In this document: piece by piece, positions 1 to 64,000 of the stretch | Layout: the number at the start of each line of letters is the position of its first letter | Numbering within the stretch: position 1 is the first letter of the stretch | Assembly: GCA_003244185.1 (NCBI GenBank) | Contig: QHBT01000029.1 | Coordinates: 1 to 64,000 of the forward strand | Reading direction: 5' to 3' | Source of the DNA: Candidatus Dormiibacter spiritus | Lineage (GTDB): Bacteria; Chloroflexota; Dormibacteria; Dormibacterales; Dormibacteraceae | DNA: 64,000 nucleotides | Notes under the pieces: model-generated | The model's input: only the letters and a program-made list of their open reading frames with translations | What the model was told of the DNA's origin: nothing | Database searches by the model: none | Translations under genes and position numbers: made by a program

Positions 1-103
1 CGATGCAGGTCTTCGTCCGCGACCATCGCACGATGATCGCAGCACCCATCCAATGTGACGTTGATGGAATACCGAAGGGGTCGCGTTACGCAAGAGTACC
101 GAT

Positions 104-467
104 TGGGCAGTGAGCGTGGACTCCACGATCAACCGTGCCCCATCAGCACGCGACGGACCTTCCCCGCGACACAGGGGGCTTGTCGAGTTAGAAGAATCTG
201 CGCGTCGATTCCGCTGACCACGGAATCGGCCGGTCCAGTGGCGGTTTGAGCACGAAAATCCATCAGCTCGTGGACGGCCGTGGGCGACCGGTGTGCTACG
301 ACGTCGACGACTATAAGGGGTCGCAACGTCATCGAGCGCGGCTTCAACGACACCAAGCAGTGGCGCGGCCTCGCGAGCCGCTACGACAACTCGCCCTTAC
401 CTACCGCGGCGGGGCCGTCTTGCGAGCCATCACACTCTGGCTGAGCGCATTAGGAGACACGCCCTAG
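104..467 (+). pseudogene. IS5-family transposase remnant (frameshifted, internally deleted)
   Basis: Three stretches in different frames reconstruct an IS5-type (IS427/ISL2-like) DDE transposase. WAVSVDSTINRA (104-139) carries the first catalytic Asp. DHGIGRSSGGLSTKIHQLVDG follows at about 214-276. RNVIERGFNDTKQWRGLASRYD (about 322-387) carries the catalytic Glu, and the normal C-terminus LTYRGGAVLRAITLWLSAL runs to a TAG at 465-467. The frame changes near 139 and again around 320 and 390. The segment with the second catalytic Asp is missing, so the gene cannot encode an active enzyme. It lies on the distal side of the integrase, inside the presumed island. Its stop codon shares a CTAG with the integrase stop on the other strand. 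Terminal inverted repeats were not found; the left end may be outside the window. Confidence 0.85.
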
Positions 468-1378
468 TCGGCCGTCAAGGCGCGCAGCAGCGACTCGCTT
501 AGATCGCCAGCGGTTTGATGCGCATAGGTCCTTTGGATCATCACGAGCGATGCGTGGCCAAGGATCCGGCTTAGGGTGATCGAGTCCATACCGCGGTTGA
601 GCATGGTAGTCGCAAATGAGTGCCTTAGCAGGTGCGGGTGGACCCGCTTCTGTAGGCCGGCTCGTTCGCCCAGTATGCGAATGAGCTGTTGGAGCCCATT
701 TGTCGTTAGAGCTTCATAGCCCCGGCCAGGCTGGCGGATCAACGTCACAAAGATGAAGTCATGGCGGACCTCAGCCGGTCGCCCACGTGCCAGCCGCTGG
801 AGACGCCGGTAGAGCTGTGGCTGTAGAGGCACCAAACGATCCTTCGCCCCTTTTCCATGAACCCTGATATATCGATCCCGGTTGTTCTCCATGAGGTCCG
901 CCTCTTTCAGGCTCACGAGCTCGCCAGCCCGGATGCCGGTATCGGCCAAGAGCCGGACGATGACCTTGTCCCGCTCGGAGCGAGCCGTGTCTTCGAGGCG
1001 ATCGACCTCTTGCCTAGAGAGCACGTCCACAACGCGGCGGGGTAACTTGGGCGGCTGGGCTCGCACCTCGCCGACTAGCCCCTCCCTTCGGCACCAGCTC
1101 AAGAAGAGATTGACATTGCGAATGTAGGTATCGACGGTGAATCGGGACAGCTGCTGTTGCTTCTTTCCGCCGTGCTCCAGCAGCTCCGAGGTCAACCGGT
1201 TGAGCGCCCGATTGTCGAGCTGTGCGATCTCGACGATCTCGTTCCGCTCGCACCAGGGCAGCAGTACATGAATGAGCTGGTACGAGTACGCGTCCTTTAT
1301 GGTCTTGGGCGACAGACCCCGGGCTCGGCCATCGGCGAGGTAGTCCTCGATCAGCCGGGATATGGGGTTCGTGTACAA
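464..1378 (-). CDS. Tyrosine recombinase/integrase (XerC/D-like)
   Basis: About 304 residues, normal for a phage or island integrase. The N-terminal SAM-like core-binding domain (roughly residues 1-95) is followed by the catalytic domain with the expected residues: Arg in DTGIRAGELVSL, Lys in VHGKGAKDRLVPL, HLLRHSFAT (HxxR), His in ILGHASL and Tyr in QRTYAHQT. The open frame extends upstream to 1516, into the tRNA, but those codons are tRNA sequence. I chose TTG at 1378 because a TATAAC -10 box with an upstream TG ends nine bases before it, the leaderless spacing seen repeatedly in this window. Its position against the 3' end of tRNA-Val is the classic place for an island integrase. The element must extend left out of the window. 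Confidence 0.85.
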   Translation of the reverse strand: MYTNPISRLIEDYLADGRARGLSPKTIKDAYSYQLIHVLLPWCERNEIVEIAQLDNRALNRLTSELLEHGGKKQQQLSRFTVDTYIRNVNLFLSWCRREGLVGEVRAQPPKLPRRVVDVLSRQEVDRLEDTARSERDKVIVRLLADTGIRAGELVSLKEADLMENNRDRYIRVHGKGAKDRLVPLQPQLYRRLQRLARGRPAEVRHDFIFVTLIRQPGRGYEALTTNGLQQLIRILGERAGLQKRVHPHLLRHSFATTMLNRGMDSITLSRILGHASLVMIQRTYAHQTAGDLSESLLRALTAD

Positions 1379-1387
1379 AACGGTTAT

Positions 1388-1393
1388 GTTATA
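1388..1393 (-). promoter_or_regulatory. -10 box of integrase promoter
   Basis: TATAAC read on the minus strand, with TGG immediately upstream (extended -10). It ends nine bases before the TTG start at 1378, so the transcript would begin at or very near the start codon. No convincing -35 is visible. Confidence 0.45.
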
Positions 1394-1476
1394 CCACTTA
1401 ACTGCTGCACTGGAGGTAGCCTGTAGGTGGCGCGAAACAGGGCGAAGAAGAGGGCAGTTGAACTCGAAATCGGGGT

Positions 1477-1552
1477 TGGTGGGCGGCGACGGGATCGAAC
1501 CGCCGACCTCTAGCATGTCAAGCTAGCGCTCTCCCAGCTGAGCTAGCCGCCC
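1477..1552 (-). tRNA. tRNA-Val (anticodon GAC)
   Basis: Read on the minus strand, the acceptor stem GGGCGGC (1552-1546) pairs with GCCGCCC (1487-1481). The D arm GCTCAGCTGGGAGAGC follows, then a five-pair anticodon stem CTAGC/GCTAG around loop TTGACAT (anticodon GAC, valine). The T arm carries TTCGATC. The discriminator A and the CCA end are encoded (1480-1477). Length is 76 nt. The integrase reading frame starts inside this gene, so its 3' part is the likely attachment site. Confidence 0.95.
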
Positions 1553-1608
1553 TGGCGACGCCGGCGCCTATTCTAGACAGTAGTGGTCCGGCCCTCTCTC
1601 TTTGGCGC

Positions 1609-2850
1609 GTGACCGCCCACCCCCAGCCGGCCCCGCCGCCAGAGCCAGAGCCAGAGCCACGCCTCCCCGACTGGCGGCGCAACCTGGCTGTACTCTGGGT
1701 CGCGCAGTTCACCGCCATCCTCGGCTTCGCTTTCGCCTTTCCCTTCTTACCTCTCTATCTGAAGGACCTGGGCGTCCACCGCCAGGACCAACTCGCCTTC
1801 TTCTCAGGGCTGGCCGGTGGCGCCTCGGGACTGGCGCTGATGGTCGCCAGCCCCCTCTGGGGCATCGTCGCCGACCGCTACGGTCGCAAGTCGATGCTGG
1901 TGCGGGCGATGATCGGCGGGGCGGTCACCCTCACTCTCCTCGGTTTTGCCCGCGGGCCGGGAGACGTGATAGTGCTGCGCTTCTTGCAGGGAGCCAGCTC
2001 CGGCACTGTCGGAGCGGCGACCGCCCTGGTCGCTACGGGAACGCCGCGGGCCCGAGTTGGCTGGGCGCTGGGTGTCCTCACCTCGGCGGTTGCCGTGGGC
2101 TCGGCGATGGGGCCTTTCCTGGGCGGCATCGCGGCCGGCCAGCTGGGGCTGCGCGCGGTCTTCTGGGTTGGCGGCGGAATGCTGGCCCTGGCCGCGCTGG
2201 GCGCTGCGCTGCTGATCAGGGAGACAATGGTCCCGCGCAGCACAGCCAAGGCAGGGACTGCCCTGACCACGCTCCGGCAGAGCGGTCCCCATGCCCTGGC
2301 CGCGATCGGCGCGCTCCTCATCTGTCAGGCCATTCTCCAGACGGCTTACAGCGGCTTCAGTCCGCTGCTTGTCCTAAAGTTGCTCACCGTGATACCCAGC
2401 GGCGCCGCCACGATCACCGGCGTCGCCTTTGGCATCTCGGGCTTGAGCAGCGCAGCGGCAGCTGTGCTCTATGCCCCTTTTGCTCGGCGCCTCGGCTACC
2501 GGCGCCTGGCTGTAGTTACCGCGCTGGGTGTGGGGGCTGGGCTGGCGCTCGCCGGCCTCGGCACCATGGCCTGGACGATGGTGCTCAGCGCCGGCTTCCT
2601 CGGCCTCATGTTCGGAGCCACGAGTCCGGCGCTCTCGGCGATGCTCGGACTGGAGGTGCCCGCTTCGATCCAAGCCCGCATCTTCGGCTTCAGTTCGAGC
2701 GCGACTGCGCTCGGATTCGCTCTGGGACCGCTCGGCGGTGGCAGCATCGCCGCTCGCTGGGGCCCATCGACAGGTCTCCTTTGCCTGGCCGGCGCCACCC
2801 TGCTCCTGGCGGCAGTCCTGGTGGCACGCGTGCGGGAGCCCGCTCGGTAG
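1609..2850 (+). CDS. MFS drug-type efflux transporter
   Basis: 413 residues from a GTG start, with about 12 hydrophobic segments, the size of a DHA1-type major facilitator. A short proline/glutamate-rich cytoplasmic N-terminus (residues 1-18) precedes TM1. The MFS motif A region GIVADRYGRKSMLVRAM lies between TM2 and TM3 (about residues 84-101). LTSAVAVGSAMGPFLGG matches the antiporter motif C in TM5. The substrate cannot be read from sequence; multidrug or sugar efflux is the family norm. It is followed after 12 bases by the cyclophilin gene in the same direction, so the three genes to 3902 may be co-transcribed. Confidence 0.85.
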   Translation: MTAHPQPAPPPEPEPEPRLPDWRRNLAVLWVAQFTAILGFAFAFPFLPLYLKDLGVHRQDQLAFFSGLAGGASGLALMVASPLWGIVADRYGRKSMLVRAMIGGAVTLTLLGFARGPGDVIVLRFLQGASSGTVGAATALVATGTPRARVGWALGVLTSAVAVGSAMGPFLGGIAAGQLGLRAVFWVGGGMLALAALGAALLIRETMVPRSTAKAGTALTTLRQSGPHALAAIGALLICQAILQTAYSGFSPLLVLKLLTVIPSGAATITGVAFGISGLSSAAAAVLYAPFARRLGYRRLAVVTALGVGAGLALAGLGTMAWTMVLSAGFLGLMFGATSPALSAMLGLEVPASIQARIFGFSSSATALGFALGPLGGGSIAARWGPSTGLLCLAGATLLLAAVLVARVREPAR

Positions 2851-2862
2851 GATTGCCCAGTT

Positions 2863-3342
2863 GTGAACCAATCCTCCTCCCCGCCGCCCATGTCGATCGA
2901 CAGCGAGAGGTCCTACACAGCGCGGCTTACGACGGTCCATGGTGAGGTTCAGGTGGATCTGGCGCCGATGGCTGCCCCGGTCACCGTCAACAACTTTGTC
3001 CACCTGGCGCGCAGCGGCTTCTACAACGGGCTCACGTTTCATCGGGTGGTGCCTGGCTTCGTGGTCCAGGGCGGTGACCCTGACGGCGACGGCACAGGTG
3101 GGCCGCCGTACAAGCTGCCCGACGAGACCAATCCGGCCACCTTCACCAAGGGCTCACTGGCGATGGCCTCCAGCGCTCTCGGCGTGAGTGGCTCGCAGTT
3201 CTTCTTGGTGCTGGAGGACGCTCCGCATCTCGCTCGCTCGGGCGTCTACAACCACTTCGGCCGGGTGCGCTCGGGTCTGGAGGTTCTGGCGAAGATCAAG
3301 CCCGGAGACGAGATTCAGAGCATCGAGATCGGCGAGGCATGA
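2863..3342 (+). CDS. Peptidyl-prolyl cis-trans isomerase, cyclophilin type
   Basis: 159 residues from GTG 2863; an ATG at 2890 is a possible alternative. The cyclophilin fold is recognisable throughout: VTVNNFVHLARSGFYNG, then FHRVVPGFVVQGGDP, which holds the catalytic Arg and Phe/Gln, and GSQFFLVLEDAPHL. The usual Trp of the cyclosporin site is replaced by His in DAPHL. There is no signal peptide, so it is probably cytoplasmic. It overlaps the start of the downstream FKBP-type lipoprotein by four bases (ATGA). Two unrelated prolyl isomerases, one cytoplasmic and one exported, are therefore translationally coupled. Confidence 0.9.
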   Translation: MNQSSSPPPMSIDSERSYTARLTTVHGEVQVDLAPMAAPVTVNNFVHLARSGFYNGLTFHRVVPGFVVQGGDPDGDGTGGPPYKLPDETNPATFTKGSLAMASSALGVSGSQFFLVLEDAPHLARSGVYNHFGRVRSGLEVLAKIKPGDEIQSIEIGEA

Positions 3343-3902
3343 GGCGATTCGGCGCTGCCAGCTCCTTGCTGCTGCTGCTGGGGCTCAGCGCCTGCGGCTA
3401 TCCCGATCCCGGCAGCAGCGCCAACGCCGGACCGACCGCCGGCGTCCAGGTCGCGACACCGACTCCCTCGCCCGGCGCCTTCACGTTCGACATGGGAGCC
3501 GACGGCAAGAAGGTCACCTTCCCCGACGGCCTGCAGTACGTCGACCTCAAGATCGGCACTGGGGACAAGGTGCAACCTGGCTCGTCGGTTCGGGTCAACT
3601 ACACAGGCTGGCTCTCCAGCGGTCAGGAGTTCGACTCGAGCCTGGATCGCAACCAGACGCTTTGCGCCATCCTCAGCTCGGCCGCGCAGCCCAGCGGCGA
3701 CTGCACGCCAGTGATCCCGGGCTGGAATGAGGGCGTGCCCGGAATGCGCGTGCACGGGGAGCGCCGGCTCACGATCCCGCCCGACCTTGCCTACGGCAGT
3801 CAGGGCTCGGGACCCATCCCGGCGAACGCGATCCTGATCTTCATCATCCGGGTGGAGAAGATCGAGGCAGGCCCCCAGCCGACGCCAGCCGCAACCCCCT
3901 AA
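3339..3902 (+). CDS. FKBP-type peptidyl-prolyl isomerase lipoprotein
   Basis: 187 residues. The N-terminus has a type II signal with lipobox LSAC (Cys at about residue 20), so the enzyme is predicted to be membrane-anchored outside the cytoplasm. A Ser/Ala/Pro/Thr-rich linker follows. The FKBP domain runs from about residue 50: GLQYVDLKIGTGDKVQPGS, VRVNYTGWLSSGQEFDSSLDR, VIPGWNEGVPGMRVHGERRL, PPDLAYGSQGSGPIPANAIL. These are the conserved FKBP pocket elements. An insert of about ten residues with two cysteines (near residues 108 and 120) interrupts the strand before VIPGW and may form a disulfide. A proline-rich tail ends the protein. Confidence 0.92.
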   Translation: MRRFGAASSLLLLLGLSACGYPDPGSSANAGPTAGVQVATPTPSPGAFTFDMGADGKKVTFPDGLQYVDLKIGTGDKVQPGSSVRVNYTGWLSSGQEFDSSLDRNQTLCAILSSAAQPSGDCTPVIPGWNEGVPGMRVHGERRLTIPPDLAYGSQGSGPIPANAILIFIIRVEKIEAGPQPTPAATP

Positions 3903-3912
3903 CACCACCGTC

Positions 3913-3936
3913 CCGCTGAGGCAGCTAAGAGCGGGA
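3913..3936. terminator. Candidate hairpin between convergent genes
   Basis: CCCGCT and AGCGGG form a six-pair stem around a 12-base loop, in the 78-base gap between the FKBP gene and the convergent ctaE. There is no T-run on either side, so it is a weak terminator candidate. Confidence 0.3.
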
Positions 3937-3980
3937 AGGGCTCTCCGGACGTTGTTGTCCCTGCGCGGCGACGGCTGAAG

Positions 3981-4787
3981 TCAGTGGGCGCTTGCGCTGA
4001 CGCCGATCGCGAAGTAGAGAATGCCGTACAGGAAGATCCAGACCAGGTCGACGAAGTGCCAGTAGAGAGTGATCGCCGCCGGGCCGACGTGGTGCTGGGT
4101 ATCGAACTGTCCCTTCAGCGCCCTACCCAGGACCAGGGTCAGCAGGATCAAGCCACCCGCCACGTGGCCCCCGTGGAACCCCGTCATGGTGAAGAAGGCG
4201 CTGGCGAACTGGTTGGTGGTCAGCTTGATGTGGGCGGTCGCGAACTCGAAGGCCTGGCCGGCCTCGAAGGCCACGCCGAGGAGGATGGTGCCGATCCAGA
4301 GCCCATAGAAGGTCATGCGCGGAGCGCCGAACGGCCCGACGCTGAAGGCAACGGCTATGCAGGCGCCCTGGATGATCGCGCCGAACAGAGCCAGGCCGAC
4401 CTCGAACCACAAACCCGACACGGCCGAAATCGCGGCGAACAGCAGGTCGGCGCCGCCGAAGAAAGCCAACGCGCCAGCGGCCACCAGGGCGCCCTTGCCC
4501 AGGCGCGAACCGTGGCGCAGCGCTTCCAGTCCGAAGTGGCACGTGATGCCGCTGGAGAGCAGGACAGCTGTGTTGATGGTGGGCAGCGGCCAGTACTCGA
4601 CAGCCTTGGTCCCGGGCGGCGGCCACTGGCCGTGGGAAGCGAAGAGGTAGGCGTAGACGGCGAACAGGCTGCCGAAGAACATGACTTCGGAGGCCAGGAA
4701 GATGTACATGCCCATGACGCCGACGTGGAAGCTGGGCTCCTTTGGCGCCGGCTCGAAGTGCGCCCGCGGTGCCTGGGCGACCGCCAT
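3981..4787 (-). CDS. ctaE: Cytochrome c oxidase subunit III
   Basis: 268 residues, with seven predicted membrane helices as in COX3. Conserved elements include GMYIFLASEVMFFGSLFAVY near the N-terminus, SSGITCHFGLEALRHG, FTMTGFHGGHVAGG and the C-terminal YWHFVDLVWIFLYG, which holds the family's His/Asp pair. The start ATG at 4787 overlaps the stop of the preceding zinc-ribbon small-subunit gene (TGATG), so the two are translationally coupled. An upstream extension of the frame belongs to that gene. This subunit belongs to the inner-membrane oxidase encoded divergently by ctaC-ctaD. Confidence 0.95.
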   Translation of the reverse strand: MAVAQAPRAHFEPAPKEPSFHVGVMGMYIFLASEVMFFGSLFAVYAYLFASHGQWPPPGTKAVEYWPLPTINTAVLLSSGITCHFGLEALRHGSRLGKGALVAAGALAFFGGADLLFAAISAVSGLWFEVGLALFGAIIQGACIAVAFSVGPFGAPRMTFYGLWIGTILLGVAFEAGQAFEFATAHIKLTTNQFASAFFTMTGFHGGHVAGGLILLTLVLGRALKGQFDTQHHVGPAAITLYWHFVDLVWIFLYGILYFAIGVSASAH

Positions 4788-5347
4788 CAGTGGACCTCCT
4801 CGACGCGAGTTTCCGTGGGCTGAGCCGCCGCCGGGGCGGCTGCCATCGCTTCTGTGTGGGCACCCTGGCTCGCCGCCTCGAAGCCCGGAAAGTGCCGGGT
4901 GTCCTCGACGACCACCCAACCGATGACACCGAACAAGAAGATGGCGAGGCCGATGACGGCGAGCACCAGCCGGGCAGGCGTAGCAAAGGGAACGGCGGCA
5001 AGGGCCATGAAGAACAGGCCGAGGCAGATGATGATGGGATAGCTGGAGCCGGGTGGCATGTGAATGCCGAGCTCATGCGCCTTCCGGTCGAAGTCGACCA
5101 CCACCACCTGATCTTCGGGTCTGAGCGGCGGCTCGAGATCGAAGCGGCTGCAGTCCCGGCGGGCGGGATCGACCTCTCGCCAGGCCTGGAACGCGGCCGA
5201 GGCGAATCGGCTCGACGGCCAGATCGAGTAGCCGCAGTTACGGCAGTACTGGCCGAAGCGGGCTGTGAGGAGACCGCAGTTCGGGCAATTGATCGCCAGC
5301 GCAGGACTGTTGACGTCCACGAAGGTGGGCTTGGTCGCTCGAGACAC
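4787..5347 (-). CDS. Zinc-ribbon membrane protein, probable oxidase small subunit (COX4-like)
   Basis: 186 residues. Residues 1-45 contain a zinc ribbon (CPNC at 21-24, CRNC at 35-38). A soluble linker follows, then two membrane helices (YPIIICLGLFFMALAAVPF and RLVLAVIGLAIFLFGVIGW) and an Ala/Pro-rich tail. The two-helix part, preceded by ELGIHMPPGSSYP, resembles the small subunit IV of actinobacterial-type cytochrome oxidases. A zinc ribbon fused to it is unusual. The GTG start at 5347 is supported by a TAGAAT -10 box ten bases upstream (5358-5363, minus strand). It is coupled to ctaE and divergent from ctaC. The function as an oxidase subunit is inferred from position and helix pattern. Confidence 0.7.
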   Translation of the reverse strand: MSRATKPTFVDVNSPALAINCPNCGLLTARFGQYCRNCGYSIWPSSRFASAAFQAWREVDPARRDCSRFDLEPPLRPEDQVVVVDFDRKAHELGIHMPPGSSYPIIICLGLFFMALAAVPFATPARLVLAVIGLAIFLFGVIGWVVVEDTRHFPGFEAASQGAHTEAMAAAPAAAQPTETRVEEVH

Positions 5348-5469
5348 TTTGCCTGCGATTCTAGTCGACAGTAGCTGCCCACCGTGTCCGCGCCCCGAGG
5401 TCCGACAAGCCCACATCTGGCGGCGAACCTCTGGCCCAAAACCAGCTTCCAGGCAGCTCTGGTGGCAGC

Positions 5470-5497
5470 TTGGCTGGATTGGGGCCCTCCCTATACT
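5470..5497 (+). promoter_or_regulatory. Promoter of ctaC-ctaD
   Basis: TTGGCT (5470-5475), a 16-base spacer and TATACT (5492-5497). The ATG of ctaC is at 5505, seven bases after the -10 box, so the message is predicted to be leaderless. Confidence 0.6.
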
Positions 5498-5504
5498 TGC
5501 CTTG

Positions 5505-6452
5505 ATGCGTGGGCAGCCCTGGCTTCGTCGCGCTCTGATCTCGTTGCCCTTGGTGGCCCTGCTCGGCATGACCTTGGCCACCGCCGCGTCGGCCGCCGAG
5601 GGCGGCGGCAGCGGTCTGAGCCCGATAGTTCCCAAGGGGAATTCGCCCAACGGCCGCCACATCTACGACCTCTACCTAGGCATCTCAATACCCGCCATCC
5701 TGATCTTCCTGCTCGTGGAAGGGCTGTTGCTGACGGTGATCATCCGCTTCCGGCGCAGCCGGCAGCCCAAGGACTACCAGCCGCCCCAGTGGCACGGCCA
5801 CCGGCTCCTTGAGATCGGCTGGACGGCGGGACCGCTGCTCATCGTCTTCTTCATAGGGCTGTTCTCGTTCATAACCCTTCAGCGCGACTACACCGCGGCG
5901 GCCTCGGACAACCCGGACGTCGACATCCACGTGGTGGGCCACCAGTACGGCTGGGACTACACCTACCCGGAGGGCTTCACCGTAAGCTCGGAGGGCTTGC
6001 AGCCGACGCCGCTAGTCATCCCCACCGGCAAGCTCGTTCGCCTCCGATTGGATTCCAAGGACGTGATCCACGGCTTCTGGGTCCCTGACTTGGCGGGCAA
6101 GGCGGATCTGGTGCCCGGTTACCAGAACCTGATGTGGTTCAAAGTCGACCGGCCGGGAGAGTGGCGAGGCGAGTGCACTGAGCTCTGCGGACAGGGCCAC
6201 TACACGATGCAGATCCGCGTGAAGGCCGTGTCGGACGCCGACTACGAGGCATTCAAGCGCACCAGCCTGGAGGCGAAGGCCAAGGCCGGGGCTCCGTCGC
6301 CCTCGACAGCGCCGTCGCCATCGGCGGCGCCGTCACCCAGTGCAGCTCCGAGTGGATCCCCGGGAGCTTCGCCCGGAGCCGGCGCCAGCCCTTCGCCCCG
6401 TCCCAGCGGCACCGGCTATTCCCCCACTGGCCAGGGGGCCAGTTCATCGTGA
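5505..6452 (+). CDS. ctaC: Cytochrome c oxidase subunit II
   Basis: 315 residues. A signal peptide (about 1-31, cleaved near ASAAEG) is followed by two membrane helices and the periplasmic cupredoxin domain. The CuA site is complete: His146 in HVVGHQYGWDY, then Cys224-x-Glu226-x-Cys228-x3-His232-x2-Met235 in CTELCGQGHYTM. Residues from about 265 to the end form a low-complexity Ala/Pro/Ser/Gly tail. No cytochrome c domain (CxxCH) is fused, so this is an aa3- rather than caa3-type subunit as far as the sequence shows. The start at 5505 fits the signal peptide and the promoter. ctaD follows after 20 bases. Confidence 0.95.
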   Translation: MRGQPWLRRALISLPLVALLGMTLATAASAAEGGGSGLSPIVPKGNSPNGRHIYDLYLGISIPAILIFLLVEGLLLTVIIRFRRSRQPKDYQPPQWHGHRLLEIGWTAGPLLIVFFIGLFSFITLQRDYTAAASDNPDVDIHVVGHQYGWDYTYPEGFTVSSEGLQPTPLVIPTGKLVRLRLDSKDVIHGFWVPDLAGKADLVPGYQNLMWFKVDRPGEWRGECTELCGQGHYTMQIRVKAVSDADYEAFKRTSLEAKAKAGAPSPSTAPSPSAAPSPSAAPSGSPGASPGAGASPSPRPSGTGYSPTGQGASSS

Positions 6453-6472
6453 GCCAGGCAGGAGAGAGATAG

Positions 6473-8152
6473 ATGGCGAGTGTTCTAGCGCCACCCCGTC
6501 CGAAGAGCTACGACGACACCTTCTTCAAGCCGATCAGCCTCTGGCTCACGACAACCGACCACAAGCTGATCGGGATCATGTACATGACCACAGGCATGCT
6601 GGCCTTCGTGCTCGGCGGCATCCTGGCGCTGGTCATGCGCATCCAGCTCGCGCAGCCGAACCTGAAGGTTATCGACGCCGAGACCTACAACCAGCTGCTC
6701 TCGGCGCACGGCACGACGATGATCTTCTTCTTCGTGACGATTTTCATGACAGGCGTCGCCAACTACATGGTGCCGATCCTGATCGGCGCTCGTGACATGG
6801 CCTTTCCCCGCGTCAACCTGCTGGGCTTCTGGCTGATCCCGATGTCAATTGCCATCTACTACGCCGGCTTCTTCACGGGCGGAGCCATGGATGCCGGCTG
6901 GACGGGATATCCGCCGCTCAGCACCAAGCAGTTCAATCCCGGCCTTGGCGTTGACCTGTGGGCGTTCAGCCTCATTCTCTGGTGCGTCAGCGGCATCATG
7001 GCCTCGGTCAACTTCCTGACCACCATCGTTGCCCTGCGGGCACCGGGGATGAAGTTCTCCCGGCTGCCGCTCTTCGTCTGGGCTCAGATCTCGACCTCGA
7101 TCCTGCTGCTCGCCGTCGGCGCGCCGCTGGCCGCGGCCCTCTTCCTGCTGGAGCTGGACCGCCAGGCCGGCACCACCTTCTTCGCCAGCAACGGGGGGCG
7201 CCCTGTGCTGTTCCAGCACCTGTTCTGGTTCTTCGGCCATCCCGAGGTGTACATCCTCATACTGCCTGGCTTCGGCATGGTCTCGGAGATCGTTCCGGTG
7301 TTTGCGCGCAAACCGATCTTCGGCTACACCTCCATGGTGGCGGCACTGTTCGGCATCGTGTTCCTCTCGATGGCCGTCTGGGCGCACCACATGTTCACTG
7401 TCGGCATGAACATCTACGTGGAGACCTGGTTCATGGTCATGACGATGCTGATTGCGGTTCCCACGGGCATCAAGTTCTTCAACTGGATAGCCACCGCGTG
7501 GGGAGGCTCCATCGACTTCCAGGTGCCCATGAAGTATGTCTTCGGCTTCATGGCCACCTTCCTCATCGGCGGCATCACAGGCGTCTATCTCAGCTCAGTG
7601 CCCGTGGATACTCAGCTGCACCAGTCCTACTATGTGGTCGCGCACTTCCACTACGTCATGGTGGGTGGCAGCGTCTTCACGCTGCTGGCGGGCACCCAGT
7701 ACTGGTTCCCCAAGATAACGGGCCGGATGCTCAACAAGACGCTCGGCGAGTGGTCGTTCTGGCTCTTCTTCGTCGGCTTCAACGGCACTTTCCTGGTCAT
7801 GCACACGCTGGGCCTGGAGGGCATGGCGCGGCGGATCTACAGCTACCCAGGCGGGTTCGGTGAGGAGGGCTGGGGTGCGACCAACATGTTCATCACTGTC
7901 TTCTCTTTCGTCATCGCCGCTTCAGTGCTCGTGTTCATCTACAACCTGGTGGTGAGCTGGAAGCATGGGCCGCCCGCCGGCGACGACCCCTGGGGCGGCA
8001 ACACGCTCGAGTGGGCGACGACGTCGCCGCCGCCGCCCTACAACTTCGACAAGGTGCCGGTGGTGCGCTCGAACATGCCGCTGCGCGACATGCGCGCGGA
8101 CGGCCTGCGGCCGCCGCTCGAGCACCAGGCACTGGCTTCCCACAACAGCTAG
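6473..8152 (+). CDS. ctaD: Cytochrome c oxidase subunit I
   Basis: 559 residues, full length for the heme-copper oxidase catalytic subunit. The metal ligands are all present: low-spin heme His79 (SAHGTTM); CuB His256 with the cross-linked Tyr260 in GHPEVYIL; CuB His305-His306 (AHHMFTVGM); high-spin heme and second low-spin heme histidines at 391 and 393 (AHFHYVMVGG). The HPEVY tyrosine places it among A- or B-type oxidases, with an overall A-type appearance. A purine-rich RBS (GGAGAGAG) precedes the ATG. It catalyses proton-pumping reduction of oxygen in the inner membrane together with ctaC and ctaE. Confidence 0.97.
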   Translation: MASVLAPPRPKSYDDTFFKPISLWLTTTDHKLIGIMYMTTGMLAFVLGGILALVMRIQLAQPNLKVIDAETYNQLLSAHGTTMIFFFVTIFMTGVANYMVPILIGARDMAFPRVNLLGFWLIPMSIAIYYAGFFTGGAMDAGWTGYPPLSTKQFNPGLGVDLWAFSLILWCVSGIMASVNFLTTIVALRAPGMKFSRLPLFVWAQISTSILLLAVGAPLAAALFLLELDRQAGTTFFASNGGRPVLFQHLFWFFGHPEVYILILPGFGMVSEIVPVFARKPIFGYTSMVAALFGIVFLSMAVWAHHMFTVGMNIYVETWFMVMTMLIAVPTGIKFFNWIATAWGGSIDFQVPMKYVFGFMATFLIGGITGVYLSSVPVDTQLHQSYYVVAHFHYVMVGGSVFTLLAGTQYWFPKITGRMLNKTLGEWSFWLFFVGFNGTFLVMHTLGLEGMARRIYSYPGGFGEEGWGATNMFITVFSFVIAASVLVFIYNLVVSWKHGPPAGDDPWGGNTLEWATTSPPPPYNFDKVPVVRSNMPLRDMRADGLRPPLEHQALASHNS

Positions 8153-8267
8153 CTTTCCCAGCCGGCGGGCAGCCCTCCTCCCGGCTCAACCTGTCGACGC
8201 CCGGCGGGGAAGCCCGGACGAACGCAACGCTCGAACGCTGACTGCGCGGGGGCCGCTAGGGAAAGCT
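8151..8267. repeat. Nine-base inverted repeat flanking the ctaD/ctaG gap
   Basis: AGCTTTCCC (8151-8159, overlapping the ctaD stop) and GGGAAAGCT (8259-8267) are perfect inverted copies about 100 bases apart. They bracket most of the 133-base gap between convergent ctaD and ctaG. The interior is GC-rich and no gene is seen. It could be a long-armed transcription-end structure or chance. Confidence 0.3.
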
Positions 8268-8285
8268 TAGGTCGGACCCACCGAT

Positions 8286-9059
8286 TCAGGCGGGGTGTAA
8301 TTCCTCTGGCTGGGCGGGCTGCTCGCGCTCGATCCAGCGGTAGAGCAGGACGATCCCCAGGATCACGAAGCTCACCTTGCCTGCGAGCTGCAGCACGACG
8401 CCCGCCACGTTCTGATCGATGACAGGCGTCCAGCCGGCGATGATGATCGGCCCATTGGCGTAGGCGGAGTAGAACACGTGGCCGGAGAACTGAAGGACCA
8501 GCGCTATGCCGTCCTGGGGCAAGGTCGCCACCAACGCGTAGGCCAGCCTGGCGCCTTCGTGCAGCGGCGTCCGCAGGGTGCTGCCACTTGCTTCCAGCAG
8601 CGGCCACCAGAGGATGACGCCGGCAACCATCATCGTCAGATGCTCCAAGATATGCACTCTCTCGTCCATCTCGGTCAGGTCATAAGGTCCCGGCAGGTGC
8701 CAGAAGATCATCACGGCGGCCGCTATTACTTGCGCCGGAATCGGCTGGCATAGCCCGCCCAGCAGAGGGATCCGCCTCACCAGCAGGCCGGCCATCGCTG
8801 GCGAGAGCCCGAGCACCAGCAGCGGCGGCGCCACGAAGCTGAGCAGCACGTGCTGGAACATGTGGACGCTCTGCAGGTAGCGGTCGCCGGTGGTGTCGAC
8901 GGGCGTCTCCAGCGCTAGCCAGAGCGCCATCACGCCAGCCAGGAAATACAGCAGCCGGGCAGTGTTGTCGAGCCTTCCCCGCGCCAGCCAGGCATAGCCC
9001 AGCAGCAGGACTACCAAGCCCGCGTAGACGCTGGGGTCGAGGGGCCAGGTGATTCTCAC
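8286..9059 (-). CDS. ctaG: Cytochrome c oxidase assembly factor CtaG (caa3-type family)
   Basis: 257 residues with about seven membrane helices. Family features are the SVHMFQHVLLSFVAPPLLVLG segment (about residues 64-84), a second conserved His block MDERVHILEHLTMM, and a late ILGIVLLYRWIEREQ helix. This family is needed to assemble CuB-containing oxidases in Gram-positive-type bacteria and is found next to oxidase genes, as here. It starts at GTG 9059, just downstream of a small membrane-protein gene in the same direction, and converges with ctaD. Confidence 0.9.
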   Translation of the reverse strand: MRITWPLDPSVYAGLVVLLLGYAWLARGRLDNTARLLYFLAGVMALWLALETPVDTTGDRYLQSVHMFQHVLLSFVAPPLLVLGLSPAMAGLLVRRIPLLGGLCQPIPAQVIAAAVMIFWHLPGPYDLTEMDERVHILEHLTMMVAGVILWWPLLEASGSTLRTPLHEGARLAYALVATLPQDGIALVLQFSGHVFYSAYANGPIIIAGWTPVIDQNVAGVVLQLAGKVSFVILGIVLLYRWIEREQPAQPEELHPA

Positions 9060-9113
9060 AGGGCTTGGGGTGCGGAACGCTCGCCGGCCAGCGGCCGGCA
9101 GGGGATCAAAGGT

Positions 9114-9299
9114 CTAGCGCGGGTGACCGTCAGCGAGCGACTCCGCGGGCTCGGACTGCTCGTCCACCTCCATGAGCCGCCGGTTCTTGCCCTCCGAGCG
9201 GACCACCCAGAAGCCGAGTCCGGTGACGCCCAAGAGGGCCACCACGAACGCCCCACCCAGGCCCAAATTGGCCCAAATCCATTCTCCGGCCAGAAACAC
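9114..9299 (-). CDS. Small single-pass membrane protein upstream of ctaG
   Basis: 61 residues from GTG 9299. One hydrophobic segment (LGLGGAFVVALLGVTGLGFWVV, about residues 12-33) is followed by a charged C-terminus (RSEGKNRRLMEVDEQSEP). A CATAAT -10-like box ends six bases before the GTG, supporting this start over an ATG at 9362. The gene lies directly before ctaG and may be a small oxidase-associated or assembly peptide; that role is inferred only from position. Its 5' end overlaps the presumed start of the divergent protease gene. I recognise no family. Confidence 0.5.
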   Translation of the reverse strand: MFLAGEWIWANLGLGGAFVVALLGVTGLGFWVVRSEGKNRRLMEVDEQSEPAESLADGHPR

Positions 9300-10512
9300 A
9301 CCCCCATTATGGCCGCCTGGTACCGTTCCTGGCATCAACCTGGTCGACATCGTCATTGCCATCGCCGTACTGCTCGGCGCCCTGCACGGCTACCGCCGCG
9401 GACTCTGGCTCTCGGTCGCCCAGTACGCAGGGCTGGTTATCGGCGTCGTCATGGGCGCGGCGCTGGCGCCAGCCGGGATCCGGAAGCTGTCGGTCCCACC
9501 TGGAAGCGCCGCGGCGCTGGCGGCGATCCTGATCATGCTGGCTGGTGGCAGTCTCGGCTATACGTTTGGCTCTCTCATCGGTGGCCCGCTACGCAAGCGA
9601 CTGATCCGGGCCGGCCGCCCAGGCTCAGCCGAGCTGGCCCTAGGCGCGCTGTTCTCGGCTCTGATGATGCTCCTGACAGCCTGGTTTCTGGGCGTCAGCT
9701 TCAGCCGGGGGCCCAATCCTGGCGTAGCGCGCCTGGTGCAGAGCTCGAGCGTTATCGGCACCATGACGTCAGTCCTGCCGCCACCGCCCGGCGTCCTAAC
9801 GGGCGTCCAGCAGACGATTTCGGCAGCGCCCTTCCCCACGGCCTTCTCCGTCGCCGAGCCGGGTGTCGCCAAGCTCGAGCTGCCCGCCAACGCTGACACG
9901 CCGGCCGTACGAACGGCGGCGCGCTCAGTCTGGCGCGTTGAGGGCCACGGCTGTGGCGGCATAGTGACAGGCTCCAGTTATCCAGTCGCGCGCGGCTACC
10001 TGATCACCAACGCTCACGTGGTGGCCGGCACCTCGGGCACTACGCTCGTGCAGGGCAGCAGCGGCCTGACAGTATCCGCTTCAGTCGTGCTGGTGGACAC
10101 CAGCCGCGACGTGGCCATCCTCCGCGCCCCCGCCGTCTCCGCCGCCGGCTTGGAGACTGGCAGCGCCCAGCCGGGGACCCAGGGCGCGGTGGTGGGCTAC
10201 CCCGGAGGCGGCGCTGAGGATGTGGAGCCGGCGGTAGTCAATCAGCAGCAGACTGCTGATGGTCGCGATATCTATGGCCAGGGCGCGGTGCGTCGCAACA
10301 TCCTGATCCTGCAGTCCCTCGTGCGCCCCGGTAACTCGGGTGGCCCGTTGCTCGACCTGAACGGTCGGGTTCTGGGCGTTGTGTTCGCAGCCTCCAGCAG
10401 CCACCCCGGCCAGGCCTATGCCCTCACGAACGAGGAGGTGGCCGATGATGTCCGGCTCGGTACCAGCCGAGCCAGTCGAGTGGACGCTTCCGTCTACGAC
10501 TGCGCAGTCTGA
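9268..10512 (+). CDS. MarP-like membrane serine protease (CvpA domain + trypsin-like domain)
   Basis: The N-terminal half has four membrane helices of the CvpA/colicin V type, beginning INLVDIVIAIAVLLGALHGYRRG. The C-terminal half is a trypsin-fold protease with His in ITNAHVVAG, Asp in DTSRDVAILR and Ser in RPGNSGGPLL. Two cysteines (in GHGCGG and at the C-terminal VYDCAV) could form the redox disulfide known in mycobacterial MarP, which protects cells from acid and oxidative stress. Start choice is poor: homology begins at the Ile codon 9334, yet the only standard in-frame starts are TTG 9268 and ATG 9172. Both lie inside the divergent small gene. An atypical start near 9334-9340 is possible. 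The protein is 414 residues from 9268. Confidence 0.82.
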   Translation: MAQIHSPARNTPPLWPPGTVPGINLVDIVIAIAVLLGALHGYRRGLWLSVAQYAGLVIGVVMGAALAPAGIRKLSVPPGSAAALAAILIMLAGGSLGYTFGSLIGGPLRKRLIRAGRPGSAELALGALFSALMMLLTAWFLGVSFSRGPNPGVARLVQSSSVIGTMTSVLPPPPGVLTGVQQTISAAPFPTAFSVAEPGVAKLELPANADTPAVRTAARSVWRVEGHGCGGIVTGSSYPVARGYLITNAHVVAGTSGTTLVQGSSGLTVSASVVLVDTSRDVAILRAPAVSAAGLETGSAQPGTQGAVVGYPGGGAEDVEPAVVNQQQTADGRDIYGQGAVRRNILILQSLVRPGNSGGPLLDLNGRVLGVVFAASSSHPGQAYALTNEEVADDVRLGTSRASRVDASVYDCAV

Positions 10513-10516
10513 CCTC

Positions 10517-10681
10517 TCAGAAAGAGGTGGCTTCCTCGATCAGCATGACGGGGATGCCGTCGTCGATCCTGTAGCGCAGCCGTTCTGCCTCGCACACGAG
10601 CGCGAGCCCGTCCTCGCTCGGCTGGATCGGGCCCTTGCAGCTTGGACAGGCCAGCAGCTGCAGCAACTCCTGCGAAATCAC
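10517..10681 (-). CDS. Trm112-like zinc-binding small protein
   Basis: 54 residues from GTG 10681. LLQLLACPSCKGPI and LALVCEAERLRYRIDDGIPVMLIEEA match the Trm112/YcaR family, small proteins that stabilise or activate methyltransferases and other partners. Only three of the usual four metal-binding positions are Cys here (CPSC, then Cys30). AAGGAG directly abuts the GTG, which is too close for a standard RBS, so the exact start is uncertain. It sits between the protease and amidohydrolase genes and ends five bases from the convergent protease stop. Confidence 0.8.
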   Translation of the reverse strand: MISQELLQLLACPSCKGPIQPSEDGLALVCEAERLRYRIDDGIPVMLIEEATSF

Positions 10682-10707
10682 TCCTTGATCCTAGTCGCCT
10701 AGCCTGA

Positions 10708-12087
10708 TCAGCCGGATTCCGGCAGGGCCGGCAGCCGCTCGGTGAAGCGGCCCCAGCCCTCCTCGCCAAGCACCCGGCCCCGATCGAAGACCAGACGACC
10801 ACGGCAGACCGTGGTCTTGACCCGCCCCTCCAGAGTCAGGCCAGCGAAGGGCGAAAAGGCCGCGGCGCTGTGCAGGTCCTCATCCCGGAGCGGGCCCGAT
10901 CGCCCGGGGTCGAACAGCACCAGGTCGGCGTCCGCGCCGGAAGCTATGCGTCCCTTCTGCGGCCAGAGCCCGAAGGCGCGCGCAGGTCCTTCCGAGGTGA
11001 GGCGGACCAACCGCTGCAGGTCGAGCAGGCCGGCCTTCACGCCGAACGTGTACATCAGCGGCAGCGTCGTCTCCACGCCCGGGATGCCTGGATTGCGGAC
11101 CTGACCGAATTTTGAGGTGTCGCCCCGCTGCTCCAGCGAGTAACCGCAGTGGTCCGATCCGACAGTGTCCACCTGGCCGGCGCGGACCCGCTCCCAGAGG
11201 CCCCTGCGCATTGCCTCGGGGCGGATCGGCGGCGTCATCAGGAAGCGGGTGGCGTCAGGGCGCTGATAGACCGAGTCGTTGAGGCAGAGGAAGTGTGGAC
11301 AGGTTTCGGCCAAGGCCCTGATGCCCGCGTTTCGTGCCTCTGTGACGAGGTCCACTGACAGCGGATTGGAGAGGTGGACGAAATAGATGGGGCTGCCGGT
11401 GACGCGCGAGAAGAACAGCCCCCGCGACACCGCCTCCGCCTCCGCCAGCGCCGGCCGCGCTTCGCCATGAAAGGCCAGCGAAGTCTTGCCTGCCGCTTCC
11501 AGCTCCCGCCGCCGGCCCTGCAGCATGTCGTCGTTCTCGGCGTGCATCTGGACGAGCATGCCGGCCGGCCCGGACCGCTGCATGAGGCGGTAGATGGTCC
11601 AGTCATCGACGTAGAAGACAGCGTCTTTGTAGGTTGTATAAACCTTGGCGCTGGACACGCCCTGGTCGACAACCTGTTCCAGCTCGCGCTCCCAGCCATC
11701 GTCCAGACGCGTGATATTGAGGTGCAGAGACCAGTCGATCCGTGCGCGTCCCTCCGCCTGTCGCCTCACAGCAGCGAGCGCTTCCGCGAAGCCCTGGCCG
11801 GGGAACTGGGTGGCGAAGTTGATGCAGGTGGTGACGCCGCCGGCGGCGGCTGAGGCGGTGCCTGTGGACCAGTCGTCGGCAGTCGGCCCGGTGCCAGTGT
11901 CGAGGCCAAAGTGGGTGTGGGGATCAATCAGCCCGGGCAGCACCAATAGGCCTGCCGCTTCCAGCACCTCCTCACCCGGTTCGCTCGCCAGATGCTCGTC
12001 GACCGCGGCGATCCGTTGGCCGCGGACGCGAACGTCAGCGGCGGAGGTCCGCCCCTCGCTGACCACGGTGCCACCGCGGATGAGCAA
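10708..12087 (-). CDS. Dihydropyrimidinase/hydantoinase-family amidohydrolase (possibly allantoinase)
   Basis: 459 residues, full length for the cyclic amidohydrolases. Binuclear metal site residues are present: HTH in LIDPHTHFGLDTGTGPT (about 57-59), the carboxylated Lys in SSAKVYTTYK (about 150), His in MHAENDD (about 184), His in YFVHLSNPLS (about 240) and Asp in GSDHCGYS (about 318). The closest pattern is D-hydantoinase/dihydropyrimidinase, which opens cyclic ureides. Beside HIU hydrolase and OHCU decarboxylase it could equally act on allantoin. Substrate is therefore open. It is followed in the same direction from the DUF3830 gene with a two-base gap, indicating co-transcription. Confidence 0.88.
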   Translation of the reverse strand: MLIRGGTVVSEGRTSAADVRVRGQRIAAVDEHLASEPGEEVLEAAGLLVLPGLIDPHTHFGLDTGTGPTADDWSTGTASAAAGGVTTCINFATQFPGQGFAEALAAVRRQAEGRARIDWSLHLNITRLDDGWERELEQVVDQGVSSAKVYTTYKDAVFYVDDWTIYRLMQRSGPAGMLVQMHAENDDMLQGRRRELEAAGKTSLAFHGEARPALAEAEAVSRGLFFSRVTGSPIYFVHLSNPLSVDLVTEARNAGIRALAETCPHFLCLNDSVYQRPDATRFLMTPPIRPEAMRRGLWERVRAGQVDTVGSDHCGYSLEQRGDTSKFGQVRNPGIPGVETTLPLMYTFGVKAGLLDLQRLVRLTSEGPARAFGLWPQKGRIASGADADLVLFDPGRSGPLRDEDLHSAAAFSPFAGLTLEGRVKTTVCRGRLVFDRGRVLGEEGWGRFTERLPALPESG

Positions 12088-12089
12088 GC

Positions 12090-12506
12090 TCAGGCCTCTC
12101 CGCTCTCTTCGATGTTGATCTCCTGGGCACCCTCCCAGAGCACGCGCCGGCCCAATTCCGGCAGCTTCTCGCGACCCTCGGTGACGGTGGCGAAGTGGTT
12201 ACCCGCCAGATCGCCCATCGTGCTGCCAAAGCGTGTGCGCCCGTAGGGAAAGAGGATCTCCGTCTCGCTGTAGCCGCCCCGGTAGAGGAGGAGCTCGCCG
12301 GCGCCCGGATAGACTGTGGCGTTTTCCCAGGGCAGATCCAGCTCCAGGGTGCCGAACGGGATCCAGCCGGCTTCGCCGCTCCAGCGCGCTTGGATAATCT
12401 TGGAGCGCAGGGGCAGGAGGCGTTGAAAGGCCGCCACTGTGACCGGCGCCACCTCCGTTTCGAGGCGCGCCTTGAAGACGAGGTCTTTCACGGAGATAGT
12501 CAGCAC
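12090..12506 (-). CDS. DUF3830 family protein (cyclophilin-like fold)
   Basis: 138 residues from GTG 12506. The family pattern is clear: VTVAAFQRLLPL, then IIQARWSGEAGWIPFG, a YPGAGELLLYRGGYSETEI segment and AGNHFATVTEG near the C-terminus. DUF3830 proteins often occur beside hydantoinase and amidohydrolase genes but have no established biochemical role. The gene precedes the amidohydrolase by two bases on the same strand. Its start codon is directly adjacent to that of the divergent HIU hydrolase. A CAGACT -10-like box lies seven bases upstream, inside the neighbour's coding sequence. Confidence 0.8.
   Translation of the reverse strand: MLTISVKDLVFKARLETEVAPVTVAAFQRLLPLRSKIIQARWSGEAGWIPFGTLELDLPWENATVYPGAGELLLYRGGYSETEILFPYGRTRFGSTMGDLAGNHFATVTEGREKLPELGRRVLWEGAQEINIEESGEA
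12472..12500 (+). promoter_or_regulatory. Candidate promoter of the HIU hydrolase operon
   Basis: TTGAAG (12472-12477), a 17-base spacer and GATAGT (12495-12500). The ATG is at 12507, six bases on. The promoter lies entirely within the 5' coding part of the divergent DUF3830 gene. Confidence 0.4.
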
Positions 12507-12842
12507 ATGGACCAGTCTGGCACGACAGGAACCACCCTTTCGACGCACGTCCTCGACGTCAGCCGCGGCGAGGGAGCAGCCAACGTGGAGATCGAGCTGC
12601 GGGCAGGAGGCTCCAGCGTGGGTCGGGCGCGCACCGACGCCGGAGGCAGGATCGCCCAGCTCAGTGAACAGCCGATGACCCCCGGGCGCTACACGGTGAT
12701 CGTCAGACTCGACGGGTACTTTGGGAGCCAACCTCACCTTCTGACCGAGGTGACACTGGAGCTCGACCTGAGCGAGAGCCGTCACTATCACGTGCCGCTC
12801 TTGATCGGGCCCTACCTGCTGAGCACCTACCGTGGCACCTAG
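12507..12842 (+). CDS. 5-hydroxyisourate hydrolase (transthyretin-like)
   Basis: 111 residues, the standard length. LSTHVLDVSRGE near the N-terminus (catalytic His), an Arg in the VGRARTDAGGRI strand, the HYHVPLLIGPYLLSTYRGT C-terminus with the active-site HxH-like region and the diagnostic YRG(T/S) end identify the enzyme. It hydrolyses 5-hydroxyisourate, the product of urate oxidation, to OHCU. The next gene (OHCU decarboxylase) overlaps it by 11 bases, so consecutive pathway enzymes are coupled. No urate oxidase is seen in the window. Confidence 0.93.
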   Translation: MDQSGTTGTTLSTHVLDVSRGEGAANVEIELRAGGSSVGRARTDAGGRIAQLSEQPMTPGRYTVIVRLDGYFGSQPHLLTEVTLELDLSESRHYHVPLLIGPYLLSTYRGT

Positions 12843-13263
12843 CCCCGCCGAACTGTTCGAGCCGTCCTCGGCCCTGGGCCGTCGGGTGGCCGGCAGTCTC
12901 GACCCGGTCGGCGACGCCCGCCGGCTGCTCACCCAGCTGAGCGAGGCCGAGAAGGTGCAAACGCTCAACGCCCACCCTCGCATCGGGGAGCGCCGAGACC
13001 GCATTTCGGCCAGCTCGCGAGCTGAGCAGGGTGAGGATCAAGCTCCGCCAGAGCTGGAGCGGCTCAATCAGGAGTACGAGCGGCGCTTCGGCTTTCGCTT
13101 CGTGATCTTCGTCAACGGTCGCTCCAAGGCGGAGATCACCGAAGTGCTGCGGGAGCGTCTGAGAAGAGGCCGCGCCGAAGAGATCGACACGGGGCTGACC
13201 GCCATCGTCGACATCGCGGCGGACCGCCTGCGCAAGCTCGAGGATCCAGCGGCCAAGCCCTGA
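12832..13263 (+). CDS. OHCU decarboxylase (2-oxo-4-hydroxy-4-carboxy-5-ureidoimidazoline decarboxylase)
   Basis: 143 residues from GTG 12832. It contains the catalytic His in LNAHPRIGER, a Glu-rich helix and RFGFRFVIFVNGRSKAEI, the hallmark of the family. The enzyme stereospecifically makes S-allantoin from OHCU. It is about 20 residues shorter than typical, with an abbreviated N-terminal helix region (FEPSSALGRRVAGSLD). The catalytic core is intact. It overlaps the HIU hydrolase gene and is followed 45 bases later by a cupin gene. Confidence 0.92.
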   Translation: MAPSPAELFEPSSALGRRVAGSLDPVGDARRLLTQLSEAEKVQTLNAHPRIGERRDRISASSRAEQGEDQAPPELERLNQEYERRFGFRFVIFVNGRSKAEITEVLRERLRRGRAEEIDTGLTAIVDIAADRLRKLEDPAAKP

Positions 13264-13270
13264 CGCAACC

Positions 13271-13286
13271 GGCCCCGACCGGGGCC
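13271..13286. repeat. GC-rich palindrome after the OHCU decarboxylase gene
   Basis: GGCCCC-GACC-GGGGCC forms a perfect six-pair stem, eight bases after the stop codon and about 20 bases before the cupin start. It could attenuate read-through or serve as an operator. There is no T-run. Confidence 0.3.
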
Positions 13287-13308
13287 CAACACTTCGGAAG
13301 GTGATTCT

Positions 13309-13680
13309 TTGAACATTTTCAGGTTCGACCGCGCAGAAACCGTGATCGAACGATTCGGCAGCTCGGGTGCCAGAGCAACGCGTCTCGCCGCAGGCGATCG
13401 GCAAGTTCACCTAACCTGTCTGACCATCCAGCCAGGCGGCAGCATCGGCCGCCATCCCGCCCCCGCGACTCAGCTCTTCATGGTCGTGTCGGGCGAGGGC
13501 TGGGTCGCCGGCCCGAGCGGTGAGCACGTCCCCATCACAGCGGGCTTGGGGGTTCGCTGGGAATCCGGCGAGGTCCATGCGTCCGGCACCGCCACCGGCC
13601 TCACGGTTCTGGCCCTCGAAGGAGCCTCGCTCGAGCTACTCGAGTCAGGACCGCACGTCCGCCGTCCGCAGCCAGGCTGA
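13309..13680 (+). CDS. Cupin-domain protein
   Basis: 123 residues from TTG 13309, preceded by a GGAAGGTG ribosome-binding site. A single cupin barrel: LTIQPGGSIGRHPAPATQLFMVVSGEGWVAG carries motif 1, and a second motif lies around RWESGEVHASGTATGLTVL. Motif 1 has only some of the usual metal ligands (one His and a Gln), so a catalytic role is unsure. It follows the urate-degradation enzymes on the same strand and may be a binding or regulatory protein of that group, or unrelated. Confidence 0.75.
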   Translation: MNIFRFDRAETVIERFGSSGARATRLAAGDRQVHLTCLTIQPGGSIGRHPAPATQLFMVVSGEGWVAGPSGEHVPITAGLGVRWESGEVHASGTATGLTVLALEGASLELLESGPHVRRPQPG

Positions 13681-13736
13681 GGAACAACCGTCGGATCCGG
13701 CAGCCAAGCCCTCACGCAACCAACCTCGGCAGCATC

Positions 13737-15125
13737 TCAGTCGGTAATCGGCTGAGCCAGGATCCAGAGGCTCAGCGTGGTGTAGGCGACCATCAGCAGA
13801 AGCATCGGATACTGGCTGAGCAGGACGTTCCGAGCCGCGCGGAAGCGCTCGCCCGCTCGCAGGTGGGCCAGGTACACGGCGACGATGTGGCCGAGCACTA
13901 TCAGGACCACCTGGACGTACCAGACAGTCGACGCCTGGGCCAGGGCAAAGCTCGGCTGCACTCCCTGGACCGGCAGCAGGTGCCAGCCACGGGCGAAGGG
14001 ATCCGCCAGCAGTGGGATCAGCCCCTGGGATTGGACGATGAGATAGCTGTAGTTGTGCGCTGCGTTGTAGACCAGTGCGATCGGCACCAGCGTGAGAGCG
14101 AAGGCCGTCACGGTCTGGACGCTCTCGACGCGCACACCGCCATAGAAAATCACCATGCGCACGCAGCCCACGAAGACGGCGAGGAAGAGCAGCGTCAGGT
14201 CGAGCAGCCCGAACGTACGCACCGCGAAGGTGCCGAAGGCGCCGAGCGCCTGCCAGTATGGCGCCAGGTCCGCCACCAGCCCCTGCCAGAGCGGAGTGGC
14301 CAGGAGGCCGTCGAAGGCAAGCGTGCTGAGCATCAGGATGAGGAACGTCACGCGATCCCAACCGCCCGGCCAGGGCTCGAGGAGACCGGCGCCGGGCGGC
14401 CGGAGATAGAGCCGACCCTCCTCTACCTGGATGGGCGCGAAGCGGCTGACTATGGAGAAGAGCACTGTGAAGAACTCGAAGTGGCTGAGCCACGACCAGG
14501 CCCCATAGACCTGCATGCCCAGCAGCGTCAGCCCCGTGTAACCGGCCACCAACGACGCCACCAACCAGGGCCGGTTGGCGTAGCCCGAGGTCAACTCCAG
14601 ACAGGCGAAGCAGAAGTACAACAGCAGGGCCGGCCAGAGGCCGAGGGACGCCAGCCGATCCCTTCCTGCCTCGCCAGGACGCCGGCGGCCGAGATTGAGC
14701 ACTCTGTGCAGCGCCAGGAAGGGGTTGACCGCGTCCCAGAGCGGGCCGAGCAGCCCGCTCAACATCACGAGCCCCGCCCAGAAGTAGATCCAGAGCAGGT
14801 ACTCCGCCGGGTTGCGCTCGGGCGTGCCGGCGCCGAACCAGCCCGTCAGGATGATGGCCAGCAGGAAGGCGACGCCGAAAGCACCGGCGGCCGCGGCCAG
14901 CGCGTCGGCAGCCGGCTGCCCGCGCAGCCGGATCAGCTCACGCCGTGGGTATCTGATCGCCTCCTCACCCAGACGGCCGGCGGCGAAAACCGCCACCAGG
15001 AGGAAGGAGACGACCACCACCGCCGCGGCTGCCGAGATGTAGAGCGAGAGCGCGATGGGCAGGTCGTAGCGAGCCCCGAAACCGTGTAGATAGGGCACAC
15101 CAGGTGACGCGGCGCTAGACCACAT
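13737..15125 (-). CDS. Polytopic membrane protein, 'fenitrothion hydrolase'-type family
   Basis: 462 residues with about 11-12 hydrophobic segments. The N-terminus YLHGFGARYDLPIALSLYISAAAAVVVV and the internal GPLWDAVNPFLALHRVLNLG and YANRPWLVASLVAGYTGLTLLGM segments match a family of uncharacterised membrane proteins that databases often label fenitrothion hydrolase. That label does not fit an integral membrane protein of this kind. ATG 15125 is chosen because homology starts just after it. The gene overlaps the broken cupredoxin gene by 11 bases. In related genomes such genes sit beside copper/cupredoxin genes, as here, so a metal-related membrane role is plausible but unproven. Confidence 0.65.
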   Translation of the reverse strand: MWSSAASPGVPYLHGFGARYDLPIALSLYISAAAAVVVVSFLLVAVFAAGRLGEEAIRYPRRELIRLRGQPAADALAAAAGAFGVAFLLAIILTGWFGAGTPERNPAEYLLWIYFWAGLVMLSGLLGPLWDAVNPFLALHRVLNLGRRRPGEAGRDRLASLGLWPALLLYFCFACLELTSGYANRPWLVASLVAGYTGLTLLGMQVYGAWSWLSHFEFFTVLFSIVSRFAPIQVEEGRLYLRPPGAGLLEPWPGGWDRVTFLILMLSTLAFDGLLATPLWQGLVADLAPYWQALGAFGTFAVRTFGLLDLTLLFLAVFVGCVRMVIFYGGVRVESVQTVTAFALTLVPIALVYNAAHNYSYLIVQSQGLIPLLADPFARGWHLLPVQGVQPSFALAQASTVWYVQVVLIVLGHIVAVYLAHLRAGERFRAARNVLLSQYPMLLLMVAYTTLSLWILAQPITD

Positions 15126-15323
15126 CGAAAAAGCCCAGTGTGGTGCTCGTGTCCTCGATCTCGATCGGGAAGTGTCCGCTCTTGTCAGCTCTGAAGGTTT
15201 TCGTCTGCTTCTCACCCGGTTTCATCGCGAACTTGTAGTCGTAGCCGTGCACGTGGATCTCCTCCGACCGACAAGTACAGCGGCGGCGCCCAGGGCGACC
15301 AGGCAGCTGAAAAGGCGTGACAT
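15115..15323 (-). pseudogene. Cupredoxin-like secreted protein, internally deleted and frameshifted
   Basis: A strong RBS (AAGGAG, six bases before ATG 15323) and the start of a signal peptide, MSRLFSCLVALGAAAVLVG, are intact. The frame then reads into RRRSTCTAT, while the adjacent frame continues with a real cupredoxin C-terminus: EEIHVHGYDYKF, then KTFRADKSGHFPIEIEDT, ending at 15115. About 50-70 residues that normally join the two are missing, and the halves are out of frame. The most likely reading is a deletion in a formerly functional periplasmic cupredoxin-like gene. A sequence error could explain the frame but not the missing length. Confidence 0.7.
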
Positions 15324-15392
15324 GATCGGCTCCTTGATGAAAAGGCTGTGAACCAGGACAGCGTTTCTCGCCGGCACGGCTGAGCGAAGGAG

Positions 15393-15974
15393 CTAGACCG
15401 GCGGCCCCCGGGAGAAGCTGGCGGCTGGGCGGCAACCGGGTAGGCCGACGACTTGAGTCTCGGCCGCCAGGAGCCAGCCCGGCAGCGGCTGGGGCGCCCG
15501 GAACGGTGTCGCTGTGCCCAGGGCTGCCAAGGCGGGACCGAGCCGGCGCGAGAGCCAGCGCATCACCAGTGCCGCCGCCAGCGCCACCGGCTGCTGGGCC
15601 AGCAGCCCGGCGGCCAGGGCCCGGCTGCCCGGAAGAGCGCCGGCTTCCAGCGTCTCCTGGACGACGAACACGCTGACCTGGAGCAGCAGGAGGGTGCTGA
15701 ACAGCAGCGGCAGCGACCAGCCCGGACCGTGGGCGATGCCTCTGTACTGCAGCCGCGCCAGCGCGATGACCGTCAGGCTGACCAGGAGGAGGGCGGCCAG
15801 GCTGCCACCGACGAGGTGAATGGCGGCCGGATAGTAGCTGTGGCTGCCGGTCGCCGGCACCTGCCAGCCGTACGCAAGCAGATGGCCCAGCTGCGCCAAC
15901 AGCACCGCCAAGCCGGTCACCAGCAGGGCGACCGTCCAGCGTCGAGGGAGTCGCAGTTGGGTCGGTTCCAACAT
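15393..15974 (-). CDS. Membrane protein of unknown function (about 4 TM)
   Basis: 193 residues. Hydrophobic segments lie at about 13-31 (WTVALLVTGLAVLLAQLGHL), 50-75, 85-107 and 120-138, ending in a soluble Pro/Gly-rich tail. ATG 15974 is preceded by TATGCT ten bases upstream; ATG 15989 is an alternative. It lies upstream of the broken cupredoxin and the polytopic membrane protein on the same strand, so all three probably once formed one unit. I recognise no family. A dispersed HLLAYGWQ and a SYYPAAIHLVGG segment are the only notable polar residues in the membrane part. Confidence 0.6.
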   Translation of the reverse strand: MLEPTQLRLPRRWTVALLVTGLAVLLAQLGHLLAYGWQVPATGSHSYYPAAIHLVGGSLAALLLVSLTVIALARLQYRGIAHGPGWSLPLLFSTLLLLQVSVFVVQETLEAGALPGSRALAAGLLAQQPVALAAALVMRWLSRRLGPALAALGTATPFRAPQPLPGWLLAAETQVVGLPGCRPAASFSRGPPV

Positions 15975-16127
15975 CCTCACCGCCAGCATAAGCAGCGGCG
16001 CCGAGGTGGCCGGGCGGCGGATCTACCTCGGCCTGGGACGGAGTGCAGCAGTGCACTTAGCGCCATGCGCGTTCAGCCGGCATGCTCCCTGGCCGCCTTT
16101 AGCGGCTACGGGTTAGGCTGCCGGGCA

Positions 16128-16157
16128 TAGACAAATGCGCCCAACCTGCGCTATCTC
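16128..16157 (+). promoter_or_regulatory. Candidate promoter of the LysR-family gene
   Basis: TAGACA (16128-16133), an 18-base spacer and TATCTC (16152-16157). ATG follows nine bases later at 16167. Confidence 0.35.
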
Positions 16158-16166
16158 TTATCGGGC

Positions 16167-17060
16167 ATGGTTCTAGTTCAGGTTGAGGGCTTTCTGCAGG
16201 TGGCGCGGCTGGGCAGCGTGAGCCGCGCCGCCGAGGTTCTCCACGTAACCCAGCCCACGCTCACCGCGCGCTTGCACGGCCTGGAGCAGGAGCTCGGCAG
16301 CAAGCTCTTCATTCGCACTCGCTACGGGATGCGACTGAGCGACGCCGGTTGGGCTTATCTGCCCCACGCCGAACGGATGCTGGCGGCGATGCGCAGCGGC
16401 CGCCGCGCCGTGGAAGAGTTGGCCAGCGCAGTTGCAGGCCAGCTCCATCTGGCCGCCGCTCCGGCAGTCAGCACCTACATCCTGCCCTCAGTGCTGGAGA
16501 GGTTTGCGGCCCTCCATCCCCGGGTTGAGGTGATGGTGAAGACAGGCCATTCCGAGGACGTGCTCCGCATGGTGCTGAACGATCTGGCCTCGGTCGGCCT
16601 GGGCCGGGCACTGCAGCATCCCGACGTGGTGGCCAAGCCCTTTCACGAAGAGGAGCTCGTGCTGGTGGTGCGGCCCGGTCATCGCTTCACAAGCCGTTCC
16701 GGCGTCTCGCTCGCTGACGTGGGGAACGAGGAAGTGATCATGTTCGACCGCACCTCCAGCTACTACGAGATCACTCAGGCCGCGTTCGCCACGGCGGGAG
16801 TGAGCCTGCGCGGCTTCATGGAGCTTGACAATATCGAGGCGGCGAAAAAGATGGTGGAGCGGGGCCTCGGTGTCAGCCTGCTGCCGGCCACCGCCGTGGC
16901 GAAGGAGGTGGCCGGAGGCGAGCTCCTCCGCGTCGAGCTGAGCGGCGGACCTCCCCTGCGCCGACCCCTCGTGGCGATGTGGCGGCGAGACTCGGGTCCG
17001 CCCTCGGGTATCACGGCGGCCTTCTTGGAACTGCTGCACAGCTGGCAGCCTGAAAGCTAG
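16167..17060 (+). CDS. LysR-family transcriptional regulator
   Basis: 297 residues. The N-terminal winged helix-turn-helix (residues about 4-62) reads FLQVARLGSVSRAAEVLHVTQPTLTARLHGLEQELGSKLF in consecutive parts, the LysR signature. A linker helix and the periplasmic-binding-fold effector domain follow, including a GHRFTSRSGVSLADVGNEEVIMF segment. It lies 170 bases upstream of the isocitrate lyase gene on the same strand. It may control that gene or itself; LysR regulators more often face their target divergently, so the target is not certain. No clear T-N11-A site was identified. Confidence 0.93.
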   Translation: MVLVQVEGFLQVARLGSVSRAAEVLHVTQPTLTARLHGLEQELGSKLFIRTRYGMRLSDAGWAYLPHAERMLAAMRSGRRAVEELASAVAGQLHLAAAPAVSTYILPSVLERFAALHPRVEVMVKTGHSEDVLRMVLNDLASVGLGRALQHPDVVAKPFHEEELVLVVRPGHRFTSRSGVSLADVGNEEVIMFDRTSSYYEITQAAFATAGVSLRGFMELDNIEAAKKMVERGLGVSLLPATAVAKEVAGGELLRVELSGGPPLRRPLVAMWRRDSGPPSGITAAFLELLHSWQPES

Positions 17061-17230
17061 ATATAGCGGGCGTCGATGGCTGGATCCGATCATCCTCGTG
17101 TGGCGCATATCTGCGTGTGTTACGGTGGCGAAAGGAGAGCCAAATCCGGCTCCCTTTGCCGATGTCGGCCGGGTGCAACCATCCTGGCGTCTGCACCCCC
17201 GAATCGCCAAGCAACGTAGAGGAGATACAG

Positions 17231-18358
17231 ATGCGCCTGGTTGACACTCCGCTCTTACCGCCCGGGTTTCAGATCCCTGACACGCGGTTCCTCCATCCCT
17301 CGCAGGTACTGCGCCAGAAGATGGAGAGCCAGCCGTACGTCTTCGGCCCCGGCATCTTCGATCCCCACGGGGCCGAGCTGGTCATGTATCACTGCCTGGA
17401 CGCCGTCTACCTCAGCGGTTACTCCTTTGCCATCGGGCATCTCGGCACCACCGACATGGACCTGTACTCCAGCGTCGAGATCGCTGACGGCGCCCGGCGG
17501 ATAGTCAGCGCGCTGCGGAAGTTCCAGCTGACGATGGCGGTGGGCGATCCCGGCCAGGAGGTGCCGCCTCGTCACCTGGCGATTCCGCCCGTCGTGGCCG
17601 ACATGGATGTTGGCTACGGCAATGTGTTCAACGTCCAGCGCACCACCGAGCTTTACGTCAATGCCGGCCTGGCCGCGGCTCACATCGAAGACCAGGTGAT
17701 GCCGAAGCGCTGCGGGCATATCGCCGGCAAAGCGCTGGTGCCCGCAACGGAGTTTGTCGCAAAACTGAAGATGGCGCGCGCGGTGGCTGACGATCTCGGC
17801 AACAAGGATTTCGTGCTCATCGCCCGGACCGATGGTGTCTCCGCCACCGAAGCGCCGGAGACCACCCGCGGCATCGAGCTGGCGATCGAGCGCGGTCTCC
17901 GCTATCTCGAGAGCGGCGTCCCGGACCTGCTCTGGTGCGAATTCCCCACAGCGGAGCGGGGGCCTACGCAATACTTCCACGAGCAGATCCAAAAGCGCTT
18001 CCCCGAGGCGCGCTTCGCCTTCAACTACTCCTCCTCGTTCAAGTGGTTCAACGAAGGAGAGCCGATGACCTGGACGGAGCTGAGCCAGATGGGGGTCAAG
18101 TTCATCTTCATCACCCTCGCCGCCCAGCACGCCATGGGCTTGGGCATGAGCCGCCTGCTGGAGGCCCTGAAGGAGCAGCAGCAGCACGGCTACATCGAGC
18201 TGCAGAAGCAGGAATGGGCAGGCGGTGACGATGTTCCCACCCGCAGTCACCACCTTTTCAGCGGTGTGCCTTACCACCACCACCTGGGAGAGGAATTGGG
18301 GACGGCGCGCTTTGGCTCCGGCGTCGACCAGGGCCTGGAGTTGGCGAAGATCGTCTAG
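17231..18358 (+). CDS. Isocitrate lyase (short form, ICL/PEP mutase superfamily)
   Basis: 375 residues from ATG 17231, preceded by AGGAGA. Superfamily motifs are present: the Mg-binding region VVADMDVGYGN, IEDQVMPKRCGH with the catalytic Cys, LIARTDGVSATE, and FNYSSSFKWF, which matches the NxSPSFNW motif typical of isocitrate lyases rather than methylisocitrate lyases. The active-site loop is KRCGH, not KKCGH, a methylisocitrate-lyase feature, so substrate assignment is not absolute. The protein is shorter than enterobacterial AceA (about 430) and resembles archaeal/Chloroflexi-type short ICLs. It would support a glyoxylate shunt; no malate synthase is seen in the window. Confidence 0.85.
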   Translation: MRLVDTPLLPPGFQIPDTRFLHPSQVLRQKMESQPYVFGPGIFDPHGAELVMYHCLDAVYLSGYSFAIGHLGTTDMDLYSSVEIADGARRIVSALRKFQLTMAVGDPGQEVPPRHLAIPPVVADMDVGYGNVFNVQRTTELYVNAGLAAAHIEDQVMPKRCGHIAGKALVPATEFVAKLKMARAVADDLGNKDFVLIARTDGVSATEAPETTRGIELAIERGLRYLESGVPDLLWCEFPTAERGPTQYFHEQIQKRFPEARFAFNYSSSFKWFNEGEPMTWTELSQMGVKFIFITLAAQHAMGLGMSRLLEALKEQQQHGYIELQKQEWAGGDDVPTRSHHLFSGVPYHHHLGEELGTARFGSGVDQGLELAKIV

Positions 18359-18412
18359 CGCGACCGGCGCCAGTTTCGCTGCTCGAGATGTCGTGCGTAG
18401 GGGCGACGGTGC

Positions 18413-18440
18413 TTGCATACCGCGAGCATTCTGCTAGCAT
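18413..18440 (+). promoter_or_regulatory. Promoter of the toxin-antitoxin operon
   Basis: TTGCAT (18413-18418), a 16-base spacer and TAGCAT (18435-18440) with TG upstream. The antitoxin ATG follows eight bases later at 18449, predicting a leaderless transcript. Confidence 0.55.
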
Positions 18441-18448
18441 AGCGCGAC

Positions 18449-18670
18449 ATGAGGACCCTCTACCTGCGCAACGTCCCGGATGTCGTCGTGGAGAGACTCG
18501 GCCGCCTGGCTGCCAGCGAGGGCATCTCCATCAGCGCGGCGGCGGTTCGCGAACTTGCCAGCGTGACGCGGCGGGCCGACAACCATGCGCTGCTGGGCAA
18601 CCTGCCAGACCTTCAAGTCGAGGTCGACAGCGTGATAAGCGACATCGCCTCCGCCAGAGATGGCCGTTGA
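18449..18670 (+). CDS. Antitoxin of a VapBC-type pair (ribbon-helix-helix/FitA-like)
   Basis: 73 residues. The N-terminal MRTLYLRNVPDVVVERLGRLAASEGISISAAAVREL is laid out as a beta strand plus two helices, the FitA/VapB DNA-binding pattern. The C-terminal part would wrap the toxin. Its stop TGA overlaps the toxin TTG start (TTGA), the coupled arrangement expected of a toxin-antitoxin operon. Autoregulation at the promoter just upstream is expected from the family. The exact sub-family is not certain. Confidence 0.85.
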   Translation: MRTLYLRNVPDVVVERLGRLAASEGISISAAAVRELASVTRRADNHALLGNLPDLQVEVDSVISDIASARDGR

Positions 18671-19050
18671 TAGTGGTCGACGCGTCAGTTGCAGTGTTGG
18701 CGCTTCTCAACGCGGGAGTAGCTCGGGATCTGCTTCAGGAGCAGCCTGTCCATGTTCCCCACCTCATCGATTCGGAGGTCGTGAGCGGACTTAGAAGCCG
18801 TGTGCTCGGGCGGAGGATCACAGCCGAAAACGGCCTGACCGCGTTGCGCGTTTGGAGCAAGCTGGGAGTGATCCGATATCCCTTGAGCGGCCTCTTGGAG
18901 CGCGTCTGGGAACTGCGGGAGAACGTCTCGGCCTACGACGCCGGATATGTGGCACTGGCGGAAAACCTCAGCTGCTCTCTCGTCACCGCCGACTCTCGGC
19001 TGGCCCGGGCTTCGGGAATCTTGTGCGCTGTTACGCTTGTGCCCAATTAA
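18667..19050 (+). CDS. VapC-type PIN-domain ribonuclease toxin
   Basis: 127 residues from TTG 18667, or GTG 18673. The four acidic PIN positions are present: Asp in IVVDASVAV, Glu in HLIDSEVVSGL, Asp in SAYDAGYVALAE and Asp in LVTADSRLARA. This predicts a Mg-dependent ribonuclease, usually cutting tRNA or rRNA, kept inactive by the upstream antitoxin. Length and motif spacing are normal, so the module looks intact. The transcript probably ends at the hairpin at 19077. Confidence 0.92.
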   Translation: MIVVDASVAVLALLNAGVARDLLQEQPVHVPHLIDSEVVSGLRSRVLGRRITAENGLTALRVWSKLGVIRYPLSGLLERVWELRENVSAYDAGYVALAENLSCSLVTADSRLARASGILCAVTLVPN

Positions 19051-19076
19051 AGTAGGCAGCTGCGGTACTAAGAGAC

Positions 19077-19098
19077 AGGCCGCCCGGGCGGGCGGCCT
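19077..19098. terminator. Bidirectional terminator-like hairpin between vapC and hsp20
   Basis: AGGCCGCCC-GGGC-GGGCGGCCT, a perfect nine-pair GC-rich stem with a four-base loop, lies in the gap between the convergent VapC and Hsp20 genes. A clear U-tract is missing on both strands. Confidence 0.55.
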
Positions 19099-19124
19099 CT
19101 CGCCTCAACTGACCGGGTTCCAGC

Positions 19125-19619
19125 TCAGGACTTCGTGGACCCGGTGGAGCCGAGCTTCTTCTGGCTCTCAGTTCTGCCCACGCTGATCTTGACAGGCTGG
19201 GCTTTGGGCGCGATGGGTACGGACACGGTCAGAACTCCGTTATCGAAGCTGGCTGCGATCTCCTCCACCTTGATATCGCCGGGGAGGGAGATCCGGCGCA
19301 CCCAGTCGCCCTGGAAGACTTCGCGCTGCAGCCAGCGGCCCTCATCAGTCTTCTGCTCGGTCTGCCGCTGGGCCTCGATGCTCAGCACCCCGTCGGAGTA
19401 CGTGATCTCAACCTCCTCGGGCTTGAACCCGGCCAGGTTGCACTGGATCTCGTAACCGCTCTGGGTCTCCCGAACGTCGACCGGCAGGTACGACGCCGGC
19501 CGGGCGCCACCACTGCCCTCGCTGAGGAGCTGAGAGCCGACCGAATCGCGCAGGATGCGGTCCATGGCGCGCGTCATGGTCGTCAGCTCCGTGAACGGAT
19601 CCCAACGAACAACTGCCAT
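19125..19619 (-). CDS. Small heat-shock protein, Hsp20/alpha-crystallin family
   Basis: 164 residues. The N-terminal arm MAVVRWDPFTELTTMTRAMDRIL is typical of bacterial Hsp20. The alpha-crystallin domain spans about residues 48-140 (PVDVRETQSGYEIQCNLAGFKPEEVEI, then ISLPGDIKVEEIAASFDNGVLTVSVP). The C-terminal extension has a PVKISV motif in place of the usual I-x-I/V. ATG 19619 is chosen because GGAGG lies eight bases upstream; two upstream in-frame ATGs are less well placed. It is an ATP-independent chaperone that holds unfolding proteins. An imperfect palindrome sits about 75 bases upstream. Confidence 0.95.
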   Translation of the reverse strand: MAVVRWDPFTELTTMTRAMDRILRDSVGSQLLSEGSGGARPASYLPVDVRETQSGYEIQCNLAGFKPEEVEITYSDGVLSIEAQRQTEQKTDEGRWLQREVFQGDWVRRISLPGDIKVEEIAASFDNGVLTVSVPIAPKAQPVKISVGRTESQKKLGSTGSTKS

Positions 19620-19694
19620 TTCCTTCACCTCCATCCGAGATTTGGATTTACACCAGTTCCTTACCACGCCCCAGGAAAGGCCTAAACATGGCCT

Positions 19695-19712
19695 GCTTGG
19701 AATTCCTCAAGC
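19695..19712. repeat. Imperfect palindrome upstream of hsp20
   Basis: GCTTG-GAATTCCT-CAAGC has five-base inverted arms and a central GAATTC. It is about 75 bases upstream of the Hsp20 start. The arms loosely recall the HAIR operator (CTTGAGT-N7-ACTCAAG) of HspR, but the match is partial. Confidence 0.25.
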
Positions 19713-19831
19713 CGCAATTTCCGCCAGTACCTGCTACCTCTGAGGTCAATGGAACAACCGGACTCAGCCCCGGCCCGCGCTCCCTTTGTCACCTAACCGG
19801 GCCTCCCGCCGCCGGCTCCAGGCAACGGGCG

Positions 19832-19874
19832 ACCGCCGGCATGTCAACCAGAATTCGGCTGGCATGCCGCCGGT
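19832..19874 (-). terminator. Hairpin downstream of the SDR gene
   Basis: ACCGCCGGCATG and CATGCCGCCGGT form a 12-pair stem with one mismatch, plus an inner CCAG/CTGG stem, 31 bases beyond the stop of the minus-strand SDR gene. No T-run. Apart from this hairpin and the palindrome at 19695, the 286 bases between hsp20 and the SDR gene show nothing else. Confidence 0.4.
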
Positions 19875-19905
19875 GACGTTGTCCTTGAAGTCAGCCTGAG
19901 CCCTT

Positions 19906-20658
19906 CTAACGCGGCGCCATCCGCAGCGCGCCGTCCAGCCGGATCGTCTCGCCGTTCAGCATCTGGTTGGCCACTACGTGGCAGGCGAGGTCGGCGTACT
20001 CGCGCGGGTGACCCATGCGCTTGGGATGCGGAATCTCCTCCGCCAGCGCCTGCCGGAAGCGCTCGTCCAGCCCGGCCAGCAAAGGCGTGTCAAAGGTGCC
20101 GGGGGCGATAGTGCAGACCCGAATCAGCTGGCTTGCCAGATCTCGAGCCGCGGTGATTGTGAGGGACACGATTCCGCCCTTCGATGCGCTGTAGGCAGCC
20201 TGCCCGACCTGGCCCTCGTAGGCAGCGATGGAGGCTGTGTTGATGATCACGCCGCGCTCATCGTTGGCCGGCTCCAGCTGCGCCATCCGGTGAGCCGCCA
20301 GCCTGAGCACGTTGAAGGTGCCGACCAGGTTGACGTCGATCACCCGCTGGAAGTCCGCCAGCGGCATCGGTCCCTGCCTGCGCAGGACCCGGGCGCCGGG
20401 TCCGATCCCAGCGCAGTTGACCAGGATGCGGAGATCGCCCGCCGCCTCCACCGCTCGCTGAACTTCAGCTTCGTTGCGCACGTCTCCAGGGACAAATGTG
20501 ACCCCACCTGGGAGATCCTGCGCCACGCGCTCACCGTCTGAAGTGGGCAGGTCGAAGATGACCACCCGAGCCTCGCGTTCGATCAGCGCCTGCACCGTCG
20601 CCAGCCCCAGGCCCGAGGCGCCTCCTGTCACCAGAGCGTCCTTGCCGAGAATCTCCAT
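19906..20658 (-). CDS. Short-chain dehydrogenase (3-hydroxyacyl-CoA dehydrogenase type II-like)
   Basis: 250 residues. The Rossmann motif TGGASGLGLATV (about residues 11-22), NCAG and the catalytic YSASKGG with its upstream Ser (INTASIAAYEG) are intact. The C-terminal region PHPKRMGHPREYADLACHVVANQMLNGETIRLDGALRM is like the HSD17B10/type II 3-hydroxyacyl-CoA dehydrogenase group, suggesting NAD-dependent oxidation of a hydroxyacyl-CoA or hydroxysteroid. ATG 20658 is supported by TATGCT nine bases upstream (20668-20673, minus strand). It stands alone, separated by 46 bases from the SixA gene upstream. Confidence 0.88.
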   Translation of the reverse strand: MEILGKDALVTGGASGLGLATVQALIEREARVVIFDLPTSDGERVAQDLPGGVTFVPGDVRNEAEVQRAVEAAGDLRILVNCAGIGPGARVLRRQGPMPLADFQRVIDVNLVGTFNVLRLAAHRMAQLEPANDERGVIINTASIAAYEGQVGQAAYSASKGGIVSLTITAARDLASQLIRVCTIAPGTFDTPLLAGLDERFRQALAEEIPHPKRMGHPREYADLACHVVANQMLNGETIRLDGALRMAPR

Positions 20659-20704
20659 GGCCCGGAAAGCATAGCCGCGATCCCGCAACCCGCGGGCGGA
20701 GCCG

Positions 20705-21181
20705 CTACGTCGCGGGAGGTGGCAGGTAGCGGGCGGCGGTCAGGGTGCCACCGACCAGATCCAGAAGCCAGGTCCCGGCCTTTTCGAACCGCAGAGCGTC
20801 GCGCTTAGCCAGGCCGGAGCGCAGCAGCTCCTCGCAGACCAGCGCCATCACGTCGCCGTGGGTGCAGCAGGCCACGGCCCCTGCACGGAATCCGCCGAAA
20901 AGCCGCAGCACCTGCTCCAGCGAGGCGCCTTCGACCAGCGCTGGCTCATCCTCCACCGCCAACCGGCACGCCTGCGCCAGCGGCTCGACTGTCTGCGTGC
21001 AGCGCAGGTAGTCGCTGGAAAGGATGCGGACAGCGTCGACTATGGCAAGCGTCTGCAGCAGCCCCTCCGCCTGGCGCCGGCCGCGGGCGCTGAGAGGGCG
21101 CAGCCGGTCGTCCCCGCGCCAGGCGGAGCGCTGGCCCGCATGCGCGTGCCGGATGAGCGCCACCTGGACCAGTCTTTTCAC
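20705..21181 (-). CDS. SixA-type histidine phosphatase
   Basis: 158 residues. RHG-family active site: LIRHAHAG near the N-terminus (phosphoacceptor His), an Arg in LSSDYLRCTQT, and the second catalytic His in CCTHGDVMALV. These enzymes remove phosphate from phosphohistidine or from small phosphorylated metabolites. The start overlaps the stop of the NUDIX gene by four bases (ATGA). In mycobacterial MutT1 a NUDIX domain is fused to just such a domain in this same order, so the pair may act as a split MutT1. Confidence 0.9.
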   Translation of the reverse strand: MKRLVQVALIRHAHAGQRSAWRGDDRLRPLSARGRRQAEGLLQTLAIVDAVRILSSDYLRCTQTVEPLAQACRLAVEDEPALVEGASLEQVLRLFGGFRAGAVACCTHGDVMALVCEELLRSGLAKRDALRFEKAGTWLLDLVGGTLTAARYLPPPAT

Positions 21182-21600
21182 GGCAGGCTCTGCGTCAGCA
21201 CGATGGCCCGATCAACCGGATAGCTCAGCAGGGCGGCCGCCTCTTCCTGGGTCAGCCAGCGCAGCTGGTCCACCTCCCGGTTGGCCAGAAAGCGGCCCTC
21301 CCGCACGAGCATGGACCAGTAGAGGACGACCTTGTCCCGCCCCCGCCGGTCCTTGTAGGCAGTGCAGCCGAGGGGCTTGACCAGTTCGCACCTGAGCCCT
21401 GTCTCCTCCCAGACCTCCCGCAGCGCGGCCTGCTCGGCGGATTCATCTCCGTCAACCTTGCCCTTGGGCAGCGTCCAGTCGTCCTGCTCAGGCCGGTGGA
21501 CGATCGCGAGCTCGGTTAGACCGCCCGGGCCGGGCCGGCAAACTACGCCGCCGGCCGCCTGGATGTGGCCGGTCAGCAGGGCGCTCAAGCCTTGAGCCAC
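21178..21600 (-). CDS. NUDIX hydrolase (MutT1-like)
   Basis: 140 residues from GTG 21600; TTG 21588 is an alternative. The Nudix box is intact: GKVDGDESAEQAALREVWEETGL (split here as GKVDGDESAEQ and REVWEETGL, matching GX5EX7REUXEEXGU). AAGGVVCR at the N-terminus and WTLPKGKVDG before the box are typical of the MutT/ADP-ribose or diadenosine-polyphosphate group. It overlaps the CYTH-CHAD gene upstream by 16 bases and the SixA gene downstream by four, so all are translationally coupled. Its substrate is unknown. Confidence 0.9.
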   Translation of the reverse strand: MAQGLSALLTGHIQAAGGVVCRPGPGGLTELAIVHRPEQDDWTLPKGKVDGDESAEQAALREVWEETGLRCELVKPLGCTAYKDRRGRDKVVLYWSMLVREGRFLANREVDQLRWLTQEEAAALLSYPVDRAIVLTQSLP

Positions 21601-23087
21601 GCTCTCAACTTGGGCCTGTCGAGCCGCCGCCAAACCTTGGGCCACGCGGCCCGAGCCTTCTCCGCCTCCGCCAGCTCCCGCGCCGCCAGCTCGCCGGCAG
21701 CGAATGCGCGCCGGCCGGCGCCCGCCTGCCTCCGGAGCCACCGGCTGGCGGTCACGCAGTCCTGGTGTTCACCCAGCACCGTCTGCAGCGCCGACACCGC
21801 CCGGGCGAACCGCTCGGCCGCCGGACCCATCGCTGGAGCCACCGCCTCAGCGGCGTAGCGGGCGCGCTTGGCCAGGATGCGGCAGGCATGCAGGTCCTCG
21901 TTCGGCGATTCCGCTTGGAGATTCCGCATCCCGGCCCGGAGTTCCACCCACGGCTTCAACGCAAGCGCCGGCAGCACCTTGAGCGCCGGGCTCTCGTGCT
22001 GCCCAGCCAGAAGGGGGGACTCAGCAGCCGCCACCAGCCTTTCCAGCAGGTCGGCATACCTCTTGCCGGCCAGCGTCGCCCGCAGCGCTGTGCGGCTCTC
22101 GTCGGCAGCAGCAGCCAGCCGAGCGCAGATGTACTTCCCAGCCTTCCGATCCTCGGCCGGCAGGAGAGCGAGGTGGCCCTGCAGGCGGTCGAGCAGCACC
22201 TCCTGGTCGCGGACGGCTCCCAGCTCGTCGGCCGCCCACGCCAGCTCGTCCCGCAGTGCATCCGCCCAATCTCGGTCCAGCAGCGGCCTGAAGGTGCGCA
22301 GGTGACTGCGCAGTCGGCGGGTCCCCACCCGCGCCTGGTGCACATCCTCCGGTCGCCCGGCCAAGCGGATGCCGAGATCGTGCGAGAGGACGAGGGTGAC
22401 CGCCTCGGCCAGCGCCCGCCTCACCACCTCCCCCGCCGTCGGCTCCCGACCCAGCTGTGGCGGAGCGGCTTCCGGGGGCCGCTGGGCTGCGGGCCCCAGA
22501 GCCCTGACGTGCTTGGGGGTGGGGTCGGGCTCGCCGGCCCCGGCCGTGCGGAGGCTAGCCAGGAGCGACGGCAGGATCTCGTCGCCACCGGGGAAGAGCT
22601 CCACCTCCACTTCCCGGAAGCGCGCAGCGACCCGGCGCCCTTCGAGCACCGACACCTCGTCGTCCACCACCTCCGCCAACCGCTGGCCGGCCCGCTCCAG
22701 CAGCACCCGACGCCGCCAGGTGGAGAGGCGTGCGACCGGCTGCAGCTGGCCGCTCCGAACATAGCCCTGGAGCAGGTCGAGCGCGCGGCGGGGGACTGTC
22801 CGAGCAGGTCCGCTGAAGTGCAGCTCCGGCCGCACCAGCATCCCATCGCTGGCCGACCCGGCCAGCTTCAAGGTCCAGCCGGCCCGCGCGCGATAGCGCA
22901 GGCTCACTCCCCAGCGTGCTAGCCGGAGGTCAGCGGTGTCCCAGTAAGCCGTTTCCAGGCGAGCCTCCTGCTCGCTGGCCGCAGTGACCCCTTCAGTCGC
23001 CAGGTTGAGGTCCGGCAGGTTGAAGCCGGGAGCGGCGCTGAGCTTGACCTCGCGCTCGCTGGAGGGCTCGCGCTCAGCCTCCGCCAA
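21585..23087 (-). CDS. CYTH-CHAD domain protein (inorganic triphosphatase/polyphosphate-binding)
   Basis: 500 residues from TTG 23087, with GAGGA five bases upstream. The N-terminal CYTH domain (about 1-200) starts with the EREVKL motif and has the alternating charged tunnel strands LRYRARAGWTLKLAG, LSTWRRRVLLE and FREVEVELFPG. The C-terminal CHAD domain (about 220-495) is all-helical with conserved HQARVGTRRLRSHLRTF and CRILAKRARYAAEA. CYTH domains hydrolyse triphosphates and CHAD domains bind polyphosphate. The gene overlaps the end of the polyphosphate kinase gene by 14 bases, which supports a role in polyphosphate turnover or granules. Confidence 0.9.
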   Translation of the reverse strand: MAEAEREPSSEREVKLSAAPGFNLPDLNLATEGVTAASEQEARLETAYWDTADLRLARWGVSLRYRARAGWTLKLAGSASDGMLVRPELHFSGPARTVPRRALDLLQGYVRSGQLQPVARLSTWRRRVLLERAGQRLAEVVDDEVSVLEGRRVAARFREVEVELFPGGDEILPSLLASLRTAGAGEPDPTPKHVRALGPAAQRPPEAAPPQLGREPTAGEVVRRALAEAVTLVLSHDLGIRLAGRPEDVHQARVGTRRLRSHLRTFRPLLDRDWADALRDELAWAADELGAVRDQEVLLDRLQGHLALLPAEDRKAGKYICARLAAAADESRTALRATLAGKRYADLLERLVAAAESPLLAGQHESPALKVLPALALKPWVELRAGMRNLQAESPNEDLHACRILAKRARYAAEAVAPAMGPAAERFARAVSALQTVLGEHQDCVTASRWLRRQAGAGRRAFAAGELAARELAEAEKARAAWPKVWRRLDRPKLRAWLKA

Positions 23088-25191
23088 GCGGGTCCTCGGC
23101 CAGCCGGGTCCGCTCGGCGGCCAGCTCCACCAGCCGGCGGTGGGAGTCAACACCCTTGCGCGTCGGCACCTTGTGCCAGGCGCCTTCGGCGTCGAGCTCC
23201 CAGGCGAGCACGTCGTCGGCCAGCTCGATGTCGATCACCTCAGCCAGCTGCGCCTTGAGCAGCGAGTCGCGCACAGGCACCACCGCCTCAACCCGCCGAT
23301 CCAGGTTTCGGTCCATCACGTCGGCCGATCCTATGTAGTACTCCACGCCGCGGCGCTCACTGCCGAAGCGGAAGATGCGCGAGTGCTCAAGGAAGTGACC
23401 GACCAAAGAGCGGACCTGGATCCGATCCGACAGGCCGCGCAGACCCGGCCGCAGGCAGCACATGCCGCGCACTATGAGATCGATCCGGACCCCGGCTTGG
23501 GCCGCGTCGTAGAGCGCGTCGATGATCTCCTGGTCGGTCAGGTTGTTGACCTTGATGACTATGCGGCCGTCCGGCTGCTTCCGCTCCGACCGGATCAGCT
23601 CCAGCAGCCCGGCCCGCAGGCCCATCGGCGCCACCAGCAGCTGCCTGAACTTGCGCTGCCGGCTGTAGCCGGTCAGAAAATTGAAGAACTCGCTCACGTC
23701 TGCGCCGATCTCGTCATCGCAGGTCAAGAGGCCGATGTCCTCATAGCTCTTGGCGGTGCTGGGGTTGTAGTTGCCAGTGGCGGCGTGCACGTAGCGGCGG
23801 ATCCGCCGGCCCTCCTGGCGGACGACCAGCGTGAGCTTGGCATGGGTCTTGAGCCCGACCAGGCCGTAGACGACATGAACCCCCGATTGCTCGAGCTGCT
23901 GGGCCCACTCGATGTTCGCCTGCTCGTCGCCCCGAGCCTTCAGCTCGACCAGCGCCGCCACCTGCTTGCCCGCCTCGGCCGCCTGAGCCAAGGCGATGGC
24001 GATGGGGCTGGCGGGGCCAGACGTGCGGTAGAGCGTCTGCTTGATGGCCAGCACCTTCGGGTCTGCGGCGGCCTGCTGGATGAAGCTGACGACCGATCCG
24101 GCGAAGGAGTCGTATGGGTGGTGCAGCAGCACGTCGCCGTCTGCCAGCACGTTGAAGATGGAGCGCGGCTTCGATTCCGTGGCAACCAGTCGCGGCGGCA
24201 GGCTGGGAACGAAGCGCTCGACCTGGAGGTCAGGCCTGTCGAGATCGGCCAGGAAGTCGACTCCGCCCAGATCCAGCAGCCCATCCACCTGATAGACGTC
24301 CTCGTCAGCCAGATCCAGCTCGCGCATGAGGAGCGTCCGCACCTCGTCCGGCAGGTCTCGGTGGACCTCCAGCCGCACTGCGCGGGCGCGGCGGCGCTGG
24401 CGCAGAAGCTCGGTCTGAATCGTCACCAGGAGGTCGTCGGCTTCGGAGTCGCGCACCTCGAGGTCGTTGTCGCGCGTCACGCGAAAGAGTGTGTGCTTCA
24501 GCACCTCCATGCCCGGGAAGAGCGCCTGCAGGTTGGCCGCGATGACCGACTCCAGGGGAACGAAGCTCTCTCCGTCCGGCAGAGCCACAAAGCGGGGCAG
24601 CAGCGGGGGTACCTTGAGCCGGGCAAAGCGCTGATCTCGACGCAGTGGATCGCGCACGATAACAGCGAAGTTGAGCGAGAAATTGGAGAGGTAAGGGAAG
24701 GGGTGACCAGGGTCCACGGCCAGCGGCGTAAGCACCGGGAACACCTGGTTGCGGAAGTAGCGGCTCAGGTGGTCCAGGTCCTTCTTGGCCAGACCCTCGG
24801 AGTCGATCAGCCGGATGCCCTTTTGCGCCAGCTCCGGCAGTAGGTGCCGGTTCCAGAGCCGGCTCTGGCGGGTACCCAGCTCCTCGGCTCGGCGGCGGAT
24901 GTCGAACAGCTGCTGCACGGGCGTCTTGCCGTCAGGTGACGCGACGTCAGGGGCTGCTTCCAGCTGGTCTTTCAGCCCCGCCACACGGATCTGGAAGAAG
25001 TCATCGAGGTTGCGGGCGAAGAAGTGCAGGCAGCGGACCCGCTCCAGCAGCGGCAGGCTGGCGTTCTCGCCTCGAGCCAGAACACGCTCGCTGTAGTCCA
25101 GAAGTGAAAGCTCGCGATTGAGATAACGCGAAGGCGGCGGCGCTTCGCTGGGAAGAGCCTCCAGGCTCGTCTTCGCCTGCGCTACGGCCAC
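23074..25191 (-). CDS. ppk: Polyphosphate kinase 1
   Basis: 705 residues from GTG 25191, full length. The N domain starts RYLNRELSLLDYSERVLARG. HPFPYLSNFSLNFAV marks the head domain. Catalytic elements are the autophosphorylated His in GLKTHAKLTLVVRQEG, the following YVHAATGNYNPSTAKSYEDIGL, and the second conserved block YYIGSADVMDRNLDRRVEA. The enzyme reversibly moves the gamma phosphate of ATP onto polyphosphate at the membrane. It heads an overlapping operon with CYTH-CHAD, NUDIX and SixA genes, and the Pst/Pho genes lie 1.4 kb away on the same strand as pstS. Confidence 0.97.
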   Translation of the reverse strand: MAVAQAKTSLEALPSEAPPPSRYLNRELSLLDYSERVLARGENASLPLLERVRCLHFFARNLDDFFQIRVAGLKDQLEAAPDVASPDGKTPVQQLFDIRRRAEELGTRQSRLWNRHLLPELAQKGIRLIDSEGLAKKDLDHLSRYFRNQVFPVLTPLAVDPGHPFPYLSNFSLNFAVIVRDPLRRDQRFARLKVPPLLPRFVALPDGESFVPLESVIAANLQALFPGMEVLKHTLFRVTRDNDLEVRDSEADDLLVTIQTELLRQRRRARAVRLEVHRDLPDEVRTLLMRELDLADEDVYQVDGLLDLGGVDFLADLDRPDLQVERFVPSLPPRLVATESKPRSIFNVLADGDVLLHHPYDSFAGSVVSFIQQAAADPKVLAIKQTLYRTSGPASPIAIALAQAAEAGKQVAALVELKARGDEQANIEWAQQLEQSGVHVVYGLVGLKTHAKLTLVVRQEGRRIRRYVHAATGNYNPSTAKSYEDIGLLTCDDEIGADVSEFFNFLTGYSRQRKFRQLLVAPMGLRAGLLELIRSERKQPDGRIVIKVNNLTDQEIIDALYDAAQAGVRIDLIVRGMCCLRPGLRGLSDRIQVRSLVGHFLEHSRIFRFGSERRGVEYYIGSADVMDRNLDRRVEAVVPVRDSLLKAQLAEVIDIELADDVLAWELDAEGAWHKVPTRKGVDSHRRLVELAAERTRLAEDPLGGG

Positions 25192-25225
25192 TTAGGGCTG
25201 CTTCCTTTCAGCTCGTGAGCGATGT

Positions 25226-25438
25226 TCAGGCGGCTTTGGGTCGCACAACGTTGGCGGCCACCAGGCAGGCGACGGCGATCGCCAGGGCCACCAGCGCGTG
25301 TTTGTAGTGGTGAGCCGCGCCGGGATCCGAGGTGGCGAAGCTGACCGCGCCGAAGGCGTACAGCGCCGAGATGATTACGAACAGGGCGCCCAGCGCTGCC
25401 ACCACGCCAGCCAGGGCGGGATTGCCTCTAGTTTCCAT
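25226..25438 (-). CDS. Small two-helix membrane protein
   Basis: 70 residues from ATG 25438. Two hydrophobic segments (NPALAGVVAALGALFVIISALYAFGAV and HALVALAIAVACLVAANVV) are joined by a short polar loop with HHYKH. The start is supported by a TACGCT box eight bases upstream. It lies 34 bases before ppk on the same strand and could be the first gene of that operon. I recognise no family. Confidence 0.5.
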   Translation of the reverse strand: METRGNPALAGVVAALGALFVIISALYAFGAVSFATSDPGAAHHYKHALVALAIAVACLVAANVVRPKAA

Positions 25439-25595
25439 ATGCGGCCAGCGTACATGCGGGGCGGTGGCCCTCCCCCTGCAAAACCCCTCCCACCACTGAA
25501 AGACCGCCTCTGCGAGCACCGGAGGACCTTCCGCTTCGAGGCTCATCGCCTGGTTCCGGCCGACGAAGGCACGCCGAGGCGTCGCCTCCGCCTGA

Positions 25596-26447
25596 TCAGC
25601 GGAGCAGGATCAGGGCCAACAGCCCGAAGGCTGCGCAGTACCAGCCGTAGGGATCGAGCCGCCCCGCCCGGAAGTAGCGGATCAGGAACCGCGCGCTGAT
25701 GTAAGCGGCCAGCCCGGCCACCACGGCCGCCGCCGCATAGAGAGCCAGCGGCCCCCGCTGGCTGAACAGCTGCGGCACCTCCAGCAGTCCGGCCGCTGCG
25801 ATGATCGGCGTCGCGAGGAGGAAGGAGAAGCGCGCGGCCTCCTGATGGCGCAGGCCTGCCAGCAAGCCACCGCAGATGGTGACGCCTGAGCGCGAAATCC
25901 CCGGCAGCAGCGCCAGCGCCTGGGCCCCGCCGGTGACGAAGGCCGCCTTGAACGTGATCTGCTGGGCCGATTTGAACTGCTGCTCCTGCTCCTCCCGGCT
26001 CAGATCTCGGCGCTCCGAGCGCCGGCGCAGCGCCTCGGCGGTCAGCAGGATGGCGCCATTCAAGATCAGAAAGAGGGCAGCCACCCGCGGCGTGGCGAAC
26101 AGCGCTTTGAGCGGCCGCTCGAGAAGAAAGCCAATCAGCCCGCCCGGGATCGTGCCTGCCAGCAGGAGCATGGCCAGGCGCTCGTTCTCGGCCTCGATCC
26201 GCCCGCGCACAGCGCCGCGCACGAAGCCCTTCACTATTCCCAGCCAGTCGCGCCAGTAGAGGATGACCAGCGCCGTGGCGGTGCCGAGATGAAGCAGCGT
26301 GAGAAAGGGCACGAAACTGGGATCGGCCTGCCGGAAAGCCCAATGCAGGAGCGCTGGTACCACCACTGCATGGCCCAGGGACGACACCGGAAACAGCTCG
26401 GTGGCGCCCTGCAAGAGCGCTATGAAGAACGCTTGCCAGTCGGTCAT
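25596..26447 (-). CDS. uppP: Undecaprenyl-diphosphatase
   Basis: 283 residues with about eight membrane helices. The two active-site motifs of the UppP/BacA family are present: LLQGATELFPVSSLGHAVV near the N-terminus (Glu-rich motif with Ser and His) and PGISRSGVTICGGLLAG in the second half. The enzyme recycles undecaprenyl pyrophosphate for peptidoglycan synthesis and can give bacitracin resistance. A TAGCAT box lies 12 bases before the ATG. The gene follows pstS on the same strand but is separated from it by a strong hairpin. Confidence 0.95.
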   Translation of the reverse strand: MTDWQAFFIALLQGATELFPVSSLGHAVVVPALLHWAFRQADPSFVPFLTLLHLGTATALVILYWRDWLGIVKGFVRGAVRGRIEAENERLAMLLLAGTIPGGLIGFLLERPLKALFATPRVAALFLILNGAILLTAEALRRRSERRDLSREEQEQQFKSAQQITFKAAFVTGGAQALALLPGISRSGVTICGGLLAGLRHQEAARFSFLLATPIIAAAGLLEVPQLFSQRGPLALYAAAAVVAGLAAYISARFLIRYFRAGRLDPYGWYCAAFGLLALILLR

Positions 26448-26496
26448 CTGCGGGCAGCAATGCTAAAGGCTGGAGGCCACGGCAGGTAAGAGAGCC

Positions 26497-26530
26497 GGCC
26501 GCCTCACCTTCGAAAGCGGTGGGGGCGGCC
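26497..26530 (-). terminator. Terminator-like hairpin after pstS
   Basis: GGCCGCCTCACC pairs with GGTGGGGGCGGCC with a single bulge, enclosing loop TTCGAAAGC. It lies about 35 bases past the pstS stop on the minus strand and separates pstS from uppP. Only a short pyrimidine stretch follows. Confidence 0.5.
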
Positions 26531-26565
26531 AGGGAGAGGAGGGTCGTTGCTAAGTGGGAAAGTCG

Positions 26566-27642
26566 TCAGGCGACCTTGACTTTTTTGAGCTGCGCCAGGC
26601 TGAAGTCGCTGGCCTCCTTGGGGAGCGGCGCGTACTGGAGATCCTTGCTGATCGGCTGGCCGCCGGTGACCAGCCACTTGAACAGCTCGACCAGCGCCTT
26701 GCCCTTCTGCGGATCCGCCTGGTTGGTCTTGAGCATGACCCAGCTGTAGGTCGAGATCGGATAGGCGCTGTCCCCCGGGGCGTCTGTGATCGAGAAGTTG
26801 GTTGGGCTCAAGCCCTGCAGGGTAGCTGCAGCCGCGGTGGCGCCGCCAATCGAAGGGGCGACGAACTTGCCACTGTGATTCTTTACCTGAGCGGTCTGAA
26901 GCTTGCTCTGGATGACGTAGGCCAGCTCCACGTAGCCGATGGCGCCGTCTGTGGATTTGACCGCCTGGCCGACACCCTCATTGCCCTTCCCGCCAGTTCC
27001 GGCCGGCCACTGGACCGACTTCCCGACGCCGACCGTGCTCTTCCATTCCGGGGAGACCTTGCTCAGGTAGTCGGTGAAGGCGTACGACGTGCCGGAGCCA
27101 TCCGACCGGTGTACTAGCGTGATGGCGGAGCTGGGCAGCTTGGCGCCACTGTTCAGCGCCTTGAGCTTGGGATCGTCCCAGGTCTTGATCTTGCCGAGGT
27201 AGATGTCCGCCAGGGTGGCGCCGTCGAGCTTCAGATTATCGACGGCGGGGAGGTTGTAGGAGATGGCGGCCACGCCGATAGTGCTCGGCAGCTGCACCAA
27301 CGCGGCGTCACCGCCAGCGGCCGCCACCTCGGCTGCAGTCATCGGCACGTCGGTGGCGCCGAAGTCGACAGTGCCCTTGGTGAACTGCTGGATGCCACCA
27401 CCTGAACCGATGGCCTGGTAGTTGACTGAAACCTTCGAGTGGTCGGCGTTGTATTGATAGAAGGCCTTGGTGAAGAACGGCTCTACGAAGGTGGAGCCGG
27501 CGCCTTGCAGCTGGCCGCTGCCGACATCAGCAGTGGGCTGAGCGGCGCTGCCGCCCGAATTGCTGGCGGAGCCGCCGCAGGCGACCAGAGCGGCTGCGGC
27601 GGCTGCCGCCAGCAGGAGTCGAAAAGGAGAGCTATTTCGCAT
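26566..27642 (-). CDS. pstS: Phosphate ABC transporter substrate-binding lipoprotein
   Basis: 358 residues. The lipoprotein signal ends at lipobox LVAC (Cys about 22). The PstS fold shows the phosphate-binding signatures LQGAGSTFVEPFFTKAF, then VNYQAIGSGGGIQQFTKG, DFGATDVPMT and HRSDGSGTSYAFTDYLS. The start ATG 27642 is seven bases after a TAGCGT -10 box, with a TTAACC half-site nine bases further up. It is transcribed divergently from phoR and the rest of the Pst genes. The protein captures phosphate outside the membrane and feeds PstCAB. Confidence 0.96.
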   Translation of the reverse strand: MRNSSPFRLLLAAAAAAALVACGGSASNSGGSAAQPTADVGSGQLQGAGSTFVEPFFTKAFYQYNADHSKVSVNYQAIGSGGGIQQFTKGTVDFGATDVPMTAAEVAAAGGDAALVQLPSTIGVAAISYNLPAVDNLKLDGATLADIYLGKIKTWDDPKLKALNSGAKLPSSAITLVHRSDGSGTSYAFTDYLSKVSPEWKSTVGVGKSVQWPAGTGGKGNEGVGQAVKSTDGAIGYVELAYVIQSKLQTAQVKNHSGKFVAPSIGGATAAAATLQGLSPTNFSITDAPGDSAYPISTYSWVMLKTNQADPQKGKALVELFKWLVTGGQPISKDLQYAPLPKEASDFSLAQLKKVKVA

Positions 27643-27649
27643 GACTGGA

Positions 27650-27681
27650 ACGCTAGGCGCCGCTGGTTAAGACCCGGTGGT
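27650..27681 (-). promoter_or_regulatory. pstS promoter with candidate PhoP box
   Basis: On the minus strand ACCACC (27681-27676), five bases, TTAACC (27670-27665), nine bases, then the -10 box TAGCGT (27655-27650); pstS starts seven bases later. The 11-base repeat period and distance to the -10 match the box before pstB. The TTAACC unit resembles the TTAACA repeats bound by Bacillus PhoP. The first repeat here is degenerate. Confidence 0.5.
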
Positions 27682-27719
27682 GAGGGCATTTCCCGCCGGT
27701 TATGCAGTCCTGCCGCCCC

Positions 27720-27725
27720 TATAGT
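27720..27725 (+). promoter_or_regulatory. -10 box of phoR
   Basis: TATAGT ends seven bases before the GTG of phoR at 27733, predicting a leaderless transcript. GGTTAT at 27699-27704, in the -35 region, is a possible inverted half-site related to the PhoP repeats. Confidence 0.5.
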
Positions 27726-27732
27726 CAGCGCT

Positions 27733-28779
27733 GTGATCTGGGCCCGCTGGCGCCGGGAGGCCAACAGCACCGAGGAGGGTGGCCTTGATCCCTTTGCCGA
27801 CCTGCTCGAGGAAGCGCCCGTCATGGCGCTGCTGCTGGATCGCAACAACCGCCTGCTGGCCGCCAACCAAGCCGCCCGGGGATTCTTCCAGATCGACGTC
27901 GGGCGGCTGCCTCAGGGTCTGCTCCAGGCGACGCGTGAGAGCCGGTTGGCGGAGGTGCTGCGGGCGGGCCGGCCCGACGGGGAAGTCCGACTGACCCATC
28001 ACCGGCGCACAGTCGCGACGCGCCTGGTTCCAGGTCCGCGGCCGGGCGACACGCTCCTGTTCGCCTCGGACGTGACCGAGCTGCGCCGCCTGGAGAGGGT
28101 GCGGCAGGAGTTCGTAGCCAATCTCTCCCACGAGTTGAAGACGCCGCTCACCTCATTGCGTCTGGCCGCCGAGAGCCTCGTAGCTGATCCCCCGGAGGGG
28201 GCGCGCCGCCGCTTTGCGGAGCGCGTGGTGCAGGACGCCGACCACCTGACGGCGCTGGTCAACAACCTCCGCCAGCTGGCCGAGATCGAAGCTGAGGGTG
28301 GCAACCTGGCGGTCTCCCGCTTTGGCCTGGCCGAGCTGCTGCAGGAGGTGGTCCAGCGCAGCGCTCCGGAGCAGCTGATCAACCTCCGGATTCCCAGCTC
28401 ACTCCAGGTCGAGGCCGACCGCTCCAAGCTCGCCCAAGCTCTAGCCAACCTGCTGGACAATGCAGCCAAGTTCTCACCCGCCGGAACCGGTATCGACATC
28501 AGGGCCAGAGCTGTAGAGGGCGAGGTTCACATAACCGTGCGGGACCACGGTCCCGGTATCTCCCCCGAGCATTGGGAACGCGTCTTCGAGCGCTTCTACA
28601 AGGTGGACCAGGCGCGCTCGCGGGCCTCCGGTGGGTCAGGCCTGGGCCTGGCCATCGCGAAACACCTGCTGCTCGCCCAGGGCGGCCGCATCTGGACCGA
28701 AGCCGAGCCGGATGGCGGCCAGCGGTTCACCATCGCCCTCCCCGAACGCCGAGCCGACACAGTGCCACAGGCCTCATGA
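27733..28779 (+). CDS. phoR: PhoR-like sensor histidine kinase lacking membrane segments
   Basis: 348 residues from GTG 27733. A PAS-like domain (about residues 22-115, with LLDRNNRLLAANQAARGFF) precedes the kinase core. The H box is FVANLSHELKTPLTSL (His about 137), the N box LANLLDNAAKFSP, the G1 box DHGPGISPEHWERVFERFY and the G2 box GGSGLGLAI. No transmembrane helix is visible, unlike typical PhoR, so the kinase is predicted to be cytoplasmic, perhaps reading PstSCAB-PhoU status by protein contact. It lies upstream of pstB-phoU-phoP and divergent from pstS, which supports the phosphate-sensing assignment. Confidence 0.88.
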   Translation: MIWARWRREANSTEEGGLDPFADLLEEAPVMALLLDRNNRLLAANQAARGFFQIDVGRLPQGLLQATRESRLAEVLRAGRPDGEVRLTHHRRTVATRLVPGPRPGDTLLFASDVTELRRLERVRQEFVANLSHELKTPLTSLRLAAESLVADPPEGARRRFAERVVQDADHLTALVNNLRQLAEIEAEGGNLAVSRFGLAELLQEVVQRSAPEQLINLRIPSSLQVEADRSKLAQALANLLDNAAKFSPAGTGIDIRARAVEGEVHITVRDHGPGISPEHWERVFERFYKVDQARSRASGGSGLGLAIAKHLLLAQGGRIWTEAEPDGGQRFTIALPERRADTVPQAS

Positions 28780-28837
28780 AGTTGGCGGCGGTGGCGGTCA
28801 GCCGGACCGGGTTACATTGTCCGCAGGCCCCTAACCC

Positions 28838-28869
28838 TTAACCATTAGTTAACCCCACGCTTGAATAAT
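28838..28869 (+). promoter_or_regulatory. PhoP box and promoter of pstB-phoU-phoP-pstCA
   Basis: TTAACC (28838-28843), five bases, TTAACC (28849-28854), nine bases, then AATAAT (28864-28869, five of six matches to the -10 consensus). A GTG start follows six bases later. Two perfect hexamers 11 bases apart, placed where a -35 would be, are the geometry of PhoB/PhoP-activated promoters. Confidence 0.6.
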
Positions 28870-28875
28870 CGAAGC

Positions 28876-29724
28876 GTGGTTGCCAGACCTCAGACCGGGA
28901 CGCCAACGGCCGGCAGTTCAACAGTCAGTCCGCATCTGACAGCTCTGGAGGGCGCGCCGCAGACACTTGTCTCGGTCGAAGGCGTCTCCTTCTGGTACGG
29001 CAAGCGGCAGGCCCTGAACCAGCTTGACCTCGCCATCCCGCACCGGCGCGTCACCGCGCTGATCGGGCCTTCCGGGTGTGGCAAGAGCACGCTGCTGCGG
29101 ATGCTGAACCGGATGTACGACCTCGTGCCCGGGAGCCGAACAGCAGGCAGGATCCTATTCGGTGGGGAGGACATCCTGGCGACCCGCCAGCTGCTGGAGC
29201 TGCGGCAGAAGATAGGCATGGTCTTTCAGAAGCCCAGCCCCTTCCCCATGTCGATTCGCGACAACGTAGCCTTTGCGCCGCGCCTGCTCGGCTGGGGCAA
29301 GAAGCGCATCAACGACGCGGTCGAGCGCAGCCTGCGGGACGCGGCCCTGTGGGACGAGGTGAAGGATCGGCTGAGCGCGTCAGGCACCTCGCTCTCGGGC
29401 GGTCAGCAGCAGCGGCTGGCGATCGCGCGGGCAATCGCAGTCGGCCCGGAAGTGATCTTGATGGACGAGCCCTGCTCGGCCCTGGATCCGATGGCCACGC
29501 TGAAGATCGAGGACCTGATGCGCCGCTTGGTCGAGACCTACACGATAGTCATCGTCACTCACAACATGCAGCAGGCGGCGCGGGTCGCCGATCACACGGC
29601 GTTCATGCTGATGGATCCTGAGCACGGCTACGGCGAGCTGGTCGAGTTCGGCAACACGACCGACATCTTCCAAAAGCCGAAGGACCCGAGGACCGAGGCA
29701 TACATCACCGGGCGGTTCGGATGA
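28876..29724 (+). CDS. pstB: Phosphate ABC transporter ATPase
   Basis: 282 residues from GTG 28876. This start is chosen over TTG 28861 because it sits six bases after a good -10 box. The first 30 residues are a non-conserved extension. Walker [10 protein letters not shown] (about 64-72), Q-loop [12 protein letters not shown], signature [14 protein letters not shown], Walker [14 protein letters not shown] and switch His VTHNMQQA are all present. The [11 protein letters not shown] loop is specific to PstB. It overlaps phoU by four bases (ATGA). It powers phosphate import through PstC and PstA. Confidence 0.96.
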
Positions 29725-30395
29725 CAGTCACCCGGCACAGCTTTCAGCTGGAGCTGGACTTGTTGCGGGAATCGCTGCTGCGCATGGCGGGCATGGTCGA
29801 GGCGCAGATAGACGACGCTCTCAATGCCCTGCGCGCGTTTGACCAGGAAGCCTCCGACGAAGTGCGGCACAACGACCAACAGATCAACGAGCTGCACAGG
29901 CAGATCCGGGAACAGGTCTTTGTCGTCATCGCCACCCAGCAGCCTGTCGCTCGTGACCTGCGGACGCTGATGGGCGTGCAGTCCATAGCGCTCGAGCTGG
30001 AGCGCATCGGCGATTACGCGGTACGCATCGCGCGTCGCGCCACGATGCTGGCAGGTCTTCCCCACCGACCGCTGCGCACCGAGTTCGGGCTGATGGGCGA
30101 GGTTGCCAGCCAGCAAGTGAGGGACATCCTGGACGCGCTGATCGAGCAGAACGCCGCCAGCGCGGCAGAGGTGGCTGCCAAGGACGACGAGATCGACCGC
30201 CTCTACCATCGCGTCTTCGACGAGTTGATAGCCGAGCTGGCCGCGCTGCCGGATGACGCCGACCGCGAGCAGGAGGCGCTCCGCTGTGTGACGCTGATCC
30301 AGGTGGCTCACAACTTGGAGCGCATAGGCGACCGCATAGCCAACGTCGCGGAGGACATAGTGTTCCTGCAGTCTGGTCAGGTAGTGGAGCTCTAG
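29721..30395 (+). CDS. phoU: Phosphate-uptake regulator PhoU
   Basis: 224 residues. Two repeated three-helix bundles each carry the metal-cluster motif: [15 protein letters not shown] (about residues 93-107) and [15 protein letters not shown] (near 197-211). PhoU links Pst activity to PhoR and represses the regulon when phosphate is ample. The start overlaps pstB by four bases. phoP follows 12 bases later, so pstB, phoU and phoP are one unit. Confidence 0.96.
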
Positions 30396-30407
30396 CTGGG
30401 ACACGAG

Positions 30408-31148
30408 GTGGACAGAATCCTGATCGTCGAGGACGACGAAGGCATCCGGGAGACGCTGCGCTACAACCTGGAAGCAACGGGCTACGCTGTCAGCGAAGCC
30501 GGCGACGGCGCGGTCGGCCTGCGCACTGCCCACAACCTGCGGCCGGATCTGGTGCTGCTGGACCTGATGCTGCCGAGCATGAGCGGGATGGACTTCTGCC
30601 GGGCGTTCCGCCGCGCCAGCAGCGCTCCGATCATCATGCTCACCGCCAAGGACTCGGAGGTGGACAAGATAGTCGGCCTCGAGCTGGGGGCGGACGACTA
30701 CATCACCAAGCCCTTCTCCGTGCGCGAGGTGCTGGCCCGTGTTCACGCTGTCCTTCGACGCAGGAACGATGGCCAGGGCGAGCGCAGCCAGCCCGAGCAG
30801 GAAACCATAGGCAACTTCAGCCTTGATCGGCCAGGCCGGCGCGTGATGGTGGACGGCTCCGAGGTGCATCTGACCAGCCGCGAGTTCGATCTTCTCTCCC
30901 ACCTGATCGCCCGGAGCGGCCGGGTGCAGTCGCGCGAGATGCTGCTCCAGGAGGTCTGGGGCAATACCTTCGTGGGCGACCGCAAGACAGTCGACGTGCA
31001 CATCCGCTGGCTGCGCGAAAAGCTGGCGGACCGGGTGCCGCTGGAGATTGTGACTGTGCGCGGCGCCGGCTACAGGCTGGACAGGCGCAAGAGCGGCGGG
31101 CCGGAGGCTGCCGGCGACCAGGCCCCGGCCATCTCGGTAGCACGTTAG
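30408..31148 (+). CDS. phoP: Phosphate-regulon response regulator (OmpR family)
   Basis: 246 residues from GTG 30408. The receiver domain (1-120) has the acidic pocket IVEDDE, phosphoacceptor Asp in LVLLDLMLPSMSG (about 53), Thr in MLTAKDSE and Lys in ITKPFS. The winged-helix DNA-binding domain (about 140-235) has EVHLTSREFDLLSHL, the recognition helix in DRKTVDVHIRWLREKL and VRGAGYRL. It is the expected partner of the PhoR kinase and the likely ligand of the TTAACC boxes. pstC starts five bases after it. phoB is an equivalent name. Confidence 0.93.
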   Translation: MDRILIVEDDEGIRETLRYNLEATGYAVSEAGDGAVGLRTAHNLRPDLVLLDLMLPSMSGMDFCRAFRRASSAPIIMLTAKDSEVDKIVGLELGADDYITKPFSVREVLARVHAVLRRRNDGQGERSQPEQETIGNFSLDRPGRRVMVDGSEVHLTSREFDLLSHLIARSGRVQSREMLLQEVWGNTFVGDRKTVDVHIRWLREKLADRVPLEIVTVRGAGYRLDRRKSGGPEAAGDQAPAISVAR

Positions 31149-31152
31149 CGGT

Positions 31153-32097
31153 TTGGAGACAGCTCTCCGGACCGGCCTGCGCCGCTGGGGCGGCCGGGGC
31201 TCGGCCGAAGGCTTCCGCTACTGGTCGGCGCTGGCCGGACTGCTGGTGCCGCTCGTGCTCGTCGCAATCGTGCTGGTGCTCCTCCTCCAGGCCCAGCCCG
31301 CGCTGAGCCGCTTCGGCCTTGGCTTCCTCACCGCGCGGGCGTGGAATCCTGTCAAGCAGGAGTTCGGCGCCCTTCCCTTCCTCTACGGAACGGTGGCAAC
31401 CAGCCTGCTGGCGCTGTTGATGGCTCTGCCTGTGGGGGTGGGAGTCGCGCTGTTCCTGGCCGAACCCGGGCTGCCGCGCGTGCGCGGAGCGCTGGGTCTC
31501 GGCGTCGAGCTCCTGGCCGGCATCCCCAGCGTCGTTTACGGCATCTGGGGCCTCTACGTGTTGGCGCCCTGGCTGCTGGAGCATGTGAGCAAGCCACTGA
31601 CCACGCGGCTCGGCGGCTTTCCCCTCCTCGCCGGACCTGCCCGCCAGACAAACCTACTGCTGGCTTCCATAGTCATCGCGATCATGATCCTGCCCACGCT
31701 CGCCTCGATCTCGCGCGAGGTGCTGAAGGCGGTGCCAAACGGCATCCGAGAATCGAGCCTGGCGCTCGGCGCAACCTGGTGGGAGACTGTGTGGCGGGTG
31801 GTGCTGCCCGCGGCACGGGCAGGCATCTTCGGCGCTACTGTGCTGGCCCTGGGCCGGGCGTTGGGGGAGACCATCGCTGTGACCATGGTGATCGGCAACA
31901 CGCCGGTGATACAGACGTCGCTGCTGGGACCGGCCTACACGCTCGCCAGCGTGATCGCCAACGAGTTCAGCGAGGCAACTGGCCAGGTTTACACGGCCGC
32001 CTTGCTGGAGCTGGGTTTGGTGCTGGTGCTGCTCACCCTGGTCATCAATCTGCTCGCCCTGCTGCTCGTCCGCAACACAGGCAGACAGCTGGCGTGA
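31153..32097 (+). CDS. pstC: Phosphate ABC transporter permease PstC
   Basis: 314 residues from TTG 31153. Six membrane helices are predicted. The EAA loop reads EVLKAVPNGIRESSLALGATWWETVWRVVLP in the canonical place for the PstB contact, and PLLAGPARQTNLL is a periplasmic loop. GIWGLYVLAPWLLEH is typical of PstC. It forms the inner-membrane channel with PstA, whose GTG start overlaps this stop (GTGA). Confidence 0.95.
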   Translation: METALRTGLRRWGGRGSAEGFRYWSALAGLLVPLVLVAIVLVLLLQAQPALSRFGLGFLTARAWNPVKQEFGALPFLYGTVATSLLALLMALPVGVGVALFLAEPGLPRVRGALGLGVELLAGIPSVVYGIWGLYVLAPWLLEHVSKPLTTRLGGFPLLAGPARQTNLLLASIVIAIMILPTLASISREVLKAVPNGIRESSLALGATWWETVWRVVLPAARAGIFGATVLALGRALGETIAVTMVIGNTPVIQTSLLGPAYTLASVIANEFSEATGQVYTAALLELGLVLVLLTLVINLLALLLVRNTGRQLA

Positions 32098-32948
32098 GCC
32101 GGAACCGCCGGCGCCTGTTCTTCAGCGCCGCGGCGCGAGGTGGGATCTGGCTGATGGCCGCGATCGCCTTGCTGCCGCTGGCGTTGGTCCTCCTCCATAC
32201 AGTGACCAACGGTCTGCCCGCTGCTTTGTCGGTCAACTTCTACACGCATGTGGAGCGGCCGGTGGGCATTCCGGGGGCTGGCGTCTCGCACGCGCTGACG
32301 GGGACTCTGGTGATGGTCGGCATCGCCTCGCTTTTGGCCATCCCCGTCGGCGTGGTCGGCGGCATCCATCTGGTCGAGTACGGCGGTGGTCAGCTGCCCC
32401 GGGGCATCCGGCTGGCGGCTGACGTGCTGGTCGGTACGCCCTCCATCGCTGTGGGTCTCTTCGTGTACGCCATCGCCGTCGCGCCCTTCCACCACTTCTC
32501 AGCGCTCAGCGGCGCCGTGGCGCTCGCAGTCCTCATGCTGCCGATTGTCCTGCGCACGACAGAATCGGCCATCGCACTGGTGCCCAATGGGATCCGGGAG
32601 GCGGGGCTGGCCCTGGGCCTGGCGCGCTGGCGGGTTGCCCTGCAGCTCATCCTGCCTGCCGCCGCCCCGGGCGTCCTGACCGGCTGCCTGCTGGCTGTGG
32701 CCAGGGCGGCGGGCGAGACGGCCCCGCTGCTCTTCACCGCCTTCGGCAACAAGTTCTACACGCTGGACCCGACGAGGGCGATGTCCGCCCTGCCGCTGAT
32801 CGTCTTCCACGACGCACTGACGCCCTATGAAGATCTGGTCCGACAGGCGTGGGGGGCCGCCCTGCTGCTCGTCGCGCTGACGCTCTTCACCAACGTGCTG
32901 AGCCGGCTGGCGTTGCGCCGCCAGATAGCGCTGGCCGGCGGCCAGTGA
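32094..32948 (+). CDS. pstA: Phosphate ABC transporter permease PstA
   Basis: 284 residues from GTG 32094, overlapping the pstC stop. Six membrane helices are predicted. GGIHLVEYGGGQLPRGIRLAADVLVGTPSIAVGLF is the characteristic PstA segment, and the EAA loop reads SAIALVPNGIREAGLALGLARWR. It pairs with PstC. It is the last Pst gene; the aromatic leader promoter begins only 15 bases after its stop. Confidence 0.95.
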   Translation: MSRNRRRLFFSAAARGGIWLMAAIALLPLALVLLHTVTNGLPAALSVNFYTHVERPVGIPGAGVSHALTGTLVMVGIASLLAIPVGVVGGIHLVEYGGGQLPRGIRLAADVLVGTPSIAVGLFVYAIAVAPFHHFSALSGAVALAVLMLPIVLRTTESAIALVPNGIREAGLALGLARWRVALQLILPAAAPGVLTGCLLAVARAAGETAPLLFTAFGNKFYTLDPTRAMSALPLIVFHDALTPYEDLVRQAWGAALLLVALTLFTNVLSRLALRRQIALAGGQ

Positions 32949-32963
32949 CGCGGGACTTGGTGC

Positions 32964-32969
32964 TACGAT
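32964..32969 (+). promoter_or_regulatory. Extended -10 box of the aroF leader transcript
   Basis: TACGAT with TGC upstream. The leader GTG follows ten bases later at 32980, so transcription would start at or within a few bases of it. No -35 match is visible. Confidence 0.45.
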
Positions 32970-32979
32970 CACACGCAAC

Positions 32980-33057
32980 GTGATCTGCGCAGCGAGCGTC
33001 TGGAGCTATTGGTACTCGTTTACGGAGCCGGCGGGAAGCCGGAGCCGGACGAGCTAG
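32980..33057 (+). CDS. Aromatic-amino-acid leader peptide of the DAHP synthase gene
   Basis: 25 codons from GTG 32980 to TAG 33055-33057. Codons 8-14 read WSYWYSF: two Trp, two Tyr and one Phe in seven residues, in a genome region where TGG, TAT and TTT are rare. The remainder is Ser/Arg/Gly/Pro-rich. No Shine-Dalgarno is present, but a -10 box lies ten bases upstream, so it is probably translated leaderless. Position just ahead of a DAHP synthase, the first enzyme of Trp/Tyr/Phe synthesis, and overlap of its end with a pairing RNA segment make a sensing role likely. Being too short for homology, it rests on composition, position and RNA structure. Confidence 0.72.
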   Translation: MICAASVWSYWYSFTEPAGSRSRTS

Positions 33058-33125
33058 CTCACCCTCGTCTCCGCTCCCCCGCCGGCACCGGCGTGCTGCA
33101 GGTGGGAGATCAGCGAGGAGACGAG
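33027..33125 (+). promoter_or_regulatory. Attenuator: alternative RNA stems controlling the aroF ribosome-binding site
   Basis: Segment 1 GACGAG (33048-33053), at the end of the leader ORF, pairs with segment 2 CTCGTC (33064-33069). Segment 2 extended, CTCGTCTCC (33064-33072), pairs perfectly with segment 3 GGAGACGAG (33117-33125). Segment 3 contains part of the GAGGAG ribosome-binding site of aroF (33115-33120). The pairings exclude each other. An extra long stem GCCGGCGGG (33027-33035) with CCCGCCGGC (33078-33086) competes with a local hairpin at 33080-33093. Ribosome stalling on the aromatic codons would leave segment 1 free and expose the RBS; a ribosome at the TAG would cover segment 1 and let 2:3 form. 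The mechanism is inferred. Confidence 0.62.
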
Positions 33126-33129
33126 ACAG

Positions 33130-33921
33130 TTGTTACAGATAAGCGAAGCCAACCCTCACATCCGTCGCCTCGTGCGCATCGGCAGCATGGTGGTTGGCGG
33201 CAGCCGGCCTGTGATCATCGCCGGACCGTGCGCGGTGGAACCCGCCTATGTCGAGCAGGCGATGTCCTGCGCCGGGGCTGGCATCGACGCGCTTCGCGCC
33301 TGCCTCTTCAAGCCCCGCACCCACCCTGATAGCTTCCAGGGCCTGGGCGCCGCGGCGCTGCCCCTGCTGGCAGAAGTCCGCCAGCGGACCGGCCTGCCGC
33401 TCATCTCGGAGGTCCTGGCGGTGGAGGACGCAGAGGCATTGGGCGAGAGCGTTGACGGCTTCCAGGTCGGAGCCCGCAGCATGCACAACGTCCGGCTGCT
33501 GGAAGCCCTGGGTGAGCTTGGCCGCCCGGTTCTCCTGAAGCGTGGTCTCGCCGCCACCATTGACGAGTGGATCGCCGCGTCCGAGTACATCCGTCGCCGC
33601 GGCAACGATGAGGTGGTGCTGTGCGAGCGCGGCATTCGCACCTTTGAGCCGCGGACGCGTAACACGCTGGATTTGAACGCGGTGCTCATCGCCCGGGAGC
33701 TGACAGACCTCCCCGTGATCGTCGATCCCAGTCACGCCGCCGGCAATCGAGATTGGGTGCCGGCTTTGGCCAGGGCGGCTCTCGCGGTGGGTGCCGACGG
33801 TCTCCTGGTCGAGGCGCATCCGGCGCCGGCGCTGGCCTGGACGGATTCGGCGCAGGCCATTGACGTGGCAGAGTTGACCGAGCTGGTGATCGCCACCGTG
33901 GTGGCGGCGGCTGGGCGCTGA
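33130..33921 (+). CDS. aroF: 3-deoxy-7-phosphoheptulonate (DAHP) synthase, type I beta, core-only
   Basis: 263 residues from TTG 33130, with GAGGAG nine bases upstream. Family motifs: IIAGPCAVEP (about 30-38), KPRTHPDSFQGLG, VGARSMHNVRLLE, LLKRGLAATIDEW, CERGIRTFEPRTRNTLDL and VDPSHAAGNRDWV, with metal and PEP/E4P ligands in place. The enzyme condenses PEP with erythrose 4-phosphate to begin the shikimate pathway. There is no N-terminal ferredoxin-like or C-terminal chorismate-mutase-like regulatory domain, so no feedback site is evident. That fits control at the level of expression by the leader in front. Confidence 0.95.
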   Translation: MLQISEANPHIRRLVRIGSMVVGGSRPVIIAGPCAVEPAYVEQAMSCAGAGIDALRACLFKPRTHPDSFQGLGAAALPLLAEVRQRTGLPLISEVLAVEDAEALGESVDGFQVGARSMHNVRLLEALGELGRPVLLKRGLAATIDEWIAASEYIRRRGNDEVVLCERGIRTFEPRTRNTLDLNAVLIARELTDLPVIVDPSHAAGNRDWVPALARAALAVGADGLLVEAHPAPALAWTDSAQAIDVAELTELVIATVVAAAGR

Positions 33922-33949
33922 TCGCGGGACTGGCGCCAGCGGCCGAGCG

Positions 33950-35143
33950 TCAGCCGCAGCGCGTCAGGCTCAGCCCGTCCGTCTGGGCCCCGTGCTTTCT
34001 GGCCCAGGTCGCCAGCATCCGCTGCAGGCTCGCGGCGCCCTGGTCATCCCGGCTCGCGTAGCTGAGCCGCATGCAGTACTGAGCGCCGCTCGTCCAGGCG
34101 ACGTAGCTGTCTCCGCCCCAGCCGCTGGTCGCGGCCTGCAGATCGCCCGGGCTCACCCCGGGGTTACCGTAGAGGTCGTTCAGCATCAGGTTGAGACCGA
34201 ACTCGCCCCAGACGCCCTTGTCGAAGATGGGACCGTCGGCCCCCGGCTCCCCCACCGGCTTGGGCGCCTCGCCGCCCAAAAAGCGATCGGGATGAATCAC
34301 CAGCGCCGAGGCTTGAGGTGGGGTACGGAAAGCTTGGTCCAGCGCTGACTGACCCTGGCTGCCGCGCAGCGCCACGACAAACCGCGGGCCCACGCTGTAG
34401 GGGAAGCTCAGAATCCTGATGAGCACAGGGGGGACATCGGCTGGAACGCCGCCACCGCTCTGCGAGTCAATCTCACTTTTCTCAGCTGGGGACAGGCTGG
34501 CGATGTAGGCGTTCTCCACCGATACAGCGTCGCCTTCGACCAGCGCCGAATACGCCTCACCCTGGTCCTCGGTGAGGTTCTTCTGGTGCGCCTGCAGATC
34601 GAACCACTGGTCCTGCAGCGCGTGGGTCAGCTCGTGCACCACCACATGCCTGACCGCCGCGCTGGCGGTGTCGCCGCGCACCACCAATTCCTTGGTAGCA
34701 GGGTCGTAGTAGCCGATCACCGCGCCGCTGAGCAGCGCCTCCTCGGCCTTCTCGACATCGACCCCCGGCTGGACGAGATCCAGCGCGCGAAGCAGCTTCG
34801 CCTCGCGGTCCAAGTCAGCGTGATCTTTGGCCTGGAGCTCGGCGATGCGCTGAGCGAAAGCCGCGTCACTCAGATGGTTGACCTTGACCGGCAGCATGAA
34901 CGAGAGCCCCCGGTGCGCCTCCACGAACCGCTCAGCTTCAGGAACGAAGGCCTCGATGCTTCCTGGCGGCCGGGCCGGCGCAGAGGAGGGTGAGATTGTG
35001 ATCGACGGCCTTACTGAGGGTGAAGCGGCCACCCGCCGGTGGGGCAGCAGGCTGGTGAGCTGCTTTCCGCCGGGCGGCGCACAGGCCGCCAGGAGGAGCG
35101 CGACGACGATCGCGCTTAGAGGCCGGAAGATGGTCATACGCAT
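33950..35143 (-). CDS. Lipoprotein with HExxH zinc-metallopeptidase signature
   Basis: 397 residues. The lipoprotein signal ends at LLLAAC (Cys about 21). A Ser/Pro/Ala-rich linker follows to about residue 65. The zincin motif VVVHELTHALQDQWFDL (about residues 167-183) is followed about 30 residues later by EDQGEAYSALVEGDAVSVE, which offers a third Glu ligand. The rest is uncharacterised; two late Cys (AQYCMRL and the C-terminal RCG) may pair. The protein is predicted to be an anchored, extracytoplasmic protease. Its substrate is unknown. It is convergent with aroF, 28 bases away, and not in an obvious operon. Confidence 0.75.
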   Translation of the reverse strand: MRMTIFRPLSAIVVALLLAACAPPGGKQLTSLLPHRRVAASPSVRPSITISPSSAPARPPGSIEAFVPEAERFVEAHRGLSFMLPVKVNHLSDAAFAQRIAELQAKDHADLDREAKLLRALDLVQPGVDVEKAEEALLSGAVIGYYDPATKELVVRGDTASAAVRHVVVHELTHALQDQWFDLQAHQKNLTEDQGEAYSALVEGDAVSVENAYIASLSPAEKSEIDSQSGGGVPADVPPVLIRILSFPYSVGPRFVVALRGSQGQSALDQAFRTPPQASALVIHPDRFLGGEAPKPVGEPGADGPIFDKGVWGEFGLNLMLNDLYGNPGVSPGDLQAATSGWGGDSYVAWTSGAQYCMRLSYASRDDQGAASLQRMLATWARKHGAQTDGLSLTRCG

Positions 35144-35204
35144 CGCCGCCTGCCAGGATAGCCGCCGCCGGGTTGCCCAACCGGGGGATGGACGGCCTGG
35201 AGGC

Positions 35205-36215
35205 TCAGCCCCGGCCGCGGCTCAGGCGCTGGCGCAGGGTCGGCAGGAGGCCCGCCGGCAGGAAGAGCATCACCAGGACCATCACGCCGCCGTAGGCGGC
35301 GTAGCTCAAGATGGCTGGCGCTTGCCTCGGCAGCCCAGGCTGGCTGGCCGCCGCCTGCAGAACCTGGACCAGAAGCACTATGACCGCAGCGCCCAAGACA
35401 GCTCCCCACACCTCGCCCAGGCCACCCAGGGTAGCCATCACAATGAACTGGATCGAGAGCAGGATCGGGAAGGAGCCGGGCGAGAGGTATTCCAGGAAGA
35501 AAGCGTAGACGCCGCCCGCGAGACCTGCATAGGCCGCCGAGATGGTGAAGACCTTCAGTTTGTCGGCCCCAACTGCCACGCCGGAGGCGGCGGCGCCGAT
35601 CTCGCTGGTGGCCAAGGCCCGCAGGCCACGACCCGGTCGCGACCGCACCAGGTTCCGGGTCAGGACGATGACCAGGGCCGCCACCAGCCAGCCGACGTAG
35701 CAGTAGACGAGTGGCGAATTGAGGTCGAGCTCTGAGTCCTGGCCCTGGTTCAGCACCGGCAGGAGTGGCGGAATGCCGCCCAGCCCAATGTCACCCCCTG
35801 TGATGCCGCGCGCCTCGGCCAGGATGGTGAGCACTATCAGCTGAAAGGCAAGCGTCGCAAAGGCCAGATAGTGGCCGCGTAGGCGCAGCACCGGGACGCC
35901 GATCAGGGTGGCCACCACTGCCGAGCCCACCGGTGCCGCGGCGAGCGCCAGCAGCTGGGGCAGGCCGTGCTTGGCCAGTAGGCCGGCGGTGTAGGCGCCG
36001 AGCGCGTAGAAGGCGGCCTGACCGAGAGAGATCTGCCCGGCCAGCCCCATCAGCAGCGAGAGCCCAACCGTGACGACAACGTAGAGCGTGAAGAGCACGA
36101 ACACTGTCTGCTTGCCCGAGTCGAGCAGCGGCGGCAGCAGCAGCGAGGCCAGGGCGACGCCGGCGATCAGCACCGATGACGGTCTCAGGAACCTCGATCG
36201 CAGCACTGTGGTCAT
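35205..36215 (-). CDS. livM: Branched-chain amino acid ABC transporter permease LivM
   Basis: 336 residues with about nine hydrophobic segments. LSLLMGLAGQISLGQAAFYALGAY (about 53-76), LRLRGHYLAFATLAFQL and LEYLSPGSFPILLSIQFIVMATLGG are diagnostic for LivM-type permeases. It is the fifth gene of the minus-strand run livK-livG-livF-livH-livM. Substrates of this family include branched-chain amino acids, urea and other small amides, so the solute is not fixed. Confidence 0.95.
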   Translation of the reverse strand: MTTVLRSRFLRPSSVLIAGVALASLLLPPLLDSGKQTVFVLFTLYVVVTVGLSLLMGLAGQISLGQAAFYALGAYTAGLLAKHGLPQLLALAAAPVGSAVVATLIGVPVLRLRGHYLAFATLAFQLIVLTILAEARGITGGDIGLGGIPPLLPVLNQGQDSELDLNSPLVYCYVGWLVAALVIVLTRNLVRSRPGRGLRALATSEIGAAASGVAVGADKLKVFTISAAYAGLAGGVYAFFLEYLSPGSFPILLSIQFIVMATLGGLGEVWGAVLGAAVIVLLVQVLQAAASQPGLPRQAPAILSYAAYGGVMVLVMLFLPAGLLPTLRQRLSRGRG

Positions 36216-36225
36216 GAGCCGCGCC

Positions 36226-37074
36226 TCAGTCCGCCTGAGCCCGGCGGCTTGCCTGCCAGACGAGGATGCCCACGATCAGCACCAGCGACACTCCCTTCTG
36301 GTAGGACGCATGTGAGTAACCGGCCACCAGGGCCTCCGCCACGCCGATGACGAGACCGCCGACGAGCGCCGCGCCGGGCCGTTGCAGGCCGCCGAAGATC
36401 GCCGCCGCGAAGCCGTTCACCGCCAGGTCCACGTCGGAATCGAATGTCAGCGAGCGCAGCGGCAGCAGCAGGACCCCCGCCAGACCTCCGAGCAGCCCAC
36501 CCACAGCGAAGGCGGCGATGCCCACGCGTGTGACGTTGATGCCCGCCAGCCTCGCCGCGTAGGCGTTGGAGGCGCAGGCTGTGAAGATCTTGCCCAGGTA
36601 GGTGCGGTTGAAGAACAGCAGCAGGGCGGCAAAGCTGACCACAGCGCCGGCCACTATCAGCAGGTACTGGCGCTGCAGCGTCAGCCCGGCCAGGCTGAAC
36701 ACTCCCGGAACACCTTCGAACTGGAGCGGCTGGTCGCCCCAGATCGCGACCTCGACGGCATAGAAGAGGAAGCCGAGACCGATGGTGATGATGAGCGAGG
36801 CCAGAAGCGGCGTCCCCCGGCGGCCGATGCTGATGACGCCGACCACCCCCCCGGCCGCGGTCGCCAGGAGAACTGCAAGCAGCTCCGAGACGCCGTGCGG
36901 CAGGCCCGCGCGCAGCGCGGAGAAGGTCACATAACCCGCCAGGATGGCAAATCCGCCCTGGGCGAAGTTGACCACCCCTGTCACGCGGTGGATGGTCACG
37001 AAACCAGTCGCCACCAGGGCGAAGGCGCAGCCGGTGGCGATACCGCTGATCAGGTACTGGAGGAGCGCGCTCAC
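36226..37074 (-). CDS. livH: Branched-chain amino acid ABC transporter permease LivH
   Basis: 282 residues with about eight hydrophobic segments. YLISGIATGCAFALVATGFVTIHRVTGVVNFAQGGFAILAGY at the N-terminus is the LivH signature, and AVGGLLGGLAGVL and FAAAIFGGLQRPGAALVGGLVIGVAEAL are further family segments. The start overlaps the livF stop by four bases. Forms the membrane channel with LivM. Confidence 0.95.
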   Translation of the reverse strand: MSALLQYLISGIATGCAFALVATGFVTIHRVTGVVNFAQGGFAILAGYVTFSALRAGLPHGVSELLAVLLATAAGGVVGVISIGRRGTPLLASLIITIGLGFLFYAVEVAIWGDQPLQFEGVPGVFSLAGLTLQRQYLLIVAGAVVSFAALLLFFNRTYLGKIFTACASNAYAARLAGINVTRVGIAAFAVGGLLGGLAGVLLLPLRSLTFDSDVDLAVNGFAAAIFGGLQRPGAALVGGLVIGVAEALVAGYSHASYQKGVSLVLIVGILVWQASRRAQAD

Positions 37075-37781
37075 GCCTCAGCGTCCTCACCGCCGGATGC
37101 CACTGGCACCGGCTCCGGCGCTCCGCCCAGGTAGGCGGCCTGCACCGCCGCACTCGAGGCGAGCTCCTCGGCGGACCCGCTGAGGACTATTTGGCCGGCT
37201 TCCAGCACGTATGCGCGGGGACAGAGCTCCAGAGCCAGGCGGACGTTCTGCTCGACCAGCAGAATCGCAGTCGCCCTTTCGCGGTTGAGCGAGCGCAGGT
37301 ACTGGGCGAGAGAGTCAACCACCAGCGGCGCCAGGCCCAGCGAGAGTTCGTCGATGGCCAGCAGATCAGGCGTGGACATCAGCGCTCGGCCAACCGCCAC
37401 CATCTGCTGCTCTCCGCCCGACAGCGTGCCGGCGATGCGACCGCGCAGCTCGCGCAGGCGGGGCAGCAGCTCGTAGACCGCCGCTGGATCGCGCTGCCTG
37501 ACCGACCAGGCGCCGATGCGGAGGTTGTCCTCCACGCTCATGTCGGCAAAGAGCTGCCGGCCCTCCGGCACCTGGGTGACGCGCCCAGAGAGCTGGATCC
37601 GGCCGGCCGCGGGCCGGATCACCCCGCTGATGGCGTTCAGCAGAGTGGTTTTGCCGGCGCCGTTCGGTCCGACCAGGGCCACCATCTCGCCCCGAGCGAC
37701 CTGCAGGCTGACGTCAGCCAGCGCCACCGCTGCGCCATAGCGGACAGTCAGGCCCCGGACCTCCAGGAGCGCCTCAGCCAC
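37071..37781 (-). CDS. livF: Branched-chain amino acid ABC transporter ATPase LivF
   Basis: 236 residues. Walker A GPNGAGKTT (about 38-46), Q-loop TQVPEGRQLFADM typical of LivF, signature LSGGEQQMVAVGRALM, Walker B LLAIDELSLGLAP and a degenerate switch region VEQNVRLAL. In LivF the Walker B residue pair is normally DE, and here it is IDE, so catalysis should be normal. It overlaps livG by eight bases and livH by four. Confidence 0.95.
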   Translation of the reverse strand: MAEALLEVRGLTVRYGAAVALADVSLQVARGEMVALVGPNGAGKTTLLNAISGVIRPAAGRIQLSGRVTQVPEGRQLFADMSVEDNLRIGAWSVRQRDPAAVYELLPRLRELRGRIAGTLSGGEQQMVAVGRALMSTPDLLAIDELSLGLAPLVVDSLAQYLRSLNRERATAILLVEQNVRLALELCPRAYVLEAGQIVLSGSAEELASSAAVQAAYLGGAPEPVPVASGGEDAEA

Positions 37782-38556
37782 CGCTGGCCACGCTCTTGGT
37801 CTCGGCCGCCCGGCCCAGGTAGGCGGCGATCACCGCCGGATCCTGGCGGATCTGCGCGGGCTCTCCCTCCGCTATGACACTGCCGCGATCCATGACGGTT
37901 ATGCGGTTTGCCAGCCGGGTGACGAAGGCGACGTCGTGCTCGACCAGCAGCATGGTCAGCCCTTCCGCTCGCAACTCCTCGATCAGCCGGGCGAGCGCCT
38001 CCCTCTCCCCACTGCGCAGACCGCTGGCCGGCTCGTCCAAGAGCAGCAGCGTCGGTTCAGAGCAGAGTGCCCGCGCCACCTGAACCGCCCGCTGCTGGCC
38101 CAACGGCAGCGATTGGGCGGCCGTGCCGGAGAGATGGGCCAGGCCCGCCCGGACCAGGGCCTGTTCGGCGCGCCGCCGGATGAGCGGTTCCTCACGCCGG
38201 TGCCTGGGCAGCCGGAGAGCGGCTTCGACGAAACCGTGGTGGGTGCTCGCATGCGCGCCCACCATGACGTTCTCCAGCACCGTCATGCCGCGAAAGAGGC
38301 GCACCGACTGGAAGACGATGGCGGTGCCCAGGCGGGCGCGGGCCTCGGGGCTCAACCCGTCCAGGTTCCGCCCCTCCAGCGCCACAGTGCCGCTGTCGGG
38401 CCTCAGCAGTCCCGCGATCAGGTTGAACAACGTCGACTTGCCGGCGCCGTTGGGGCCTATCACCGCATGCAGGGCCCCGCGCGCCACTGCCAGCGAGACG
38501 CCGTTCACAGCTACCACGCCACCGAAGCGGCGGGTCAGGTCACTGGCGCTGAGCAT
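37774..38556 (-). CDS. livG: Branched-chain amino acid ABC transporter ATPase LivG
   Basis: 260 residues. Walker A GPNGAGKST (about 34-42), the LivG-type segment TAIVFQSVRLFRGMTVLENVMVGAH, signature SLPLGQQRAVQVARAL, in which the usual LSGGQ is LPLGQ, Walker B LLLLDEPASGL and switch His VEHDVAFV. The altered signature is common in LivG. It sits between livK and livF in the same direction. Confidence 0.95.
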   Translation of the reverse strand: MLSASDLTRRFGGVVAVNGVSLAVARGALHAVIGPNGAGKSTLFNLIAGLLRPDSGTVALEGRNLDGLSPEARARLGTAIVFQSVRLFRGMTVLENVMVGAHASTHHGFVEAALRLPRHRREEPLIRRRAEQALVRAGLAHLSGTAAQSLPLGQQRAVQVARALCSEPTLLLLDEPASGLRSGEREALARLIEELRAEGLTMLLVEHDVAFVTRLANRITVMDRGSVIAEGEPAQIRQDPAVIAAYLGRAAETKSVASGG

Positions 38557-38595
38557 TGTTTGGCTGGGCGGAATCAGGCTGCGCCCGCCGGGCTG

Positions 38596-39801
38596 CTATT
38601 TGAGCTTGCTGAACTGCTGGTTGGCGTAGTCGGTGGGGACCAACGCGTTTCCTCTGACCACTCCGATCTCGACATAGTCCACAGTGATCCCTGAGTGGTC
38701 GGACTTGCTCATCTTGTAGGTGCCCTGCGGCGTCTGCAAATTGGCCGACTCCAATCCGGCGAGTATCTCTGAGGTCGTCGTGCCCTTGCGCTTCATGGCA
38801 TCGGCCAGGAGCTGAACTCCGATGTAGCCGTCGAAGGCGAACTGCGGCGGGTAGCCCGAATTGCTCTGGGCGTACTTGTCGGCCATCTTCTTGGCCAGCT
38901 TCTTGGCGCCGACGTTGTCGGGCAGCGACTGACCCATCACACCGATCTGAGCTGGCACTATCACACCCTCCGAGGCGGGACCCGTCGCATTGGGGCCGAA
39001 GTACAGTGGGGTCGCCTGCGCATGGCTGAAGATGAGCGGCAGCTTCAAGCCCAGGTTCTTGTAGGCCTTGGTGATGCCCACCGCCGGGCCGCCGGTGACC
39101 CAGACCAGCAGCGCCTGCGAGTCAGAGGCCCTGAGCTTGGTGAAGAGCGGTGAGAAGTCCTTAGTGTCGCGGGCGCTGAAGGGCTCGTCGTCGGCGATCG
39201 TGATGCCGTTCTTGGCGGCGAGAGTCTTGGTGGCCTGATAGCCGCTGGTGGCGAAGGCGTTGTCGCTGGCGTACCAGAGGCCGAGCTTCGTCAGCTTCTG
39301 ATCCTTCAGGTAGCGGACGACGCGATCGGCGGTGACGCTGGCTTTGGCGGGCGTCATGAAGAGGTTGGGGTTGACTGGCTCCACTATCGTGTCCGAGGCG
39401 GCCAGCGAGACGACTGGTACCTTCTTCGACTGCAGCGGCCCCTGCTTGATGGCGAGAACCGCGTCAGATAGGACTGGACCGAGTACCGCTGTCACCTTCT
39501 CGTCGCTGAACGTGTTGAAGGCGATCACGGCTTGAGCGGGATCAGTCCTGTCGTCCTGATAGATGACCTGCAGCTTGCGGCCGTTGATGCCGCCGGAGCT
39601 GTTCACCTCATCGACGGCTATGTCGATGCCTGCCTTGTTCGCGGTACCCAGCGTCTGATAGGCGCCCGACAGTGAGGTGATGACGCCCAGCTTGATGGGC
39701 GAGGTGTCCGTCGAGGTGGAGCTCTGTCCACCGCTTCCGCCGCAGGCGGCGAGAACGAGAGCCAGGCCGGCGCCCAGAATGCGGAAGGTCCCTAACTTCA
39801 T
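38596..39801 (-). CDS. livK: Branched-chain amino acid ABC transporter substrate-binding lipoprotein
   Basis: 401 residues from ATG 39801, with AGGAGG upstream. The lipoprotein signal ends LVLAACGGS (Cys about 20). The type I periplasmic binding fold begins PIKLGVITSLSGAYQTLGTANKAGIDIAVDEVN, with GRKLQVIYQDDRTDP and AVLGPVLSDAVLAI following, all typical of Leu/Ile/Val-binding proteins. It is the first gene of a complete Liv transporter set. The ligand could be an amino acid, urea or an amide. Confidence 0.93.
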   Translation of the reverse strand: MKLGTFRILGAGLALVLAACGGSGGQSSTSTDTSPIKLGVITSLSGAYQTLGTANKAGIDIAVDEVNSSGGINGRKLQVIYQDDRTDPAQAVIAFNTFSDEKVTAVLGPVLSDAVLAIKQGPLQSKKVPVVSLAASDTIVEPVNPNLFMTPAKASVTADRVVRYLKDQKLTKLGLWYASDNAFATSGYQATKTLAAKNGITIADDEPFSARDTKDFSPLFTKLRASDSQALLVWVTGGPAVGITKAYKNLGLKLPLIFSHAQATPLYFGPNATGPASEGVIVPAQIGVMGQSLPDNVGAKKLAKKMADKYAQSNSGYPPQFAFDGYIGVQLLADAMKRKGTTTSEILAGLESANLQTPQGTYKMSKSDHSGITVDYVEIGVVRGNALVPTDYANQQFSKLK

Positions 39802-39885
39802 GTCGCCATCTTGCCTCCTGGAGGCAGGGACGCGCAACCGAGGAATGGGACTCCCCTCACCGGACCCAGGGGGGCGCAGGTCCGC

Positions 39886-41340
39886 CTAGGTAGCGATCTC
39901 CCCCCTGTGCGCGGCGAAACCCTCACCAGGGAACCAGCCCGGGATGTGGTTCAGAAACTCATCGTCCGCCGGGTGTTCGGGAAAGACCTTGTGTGGATTG
40001 AGCAGGCCCCTGGGGTCCAGCAGGTCCTTCAGCTGGCGCATCAGCGACATGGCCAGCGGACTGTGCTCGAGCTGGGCGTAGTCGCGCTTCAGCACGCCCA
40101 GGCCGTGTTCCGCTGAGATCGTCCCGCCCAGCTCCAGGGCGTCGCGGAAGATCCGGCCGGCCACCGCGCTGATCAGCGGGCGCTGCTCGTCGGTGAAGAG
40201 CAGTGACGGGTGCAGGTTGCCGTCGCCGGCGTGGCCGACCGTGCAGATGCGGACGCCGCTTTCCTCGGCCAGCCGGCCCAGCCTCCGCAGCATCTCCGGG
40301 ATGCTCCCGATGGGGACCGCCACATCCTCTGAGAGCCGGTTGTAGGGCATCTCCATCAGCAGCTTGCCGAAGTTCCGGCGGGCGTGCCAGAGCCGGTCGC
40401 GCTCAGCGTCTGATTGAGCTATGCGGTTGTCAGCGCCATCCAGCAGCTCCACCATCCCGAAAAGCGCCGTCTGCACCTGCTCAGAGTCGTGACCGTCCTG
40501 CTCGATCACCAGCACCGCCTGGATCTCTGGCGCGAAGGGCGGCTGCAGGACCGCGTGCACCGCGTCGATGGCGTAGCGGTCCATGATCTCGAGGGCTGTC
40601 GGAAAGTGGCCACCGCCGAGCACTCGGGAGACCGCCGCCCCCGCCTCTTCCAGACTGCAGAAGCCGACCATGGCAGTGGCTCGGTAACGCGGGTTGGGGA
40701 TGAGCTTCACTATCACTTCGGTCACTATGCCGAGCGTCCCCTCGGAGCCGATGAAGAGCTGCTGCAGGCGGTAACCGCTGGAGCGCTTGCGGAGTCTGCC
40801 GCCCAGGCGCAGGATCTCGCCGCTGGCGAGGACCACTGTCAGGCCAACCACGTAGTCAGCGGTCACCCCGTACTTGACGCAGCGCATGCCGCCGGAGTTG
40901 CAGGCCACGTTGCCCCCAATCGTCGACATGCTGATGCTGGCTGGATCGGGTGGGTACATCAGGCCCTGCTCGTTGGCCAGCTCGTCGATGCGTGCTGTGA
41001 TGACTCCGGCGCCGGCGACCGCAACGGTGTTGGCGACGTCCAGCTCGAGCTGGTCCAAGCGGTCCAGGCAGACGACCACTCCGCCGGCCAGCGGCACAGG
41101 TCCCCCGACCAGGCTCGTACCCGCGCCGCGCGCGACAATCGGCAGATCCCGCTCGGCACACAGGCGGACCACCGCCGCAACCTCTTCGGTGCTGGCGGGG
41201 TGAACGGCGGCGCTCAGGTCGTGCTGCAGGAAGGTGACGTCGTGCGTGTAGTCCTGCGCTGCCTCACCGGTTTGGACGTGGGCGTCGCCGACCAGAGCGG
41301 CCAGACCGAGGATGAGGCTCTGGTCAGTGACCGCGGACAT
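39886..41340 (-). CDS. FAD-linked oxidase, glycolate/lactate dehydrogenase GlcD type
   Basis: 484 residues. The PCMH-type FAD-binding domain (about 35-215) has IVARGAGTSLVGG, PPDPASISMSTIGGNVACNSGG and KYGVTADYVVGLTVVLASG. The C-terminal domain has EIMDRYAIDAV, the VGHAGDGNLHPSLLF metal/substrate block and ISAEHGLGVLKRDY. These identify a 2-hydroxyacid dehydrogenase of the GlcD/LldD/D-lactate type. ATG 41340 removes a non-homologous N-terminal extension and overlaps the PPOX gene by 17 bases. No GlcE/GlcF partners are nearby, so it may act alone with another acceptor. Confidence 0.9.
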   Translation of the reverse strand: MSAVTDQSLILGLAALVGDAHVQTGEAAQDYTHDVTFLQHDLSAAVHPASTEEVAAVVRLCAERDLPIVARGAGTSLVGGPVPLAGGVVVCLDRLDQLELDVANTVAVAGAGVITARIDELANEQGLMYPPDPASISMSTIGGNVACNSGGMRCVKYGVTADYVVGLTVVLASGEILRLGGRLRKRSSGYRLQQLFIGSEGTLGIVTEVIVKLIPNPRYRATAMVGFCSLEEAGAAVSRVLGGGHFPTALEIMDRYAIDAVHAVLQPPFAPEIQAVLVIEQDGHDSEQVQTALFGMVELLDGADNRIAQSDAERDRLWHARRNFGKLLMEMPYNRLSEDVAVPIGSIPEMLRRLGRLAEESGVRICTVGHAGDGNLHPSLLFTDEQRPLISAVAGRIFRDALELGGTISAEHGLGVLKRDYAQLEHSPLAMSLMRQLKDLLDPRGLLNPHKVFPEHPADDEFLNHIPGWFPGEGFAAHRGEIAT

Positions 41341-41755
41341 TGTCTGGCCACACTCGCAGGCTGACGGGGTAGCTCCGCGCAAAGTTGGCCACGCTGCCCG
41401 ACACCTGCTCCATCCGCGCTCTGTACTTGGCCACGTATTCAGCGTGCTGATCACTGGGCGTCTCGCCCGGGGTGAGCTCGGCGCGCCCGGTGAACACGAT
41501 GATGTCACCACCCTGGCCGTTCCCATCGAAGTTGAGCGCTACCCGCGGCCTCGATTCGATGTGCTTCAATCGCGCCGCGTCAGCACGGTTGTAGACGAGC
41601 ACACTCTGCCCGTCCCAGAGAAACCAGACAGGATTCGGCTGCGGCGTCCCCTCCCGCCCAGTGGTGGTGAGCCAGATAACCGGCTCCTCCCGGAGCCGGC
41701 GCTGCACACGCTGGCCGAAGTCGCTGTCGAGCTGGAGATCGAGACCTTTCGCCAT
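41324..41755 (-). CDS. PPOX-class flavin/F420-dependent oxidoreductase
   Basis: 143 residues. Split beta-barrel family: EEPVIWLTTTGREGTPQPNPVWFLWDGQSVLVYNRADAARLKHIE is the conserved cofactor-binding part, followed by NPRVALNFDGNG-like RPRVALNFDGNGQGGD. The pattern is that of the TIGR03667-type proteins, many of which bind F420. The ATG at 41755 lies eight bases after TAAGCT. It overlaps the GlcD-type gene. Substrate unknown. Confidence 0.82.
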   Translation of the reverse strand: MAKGLDLQLDSDFGQRVQRRLREEPVIWLTTTGREGTPQPNPVWFLWDGQSVLVYNRADAARLKHIESRPRVALNFDGNGQGGDIIVFTGRAELTPGETPSDQHAEYVAKYRARMEQVSGSVANFARSYPVSLRVWPDNVRGH

Positions 41756-41824
41756 TTGCCTAGAGCTTAGAGACCCATCCACCAAGGCCGCCCTCCCTTC
41801 TCCGCAGTTTCGGCTGTTGAGACG

Positions 41825-42610
41825 TCAGGCGGTTCCGCCGGGATGGATGAAGGGGGTAGTCGTGGCGAGCTGGACGAAGCCGAGACGCTGGAGAATCGGG
41901 CGGCTGTAGGGGGTGGCGTCGACCTGTAGGTAGCGGAAGCCCCGGGCCGACGCGAGGCCAGCTCGGTAGGCGACCAGCGAGCGGAACACGCCGCGGCGGC
42001 GCCAGGCTGGCAGCGTGCCGCCGCCCCAGAGGCTGGCGAAGTCGGTGCCGGGGTGGAGGTCCACGCGCCCGGCTGCGATGGGAGTCTGCCCGGCCCAGGC
42101 GACCACTGCCGCGGCTGTACTGGGCTTCCGCGCGATGCGGACCAGCAAGCTTCTGCCCACAGGGGCATGGTCTCCGCCGAACACCTCGTCATGCACGCGC
42201 ACCAGCGCGTCGGCGCCCTGCCCGTCGACGACTGCCCGCAGTTCCACGCTCGGGCGCGGCGGCGCATCGAGCGGGAGCTCTGCCATCTCGGCGACCAGCA
42301 GGGCCTCGACCGGCTGGGGCCTGAAACCGGCAGCGATCAGCCTGTCAGGTAGGTCTCGGGGCTGGTCGTATGAGTAGTGCTTCCACTCCCAGGCGCGAGA
42401 CAGGTCTGCGAATCGGCTGATCTCAGCAGCGATGACCGAGTCCGCGTTGGCATCGTCCAGATCGCACCAGGTCACCCCCGTCCACCCCTCCCCGCGGGAG
42501 ATGCTTCGAATCACCCGGGCCTCCTGCTCGACGCATCCGTCCGGCGCGTCAGGCTTCGGCTGCCGGCGTATCTGCTGGTCGAAGGCCGCGAGCACCGCTT
42601 GTCCGTCCAT
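41825..42610 (-). CDS. GNAT-family N-acetyltransferase
   Basis: 261 residues. The C-terminal half shows the GNAT core: AAAVVAWAGQTPIAAGRVDLHPG, then GGGTLPAWRRRGVFRSLVAYRAGLASARGFRYLQVDATPYSRPILQRLGF, with the acetyl-CoA loop RRRGVFRSL. The N-terminal half is less conserved and may be a degenerate second GNAT fold. ATG 42610 is preferred over an upstream TTG at 42625. It follows ccdA on the same strand by four bases. Substrate unknown. Confidence 0.85.
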   Translation of the reverse strand: MDGQAVLAAFDQQIRRQPKPDAPDGCVEQEARVIRSISRGEGWTGVTWCDLDDANADSVIAAEISRFADLSRAWEWKHYSYDQPRDLPDRLIAAGFRPQPVEALLVAEMAELPLDAPPRPSVELRAVVDGQGADALVRVHDEVFGGDHAPVGRSLLVRIARKPSTAAAVVAWAGQTPIAAGRVDLHPGTDFASLWGGGTLPAWRRRGVFRSLVAYRAGLASARGFRYLQVDATPYSRPILQRLGFVQLATTTPFIHPGGTA

Positions 42611-42614
42611 GCGG

Positions 42615-43352
42615 TCACAGGCCAAAGGGGGCGTAGGGCAGGAGGTTGGTCAGCGCGCTGGTTATCAGCAGCAGGTTGTCGGTGAGCAGGAACAGGCCCA
42701 TGATCACGAGCACCGCCGCAGAGGTCAGGTCGATCAGTCGCCGGTGCCGCCCGAGCACCGTGACCAATGAAGCGGCTCGCTCGATCCCCACGGCGAGCAG
42801 CAGGAACGGTAGGCCCAGGCCGAGGGTGTAGACGATCATCTGGAGCAGGCCGAACGCGCTGGCGCCCTGGTTGATGGCCGAGCTGATCACGGCGCCCAGC
42901 GTTGCGCCTATGCAGGGCGTCCAGCCGGCGGCGAAACCCAGACCCAGCAGGAAGGCGCCCAGCACGCCACCACGCTCGGGCATCCGGTCCAGGAAGCGAA
43001 ACTCGCGATAGAGAAGCGGCAGCCGCACGATCCCCGCCGTCTGCAGCGCCAGCAGGATGACCACCACCCCCGCCACCGGCAGGACGACACCGCGCACCGG
43101 CGTGAGAACCGCTCGCAAGAGGTAGAAGGTCGGGATGAAAACGAGGCTCACCCCGGCGACGAAGGCTGCGCCGCTGGCGACTACGCGGGTGCGCCGCGGC
43201 AGCACTGCTGCCCGCCCTCCGCCGCTGCCCTCTGCTGCGGGCTGATTGGCTTCCCCGGTCAGATAGGCGGCGTAGGCGGGGACCAGTGGCAGGACGCACG
43301 GCGAGAGGAAGGAGACAAGTCCTGCCGCAAAGGCGAGCGAGAGCGCAAGCAT
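42615..43352 (-). CDS. ccdA: CcdA-type thiol-disulfide exchange membrane protein
   Basis: 245 residues with six membrane helices. The redox Cys pair is in LVSFLSPCVLPLVPAY (about Cys19) and GWTPCIGATLGAV (about Cys144), as in CcdA/DsbD-beta proteins. It carries electrons from cytoplasmic thioredoxin across the membrane for cytochrome c maturation or other extracytoplasmic thiols. A Gly/Ala/Arg-rich loop (about 36-54) is an addition to the minimal family. The start ATG 43352 is within the palindrome GCATCTCTAGATGC. No thioredoxin-like partner is adjacent. Confidence 0.92.
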   Translation of the reverse strand: MLALSLAFAAGLVSFLSPCVLPLVPAYAAYLTGEANQPAAEGSGGGRAAVLPRRTRVVASGAAFVAGVSLVFIPTFYLLRAVLTPVRGVVLPVAGVVVILLALQTAGIVRLPLLYREFRFLDRMPERGGVLGAFLLGLGFAAGWTPCIGATLGAVISSAINQGASAFGLLQMIVYTLGLGLPFLLLAVGIERAASLVTVLGRHRRLIDLTSAAVLVIMGLFLLTDNLLLITSALTNLLPYAPFGL

Positions 43353-43396
43353 CTAGAGATGCGTCCGGGAACCCAGGCAGCCGGCAGCCGACCGGC

Positions 43397-44020
43397 TCAG
43401 AGGCCTTCCTCAGCCGGATAGCTGACCTCACCGGCGCGGACGGCCACAGCCAGGCGGTTCTCTGGCGGCGCCAGCGGGCACGCCCAGCGGGGGTTGTAGT
43501 GGCAGGAGGGGTGGTAAGCGTAGTTGAAGTCGATGGTGACCTCGGCCGCCCCGAGCTGAAAGTCGAGGCAGCCCGCGTCGGTGTTCTTGATGGTGTCGAA
43601 GAGGTAGCGACCGCCGCCGTACGTTTCCCGGCCGGAGGTCGCATCGGTGAAGGGCAGGAAGAGGCCGCCACCGTAGCCCTGCAGTGAAAAGACCGTCAGC
43701 GAGCACTCTCGGCCCTGAAGCTGGAAGCGCAGACGACCGCTGCGTCGATAGCTGATCACCCCGTCCTCGCCGCCAGTGTCGATCTCGAGCGGCGAGGGGT
43801 CGGTGGTCTCCACTGCCGCCTGCACCCGGTAGGTGGGGTCGGGCGGGAACCAGCGCAGACCCTGGAATGCCGCCCGGCGGCCAGCGGGTATCGGAGACTG
43901 CGGATGACCGCCGAAGAGCTGATCGCGCGCCTCTCGCCAGGCCCCGAGCGAGCTCTCCCGATAGGCGTCGCCCATCCGCCGCCGCCAATCCACCAATTCC
44001 AGGGAGTCGACAAGAGTCAT
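43397..44020 (-). CDS. DUF1684 family protein
   Basis: 207 residues from ATG 44020. It has the characteristic order WRRRMGDAYRES, FQGLRWFPPDPTYRV, LTVFSLQGYGGGLFLPFTDATSGRETYGGGRYL and the C-terminal DFNYAYHPSCHYNPRWACPLAPPENRLAVAVRAGE, which is diagnostic. Two Cys and a His in that last block may bind metal. The family is widespread and uncharacterised. Its start codon overlaps that of the divergent MFS gene by two bases (CATG), so neither can have a conventional leader independent of the other. Confidence 0.85.
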   Translation of the reverse strand: MTLVDSLELVDWRRRMGDAYRESSLGAWREARDQLFGGHPQSPIPAGRRAAFQGLRWFPPDPTYRVQAAVETTDPSPLEIDTGGEDGVISYRRSGRLRFQLQGRECSLTVFSLQGYGGGLFLPFTDATSGRETYGGGRYLFDTIKNTDAGCLDFQLGAAEVTIDFNYAYHPSCHYNPRWACPLAPPENRLAVAVRAGEVSYPAEEGL

Positions 44021-45581
44021 GTCCTCTGAGCCTAGTGCAGCCCGGCTGATCCAAAACCGGGAGAGCAGATCGGCGAGCCGTTGGATTCTCGCTGCCACCA
44101 TCCTGGCCTCTGGAGTGGTCTTCCTGGACGGCACGGTGGTCACCGTCGCGCTGGCCCGGATCGGCCACGACCTGCGGAGCCCTCTCTTCGGCACACTGGA
44201 AGCGCAGACGTACGTCTACAACGGGTACCTGCTCGCCATGTCAGCACTGCTCATCCCGGCAGGCGCGGCGGGCGACCGCTACGGCCGCAAGCGGGTCTTC
44301 CTGGCCGGCCTGATCGGGTTCGGTGTGGCCTCGCTGCTGTGCGGTTTGGCGCCCAGCATGGAGACACTGATACTCGCCCGGCTGCTGCAAGGCATGGCGG
44401 CGGCCTTCCTGGTGCCGGGGTCGCTGGCGCTGTTGCGACTGCACTTCCAGGGCGAAGAGCAGGGCCGCGCTTACGGCCTCTGGGCAGCAGGCACCTCTCT
44501 GACTACGCTGGCCGGACCGTTTCTCGGCGGAGTGCTGGTGGACCTGGTCAGCTGGCGCGCAATCTTCCTCATCAATCTGCCGCTGGTTCTAATAGCCGTC
44601 TTCGCAGGCCAGCGCCATGTCGTAGAGAGCCGCGATGAGAACTCGGCGCATCTGGACTGGACGGGCGCCGCGCTCTTCGCCGTCGCCACCGGCGGCCTCT
44701 CGTTCGGCGTCATCTACGGCCAGGAGCACCAGTGGCAGGCCGTGGAAGGGTGGCTGGCGCTCGCGCTCGGCGCCCTGAGCTTGGCCGCCCTGCCTCTCTG
44801 GCTGAGTAAAACCGCCCACCCGCTGGTCTCGCTGACCCTGTTCAAGGTCCGCTCTTTCACGGTCATCAACCTGGCGACGCTGGTCATCTACGCGTCCCTC
44901 TACATCTCCGGCTACTACCTGCTGCTGTTCCTGCAGGGCGTGGCCGGCTACTCGGCAGCTGCGGCCGGTCTGAGCGGCCTGCCGGTCTCGCTCTTCCTCA
45001 TCTTTCTCTCTCCCCGGATCGGGCGCCTGGCCGGGCGGTTCGGGCCGCGCCCGTTCCTCGTGGCCGGCCCTCTGTTGATGGCGGCTGGCACTGCCTGGCT
45101 GGCGCGCATCCCCCAGCACACGTCCGCCTGGCGGCTGGACCTGGCCCAGCCGGCGAGCCTGATACCGCCGCTGGCCTACGCCACTGACGTGCTGCCCGAG
45201 GTGCTCGCCTTCGGCCTCGGCATCAGTCTCCTAGTCGCGCCGCTCACCTCGGCGCTGATGAACTCGGTGCCCGAGGCGAATGTGGGCCTTGCCTCGGCCT
45301 TCAACAACGCCATCTCGCGGATCGGGCCGCAGCTGGCCGGGGCAGCTGTGTTCGTCGCCGTCACAGCGCTCTTCTTCGCTCGGCTGGGAGCCCGGCCGCC
45401 CGGAGTCAGTCCCTTGAACCGTCCGCTCGACGGCAACTGGCTGGCGCCTGCGTTGGCGGCCTCGACCGACGCCTTCCACCTGGCCATGCTCTTCTGCAGC
45501 GGACTGCTCGTCGCTGGAGCGCTGATCAGCCTGACGCTCGCCGGCCGGAGCGCCAAACCTCCTGACCCCGCTGCGGGATAG
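44019..45581 (+). CDS. MFS transporter, DHA2 (EmrB/QacA-like) family
   Basis: 520 residues and about 14 hydrophobic segments, the DHA2 size. VVFLDGTVVTVALARIGHDL in TM1 (with the conserved D), GAAGDRYGRKRVFLAGL (motif A, about residues 84-100) and GTSLTTLAGPFLGGVLVD (motif C) mark a proton-driven drug antiporter. A late insert of membrane helices (about 210-260) is typical of the 14-TM group. Substrate unknown. The ATG at 44019 shares bases with the divergent DUF1684 start. Confidence 0.9.
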   Translation: MSSEPSAARLIQNRESRSASRWILAATILASGVVFLDGTVVTVALARIGHDLRSPLFGTLEAQTYVYNGYLLAMSALLIPAGAAGDRYGRKRVFLAGLIGFGVASLLCGLAPSMETLILARLLQGMAAAFLVPGSLALLRLHFQGEEQGRAYGLWAAGTSLTTLAGPFLGGVLVDLVSWRAIFLINLPLVLIAVFAGQRHVVESRDENSAHLDWTGAALFAVATGGLSFGVIYGQEHQWQAVEGWLALALGALSLAALPLWLSKTAHPLVSLTLFKVRSFTVINLATLVIYASLYISGYYLLLFLQGVAGYSAAAAGLSGLPVSLFLIFLSPRIGRLAGRFGPRPFLVAGPLLMAAGTAWLARIPQHTSAWRLDLAQPASLIPPLAYATDVLPEVLAFGLGISLLVAPLTSALMNSVPEANVGLASAFNNAISRIGPQLAGAAVFVAVTALFFARLGARPPGVSPLNRPLDGNWLAPALAASTDAFHLAMLFCSGLLVAGALISLTLAGRSAKPPDPAAG

Positions 45582-45604
45582 TGCGGCGTCCCTAGGATTC
45601 TCGG

Positions 45605-46807
45605 GTGGCTGAGGTAGCTCCCGGGCAGGACGAGGCGCAGCTCCCGGGCACTCAGGCGCTCGATGCGCGAACGCTCTGGACGCTCTTGGCGGGCAATTCT
45701 CTCGTGCTGATCGGCACCGGTTTCTTCCTGCCCATCCTGCCCCTGGTGCTGCGTCACCGCGGCAGCACCAGTCTCCTGGTGGGCCTGGTCTTTGCCGCCG
45801 GCCTGGCGGGTCGAGCGCTCGCCCAATATCCTGCCGGCGCTCTTTCCGACCGCGTAGGCCGCCGCCCAGTGATGGTGGTCGCCATGCTCCTCTACGCGGC
45901 GCTGTTCCCGCTCTACATCCTGCCCCTGCCGCCCGAGACGCTGATCGCCGTGCGGTTCGTGCAAGCTGTTTTCGGCGGCGCCTACGCTCCCAGTGCGGCT
46001 GCCATGATCGGCGACCTGACAGGGCCCCAGCGAAGGGCCAGCGCATTCAGCCGGCTCCGCGCTTCGGACATGACAGGGCTTCTGCTGGGCCCTCTGCTGG
46101 GCGGCCTGGTGGCGGGCTTCCGGCTCGACGCCGTCTTCGTCGGGGCCATGGTGGTCTCGCTGGCGGCGGCGATCCTGCTCTTCTTCCTGCCTTCGGTGAC
46201 GCCCCGGCGCGAGGAGGCTCGGCAGGAGAACGAGGCGATCGGTGCCCTCGCGATCCTCTGGCTCATCCTGCCGGTCGCCATCCTGGGGATGGCTGCGTAC
46301 TGGATGTTCGGCGTCTACGACACGATCTGGAGCCTGTACGTGACCAGCCGGGGCGCGAGCACCTTCGTTGTCGGCCTGTCGTTCGCCACCTACGCGCTGC
46401 CGATAGTCGTATTTGCCGGGTTGGCCAACTGGAGCGACAGGTTGGGCCATGTCAGGGCGGGTCTGCTCTCAGTCATGACGTATGGCCTCCTGGCCGGCGT
46501 CTACCCCTTTGTGAGCAGCGTGCCGGCGCTGGTGCTCATCGGTCTGGGGGAGGGCACGCTCACCGCCGCCGGCAACCCGGCGATCAGTGCCGAGGTGAGC
46601 CGGCTGGCGCCGCTGGGCGCGCAGGGTAGGACCCAGGGCGTCTATCAGACTGCGATCACCGCCGCCCAGGTGGCCGGCTCCTTGGGAGCCGGGGCGCTCT
46701 ATGTGATCGGGCCGGCGCCGGCTTTCCTCAGCGGCACAGCCGTGTGCCTCCTGGGCGCCCTGGGCAGCATCCTGCTGCGCCGGTCGCGACGAGCGACCAG
46801 CGCATGA
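45605..46807 (+). CDS. MFS transporter, DHA1-like
   Basis: 400 residues from GTG 45605, six bases after a TAGGAT box. Twelve hydrophobic segments are predicted; ALSDRVGRRPVMVVAML is motif A (about 82-98) and FGGAYAPSAAAMIGDL lies in TM4. LGEGTLTAAGNPAISAEVSRLAP is typical of tetracycline/drug-type members. It is 23 bases after the DHA2 transporter and overlaps the patatin gene by four bases (ATGA), so two efflux-type carriers and a lipase-fold protein are arranged as one unit. Confidence 0.88.
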   Translation: MAEVAPGQDEAQLPGTQALDARTLWTLLAGNSLVLIGTGFFLPILPLVLRHRGSTSLLVGLVFAAGLAGRALAQYPAGALSDRVGRRPVMVVAMLLYAALFPLYILPLPPETLIAVRFVQAVFGGAYAPSAAAMIGDLTGPQRRASAFSRLRASDMTGLLLGPLLGGLVAGFRLDAVFVGAMVVSLAAAILLFFLPSVTPRREEARQENEAIGALAILWLILPVAILGMAAYWMFGVYDTIWSLYVTSRGASTFVVGLSFATYALPIVVFAGLANWSDRLGHVRAGLLSVMTYGLLAGVYPFVSSVPALVLIGLGEGTLTAAGNPAISAEVSRLAPLGAQGRTQGVYQTAITAAQVAGSLGAGALYVIGPAPAFLSGTAVCLLGALGSILLRRSRRATSA

Positions 46808-47691
46808 GCGAAGGAACAGCTCACCGCCCAGAGCGGCAGATAGGCATCTCCTATTCCGGCTCTGGCTCGCTTCTGGTCGTGGAGCTCGGCGTGGCGCGGG
46901 CTTTCGTTCGGCGCGGCATCGTGCCGACGCGCATAGCCGGCGTTTCCTCGGGCGCTATCACGGCTGTCGCACATGCCCTGGATCCTGTGCAGGGCAGGGG
47001 CCTGGAGGCGGCGGCGCGGCTCCTCGGCGGCATCAGCAACCGCACGTTCGGGCTGACCTGGTGGCAGGTTGCGCTGCGACTGGCTTTCGGGCCTCGCACC
47101 AGCCTCGGTGACAACCAGCCGATCAAGACTCTGGTGCTCGGAGAGCTGACGCGCGAGTTCGGGCTCAAGGACCCGGTGCTGGCCGACATCGGACCGCCCA
47201 GCATTCGAATCGGGGCCGCCGATCGGCTGACCGGCCAGCCTGTCTGGTTTCCGCCGGATCAGCCCCTGGGTGACGCGCTGCTCGCGTCCAGCGCGATCCC
47301 AGGCCTGTTCCCCTGGCGCATGCTGAGCGTTGACGGCGAGCGCCGGATGCTGGTTGACGGCGGCGTCCTGGAGGACCAGCCGGTCTCCGAACTGGCCTCC
47401 TGCGGTTGCGGGACCATCTTCTCAGTCGCCGTCGGGAGCCTGAACTCGAAGCCGCCCACCAACCTCATCGCCAACGCAGTCGGTTCGGTCTCCCTGGCGG
47501 TCCATCAGGCCGCCAAGCTGGAGGAGGAGCTGGTTCGGCGGGAGCTGGCCGGACGCGCCCGGATCTTCCACGTCCATCCCCACATTGAGCACCCGGTGCA
47601 CGGCTTCAATTTCAGCCCTGAGCTGGTCAGACAGGTCACTGACAAGGCCTGCCACCTGACCGAGCGCTGGCTGGTCGAGCAGGGCTTCTAG
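46804..47691 (+). CDS. Patatin-like phospholipase
   Basis: 295 residues. The nucleophile elbow GVSSGAIT (about residues 48-55, GxSxG) and the catalytic Asp in LVDGGVLEDQPV (DGG, about 181) form the Ser-Asp dyad of patatins. The oxyanion loop is SYSGSGSLLVVELG rather than the usual GGGxRG, a weaker but recognised variant. It is predicted to be a lipid acyl hydrolase, cytoplasmic or membrane-associated. It is coupled to the upstream MFS gene. Its stop shares CTAG with the convergent gene. Confidence 0.85.
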   Translation: MSEGTAHRPERQIGISYSGSGSLLVVELGVARAFVRRGIVPTRIAGVSSGAITAVAHALDPVQGRGLEAAARLLGGISNRTFGLTWWQVALRLAFGPRTSLGDNQPIKTLVLGELTREFGLKDPVLADIGPPSIRIGAADRLTGQPVWFPPDQPLGDALLASSAIPGLFPWRMLSVDGERRMLVDGGVLEDQPVSELASCGCGTIFSVAVGSLNSKPPTNLIANAVGSVSLAVHQAAKLEEELVRRELAGRARIFHVHPHIEHPVHGFNFSPELVRQVTDKACHLTERWLVEQGF

Positions 47692-48107
47692 CGATTCACC
47701 GCCCATCCTGGCTGCGGCAGCGCGCACTCGGCCTTGAATCCCTGGCTCTCCAGGCCCAGCGCCGAATTGAAGCGTGAGCGCAGATTCTCGACGGCAACGA
47801 GCTCGGTCAGCTCGACCATTCGAGCGTCGCCCAACTGCTCTCTAAGCCGAGCCACCAGCCCGTCAGTGACGATCGGAGGAGTGGTCGTCACAGCCTCGGT
47901 GTATTCGAGCACGAGCCGCTCCAGGTCCGTGTAGATCTCGCTCTGCCTCCACCCCGGTACTCCTTCGATCTTCGCCAGGTCAACGCCGCGGTGATGGGAC
48001 ATTGCCCCCAGCGGCTCGACCACCTTCCCATATTTGCGCTTCGAGTACCACGCCGCCAGACGCCCCAGAAGCCCCTTGTCGGACGTCCCCAGAGGGATGC
48101 GTGCCAT
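47688..48107 (-). CDS. Carboxymuconolactone decarboxylase-family protein lacking the CxxC segment
   Basis: 139 residues from ATG 48107, preceded by GAGGAGG. The N-terminus (LGRLAAWYSKRKYGKVVEPLGAMSHHRGV) and C-terminus (SEIYTDLERLVLEYTEAVTTTPPIV, then ENLRSRFNSALGLESQGF) match CMD/AhpD-like proteins of about 180-190 residues. The middle helices with the active-site CxxC-x3-His, which normally lie between these two parts, are absent, with the frame preserved. The only Cys is near the C-terminus (ECALP). The peroxidase/decarboxylase activity should be lost, so it is either decaying or serves another role. The stop overlaps that of the patatin gene. Confidence 0.75.
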   Translation of the reverse strand: MARIPLGTSDKGLLGRLAAWYSKRKYGKVVEPLGAMSHHRGVDLAKIEGVPGWRQSEIYTDLERLVLEYTEAVTTTPPIVTDGLVARLREQLGDARMVELTELVAVENLRSRFNSALGLESQGFKAECALPQPGWAVNR

Positions 48108-48152
48108 CTCCAACCTCCTCACCAATGGATGCTCATCCCCCAGGCTAATTGG

Positions 48153-49544
48153 TCACGACTGCCCCGTCAGCGAGAATCGTTTGGCCGCCTCCCGGGCCAG
48201 CACAACAGCGTTGGTCGCCCAGATCATGAGCCCTCCCAGCGCGGCCATGCCGAGCAGCACTGTCTGCAGCCGGCCGTGACCGCCTGGGTCGTCGCGAGCG
48301 ACGTTCACATTCGACTGCAGGTCGATTAGCAGCCAGCCGGCGACGAGGGGTAGGAGCAGCAGCGGGCGGCGTCTCACATGGGGCCAGCAGTAGGCGACGC
48401 TGAGCAGCAGGGGGACGAAGTTCCAGAGCGAGTTCTTCGGCGTAGCAACTGTCGCGGCGGCCACGAAGAGAGCCAGGGAGCCGCTCCAGCTCGGCCGCCT
48501 TCGGAGCACGATGGCGAGCGAGACGCCCATGAGCAGGAGGGCCAGCAGCACCACGACGGGAGTGACCGGAAGGCCGGGCACTAGCGGTTCGCTCCAGGGC
48601 GAGGGCAGCGCGATTCGGGAGATGAAGCCGTTCAGCGACGCGTTGCTCCAGTAAGGGTCGGGGCCGAGCATGTCGAGCAGGCGGCTGCTGCCGCGTCTGC
48701 CGCTGAGCAGGTTCGGCACAAGAACGAGTGCGCCGGTGAGGGCTGCTCCAAGCAAGAGAGGCACAGCCCCCGCGCGGCCCCGGCGAAGGTGGGCGAGCAG
48801 CCCCGCGGCCGGGTAGAGCTTCACAGCGCCCGCCAGGGCCAGGAGGAGCGTGGCCGCTCGTTCCCGACAGGCGAGGGCAAGCGCAAGCAGGACTATGAGG
48901 TTGGCCTGACCGAAGAAGAGGGAGCCGCGCACCGGGACGAAGCCGCCGGCGGCCAGTGCGAGCGCCGTCAGTTCAAGCCTGCCGAGTTGCGCGAGAGGCG
49001 TCAGCAGCAGGCCCAGTGCGACGGCGAAGGCGGCGAGGCTCAGGCCGGCGAAGACGTAGCCGGCGACCTGAGCAGGCAGCAGCGCCAGCGGCACTACCAG
49101 GAGCAGGAAGAACAGTGGGTAGGAGTAGCCGAACTCCCCCACCGTTGAGTGCACACCTGCCGCGCTGAGCACCTGGTTCAATGCAGCGGCGTCATACGGG
49201 TTGCCGCCGTGCAGGAGTACGCGACCGGCCGCCCAGTAGTCGTAGAAGTCGTTGAACACCCCGGAGGTTCCCCGGTCGGTGACTGTGTGCAGCTCGAAAC
49301 CAGCTGAGACGAAGGCGGCAAGGACGCCCGCGGCCAAGGCGCGCCATGACAGCAGTGCGCCGCGGCGGGCGGCGATGGCGCTTGCGATGGGTCGAGCGTA
49401 GCCAAAGCTGCTGAGCGGCGCTGGCGCCCAGTGAACGCCTAGCGTGAACGGCCGCCCGCCCCACGGTGGGGATAGGCAGCCTGCAAGCAAAGGTCGTGAG
49501 TTCGGCGCCGGGAAGTGGTGTGGCGTCGATGGCGCGCAGCCCAT
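48153..49544 (-). CDS. Glycosyltransferase family 87 (DUF2029) membrane protein
   Basis: 463 residues from ATG 49544, with about ten hydrophobic segments. The first 50 residues are Pro/Gly-rich and not homologous, so the true start may be later, but no better codon was found. The family region starts GVFNDFYDYWAAGRVLLHGGNPYD (about 95-118), which has the catalytic-type acidic pair of GT-C enzymes. AGAVKLYPAAGLLAHLRRGR and a SWSGSLALFVAATVATPKNSLWNFVP-like segment follow. These polyprenyl-phosphate-dependent enzymes add mannose or arabinose outside the membrane. The acceptor here is unknown. Confidence 0.8.
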   Translation of the reverse strand: MGCAPSTPHHFPAPNSRPLLAGCLSPPWGGRPFTLGVHWAPAPLSSFGYARPIASAIAARRGALLSWRALAAGVLAAFVSAGFELHTVTDRGTSGVFNDFYDYWAAGRVLLHGGNPYDAAALNQVLSAAGVHSTVGEFGYSYPLFFLLLVVPLALLPAQVAGYVFAGLSLAAFAVALGLLLTPLAQLGRLELTALALAAGGFVPVRGSLFFGQANLIVLLALALACRERAATLLLALAGAVKLYPAAGLLAHLRRGRAGAVPLLLGAALTGALVLVPNLLSGRRGSSRLLDMLGPDPYWSNASLNGFISRIALPSPWSEPLVPGLPVTPVVVLLALLLMGVSLAIVLRRRPSWSGSLALFVAAATVATPKNSLWNFVPLLLSVAYCWPHVRRRPLLLLPLVAGWLLIDLQSNVNVARDDPGGHGRLQTVLLGMAALGGLMIWATNAVVLAREAAKRFSLTGQS

Positions 49545-49635
49545 CCCTGGGGCACCCCGCTAAGCCGCGAACCTGCCCATCAGCGGTGAGCAATCGGCCC
49601 GCTTTCCCCTCCAGGTGGCGTAGCCTGCGCTTCAA

Positions 49636-50034
49636 ATGGCGACCGTTGGGGAGCTCATGAACCGCAGCACCCTTCACACTGTCGCCGAGACCGTCACAGT
49701 CGCCGAGGCGGCCACAGTCATGGCCCGGGCCAGAGTCGGCTCGACACTCGTGATGGAGGGTGACCGCCTGATCGGCATCTTCACCGAGCGGGATATGGTC
49801 AGAGCAATCTCCCAGGCGCCCGAATCAGCCGGCGATCCAATCGCCCACTGGATGACGCGTTCGCCACAGGTCGTCACGCCAGAAAGCGATGCGCAGCAGG
49901 CGCTGGATGCGATGGTCGCCGGTGGCTTCCGCCACCTTCCGGTGGTGGAGGGTGAGCGTGTGACGGGGGTCATCTCGATGCGCGATCTTGCTGCGAGCGG
50001 TTTGGGCGTCCCTGCCCATTCGCCGCGCTACTGA
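49636..50034 (+). CDS. CBS-domain pair protein
   Basis: 132 residues. Two CBS motifs make up the whole protein: MNRSTLHTVAETVTVAEAATVMARARVGSTLVMEGDRLIGIFTERDMVRA (first, about 8-58, shown in parts by GSTLVMEG and GIFTERDMV) and MTRSPQVVTPESDAQQALDAM with GFRHLPVVEGERVTGVISMRDLA (second). Such stand-alone pairs bind adenosyl nucleotides and regulate partner proteins. ATG 49636 follows a TAGCCT box by nine bases. A PfkB sugar kinase gene lies just downstream. Confidence 0.9.
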   Translation: MATVGELMNRSTLHTVAETVTVAEAATVMARARVGSTLVMEGDRLIGIFTERDMVRAISQAPESAGDPIAHWMTRSPQVVTPESDAQQALDAMVAGGFRHLPVVEGERVTGVISMRDLAASGLGVPAHSPRY

Positions 50035-50060
50035 GCTCACCACCGTCGGCTGAGGGGCCT

Positions 50061-51011
50061 CTGGCTGCTCACATCCTCGTCTGCGGTGAGGCGCTGATCG
50101 ACCTGGCGGAGACTGGGGCCGGCCGCTACAGCGCCCGGCCCGCCGGCTCCCCATGCAACGTGGCGATAGCCTGTGCACGCCTGGGTGTGCCAGTTGCGTA
50201 TTTCGGTCGCTTGTCAACCGATCACTTTGGATCGCGGCTGCGCACGGTGCTGGTGGAGGAGGGCATCGATCTGCGGCACACCCTGAGCGGTAATGAACCA
50301 ACGCCCCTCGCTTTCGTGCACCTCGAAGCCGATCGGGAACCGCAATACGGCTTTTACGTGGAGGGCACCGTCGATCACAAGTTCGGTGCCGCTGAACTGC
50401 CCAGAGCGCTGAGCGGGGAGATTCGGGCGGTCCACTTTGGGTCCTTCTCCCTGGTGCTCGAACCGGGCGCCTCAGCGTTCGAGGCGCTGCTCCGGCGGGA
50501 AGCCGCCGACCGCGTGATAAGCCTCGACCCCAACGTAAGGCCGAGTCTCATCCCTGAGCGAGCCGCCTATGTCCGGCGCCTCTTGACTTGGTTGCCCAAC
50601 GTCGATCTGGTCAAGGCAAGTGAGGCTGATCTCGCCTGGCTCCATCCGGGGGAGATACCTGAGGTCGTCGCGCGCCGCTGGCTCGCACCTGGCCCGGCGC
50701 TGATCGTCGTGACACTGGGCAGCCGGGGCGCGATGGCTATCACCCCGCATCAGAGCGTCTTTCGCGCCACCCCCCAAGTGGAGGTGGTGGACACCGTGGG
50801 AGCTGGCGACGCGTTCATGGCAGGCCTCCTGGCAGCGCTCGGGAGCGAAGGCGCGCTCCAGAAGGACGCCCTCCACCGGCTCTCCGACCCGGCCCTCGCC
50901 CGGACGTTGGACCACGCGCTCCGGGTGGCCGCCATCACCTGCAGCCGGCCCGGCGCCGATCCCCCATACGAGCATGAGCTGGGCACCCACGCGTGGTTGG
51001 CCGAGAGGTGA
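50061..51011 (+). CDS. PfkB-family carbohydrate kinase (fructokinase-like), atypical start
   Basis: About 316 residues if translated from CTG 50061. ILVCGEALIDLAET at the extreme N-terminus, GSPCNVAIACARLGVPVAYFGRLSTDHFG, then VDTVGAGDAFMAGLLAALG (the PfkB signature 2 with the catalytic Asp) identify a ribokinase-family sugar kinase. The conserved N-terminus is in the open frame at 50073, but no ATG, GTG or TTG lies between it and the preceding in-frame stop. GTG 50160 would delete the essential GEALID strand and part of the sugar site. CTG 50061, just after GAGGGG, is the best candidate; a sequencing error is the alternative. Confidence 0.8.
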   Translation: MAAHILVCGEALIDLAETGAGRYSARPAGSPCNVAIACARLGVPVAYFGRLSTDHFGSRLRTVLVEEGIDLRHTLSGNEPTPLAFVHLEADREPQYGFYVEGTVDHKFGAAELPRALSGEIRAVHFGSFSLVLEPGASAFEALLRREAADRVISLDPNVRPSLIPERAAYVRRLLTWLPNVDLVKASEADLAWLHPGEIPEVVARRWLAPGPALIVVTLGSRGAMAITPHQSVFRATPQVEVVDTVGAGDAFMAGLLAALGSEGALQKDALHRLSDPALARTLDHALRVAAITCSRPGADPPYEHELGTHAWLAER

Positions 51012-51041
51012 GAGCACTGGCAGGGGCTGAATTCGATTCCC

Positions 51042-51070
51042 TTGATTTTGCAGCAATTTTTTGCTAGACT
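51042..51070 (+). promoter_or_regulatory. Strong consensus-like promoter of the 51080 gene
   Basis: TTGATT (51042-51047), a 17-base spacer and TAGACT (51065-51070) with TG one base upstream. ATG at 51080 follows nine bases later, so the transcript would start within three bases of the start codon. The local sequence is AT-rich compared with its surroundings. Confidence 0.65.
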
Positions 51071-51079
51071 GTCTTCGGC

Positions 51080-51502
51080 ATGGAGTGGCTCTCAGGTTCG
51101 CTGGATTCGCACCTGGGGCGCACGAATGTCGAGATCCAGGCGGGCAAGCAGGAAAGCTTTGACAGGCTGCGTCGATGGCTTCGGATACAGGAACCGATCA
51201 GCTTCATCGACGTCATGCTCAACGACCTGGAGAGCATGAATCTGGCAGGTGTCAAGCGGGTTCCCCAGAGCTGGGAGGCGCGATTGATACGCCTGCGGCA
51301 CCTGCTCCCCTCCACCTGCGTCGGCGACCTGCGCGCTCGGGTGGCGCCGGTCCGCCTCATGGACGCGCTCTTTGAGATTCAGGACCAGTTGTTTGATCTG
51401 AAAATGGGACCTGACCGTCGGGCGCTGCTCGAGCGCGAGGAATCCGACGATGATGGCTGGCCGGCGATCGACGACCTCCTGCCGGGCACCGTCGCTTCGT
51501 AA
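51080..51502 (+). CDS. Hypothetical protein, soluble, about 140 residues
   Basis: 140 residues, no signal peptide or membrane segment, rich in Arg, Asp, Glu and Leu and predicted mostly helical. Landmarks are the SFDRLRRWLRIQEPISFIDVMLNDLE stretch and the acidic C-terminus LLEREESDDDGWPAIDDLLP. The only Cys is in LPSTCVGDLR. I recognise no family. It has one of the clearest promoters in the window and stands alone between the PfkB gene and the convergent MaoC-like gene, so it is very probably expressed. Confidence 0.7.
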   Translation: MEWLSGSLDSHLGRTNVEIQAGKQESFDRLRRWLRIQEPISFIDVMLNDLESMNLAGVKRVPQSWEARLIRLRHLLPSTCVGDLRARVAPVRLMDALFEIQDQLFDLKMGPDRRALLEREESDDDGWPAIDDLLPGTVAS

Positions 51503-51542
51503 CAAGCTGAAGAGAGTGAGAAGGTTCGCCTCCCCCGGCAGG

Positions 51543-52355
51543 CTAGCGGTGGTTCAGGTCCAGGCGGCCGTTTTTCAGGACCTGTTTGCGGTCCGGTCCC
51601 AGCGCATCGAAGCTCGCACCCCCGCCATCAGCCCAGACCCGAGTCCGCAGCTCCTGGTCGGGCGTGAACATGCTGGCGAACCGGGCGGAGAGCTGGCCCA
51701 CCTCAGCCGGCTCGCGGCCCTCCACCTCCAGCACCGCCCGCGTCGCTACGTGCAACAGGCACATGCCCTGCACGATGATGCCGGGCAGCCCGGCGCGCCG
51801 AGCGAACTCGGGATCCGTGTGGATCCGGTTGTCGTCGCCGGCCGCCGCGGCATACCTGTAGGTGATGTCCGGACTCAGGTAGGTGCTGCGCTCGCCGGTC
51901 GGCGCTGGGGGCTCCTGCGTCGCTGGCGGCGGCTCCGCCGATGATGGCTTTCCGCCTGAACCACCTCCCTTGGCAGCTGCAGCGGTGCAGCGCGAGATGA
52001 TCACCAGCCACTGACTCAGCACCGGAGCACCGGCCTCACTGCTGTCCACCCGCAGCGTGACCACCTCATTGGCACCGCGCTCCGCGATCGACTCCACAGT
52101 TCCCTGGGAACGGAGGACCTGGCCGTCCCGGAACGGCTGCAGGAAGCTCATGCGCTGTTCGCCGTGAACCACCCGGGACGGGTCAAGGCCCAGCTCCGGA
52201 TCCTCGTTGATGGCCGCGATGCCCGCCCAGACGGGCACGATGCCGAAGACAGGGGTGAAGCCGCCCGCAATCTCGGCGTAAGCCTCCATTGCCTTCTCGG
52301 TCACCGTGTACTCGCCCAGGTCGTAAACGTGACCGGCGCGCTTGCGGTTGATCAC
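51543..52355 (-). CDS. MaoC-like/double hot-dog acyl dehydratase
   Basis: 270 residues. The N-terminal hot-dog (about 10-120; FTPVFGIVPVWAGIAA and VVHGEQRMSFLQPFRDGQVL) is of the FAS1-like dehydratase type. A Gly/Ser/Pro-rich linker (about 128-155) leads to a second hot-dog with the R-specific hydratase motif YAAAAGDDNRIHTDPEFARRAGLPGIIVQGM (catalytic Asp and His). It would hydrate a 2-enoyl-CoA or dehydrate a 3-hydroxyacyl-CoA. It is the last gene of the minus-strand mutase/hydantoinase run and lies four bases after fabG, a natural partner. Confidence 0.85.
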   Translation of the reverse strand: MINRKRAGHVYDLGEYTVTEKAMEAYAEIAGGFTPVFGIVPVWAGIAAINEDPELGLDPSRVVHGEQRMSFLQPFRDGQVLRSQGTVESIAERGANEVVTLRVDSSEAGAPVLSQWLVIISRCTAAAAKGGGSGGKPSSAEPPPATQEPPAPTGERSTYLSPDITYRYAAAAGDDNRIHTDPEFARRAGLPGIIVQGMCLLHVATRAVLEVEGREPAEVGQLSARFASMFTPDQELRTRVWADGGGASFDALGPDRKQVLKNGRLDLNHR

Positions 52356-52359
52356 GGTC

Positions 52360-53103
52360 TCACATGTAGAAGCCGCCGTTCACGTCCAGCACTGTGCCTG
52401 TGACGTAGGCGGCATCATCGCTGCAGTAGAAGGAGACGACACCGGCGACGTCGTCCGGCTGGCCCGGGCGAGCGAGAGGGATGGCCTGGACCATCTGCTC
52501 GCGGATGTTGTCAGGAATCGCCCTCGTCATCTCGGTGTCGATGAAGCCCGGCCGCACTGCGTTGACTGTGGTCCGGGAGCGGGCGAACTCGCGGGCGGCT
52601 GTCTTCACCATCCCGACGATGCCCGCCTTGGCGGCCGAATAGTTGAGCTGGCCGGCATTGCCAGTGGCGCCGGCCACTGACGAGATGCAGACGATCCGAC
52701 AGTTACCCAGCTCGCGGAAGATGGGAGCCACTGCGCGGATGCAGGCAAAGGTGCCTGTGAGATGCACGCTGAGCACCTGATCCCACTGCTCATCTGTCAT
52801 CTTGTGCAGGAACGCGTCCCGGGTTATGCCCGCGTTGCAGATCAGGGTGTCGAGCCCGCCCAGCTCCTCCGCCACCCGGCCGATTACCTCCTCTACCTGC
52901 CGGCGGTCGGCAACGTCGCAGCCGTGTGCCACCAGCTTGCCGCCAGTCGTGCCGGCGATCGTGTCAGCCGTCTGCTGGGCTCGGGGCTCGTCCAGATCCA
53001 GGATGGCGACATCCAGGCCGTCGCTGGACAGGCGCTCGGCGATCGCCGCCCCGATCCCACGGGCGGCTCCGGTAACCACTGCTCTTCTCACTGAATGGCT
53101 CAA
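52360..53103 (-). CDS. fabG: 3-oxoacyl-[ACP]/CoA reductase, FabG-type SDR
   Basis: 247 residues. Cofactor motif VTGAARGIGAAIAERL (about residues 10-25), ICNAGITRDAFLHKMTDEQWDQVLSVHLTGTF, catalytic Ser in CISSVAGATGN, YSAAKAGIVGM and VRPGFIDTEMT are all in place. NADPH-dependent reduction of a 3-oxoacyl thioester is expected. Position between the B12-domain gene and the MaoC-like gene suggests it acts on the CoA intermediates of this cluster rather than in housekeeping fatty-acid synthesis. Confidence 0.92.
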   Translation of the reverse strand: MSHSVRRAVVTGAARGIGAAIAERLSSDGLDVAILDLDEPRAQQTADTIAGTTGGKLVAHGCDVADRRQVEEVIGRVAEELGGLDTLICNAGITRDAFLHKMTDEQWDQVLSVHLTGTFACIRAVAPIFRELGNCRIVCISSVAGATGNAGQLNYSAAKAGIVGMVKTAAREFARSRTTVNAVRPGFIDTEMTRAIPDNIREQMVQAIPLARPGQPDDVAGVVSFYCSDDAAYVTGTVLDVNGGFYM

Positions 53104-53107
53104 ACCT

Positions 53108-53530
53108 TCACTCCTCTCTAATGGCCGGGACGCCCCGGCGGCGGCTCACCTCTTCGTTCAGGTAAGCGACGATGTCAGCCAACCGGCTCCCTGTCCCAAA
53201 GACGCGATAGCCCAGCTCCTTCAGCGCCGGCCGGTCCGACTCGGGGATGGTGCCACCTACTGTCAGCACGATGTCTGAAGCCTCCGCCTCCCGCAGACGC
53301 TGGACGAGGCGGCCGCAGTAGTCCATGTGGGCGCCGGAGAGCACAGACAGGCCGATCGCGTCAGCGTCCTCCTGCAATGCCACAGCGGCGATGGAGTCGA
53401 CTGTCTGATGGCGACCTGTGTAGATGACCTCCATGCCTGCTTCCTTGAGCGCCTTGGCAACCACCTTGGCGCCTCGGTCGTGCCCGTCCAGCCCCGGCTT
53501 GGCCACGACCACGCGCAGCGGCCCCGTCAT
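53108..53530 (-). CDS. Acyl-CoA mutase small subunit, B12-binding domain
   Basis: 140 residues, a complete stand-alone cobalamin-binding domain. RVVVAKPGLDGHDRGAKVVAKAL has the DxHxxG lower-ligand motif (His about 16). IGLSVLSGAHMDYC (SxL) and LTVGGTIPESD (GG) bind the nucleotide tail. This is the small subunit of two-part mutases of the methylmalonyl/isobutyryl/2-hydroxyisobutyryl-CoA type. The large subunit is encoded at 59627-61243, four genes upstream on the same strand. It overlaps hyuB by four bases. Confidence 0.93.
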   Translation of the reverse strand: MTGPLRVVVAKPGLDGHDRGAKVVAKALKEAGMEVIYTGRHQTVDSIAAVALQEDADAIGLSVLSGAHMDYCGRLVQRLREAEASDIVLTVGGTIPESDRPALKELGYRVFGTGSRLADIVAYLNEEVSRRRGVPAIREE

Positions 53531-55164
53531 TCGCTCAGCAGCCCCAGCCGACGATCCCTCTCGGTAAGCGCCGGATCCCGTGCCGCCGGGTCGCCATAGC
53601 CACCGGCGCCGGCGAGCTGGAAGGACACGACGTCACCGTACTGAAGGTCGACCGAGGCCTTGCCGCCGATCTGGTACTCGTTCTCAGTGCCAGGATTGAT
53701 GACCGTCCTGCCCAGTCGGCCCGGCTCGCCGCCGAGCACGCCGAACGGTTGGAAGCGGTGCCGGTCGGAGAGGTTGGTGAAGCGGATCTGCTCGGCCAGG
53801 ATGCGAACGTCGCGACGCACCCCTAGACCGCCCCGATACTTGCCCCGGCCGCCTGAGCCGGGGATGAAGCCGAAACGCTCCACCAGTACAGGCGTCTGCG
53901 CCTCCACCGCCTCGATCGGCAGGTTGGCGGCGTTGTAGGGCGAGCTGATCGCCTCGCAGCCATCCTTTGTGGCTCGGCCGCCGCAGCCACCATGGATCAG
54001 CTCGTAGCCGACGAAGCTGCGCCGGCTGACCGGATCCCAGGCGCCAAAGGTGGCGTTGCAGAAGTGGCTGTTGGCGCCTGTCACGGCCTTCGGCACGGCC
54101 GGCGCGAGCGCGCCCAGCATGACCTCGAAGATGCGCGAGCAGATGGCTGCCCGCGGCCCTCCGCCGGCTGGCGGCCGGGGATTCAGGAAGCAGCCGAGCG
54201 GCGCGCTGACCTCGATCGGCCGCAGCGCACCTGCGTTCATCGGCGCCTCCGGATCGAGCAGGCTCTTCACAGCCGCGTACGTGTAGGAGCGGGTGTAGTT
54301 GAAGTAGCTGTTCAGCCCGGAAATGGTCTGGGGATCGGTGCCTGTGAAGTCGACCAGCAGCCTGTCTTCGCGGACGAGCACATTGACCTGAAGCTTGATC
54401 GGGTCGGTGCCGGGGCCGCAGTCGTCCATGTGGTCGGTGAACGGGTATTCCCCGTCCGGCACCTCGGCGATGCGCGTCCGCACCCTTTCCTCGGTTTGGT
54501 CAAGCATCGTCTCGATGCAGGCTTCGACCGCCGGCCTGCCAAAGCGCTCGTATAGAGCGGCGAGCCGCTGCTCGCCGACCTGGAGCGAGGCGCGCTGGCT
54601 GCGCAGATCGCCTGTGATGTTCCCTGGGACGCGCGAGTTGCCGGCGATGATGGCCAGCGCCGCCTCGTTCTCCACGCCTTCGGAAACGAGCTTGATAGGC
54701 GGGATCCGGAGCCCCTCCTGGTGCCAGTCGAAGATGCCCTCCACCGCCTGGCTGCCCGGCCGCGCGCCCCCCACATCCGTGTGGTGAACGAGGTTGACGC
54801 CGAAGCCGACGATCTCGCCGGCATGGAAGTAGGGCATGGTGACCAGGAAGTCAGGAAAGTGGCCGCTGCCAAGCTGGGGATCGTTCATCAGCAGCACGTC
54901 ACCCGGCCGCAGGGACTTCCTCGGAAAGGTGGCCAAAAAGTTCTGGATGGCGAAGTTCATGGCGCCCAGATGCCCAGGCGAGTAGGGACCCTGGGCTGAC
55001 ATGCGACCGTCGGCATCGAAGAGGGCAACCGAAAAGTCCTGCCCCTCGCGGGCCTGGATCGAGTAGGCGGTCCGCTGCACAGTACTGCCGATCTCGACGC
55101 AGATGGAGCGCAGTGCGCCCCAGACCACGCCCAGCGTGATCGGGTCCGGCGCGTCGCTCACCAT
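53527..55164 (-). CDS. Hydantoinase B/oxoprolinase/acetone carboxylase-type beta subunit
   Basis: 545 residues, full length. DPITLGVVWGALRSICVEIGSTVQRTAYSI at the N-terminus, FSVALFDADGRMSAQGPYSPGHLGAMNFA, NDPQLGSGHFPDF, VNLVHHTDVGG and GSGGRGKYRGGLGVRRDV are family signatures. Metal ligand His and Asp residues occur in the HxDVGG and NDPxxGSGH segments. With HyuA it forms an ATP-dependent enzyme acting on cyclic amides (oxoproline, hydantoin) or carboxylating ketones. The substrate class cannot be decided from sequence. It overlaps hyuA by seven bases and the B12 domain gene by four. Confidence 0.92.
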   Translation of the reverse strand: MVSDAPDPITLGVVWGALRSICVEIGSTVQRTAYSIQAREGQDFSVALFDADGRMSAQGPYSPGHLGAMNFAIQNFLATFPRKSLRPGDVLLMNDPQLGSGHFPDFLVTMPYFHAGEIVGFGVNLVHHTDVGGARPGSQAVEGIFDWHQEGLRIPPIKLVSEGVENEAALAIIAGNSRVPGNITGDLRSQRASLQVGEQRLAALYERFGRPAVEACIETMLDQTEERVRTRIAEVPDGEYPFTDHMDDCGPGTDPIKLQVNVLVREDRLLVDFTGTDPQTISGLNSYFNYTRSYTYAAVKSLLDPEAPMNAGALRPIEVSAPLGCFLNPRPPAGGGPRAAICSRIFEVMLGALAPAVPKAVTGANSHFCNATFGAWDPVSRRSFVGYELIHGGCGGRATKDGCEAISSPYNAANLPIEAVEAQTPVLVERFGFIPGSGGRGKYRGGLGVRRDVRILAEQIRFTNLSDRHRFQPFGVLGGEPGRLGRTVINPGTENEYQIGGKASVDLQYGDVVSFQLAGAGGYGDPAARDPALTERDRRLGLLSE

Positions 55165-57164
55165 CTCGCCAGCAGGCTTCCGTACGCGTCGACCTCGGCC
55201 GTCACGCCCGGCGGGAGGACTGTTGTCGACTCCCTCTCCTCCACAATCGCCGGCCCCTCCAGGCGCTGGCCCGGGACCAGCTTCTCCCGCTCGTAGACGG
55301 GCGTGTCGGTGAAACCCCTGGCCTCCGGGAACCAGGCCTGACGGCGGGCGGCCCGAGCGGGGGGGCCCGCCTGGAACCGGGGCAGCTGGATTGGCTGCCG
55401 AGTGCCGACAGCCGTGACGCGCCAGGTGGTGATCTCGATCGGTTGGCCTGGGTTGGCCAAGCCGTAGCGGCGAATGTAGAGCTCCTCGAACAGCTGCTCA
55501 GCCTGGGCGTAGGCCACCGTGAGCTCGTAGCCCTGGCCGGCGTAGCGCAGGTCGACCTCCCGCTCGAAGTGGTCGGGCTCGCTGTCGAGTGCGGCCAACG
55601 CTTCAGCCTCCATCTCGGCGAAGAGCGCCTCCGCCTCCGCTTCAGCCACCTCGCTCAGCCTGGCCAGACGGCTCCGCGAGACGTCGAAGCGCAGCTGAGC
55701 GTCGAGCAGGCCGATGGCGCTTGCGACGCCGGCGCTGGCCGGCATGATCACAGTGCCGACCCCGAGCTGCTGGACCAACCGGCAGGCGTGGACAGGACCC
55801 GAGCCGCCAGTGGCGACCAGCGCCAGACCGCGGGGGTCATGGCCGCGCTCGATGGACACGACGCGTGTGGCCAGCTCCATGTTGAGGTTGACCATGGCGT
55901 GGACCCCCCAGGCCGCCTCCTCCAGGCTCAGGCCCAGCGGCCGCGCCAGCCGCTCGCTGATGGCCTTGCCGGCCGCCGCCCCATCCAGCGCGACGCTCCC
56001 ACCGGCAAAGCCCAGCGGGTTCAGATAGCCAAGCACGAGGTTCGCATCGGTGACCGTCGGCGCCTGGCCCCCCCGGCCGTAGCAGGCTGGGCCTGGCATC
56101 GAACCGGCGCTCTCAGGACCGACCTGGATCATGCCCAGTTCCGGCTGGGCGATCGAGCCACCGCCGGCGCCGATCTCGACCAGATCCAGGGAGCGAACGT
56201 TCATGGGGATGCCGCTGCCGGGGGCGAGACGGATCTTGTGCAGCTCGAAGGTGTCGACAGTCTCCGGTTTGCCGCCGGTGATGAGGGAGAGCTTGGCGGT
56301 GGTGCCGCCCATGTCGAAGGCGATGAGATCGGGCTGGGCGCAGAGCTCGCCATAGCGCGCCGCCACCAGGGCGCCGGCGGCAGGTCCAGACTCGATCATC
56401 CTGACCGGGAACTGGGCCATCGTCTCAGCTCCTGCCACTCCCCCGCCAGACTGCATGATGTAGAGAGAGCCGCGATAGCCGCGCTCTTCCAGCTGTCCAC
56501 CCAACCCGCTCAGATACGCCCTCACGGCTTCGAGGAGGTAGGCGTTGACGACTGTCGTGCTGGTCCGCTCGTACTCCCGAAGCTGGGCGGAGACGAGGCT
56601 CGAGAGTGAGACGTGGATCTCCGGCGCGAGCTCTTTCACGAGTTCCCCAAACCTTCGTTCTGGGCCGGGGTTGACGTAGCTGTGCAGAAATGACACGGCC
56701 AGGCTTTTGACCCCCCGCTCCCGCATCTCGGCGATTGCGCAGGCAGCCTGCTCTTCGTCGAGAGGGCGGTGCACAGTGCCGTCGGCGCGGGAGCGCTCGT
56801 TGATCTCCCAGATCCACGTCCTATCGATGAGCGGCTCGGGCTTGTCGATCTGCAGGTCGTAGATCTGGTAGCGCTTCTGGCGGCCGATGGCAAGCACATC
56901 CCGAAAGCCTCTGGTCGTCGCCAGAGCGACCCCCTTCGCCTTGCGCTCGATCACCAGGTTGGAGCACCAGGTGGTGCCGTGGACTGCTCGGGCGATTTCG
57001 CGCCAGCTGACGCCGACCCGCTGGATCAATTCGTCCAGCCCGGCCAGACAGGCCGGTGTGGGATCGGGATAGGTGGTCAGCTTCTTGGCTGTGTGGAGCC
57101 GTCCGGAATCGTCCTGAAGTACGAGATCGGTGAAGGTGCCACCGACGTCGAAGGCGAGCTGCAT
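55158..57164 (-). CDS. Hydantoinase A/oxoprolinase/acetone carboxylase-type ATP-binding subunit
   Basis: 668 residues, full length. The N-terminal actin-like phosphate loop is LAFDVGGTFTDLVLQDD. FSFLHSY-like SFLHSYVNPGPERR, AFDMGGTTAKLSLITGG (phosphate 2), DLVEIGAGGGSIA and LVATGGSGPVHACRL (adenosine motif) follow, giving a complete ASKHA-type ATPase. The hydantoinase A C-terminal domain with LRYAGQGYELTV and the usual VWF-like ending is present. It activates substrate for HyuB by phosphorylation. It overlaps CaiB by one base and hyuB by seven. Confidence 0.93.
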   Translation of the reverse strand: MQLAFDVGGTFTDLVLQDDSGRLHTAKKLTTYPDPTPACLAGLDELIQRVGVSWREIARAVHGTTWCSNLVIERKAKGVALATTRGFRDVLAIGRQKRYQIYDLQIDKPEPLIDRTWIWEINERSRADGTVHRPLDEEQAACAIAEMRERGVKSLAVSFLHSYVNPGPERRFGELVKELAPEIHVSLSSLVSAQLREYERTSTTVVNAYLLEAVRAYLSGLGGQLEERGYRGSLYIMQSGGGVAGAETMAQFPVRMIESGPAAGALVAARYGELCAQPDLIAFDMGGTTAKLSLITGGKPETVDTFELHKIRLAPGSGIPMNVRSLDLVEIGAGGGSIAQPELGMIQVGPESAGSMPGPACYGRGGQAPTVTDANLVLGYLNPLGFAGGSVALDGAAAGKAISERLARPLGLSLEEAAWGVHAMVNLNMELATRVVSIERGHDPRGLALVATGGSGPVHACRLVQQLGVGTVIMPASAGVASAIGLLDAQLRFDVSRSRLARLSEVAEAEAEALFAEMEAEALAALDSEPDHFEREVDLRYAGQGYELTVAYAQAEQLFEELYIRRYGLANPGQPIEITTWRVTAVGTRQPIQLPRFQAGPPARAARRQAWFPEARGFTDTPVYEREKLVPGQRLEGPAIVEERESTTVLPPGVTAEVDAYGSLLARW

Positions 57165-58270
57165 CAGCCGAGAATCTCAGAGTTGTGCTGACCGAGAGCC
57201 GGCGCCGGAATGAAGGTGTCCGGCTCAGCGGTCTTGATGGGGTTGCCGATCAGCTGACGGCGCCCGTCCGACACGACCATCTGCCGGTGCAGGACCTGGG
57301 GATCGCGAAACACTCGATCGACTGTGTTGACAGGACCGGAGGGGACGCCCGCCGCCCGGAGCAGGTGGCTCCATTCCTCGGTCTTGCGCTGCCGCAAGCG
57401 CTGCTCCAGAGCGGCGACCACCTCGGCTCGGGCGGCGACGCGGCTGGCGTTGCTCGGGTAGCGCCCGGCCAACTCGGGCAGGCCCAGCACCCGACAGAGC
57501 GGCGGCCAGAAGCGCTCGACGAAGACTGCCACGACCAGGTGCCCGTCAGCTGTCGGGAAGGCCTGGTAGGGCACAACCGATTGGTGGCCGCTGCCGATCG
57601 GCTCCGGCACCCGACCGTCCGTCAGGTGGTACTGGCCGACGTAGGTGAGGAGCGAAACCTGGCAGTCGAAGAGGGAGAGGTCCAGGTGCTCGGCCTGGCC
57701 AGTCCTTTCCCGGCGTAGCAGCGCGGCGCAGACGCCCAACGCCGCAAACAGGCCGCCTGCCAGATCGCCAATGGGAATGCCTGCCCGCATGGGCCGGCCG
57801 CCCGGCTCACCGGTGATGGACATGCCGCCCGCCATGGCTTGGAGCACGAGGTCGAAGGCGGGCAGATCCCGGTAGGGGCCGTCCTCGCCGAACGCGCTGA
57901 GCGAGCAGGTCACCAGGTCGGCCCGGGCCTCGCGGAGGTCGCTTGGGGTCAGCCGCAGTCTCTGCATCACGCCGAAGCGGAAGTTGTCGATCACCGCATC
58001 AGCTGTAGCGGCGAGGTCGAGGAACCGCTCGCGGTCGTCGGTTTGCTTCAGATCCAGTACGACGCTCTTCTTGTTCCGGTTCACGGCGGCGAAGTAGGCG
58101 GAGAAGCCGTCGGGCTCGAAGGGCGGTCCCATGGCCCGGATGGGATCGCCCTCCGGCTCCTCGATCTTGATCACCTCAGCGCCCATATCCGCGAGCAGCA
58201 TGGTGGCGTAAGGCCCGGCCAGCATCCGGGTGAGGTCGAGAATGCGAATGCCCTTCAGCGTGTTGCTCAA
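57164..58270 (-). CDS. CaiB/BaiF-type (family III) CoA-transferase
   Basis: 368 residues from TTG 58270. This start is chosen because family homology (TLKGIRILDLTRMLAGPYATMLLADMGAEVIKIE) begins there and a TACATT box ends nine bases upstream. An ATG at 58363 would add 31 unrelated residues. The catalytic Asp is in MRAGIPIGDLAGGLFAALG (about residue 175). VLDLKQTDDRERFLDLAATADAVIDNFR is another family segment. It moves CoA between carboxylates through a glutamyl/aspartyl-type anhydride. It is coupled to hyuA, so it probably activates the product or substrate of HyuAB. Confidence 0.88.
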   Translation of the reverse strand: MSNTLKGIRILDLTRMLAGPYATMLLADMGAEVIKIEEPEGDPIRAMGPPFEPDGFSAYFAAVNRNKKSVVLDLKQTDDRERFLDLAATADAVIDNFRFGVMQRLRLTPSDLREARADLVTCSLSAFGEDGPYRDLPAFDLVLQAMAGGMSITGEPGGRPMRAGIPIGDLAGGLFAALGVCAALLRRERTGQAEHLDLSLFDCQVSLLTYVGQYHLTDGRVPEPIGSGHQSVVPYQAFPTADGHLVVAVFVERFWPPLCRVLGLPELAGRYPSNASRVAARAEVVAALEQRLRQRKTEEWSHLLRAAGVPSGPVNTVDRVFRDPQVLHRQMVVSDGRRQLIGNPIKTAEPDTFIPAPALGQHNSEILG

Positions 58271-58279
58271 CGTTTCAGG

Positions 58280-58285
58280 AATGTA
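58280..58285 (-). promoter_or_regulatory. -10 box before the CoA-transferase gene
   Basis: TACATT on the minus strand ends nine bases before the TTG start at 58270. It would give the CaiB-hyuAB-B12-fabG-maoC genes their own promoter, separate from the acyl-CoA dehydrogenase/mutase genes. No -35 is seen. Confidence 0.4.
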
Positions 58286-58404
58286 GCGGTCCGGCCGCTC
58301 GGCTGGAGGCCAGAGCCAGCCGCCCAGCCCTTCGATCCACGTGGCCCACCGCCCGGTCTTCACAGGCGGGGTTGCCGGCCCGGGGTTCGCGCAAATACGA
58401 TCTT

Positions 58405-58436
58405 CCTACCCCCCCTTGGGTGGGGGGTTTGGTAGG
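58405..58436 (-). terminator. C/G-tract hairpin between acyl-CoA dehydrogenase and CaiB genes
   Basis: ACCCCCC (58408-58414) pairs with GGGGGGT (58422-58428) around a seven-base loop; flanking CCTACC and GGTAGG can extend or compete. It lies in the 200-base gap after the acyl-CoA dehydrogenase stop. It lacks a T-run. The G-tracts could also form other structures. Confidence 0.4.
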
Positions 58437-58470
58437 TGGGGTGCTTAACCGGTCGTTCGAGGTGTCGAGT

Positions 58471-59631
58471 TCAGGTGTCCCAGCCGCCCTTCCTCAGCAC
58501 GTCCCGGCCGATCAGCGTGCGCAGGATCTCGGAGGTGCCGCCGCCCGAGAGCAGGAAGCGGGCATCGCGGAAGTAGCGCTGGGCGGAGTACTCACTGGCA
58601 AACCCATAGGAGCCGAAGATGCGGGTGGTCTCGTCCACTATGCGAACGCAGGCCTCGGTCGCGTGCAGCTTGGCCATGGCGGCAAGAGTGGTCAGCGGCC
58701 CCGTACCATCCTCATCCACCTGCCGGGCCGCCTCGGTTGAGAGCGTCCGGGCGGCCTGCAGGTCCGTGGACATGTCGGCCAGCTTGGCGGCGATCAGCTG
58801 GTACTCGCCGATGGGCTTGCCGAAAGTCTGGCGCTCGGCGGCGTACTTGGCGCTGTCCGCCAATGCCCGCCGGCCCAAACCCAGAGCCAGGAACGCAGTC
58901 ATGATGCGGATCTCGCTCAGCACCCCGCCCACATTCTTGACGCCCTCCCCCTCCGCGCCCAGCAGCGCTTGCGGCGGGACCTCGCAGTCGATGTGCACTT
59001 CACTGGTGAGCGAACTCCGCGTCCCCAGCTTCTCGATCGGCCTGCCCACCGCGAAGCCCGGGGTATCAGCATCGAGCAGGAAGAGAGCGATGTTCTTGAG
59101 CCCCGGCTCGTCGCTGGTCTTGGCGCCAACCGTCAGGAAGGAGGCGACCGGCGCGTTAGTGATCCAGGTCTTGGCGCCAGTGATGTGCCAGCCGTTGGCG
59201 GTCCGGCGCGCCCGAGTGCGCAGGCCGCCCAGGTCGCTGCCCGCCTCCGGCTCCGTCAGCGCGAAGGTGGCGATCCGCTCCCCGCTAAGAGCCGGTCGGA
59301 GATAGCTCTCGTGCTGCTCGGGGGTTCCAAACCGATAAACGAACACCGTCCCCATGAGTGATTGCATTGCTGCGATGGCTGCCAGCGCCAGCGAACCGGC
59401 CGCCAGTTCCTCGTAGAAGAGGCACTCGGTTTCAAAGTCCGCGTCCTGTCCGCCGAGCGCTTCGGGATAGCGCAAGCCCAGATAGCCCAGCTCCGCCAGC
59501 CGCCCGAACAGCTGCCGGGGAAAGCGGCCGTGCTGATCAAGCTCCTCCGCGCGCGGCAGCACCTCCCTCTCGACGAAGGAGCGCACGCTGGCGCGAAAGA
59601 GCCGCCGCTCCTCGCGCGGATCGGCGTCAGC
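58471..59631 (-). CDS. Acyl-CoA dehydrogenase
   Basis: 386 residues from TTG 59631, overlapping the mutase stop by five bases; an upstream TTG at 59664 is less typical. FALTEPEAGSDLGGLRTRARR is the FAD-binding signature, WITNAPVASFLTVGAKT and AAERQTFGKPIGEYQLIAAKLADM are conserved, and the C-terminal block is FGSYGFASEYSAQRYFRDAR. The usual catalytic-base position (YEGT in medium-chain enzymes) reads SGGGTSEI, with Gly. A Glu in GVLSEIRIMTAF aligns by eye with the alternative base of isovaleryl/long-chain enzymes. A branched or long acyl-CoA substrate is therefore likely. Confidence 0.9.
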   Translation of the reverse strand, partial: ADADPREERRLFRASVRSFVEREVLPRAEELDQHGRFPRQLFGRLAELGYLGLRYPEALGGQDADFETECLFYEELAAGSLALAAIAAMQSLMGTVFVYRFGTPEQHESYLRPALSGERIATFALTEPEAGSDLGGLRTRARRTANGWHITGAKTWITNAPVASFLTVGAKTSDEPGLKNIALFLLDADTPGFAVGRPIEKLGTRSSLTSEVHIDCEVPPQALLGAEGEGVKNVGGVLSEIRIMTAFLALGLGRRALADSAKYAAERQTFGKPIGEYQLIAAKLADMSTDLQAARTLSTEAARQVDEDGTGPLTTLAAMAKLHATEACVRIVDETTRIFGSYGFASEYSAQRYFRDARFLLSGGGTSEILRTLIGRDVLRKGGWDT

Positions 59632-61243
59632 CAAAGATGTCGACAGGCTCCTGGTAGGTGCCAAAGACCTGGCGCAGCGCTCCCATCACCTCGCCCACCG
59701 TGGCATAGGCGCGAACGCACTCGACTGTGTAAGGCATCAGGTTCTCCGCGGGCAGGGCGGCGGCATCACGCAGTCGGTTCAGTGTTCGCTCGACCTCTTT
59801 TGGGGAGCGCCGCCGGCGGACTTCCGCCAGCCGCTCCAACTGCTCGTCCAGCGCAGCTGGATCATGCTGGTAGAGGCGGGTCGGCGGTGGCTCCTCGGCG
59901 GTGACGAAGATGTTCTCCCCCACCACCTTGCGTTCGCCTGTCTCCACCGCCTGCGAGTGGCGGTAGGCCTCCTCCAGCACCAGACGCTGGACATACCCGT
60001 TCTCGATGCAGCGCGCCATGCCGCCCCGCTCCCGCACATCGTCCATCAGCTCCAGGATGCGGCGCTCGTACTCGTCGGTCAGCGACTCCACAAAGTAGGA
60101 GCCAGCGAGCGGATCTGCGGTGTCGGCGATGCCTGACTCGTGTGCCACTATCTGCTGCGTGCGCAGCGCAGTCAGCATCGCCTCCTGGTCGGGGATCTCA
60201 AAGGCCTCCTGCCAGGTGTTGACAGTGAGTGACTGCAGACCGCCCAGGACCAGCGCCATGGTCTCGACAGTGGCACGCACTATGTTGTTGAGCGGCTGAC
60301 GGTGGCTGAAGGTGGAGCCGCACGTTCCTGCGAACCAGAGGAACCGCCAGCTGCGCTCATCCTGGGCGCCGTAACCCTCGCGCATCAACCGGGCCCAGAT
60401 GCGGCGGGAGGCTCGGTACTTGGCCACCTCCTCGAAGAAGTTCATGAAGGCGCCCAGGTTCCAGGAGATCCGGGGCGCGAAGCTGTCGATGGGAATGCCC
60501 CGCGCCAGCACGCGATCTATGTACTCCCGCGCGTTGGAGATGGCGAAGGCCATCTCCTGCACTGCCGTGGCGCCCGATTCCCGAATGTGGTAGCCGCAGA
60601 CTGAGATCGGATTGGCGCGCGGCATGCTGGTGCTGCAGTACTGGAAGGTGTCGGCCACCAGCCGCAGCGAGGGCTCGACCGGAAAGACGCAGGCGCCGCG
60701 CGCGAAGAACTCCTTCAGGATGTCGTTCTGGACTATCGGCCGCAGGCGCTCGGGCGCCACGCCCTGCTTCTCGCCGGCCACCTGATAGAGCGCGAGGAAG
60801 AGGAAGGCCGGCGCGTTGATGGTGAAGCTGGTCGAGACCTGGTCCAGCGGGATGCCGTCGAAGAGCACTTCGAAGTCGGCCAGCGAGTCGATCGCCACGC
60901 CTACGCGGCCGACCTCCGCGCGCCACTCCGGATGATCCGAGTCGTAGCCCATCTGCGTCGGCAGATCGAGCGCCGTGGAGAGCCCCGTCACGCCTTCCTC
61001 GGCCAGCAGCCTCCGGTTCCACTCGTTGGTGAGGCGCGGAGTGCCAAAGCCCGTATACGTTCGCATGGTCCAGTACTTCTCCCGGTACATGTGGGGATAG
61101 GGACCGCGCGTGTACGGATACTGGCCGGGATCCGCGAGATCTCGCTCATAGTCCAGGCCGGCGACGTCCTCCGGTCGGTAGACAGGCTTGACCTCAACTC
61201 CGGACGTTGTCTCCGCCGGCCTGACCGACCGCGTCTGCGCCAT
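59627..61243 (-). CDS. Acyl-CoA mutase large subunit (methylmalonyl-CoA mutase type)
   Basis: 538 residues from ATG 61243. The TIM-barrel substrate domain is complete: WTMRTYTGFGTPRLTNEW, GLSTALDLPTQMGYDSDHP, QNDILKEFFARGACVFP, NPISVCGYHIRESGATAVQEMAFA. By alignment from memory with the Propionibacterium enzyme, the Tyr89 position is Tyr (RTYTG) and the Arg207 position is Arg (FFAR). That favours a carboxylated substrate such as methylmalonyl-CoA over isobutyryl-CoA (Phe/Gln). No B12 domain is fused; it is supplied by the 53108 gene. The MeaB/ArgK chaperone is not seen here. Start upstream of 61243 would add unrelated sequence. Confidence 0.92.
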   Translation of the reverse strand: MAQTRSVRPAETTSGVEVKPVYRPEDVAGLDYERDLADPGQYPYTRGPYPHMYREKYWTMRTYTGFGTPRLTNEWNRRLLAEEGVTGLSTALDLPTQMGYDSDHPEWRAEVGRVGVAIDSLADFEVLFDGIPLDQVSTSFTINAPAFLFLALYQVAGEKQGVAPERLRPIVQNDILKEFFARGACVFPVEPSLRLVADTFQYCSTSMPRANPISVCGYHIRESGATAVQEMAFAISNAREYIDRVLARGIPIDSFAPRISWNLGAFMNFFEEVAKYRASRRIWARLMREGYGAQDERSWRFLWFAGTCGSTFSHRQPLNNIVRATVETMALVLGGLQSLTVNTWQEAFEIPDQEAMLTALRTQQIVAHESGIADTADPLAGSYFVESLTDEYERRILELMDDVRERGGMARCIENGYVQRLVLEEAYRHSQAVETGERKVVGENIFVTAEEPPPTRLYQHDPAALDEQLERLAEVRRRRSPKEVERTLNRLRDAAALPAENLMPYTVECVRAYATVGEVMGALRQVFGTYQEPVDIFG

Positions 61244-61290
61244 CCTGCTAGTGTGCCGCAGGTCCTCGTGAATTGCAGGGCCGGGGCAGA

Positions 61291-62118
61291 TCAGGCCTTG
61301 AGCGAGCGCAGCGCCAGCCAGGCCTTCCGCTGGCGCGACACGTGAGATCGCCAGGGACGCGTGCTGCCGAAGCCGTCGCGTCCGATCTGCCTCAGGATCT
61401 CCCGATACATGAGGGCCGCCGCGAGCACGCCGCGGCGACCGCGGCGGAGCTGCGAGATGCCGGCGATCCCCAGGCGGTACCAATCTTCAGTCAGCCTGAT
61501 CTGGTCCTCCAGCAGCGGCCGCCGTTCCGCCTGAGTCAGGTCGTGGATGCCCAGCCGCTGAAGCGTCTCGGCTGCGAGGTAGATGCGTCCCCGTGCCAGG
61601 TCCTCATCGATGTCGCGCAGGATGTTGGTTCGCTGCATGGCGATGCCCAGCGCCCAAGCCGCCGAATCTGCCTCAGGAGGGGAGCCGAGAATGGCGGCGA
61701 GCAGGCGACCCACGGTTCCCGCAACCTGATAGGCGTAGAGGTCCACATCAGCTTCTGTCCGGAAGCCGGGGCCGCTCAAATCGGTGCGCATGCCGACTAC
61801 GAAGTCGGCGACAGCATCGCGGGGCAGATCAGGATGGCGCGCCGCCAAGTGCGCGAGAATCTCCGTTTCGCGGCTGCCACCCGTGCCGCCCAGGGCCCAG
61901 TTCTCGACACGATTCAGAACTTGAAGCGCTTCTGGTGAAGCGGCATCGACAAGGTCGTCCAGCGTCCGCAGCACAAAGTAGAGCAGGTAGACGTCGCTGC
62001 GGACCGAGGCCGGCAGGAGCCTGGTCGCCAGAGCGAACGTCCGCGCCACCCGCTTGGTCAGCGCTCTCGCGGCGACCACGTGGCCCGTGTCAACCACGGT
62101 CTGAGCCACAGTCGTCAT
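61291..62118 (-). CDS. crtB: Phytoene/squalene synthase family protein
   Basis: 275 residues. The two Asp-rich Mg/diphosphate motifs are YFVLRTLDDLVDAAS (DDLVD, about 54-58) and NILRDIDEDLARGRIYL (DIDED, about 168-172). RTFALATRLLPASVRSDVYLLY is the conserved N-terminal helix. Clustered with a CrtI-type desaturase it is most likely phytoene synthase, joining two geranylgeranyl diphosphates. Its ATG overlaps the crtI stop (TAATG). It is the last gene of the carotenoid run in transcription order. Confidence 0.92.
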   Translation of the reverse strand: MTTVAQTVVDTGHVVAARALTKRVARTFALATRLLPASVRSDVYLLYFVLRTLDDLVDAASPEALQVLNRVENWALGGTGGSRETEILAHLAARHPDLPRDAVADFVVGMRTDLSGPGFRTEADVDLYAYQVAGTVGRLLAAILGSPPEADSAAWALGIAMQRTNILRDIDEDLARGRIYLAAETLQRLGIHDLTQAERRPLLEDQIRLTEDWYRLGIAGISQLRRGRRGVLAAALMYREILRQIGRDGFGSTRPWRSHVSRQRKAWLALRSLKA

Positions 62119-63593
62119 TACAGCCCCAGATCCGAGTTGATCAGGTTGCTGGTCACCTCAGCACCCAGGAGCACGCCCGGAATCCCAGCCCCGGGATGGG
62201 TGCCGCCGCCCGCGTAGTAGAGGTTCGACACCTGGCGATCCCGATTGGGCGTCCGGAAGTAAGCCGACTGCCTGAGTATCGGCTCGGCCGCGAACGCGTT
62301 GCCGTCGACAGCGCCCAAGCGGTCGCGAAAGTCCAGAGGCGTCCAGGCCGCCTCGAAGGCGATATCGCTTCGCAACCCAGTGAGGCCGAGCCCGGCCGGG
62401 CTCTCCAGCTCGTTGAGCAGTCGCTCGCGCAGCTCCGTACTTGTGCACTGCCAATCCATCCCGGCCCTCAAGTTGGGCACCGGCAGCAACACTGCTAGCG
62501 ATTCCCCGCCTGTTGTCGCCATGCCCGGTTCGGTGCGGGCAGGCGCGTGCACGTAAACAGAGATGTCGTCGGAGAGCCTCTCCCGGCGCGTCACATCCGT
62601 GATGAAGCCGCGATAATCGGCGCCCACCAGCAGCGTGTGGTGCTGAAGCTGCGGATAGCTGCGGCGGGTGCCGAGGTAGAGCAGGTAGCAGCCCATCGTG
62701 GAGCGCAGCCGGGGCCGTGGCCTGCCCAGCAGATCGGTCGCGGTGGTTACCGCGTCCGCGTTGCTGACGACCAGGTCCGCCGCCAGCTCTTCGCCACCCT
62801 CCAGCTGCACCCCCCGGACACGATTGCCGGCGGTCAGAATGCGCATCACTCGAGAGCCTGTCTCGATCCGGCCTCCGACCGCTCGAAGCAGGCTGCCCAG
62901 CGCCTGGATCAGCGCGTGGACGCCGCCCTCCACATACCAGACGCCCTGCTCGATCTGGAGATAGGCAAGCGCGGCGTAGACGGCAGGGACGCGAAATGGG
63001 TCACCGCCGATGAAGAGCGGATGGAAGCCGAACGCCTGGCGGACGTGCCGCTCCTGGAAGAAGCGGCCGACGAACGCATCGACGGAGCGCAGGGCGCCCA
63101 GCCGCAGCATCGCCGGCACCAGCGCCAGGAAGTCGGCCAGGCGCAGAAAGCTGCGCCGCCCGGCCACCAGGATCGCCTGTTCGTAGATTGCCCGGCTGGC
63201 CGCCAGGAAGCCGTCGTAGCGGGCGGCGTCGGCCCAGGAGAACTGGCCGATCTGCTCCAGCATGGCGGAGCGGTCGCCGTTGAACAGGAAGCTCCGGCTC
63301 TCGCCATGCCAGGCGATGCGATAGAAGGGATCGAGCAGCCGCAGCCTGACGGCTTGGTGCAAATCCTGCCCGGCGGCGGTGAACAGCTCCTCCAGCACCC
63401 AGGGCATGGTGATGAGCGAGGGGCCGACGTCGAAGGTGTAGCCCGCCTCCCGGATCTGGGCTGCCCGGCCGCCGATCACGGCTTCCTGCTCCAGTACCGT
63501 CACGTCCAGCCCCCGAGCGGCCAGGCGGATGCCGCAGGCGAGGCCGCCGAGGCCGGCACCGATCACCACTGCCCGCCGCCCAGGTCGGCTCAC
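62118..63593 (-). CDS. crtI: Phytoene desaturase (CrtI family)
   Basis: 491 residues. The N-terminal dinucleotide fold AVVIGAGLGGLACGIRLAARGLDVTVLEQ (about 8-36) and GYTFDVGPSLITMPWVLEELF follow the CrtI pattern. The C-terminal FAD motif is in YYAGGGTHPGAGIPGVLLGAE, diagnostic of bacterial CrtI. It introduces double bonds into phytoene to give lycopene or a related acyclic carotene. It is coupled to crtB downstream and to the prenyltransferase upstream (overlap of four bases). Confidence 0.95.
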   Translation of the reverse strand: MSRPGRRAVVIGAGLGGLACGIRLAARGLDVTVLEQEAVIGGRAAQIREAGYTFDVGPSLITMPWVLEELFTAAGQDLHQAVRLRLLDPFYRIAWHGESRSFLFNGDRSAMLEQIGQFSWADAARYDGFLAASRAIYEQAILVAGRRSFLRLADFLALVPAMLRLGALRSVDAFVGRFFQERHVRQAFGFHPLFIGGDPFRVPAVYAALAYLQIEQGVWYVEGGVHALIQALGSLLRAVGGRIETGSRVMRILTAGNRVRGVQLEGGEELAADLVVSNADAVTTATDLLGRPRPRLRSTMGCYLLYLGTRRSYPQLQHHTLLVGADYRGFITDVTRRERLSDDISVYVHAPARTEPGMATTGGESLAVLLPVPNLRAGMDWQCTSTELRERLLNELESPAGLGLTGLRSDIAFEAAWTPLDFRDRLGAVDGNAFAAEPILRQSAYFRTPNRDRQVSNLYYAGGGTHPGAGIPGVLLGAEVTSNLINSDLGL

Positions 63594-64000
63594 GCGGGGG
63601 TTCCCAGCCGCTCGTGGAATACGCCGTTGATCTGGAGCAGCAGCAGCGTTAAGAAGCAGCCTGCGACCAGGTTCAGACCCAGGAAGCCGCGCCAGGCAGT
63701 GCGCGCCTGCCGGGTGGCGATGAGCGCCAGTGCTGCGTAGGGCAGGACCACCACCGCCGCCACGAGGGCAGGACCACCACCGGTGGCTGTGAAGACTCCG
63801 GCCAGCAGGTAGACGCCGAAGGCGGCCACGGCGGTGGCGCGGCCGCCGAGCCAGGCGGCGATCGAGCCGATTCCGGCGGCTCTGTCGTACTCAACGTCCT
63901 GAATCGCGCCCAAAGCCTGTGAGGCCATGCCCCAGAGCAGGAAGGCGAGCAGAAAGCGCCAGGGCAGCGCGCTGAGGTGGGCGCCCGCCAAAAGCCCGCC
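63590..64000 (-). CDS. UbiA-family prenyltransferase, 3' part (lycopene-elongase-like), cut by window end
   Basis: At least 136 C-terminal residues with four hydrophobic segments; the frame is open to the window edge, so the N-terminal half with the first Asp motif is missing. The second Asp-rich motif is IQDVEYDRAAGIGSIAAWLG, the form found in lycopene elongases and archaeal-lipid prenyltransferases (DxxxDRAAG). Coupled to crtI and crtB, it probably adds C5 units to lycopene to make C45/C50 carotenoids. Chlorophyll- or quinone-type UbiA functions are less likely in this context. Confidence 0.8.
   Translation of the reverse strand, partial: GGLLAGAHLSALPWRFLLAFLLWGMASQALGAIQDVEYDRAAGIGSIAAWLGGRATAVAAFGVYLLAGVFTATGGGPALVAAVVVLPYAALALIATRQARTAWRGFLGLNLVAGCFLTLLLLQINGVFHERLGTPA

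Follow-up and report, generated by a model that had tools for sequence, protein, structure and literature searches.

A leader gene rich in aromatic codons upstream of aroF in Candidatus Dormibacteria: a probable ribosome-mediated attenuator acting through the Shine–Dalgarno sequence

Introduction

In Candidatus Dormiibacter spiritus the DAHP synthase gene aroF is preceded by a 25-codon reading frame in which tryptophan, tyrosine and phenylalanine codons crowd together. The question raised by this locus is whether the short frame controls the gene behind it, and at which step of expression. Judging by the sequences of the window and its relatives, this tiny W/Y/F-rich gene probably lets the ribosome sense an aromatic shortage and uncovers the start signal of aroF. 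The original prediction, an aromatic leader peptide combined with an attenuator that sequesters the ribosome-binding site, is supported by conservation in relatives, by covariation in the stem that encloses the leader stop codon (P1) and by the absence of a terminator. The window is the whole 64,000-nt stretch of DNA that was analysed. L labels denote loci and G labels denote genomes; the genome of the window is G000 and the window copy of the leader is L001. Coordinates are those of the window, on the plus strand unless stated otherwise.

Results

The leader and the DAHP synthase gene in the window

The leader ORF VICAASVWSYWYSFTEPAGSRSRTS (32980–33057) has a GTG start, 25 sense codons and a TAG stop (33055–33057). 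The putative regulatory codons W8 S9 Y10 W11 Y12 S13 F14 (codons 8–14) span positions 33001–33021. An extended −10-like element TGCTACGAT (32961–32969) lies 10 nt upstream of the GTG; transcription would start about 7 nt past this element, which would make the leader nearly leaderless. A sigma-70 scan of the window yielded zero matches. A main transcript start after position 33072 is argued against by the −10-like elements found in the window and ahead of all 23 aroF leaders described below, the leader search having required one. The predicted positions of the ORF, the pairing arms and the ribosome-binding site were each confirmed by direct reading of the window. The leader GTG is 31 nt past the stop of the preceding gene, and the region 28861–32948 upstream of aroF contains a phosphate-uptake-like cluster (pstB, phoU, a response regulator, pstC and pstA, assigned by eye).

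The aroF gene (33130–33921, TTG start at 33130) encodes a core-only type I-beta DAHP synthase (DAHPS) of 263 aa. The product matches PF00793 (besides the related NeuB) and TIGR01361 above the cut-off. It aligns to positions 79–324 of NF006421 with a score slightly below the cut-off and, since the match is limited to these positions, it has no N-terminal domain. The solved structures nearest to it by sequence are 1vs1 and 3nvt, and its best match in named genomes, with 98% identity, is the protein of Candidatus Dormiibacter inghamiae (L032) from the class Candidatus Dormibacteria. The predicted core-only state thus holds for the enzyme encoded here, but as a general tie between leader and enzyme it fails: the element also precedes an operon with a full-length DAHPS, and pheST. 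Likewise, compensation by the leader for an absent regulatory domain is not general, given that the element is also found at 8 of the 22 further DAHPS loci in the class (L002, L011–L031), where it sits upstream of aroH; none was found at the remaining 14. The second DAHPS of the window's genome (L002) has 338 residues and is encoded behind an ORF that reads by eye as trpA; a search of its upstream region for a leader found none. A gene for a 397-aa protein (33950–35143, minus strand) is convergent with aroF, and its only match is a sub-threshold one to DUF6782 (putative metallopeptidase).

We estimated how readily such features arise by chance. Among 906 short ORFs of the window (ATG or GTG starts, 12–40 codons, two strands, nested starts counted separately), the reported leader alone carries five or more aromatic codons within seven. 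Such an ORF occurs upstream of one of 165 control genes; by its peptide, it is the DAHPS leader of L055, described below. A perfect 9-base complement between the 3' region of the leader and the Shine–Dalgarno (SD) region was obtained in 0.6% of 5000 mononucleotide shuffles. When the duplex energy of the window copy alone was compared with dinucleotide shuffles, the SD pairing was not significant (p 0.15) and the stop-codon hairpin was borderline (p 0.067). In single-sequence shuffles across the leaders tested, SD pairings are mostly not significant and stop-hairpin pairings are mostly weak. Taken alone, the window sequence is suggestive, and the decision rests on relatives.

Leaders upstream of aroF across the class

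The core-only DAHPS subfamily was found in 24 of 110 genomes of the class; the class DAHPS set was limited to E up to 1e-79, and the core-only status was judged by the start codon and SD placement. Upstream DNA is available in full for 23 of the 24, the contig of L041 ending within the leader. An aromatic leader ORF of 20–28 codons, 2–7 of them aromatic, is present in all 23. A −10-like element stands 6–11 nt ahead of the leader start in 23/23, which is not an independent finding because the leader search required a −10-like match; in L007 and L008, TTGACA is located 17 nt ahead of TACGAT.

The leaders form three types. Seven, including that of the window, are of type A, and all five of family f1 have Trp, Tyr and Phe codons together. 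Type B (10 leaders) mostly has a single R-Y-F or F-Y-F, and type C (6 leaders) has RFYF(Y/W)F or HFYFYF. The three kinds of aromatic codons, whose joint sensing had been predicted, co-occur in 7 of the 23. The aromatic codon cluster, predicted to be conserved in close relatives, is indeed present in each of the four further family members that were found (L003–L006). Covariance models of type B (R2) and type C (R3) gave matches in 12 and 10 of the 110 genomes, respectively, opposite-strand and short R3 matches being disregarded. The strong matches are known aroF leaders, the cut leader of L041 and two places near contig ends (G083, G071).

The same element upstream of other genes

A covariance model built on type A, the type of the window (R1), was run over the 110 class genomes, and matches below 20 bits were disregarded. 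It matched 32 places in 22 genomes, upstream of aroF (7), aroH (13), pheS (7) and a gene for an Lrp/AsnC-family regulator (1). Downstream genes were read from the sequence, with one example per gene confirmed by profile. Four matches were not accepted: G025:C80 (within a reading frame), G044:C67, G003:C11 and G021:C252. An eighth pheS leader (L130) was found by reading the upstream regions of pheS.

The codons of the leaders fit the downstream genes, which we count in favour of an attenuator. All 13 aroH leaders have three Tyr and two or three Phe codons, and 2 of them have Trp; Trp codons gained from farther-upstream in-frame starts in L119, L121 and L122 were not accepted. The pheS leaders have at least two Phe codons (8/8), no Tyr (0/8) and, in two cases (L117, L130), Trp. 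Leaders of both kinds are found in six genomes (G042, G044, G048, G060, G100 and G102). The aroH operon of L014 continues with a full-length DAHPS gene and the prephenate dehydrogenase gene tyrA. Near-identical aroH leaders occur on two contigs of one genome (L108 and L109, G048:C75 and C85), due to either duplication or an assembly artefact. In L114 (positions 938–2779 of G021:C446) the genes for type II dehydroquinase and the Lrp/AsnC-family regulator flank a type-A-like leader, MQVWPPFRSRDFTVPVGHRGQTS; the regulator gene is followed by the shikimate kinase gene aroK, and the Lrp protein might be a regulator of the aromatic pathway.

The pheS gene is present in 101 class genomes. The leader was identified at 8 of 50 loci inspected, all from family f3; in the window's own genome (L147) no pheS leader was found. 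Other two-Phe ORFs upstream of pheS (L147, L149, L151 and a second one in L130) were judged to be chance occurrences. In E. coli the pheS leader is located behind rplT. The preceding gene ends of L117, L127 and L128 are rplT-like by eye, as in E. coli, and there the leader ATG adjoins the stop of the preceding gene (TAACATG). Because of this adjacency, these leaders are probably reached by coupling and not by a leaderless start.

A convincing Trp leader was found at 2 of 30 trpE loci inspected (L196 and L197, family f4). Both encode WRWSW leader peptides followed by a terminator-like site, and from their sequences they appear to be classical-looking trp attenuators in this class. Upstream matches in L178, L181 and L195 were judged to be chance occurrences, and the upstream DNA is short at L192 (83 bases) and L188 (185 bases). 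At trpE of the window's own genome (L193) no leader passed the filter.

Outside the class, aromatic leaders precede 4 of 8 DAHPS loci of the phylum that we examined (L052–L059). L055, L057 and L059, all from one genus (g112), have WFAYYF and the promoter-like sequence TTGACA-17-TATAGT, and L056 has RFFAYYFY before an aroH gene. R1 matched 14 of 400 phylum genomes, one of them outside the class (L167, with an RYTFAF leader before a full-length DAHPS). These five leaders may be homologous to the class elements.

Competing stems and their conservation

The leader RNA contains mutually exclusive stems, in that P0, P1/P3 and P2 overlap one another. The 5' arm of P0, GAGCTA (33003–33008), lies within the aromatic codons and pairs with TAGCTC (33055–33060), which comprises the leader stop codon and three nucleotides beyond it. 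This 0:1 stem had been overlooked in the original prediction; the stems that were proposed are all seen. Within P0, a small hairpin (33028–33042) formed by CCGGC (33028–33032) and GCCGG (33038–33042) competes with P3 and is invariant in 5/5 sequences. In the ON fold, the P3 arms GCCGGCGGG (33027–33035, invariant in 5/5) and CCCGCCGGC (33078–33086) pair with each other, and so do the P1 arms GACGAG (33048–33053) and CTCGTC (33064–33069), whose loop holds the stop codon. In the OFF fold, the anti-Shine–Dalgarno segment CTCGTCTCC (33064–33072, kept in 5/5) pairs with GGAGACGAG (33117–33125) to form P2, which overlaps the SD GAGGAG (33115–33120); the inner OFF stem P4 (33074–33108) is formed by CTCCC (33074–33078) and GGGAG (33104–33108).

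All three predicted stems are kept in 5/5: P3 as such, P1 without its sixth pair in some, and P2 with a single C:A mismatch in both L004 and L006. On the alignment of five sequences (A1), 91.6% of the cells of OFF stems are paired and three pairs are changed on both sides, which was reached by 24 of 500 shuffles. For P4 alone, 81.8% of the cells are paired and one pair is changed on both sides; in the P0 helix both-side changes affect 2 of 9 pairs, and one pair is broken in L003. The ON stems are 100% paired and scarcely vary in A1.

The predicted covariation in P1 was found among paralogues, in which its arms change together. For 26 leaders with 20 distinct arm pairs, the mean pairing energy of P1 arms within their own group was −15.7 kcal/mol vs −12.4 (sd 0.55) upon permutation, and none of 5000 permutations was as low. 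In every group the strongest pairing is between arms of that group, with a narrow margin in f3 aroF. Six of the 8 pheS leaders were used; L120 and L130 were excluded for lack of an evident stop hairpin. The same permutation for P3 gave −24.4 vs −23.0 (p 0.002, this and the other group p-values being too small because relatives are not independent), which is no sign of group-wise covariation since the non-f1 arms pair better with f1 partners. P3 does occur in compensatory forms, namely GCCGGTGGG/CCCACCGGC in L114 and GCCGGCGCG/CGCGCCGGC in L167. In single-sequence shuffles P3 has p 0.001–0.03 in f1 examples, L114, L167, L055, L057 and L059, and is not significant in L056 or in the tested f3, aroH, pheS, type B and type C cases. 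On the model-fitted alignment A7, which leans to its own structure and retained one false row (L062 92–178) in the counts, 46 cells are changed on both sides vs 16.3 (sd 3.4) in shuffled data (0/500), and slid controls gave at most 12. P2 shows almost no covariation.

Output of the proposed attenuator

An attenuator of this kind might act on translation by burying the SD, or on transcription (Rho-dependently or through a hairpin without a U tract) or RNA decay, the SD pairing being a by-product. We consider the latter unlikely, on the following evidence. The cost of opening the SD of aroF is raised, with a median of 8.8 kcal/mol (n=23) vs 3.9 in controls (n=71; Mann–Whitney p 7e-6). For aroH (p 0.04) and pheS (p 0.05) the difference from controls is less marked, and the window copy stands at the 87th percentile of the 71 controls. 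A stem-plus-T search for terminators found none in 44 class leaders, and 41 of them lack any 8-base segment containing 5 T. As predicted, the window region has no terminator-like site on the plus strand (one is present on the minus strand). Because no terminator was found in the 44 leaders, the element is not a classical transcription attenuator, though it would work like one. A T-box or another Rfam element was also considered, and in the window only a tRNA reached the gathering threshold.

Several observations speak for action on transcription or decay. An 8-base segment containing 5 or 6 T occurs in three of the 44 leaders, in one case inside the leader, and a T-rich stretch is located past the leader in the pheS leaders L117 and L127. 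Outside the class, a terminator-like site stands in the same place, between the leader and the gene, in 5/5 cases (L055, L056, L057, L059 and L167). Finally, at equilibrium the SD is not consistently opened by stalling, as described below.

The neighbour of the 3' arm of P3 differs between the leaders. In L055, L057, L059 and L167 this arm directly adjoins the terminator stem, and in the window it meets P4; in the aroH leaders it continues, as seen by eye, into CCTCC, a complement of the SD.

Folding with a stalled ribosome

Folding was calculated for the nascent RNA, which ends short of the SD, and for the full RNA; the figures are predicted pairing of stems. In the nascent RNA of L004, L005 and L006 without a ribosome, P0 prevails (0.93–0.99) over P3 (0.01–0.05). 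With a ribosome at W8, P3 rises to 0.90–1.00, and P1 reaches 0.94–0.98 in L004 and L006 and is absent in L005. Later stalls lose or reduce P3, which in L005, for example, is 0.37 at Y10 and 0 at the last Phe. In the window copy P0 is weak without a ribosome (0.50 vs 0.45 for P3); upon stalling both P3 and P1 form, P3 being 0.88–0.99 for stalls at codons 8–12, and the F14 stall leaves P1 alone. L003 behaves differently, P0 being absent and P3 falling upon stalling.

In the full RNA at equilibrium, P2 in stalled states is 0.83–1.00 (L001, L003–L006) and the SD is not released. In the window copy without a ribosome P2 is 0.38, lower than with a stalled ribosome, which is opposite to the model. 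The stop-codon state is not scorable for P2 because the P2 arm is partly covered by the ribosome. As the full RNA at equilibrium shows no switch, the switch must be kinetic; the decision of trp attenuators is kinetic as well. Of the 30 aromatic positions in the seven type-A leaders, 23 show a lower SD opening cost when the ribosome stalls there; the cost rises at W8 of L003, at the last Phe of both L004 and L005, and at all three positions of L007. Types B and C show no consistent drop. A ribosome parked at the stop codon also shields four bases of the P2 5' arm, and for this reason the cost in that state (3.3–5.3 in L001 and L003–L006) does not exceed that of many stalled states.

Discussion

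Proposed mechanism

We consider it likely that the element is an attenuator read by the ribosome, as in trp leaders, and that its output is translational, namely sequestration of the SD. Transcription would begin at or slightly ahead of the leader start codon. As long as no ribosome is present, P0 and the small hairpin would occupy the arms of P1 and P3, so that CTCGTCTCC stays available for pairing with GGAGACGAG and the OFF state results. When charged aromatic tRNA is short, the ribosome would stall in codons 8–14 and block P0; P3 and P1 would then form during RNA synthesis and trap CTCGTC, so that the SD emerges free (ON). With ample charged tRNA, the ribosome would reach the stop codon in the P1 loop and break P1 and P3, and the freed CTCGTCTCC would pair with GGAGACGAG, burying the aroF SD (OFF). 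We infer that the leader is translated, that ribosomes stall on it, that the ON state is trapped kinetically and that aroF translation responds; for the nascent RNA of relatives, folding predicts that P0 gives way to P3.

A peptide that arrests the ribosome in the TnaC manner, sensing a free aromatic amino acid or another ligand instead of charged tRNA, would explain why the peptide parts FTGPA, FIRPA and YLGPA recur. However, the CCGGC arm of P3 and the small hairpin encodes the recurring part, and therefore RNA pairing explains the recurrence. Moreover, Trp, Tyr and Phe interchange between relatives, and the gaps that follow the aromatic codons in type C (L043, L049) are not multiples of three, so we regard an arrest peptide as very improbable. 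Hardly credible is a leader that merely provides aroF with ribosomes through coupling or reinitiation, its aromatic codons being incidental: short leader genes very near the next gene have been proposed to raise initiation (PMC4833913), but here the leader stop is 72–96 nt from aroF in 23/23 cases and the aromatic codons track the gene downstream.

Comparison with known systems

In trpL, pheL and pheM of E. coli the regulatory codons lie in the first pairing segment, the stop codon lies beside the second, and alternative stems are formed. The leaders described here share this layout; they differ from the E. coli ones in that SD occlusion would replace the U-tract terminator, and the aroF and aroH leaders would be nearly leaderless. 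Attenuation of E. coli trp, pheA and pheST is also named in PMC11802643.

The closest parallels upstream of DAHP synthase genes are known from other bacteria. In the aroR–aroF attenuator of Corynebacterium glutamicum (Neshat 2014, as described in PMC11802643 and PMC4046766), ribosome stalling raises expression; its leader, which contains Phe and Tyr codons, reportedly does not respond to Tyr (PMC11802643). As in our case, an aromatic leader peptide (there Phe-Tyr-Phe) precedes a DAHP synthase gene. The C. glutamicum system is reported as transcription control, whereas here the SD would be sequestered and no terminator is found, and the aromatic mix here is different and includes Trp. In the Acholeplasma uORFC-13-1 motif, the DAHP synthase gene aroF is likewise preceded by an ORF that contains Phe codons, beside an apparent intrinsic terminator (PMC8632094); the terminator and the phylum set it apart.

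T-boxes bind tRNA directly. Those of Actinobacteria that act on translation have an SD sequestor in place of the terminator, and the actinobacterial LEU element has a run of leader codons paired with the SD in a pseudoknot before leuA (PMC1262725). The LEU element shares with our leaders the theme of codon run to SD, and the T-boxes share the sequestor; no such Rfam match is present in the window. Mycobacterial leaderless poly-cysteine short ORFs (Canestrari 2020) control translation of the next gene (as described in PMC9031893); they resemble our leaders as leaderless short ORFs with a codon run and differ in the amino acid, cysteine, and in the genes. Attenuation through the ribosome binding site is already in print as an idea (PMC4833913). 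The open-access literature that we searched, partly in excerpts, yielded no description of the leader family in Dormibacteria. The principle is known from other bacteria, and the Dormibacteria family of switches is a new form of it.

Tentatively, and with somewhat more doubt than confidence, we suggest that the family is modular: one module spread as paralogues, its codons were retuned and its output was exchanged between terminator and SD sequestor. The sensing module would comprise the aromatic codons, the P3 arm that encodes x-P-A and the stop-codon hairpin P1. It would serve aroF, aroH-aroF-tyrA, pheST and Lrp-aroK, with a terminator as the output in other classes of the phylum and an SD sequestor in Dormibacteria.

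These findings extend ribosome-mediated attenuation to Dormibacteria, little-studied bacteria known mainly from metagenomes, and to attenuation that probably acts on translation from nearly leaderless leaders. They also provide a natural series of similar sensors combined with differing codons, genes and outputs. With this series, the change of amino-acid specificity in attenuators and the passage from transcriptional to translational output become testable.
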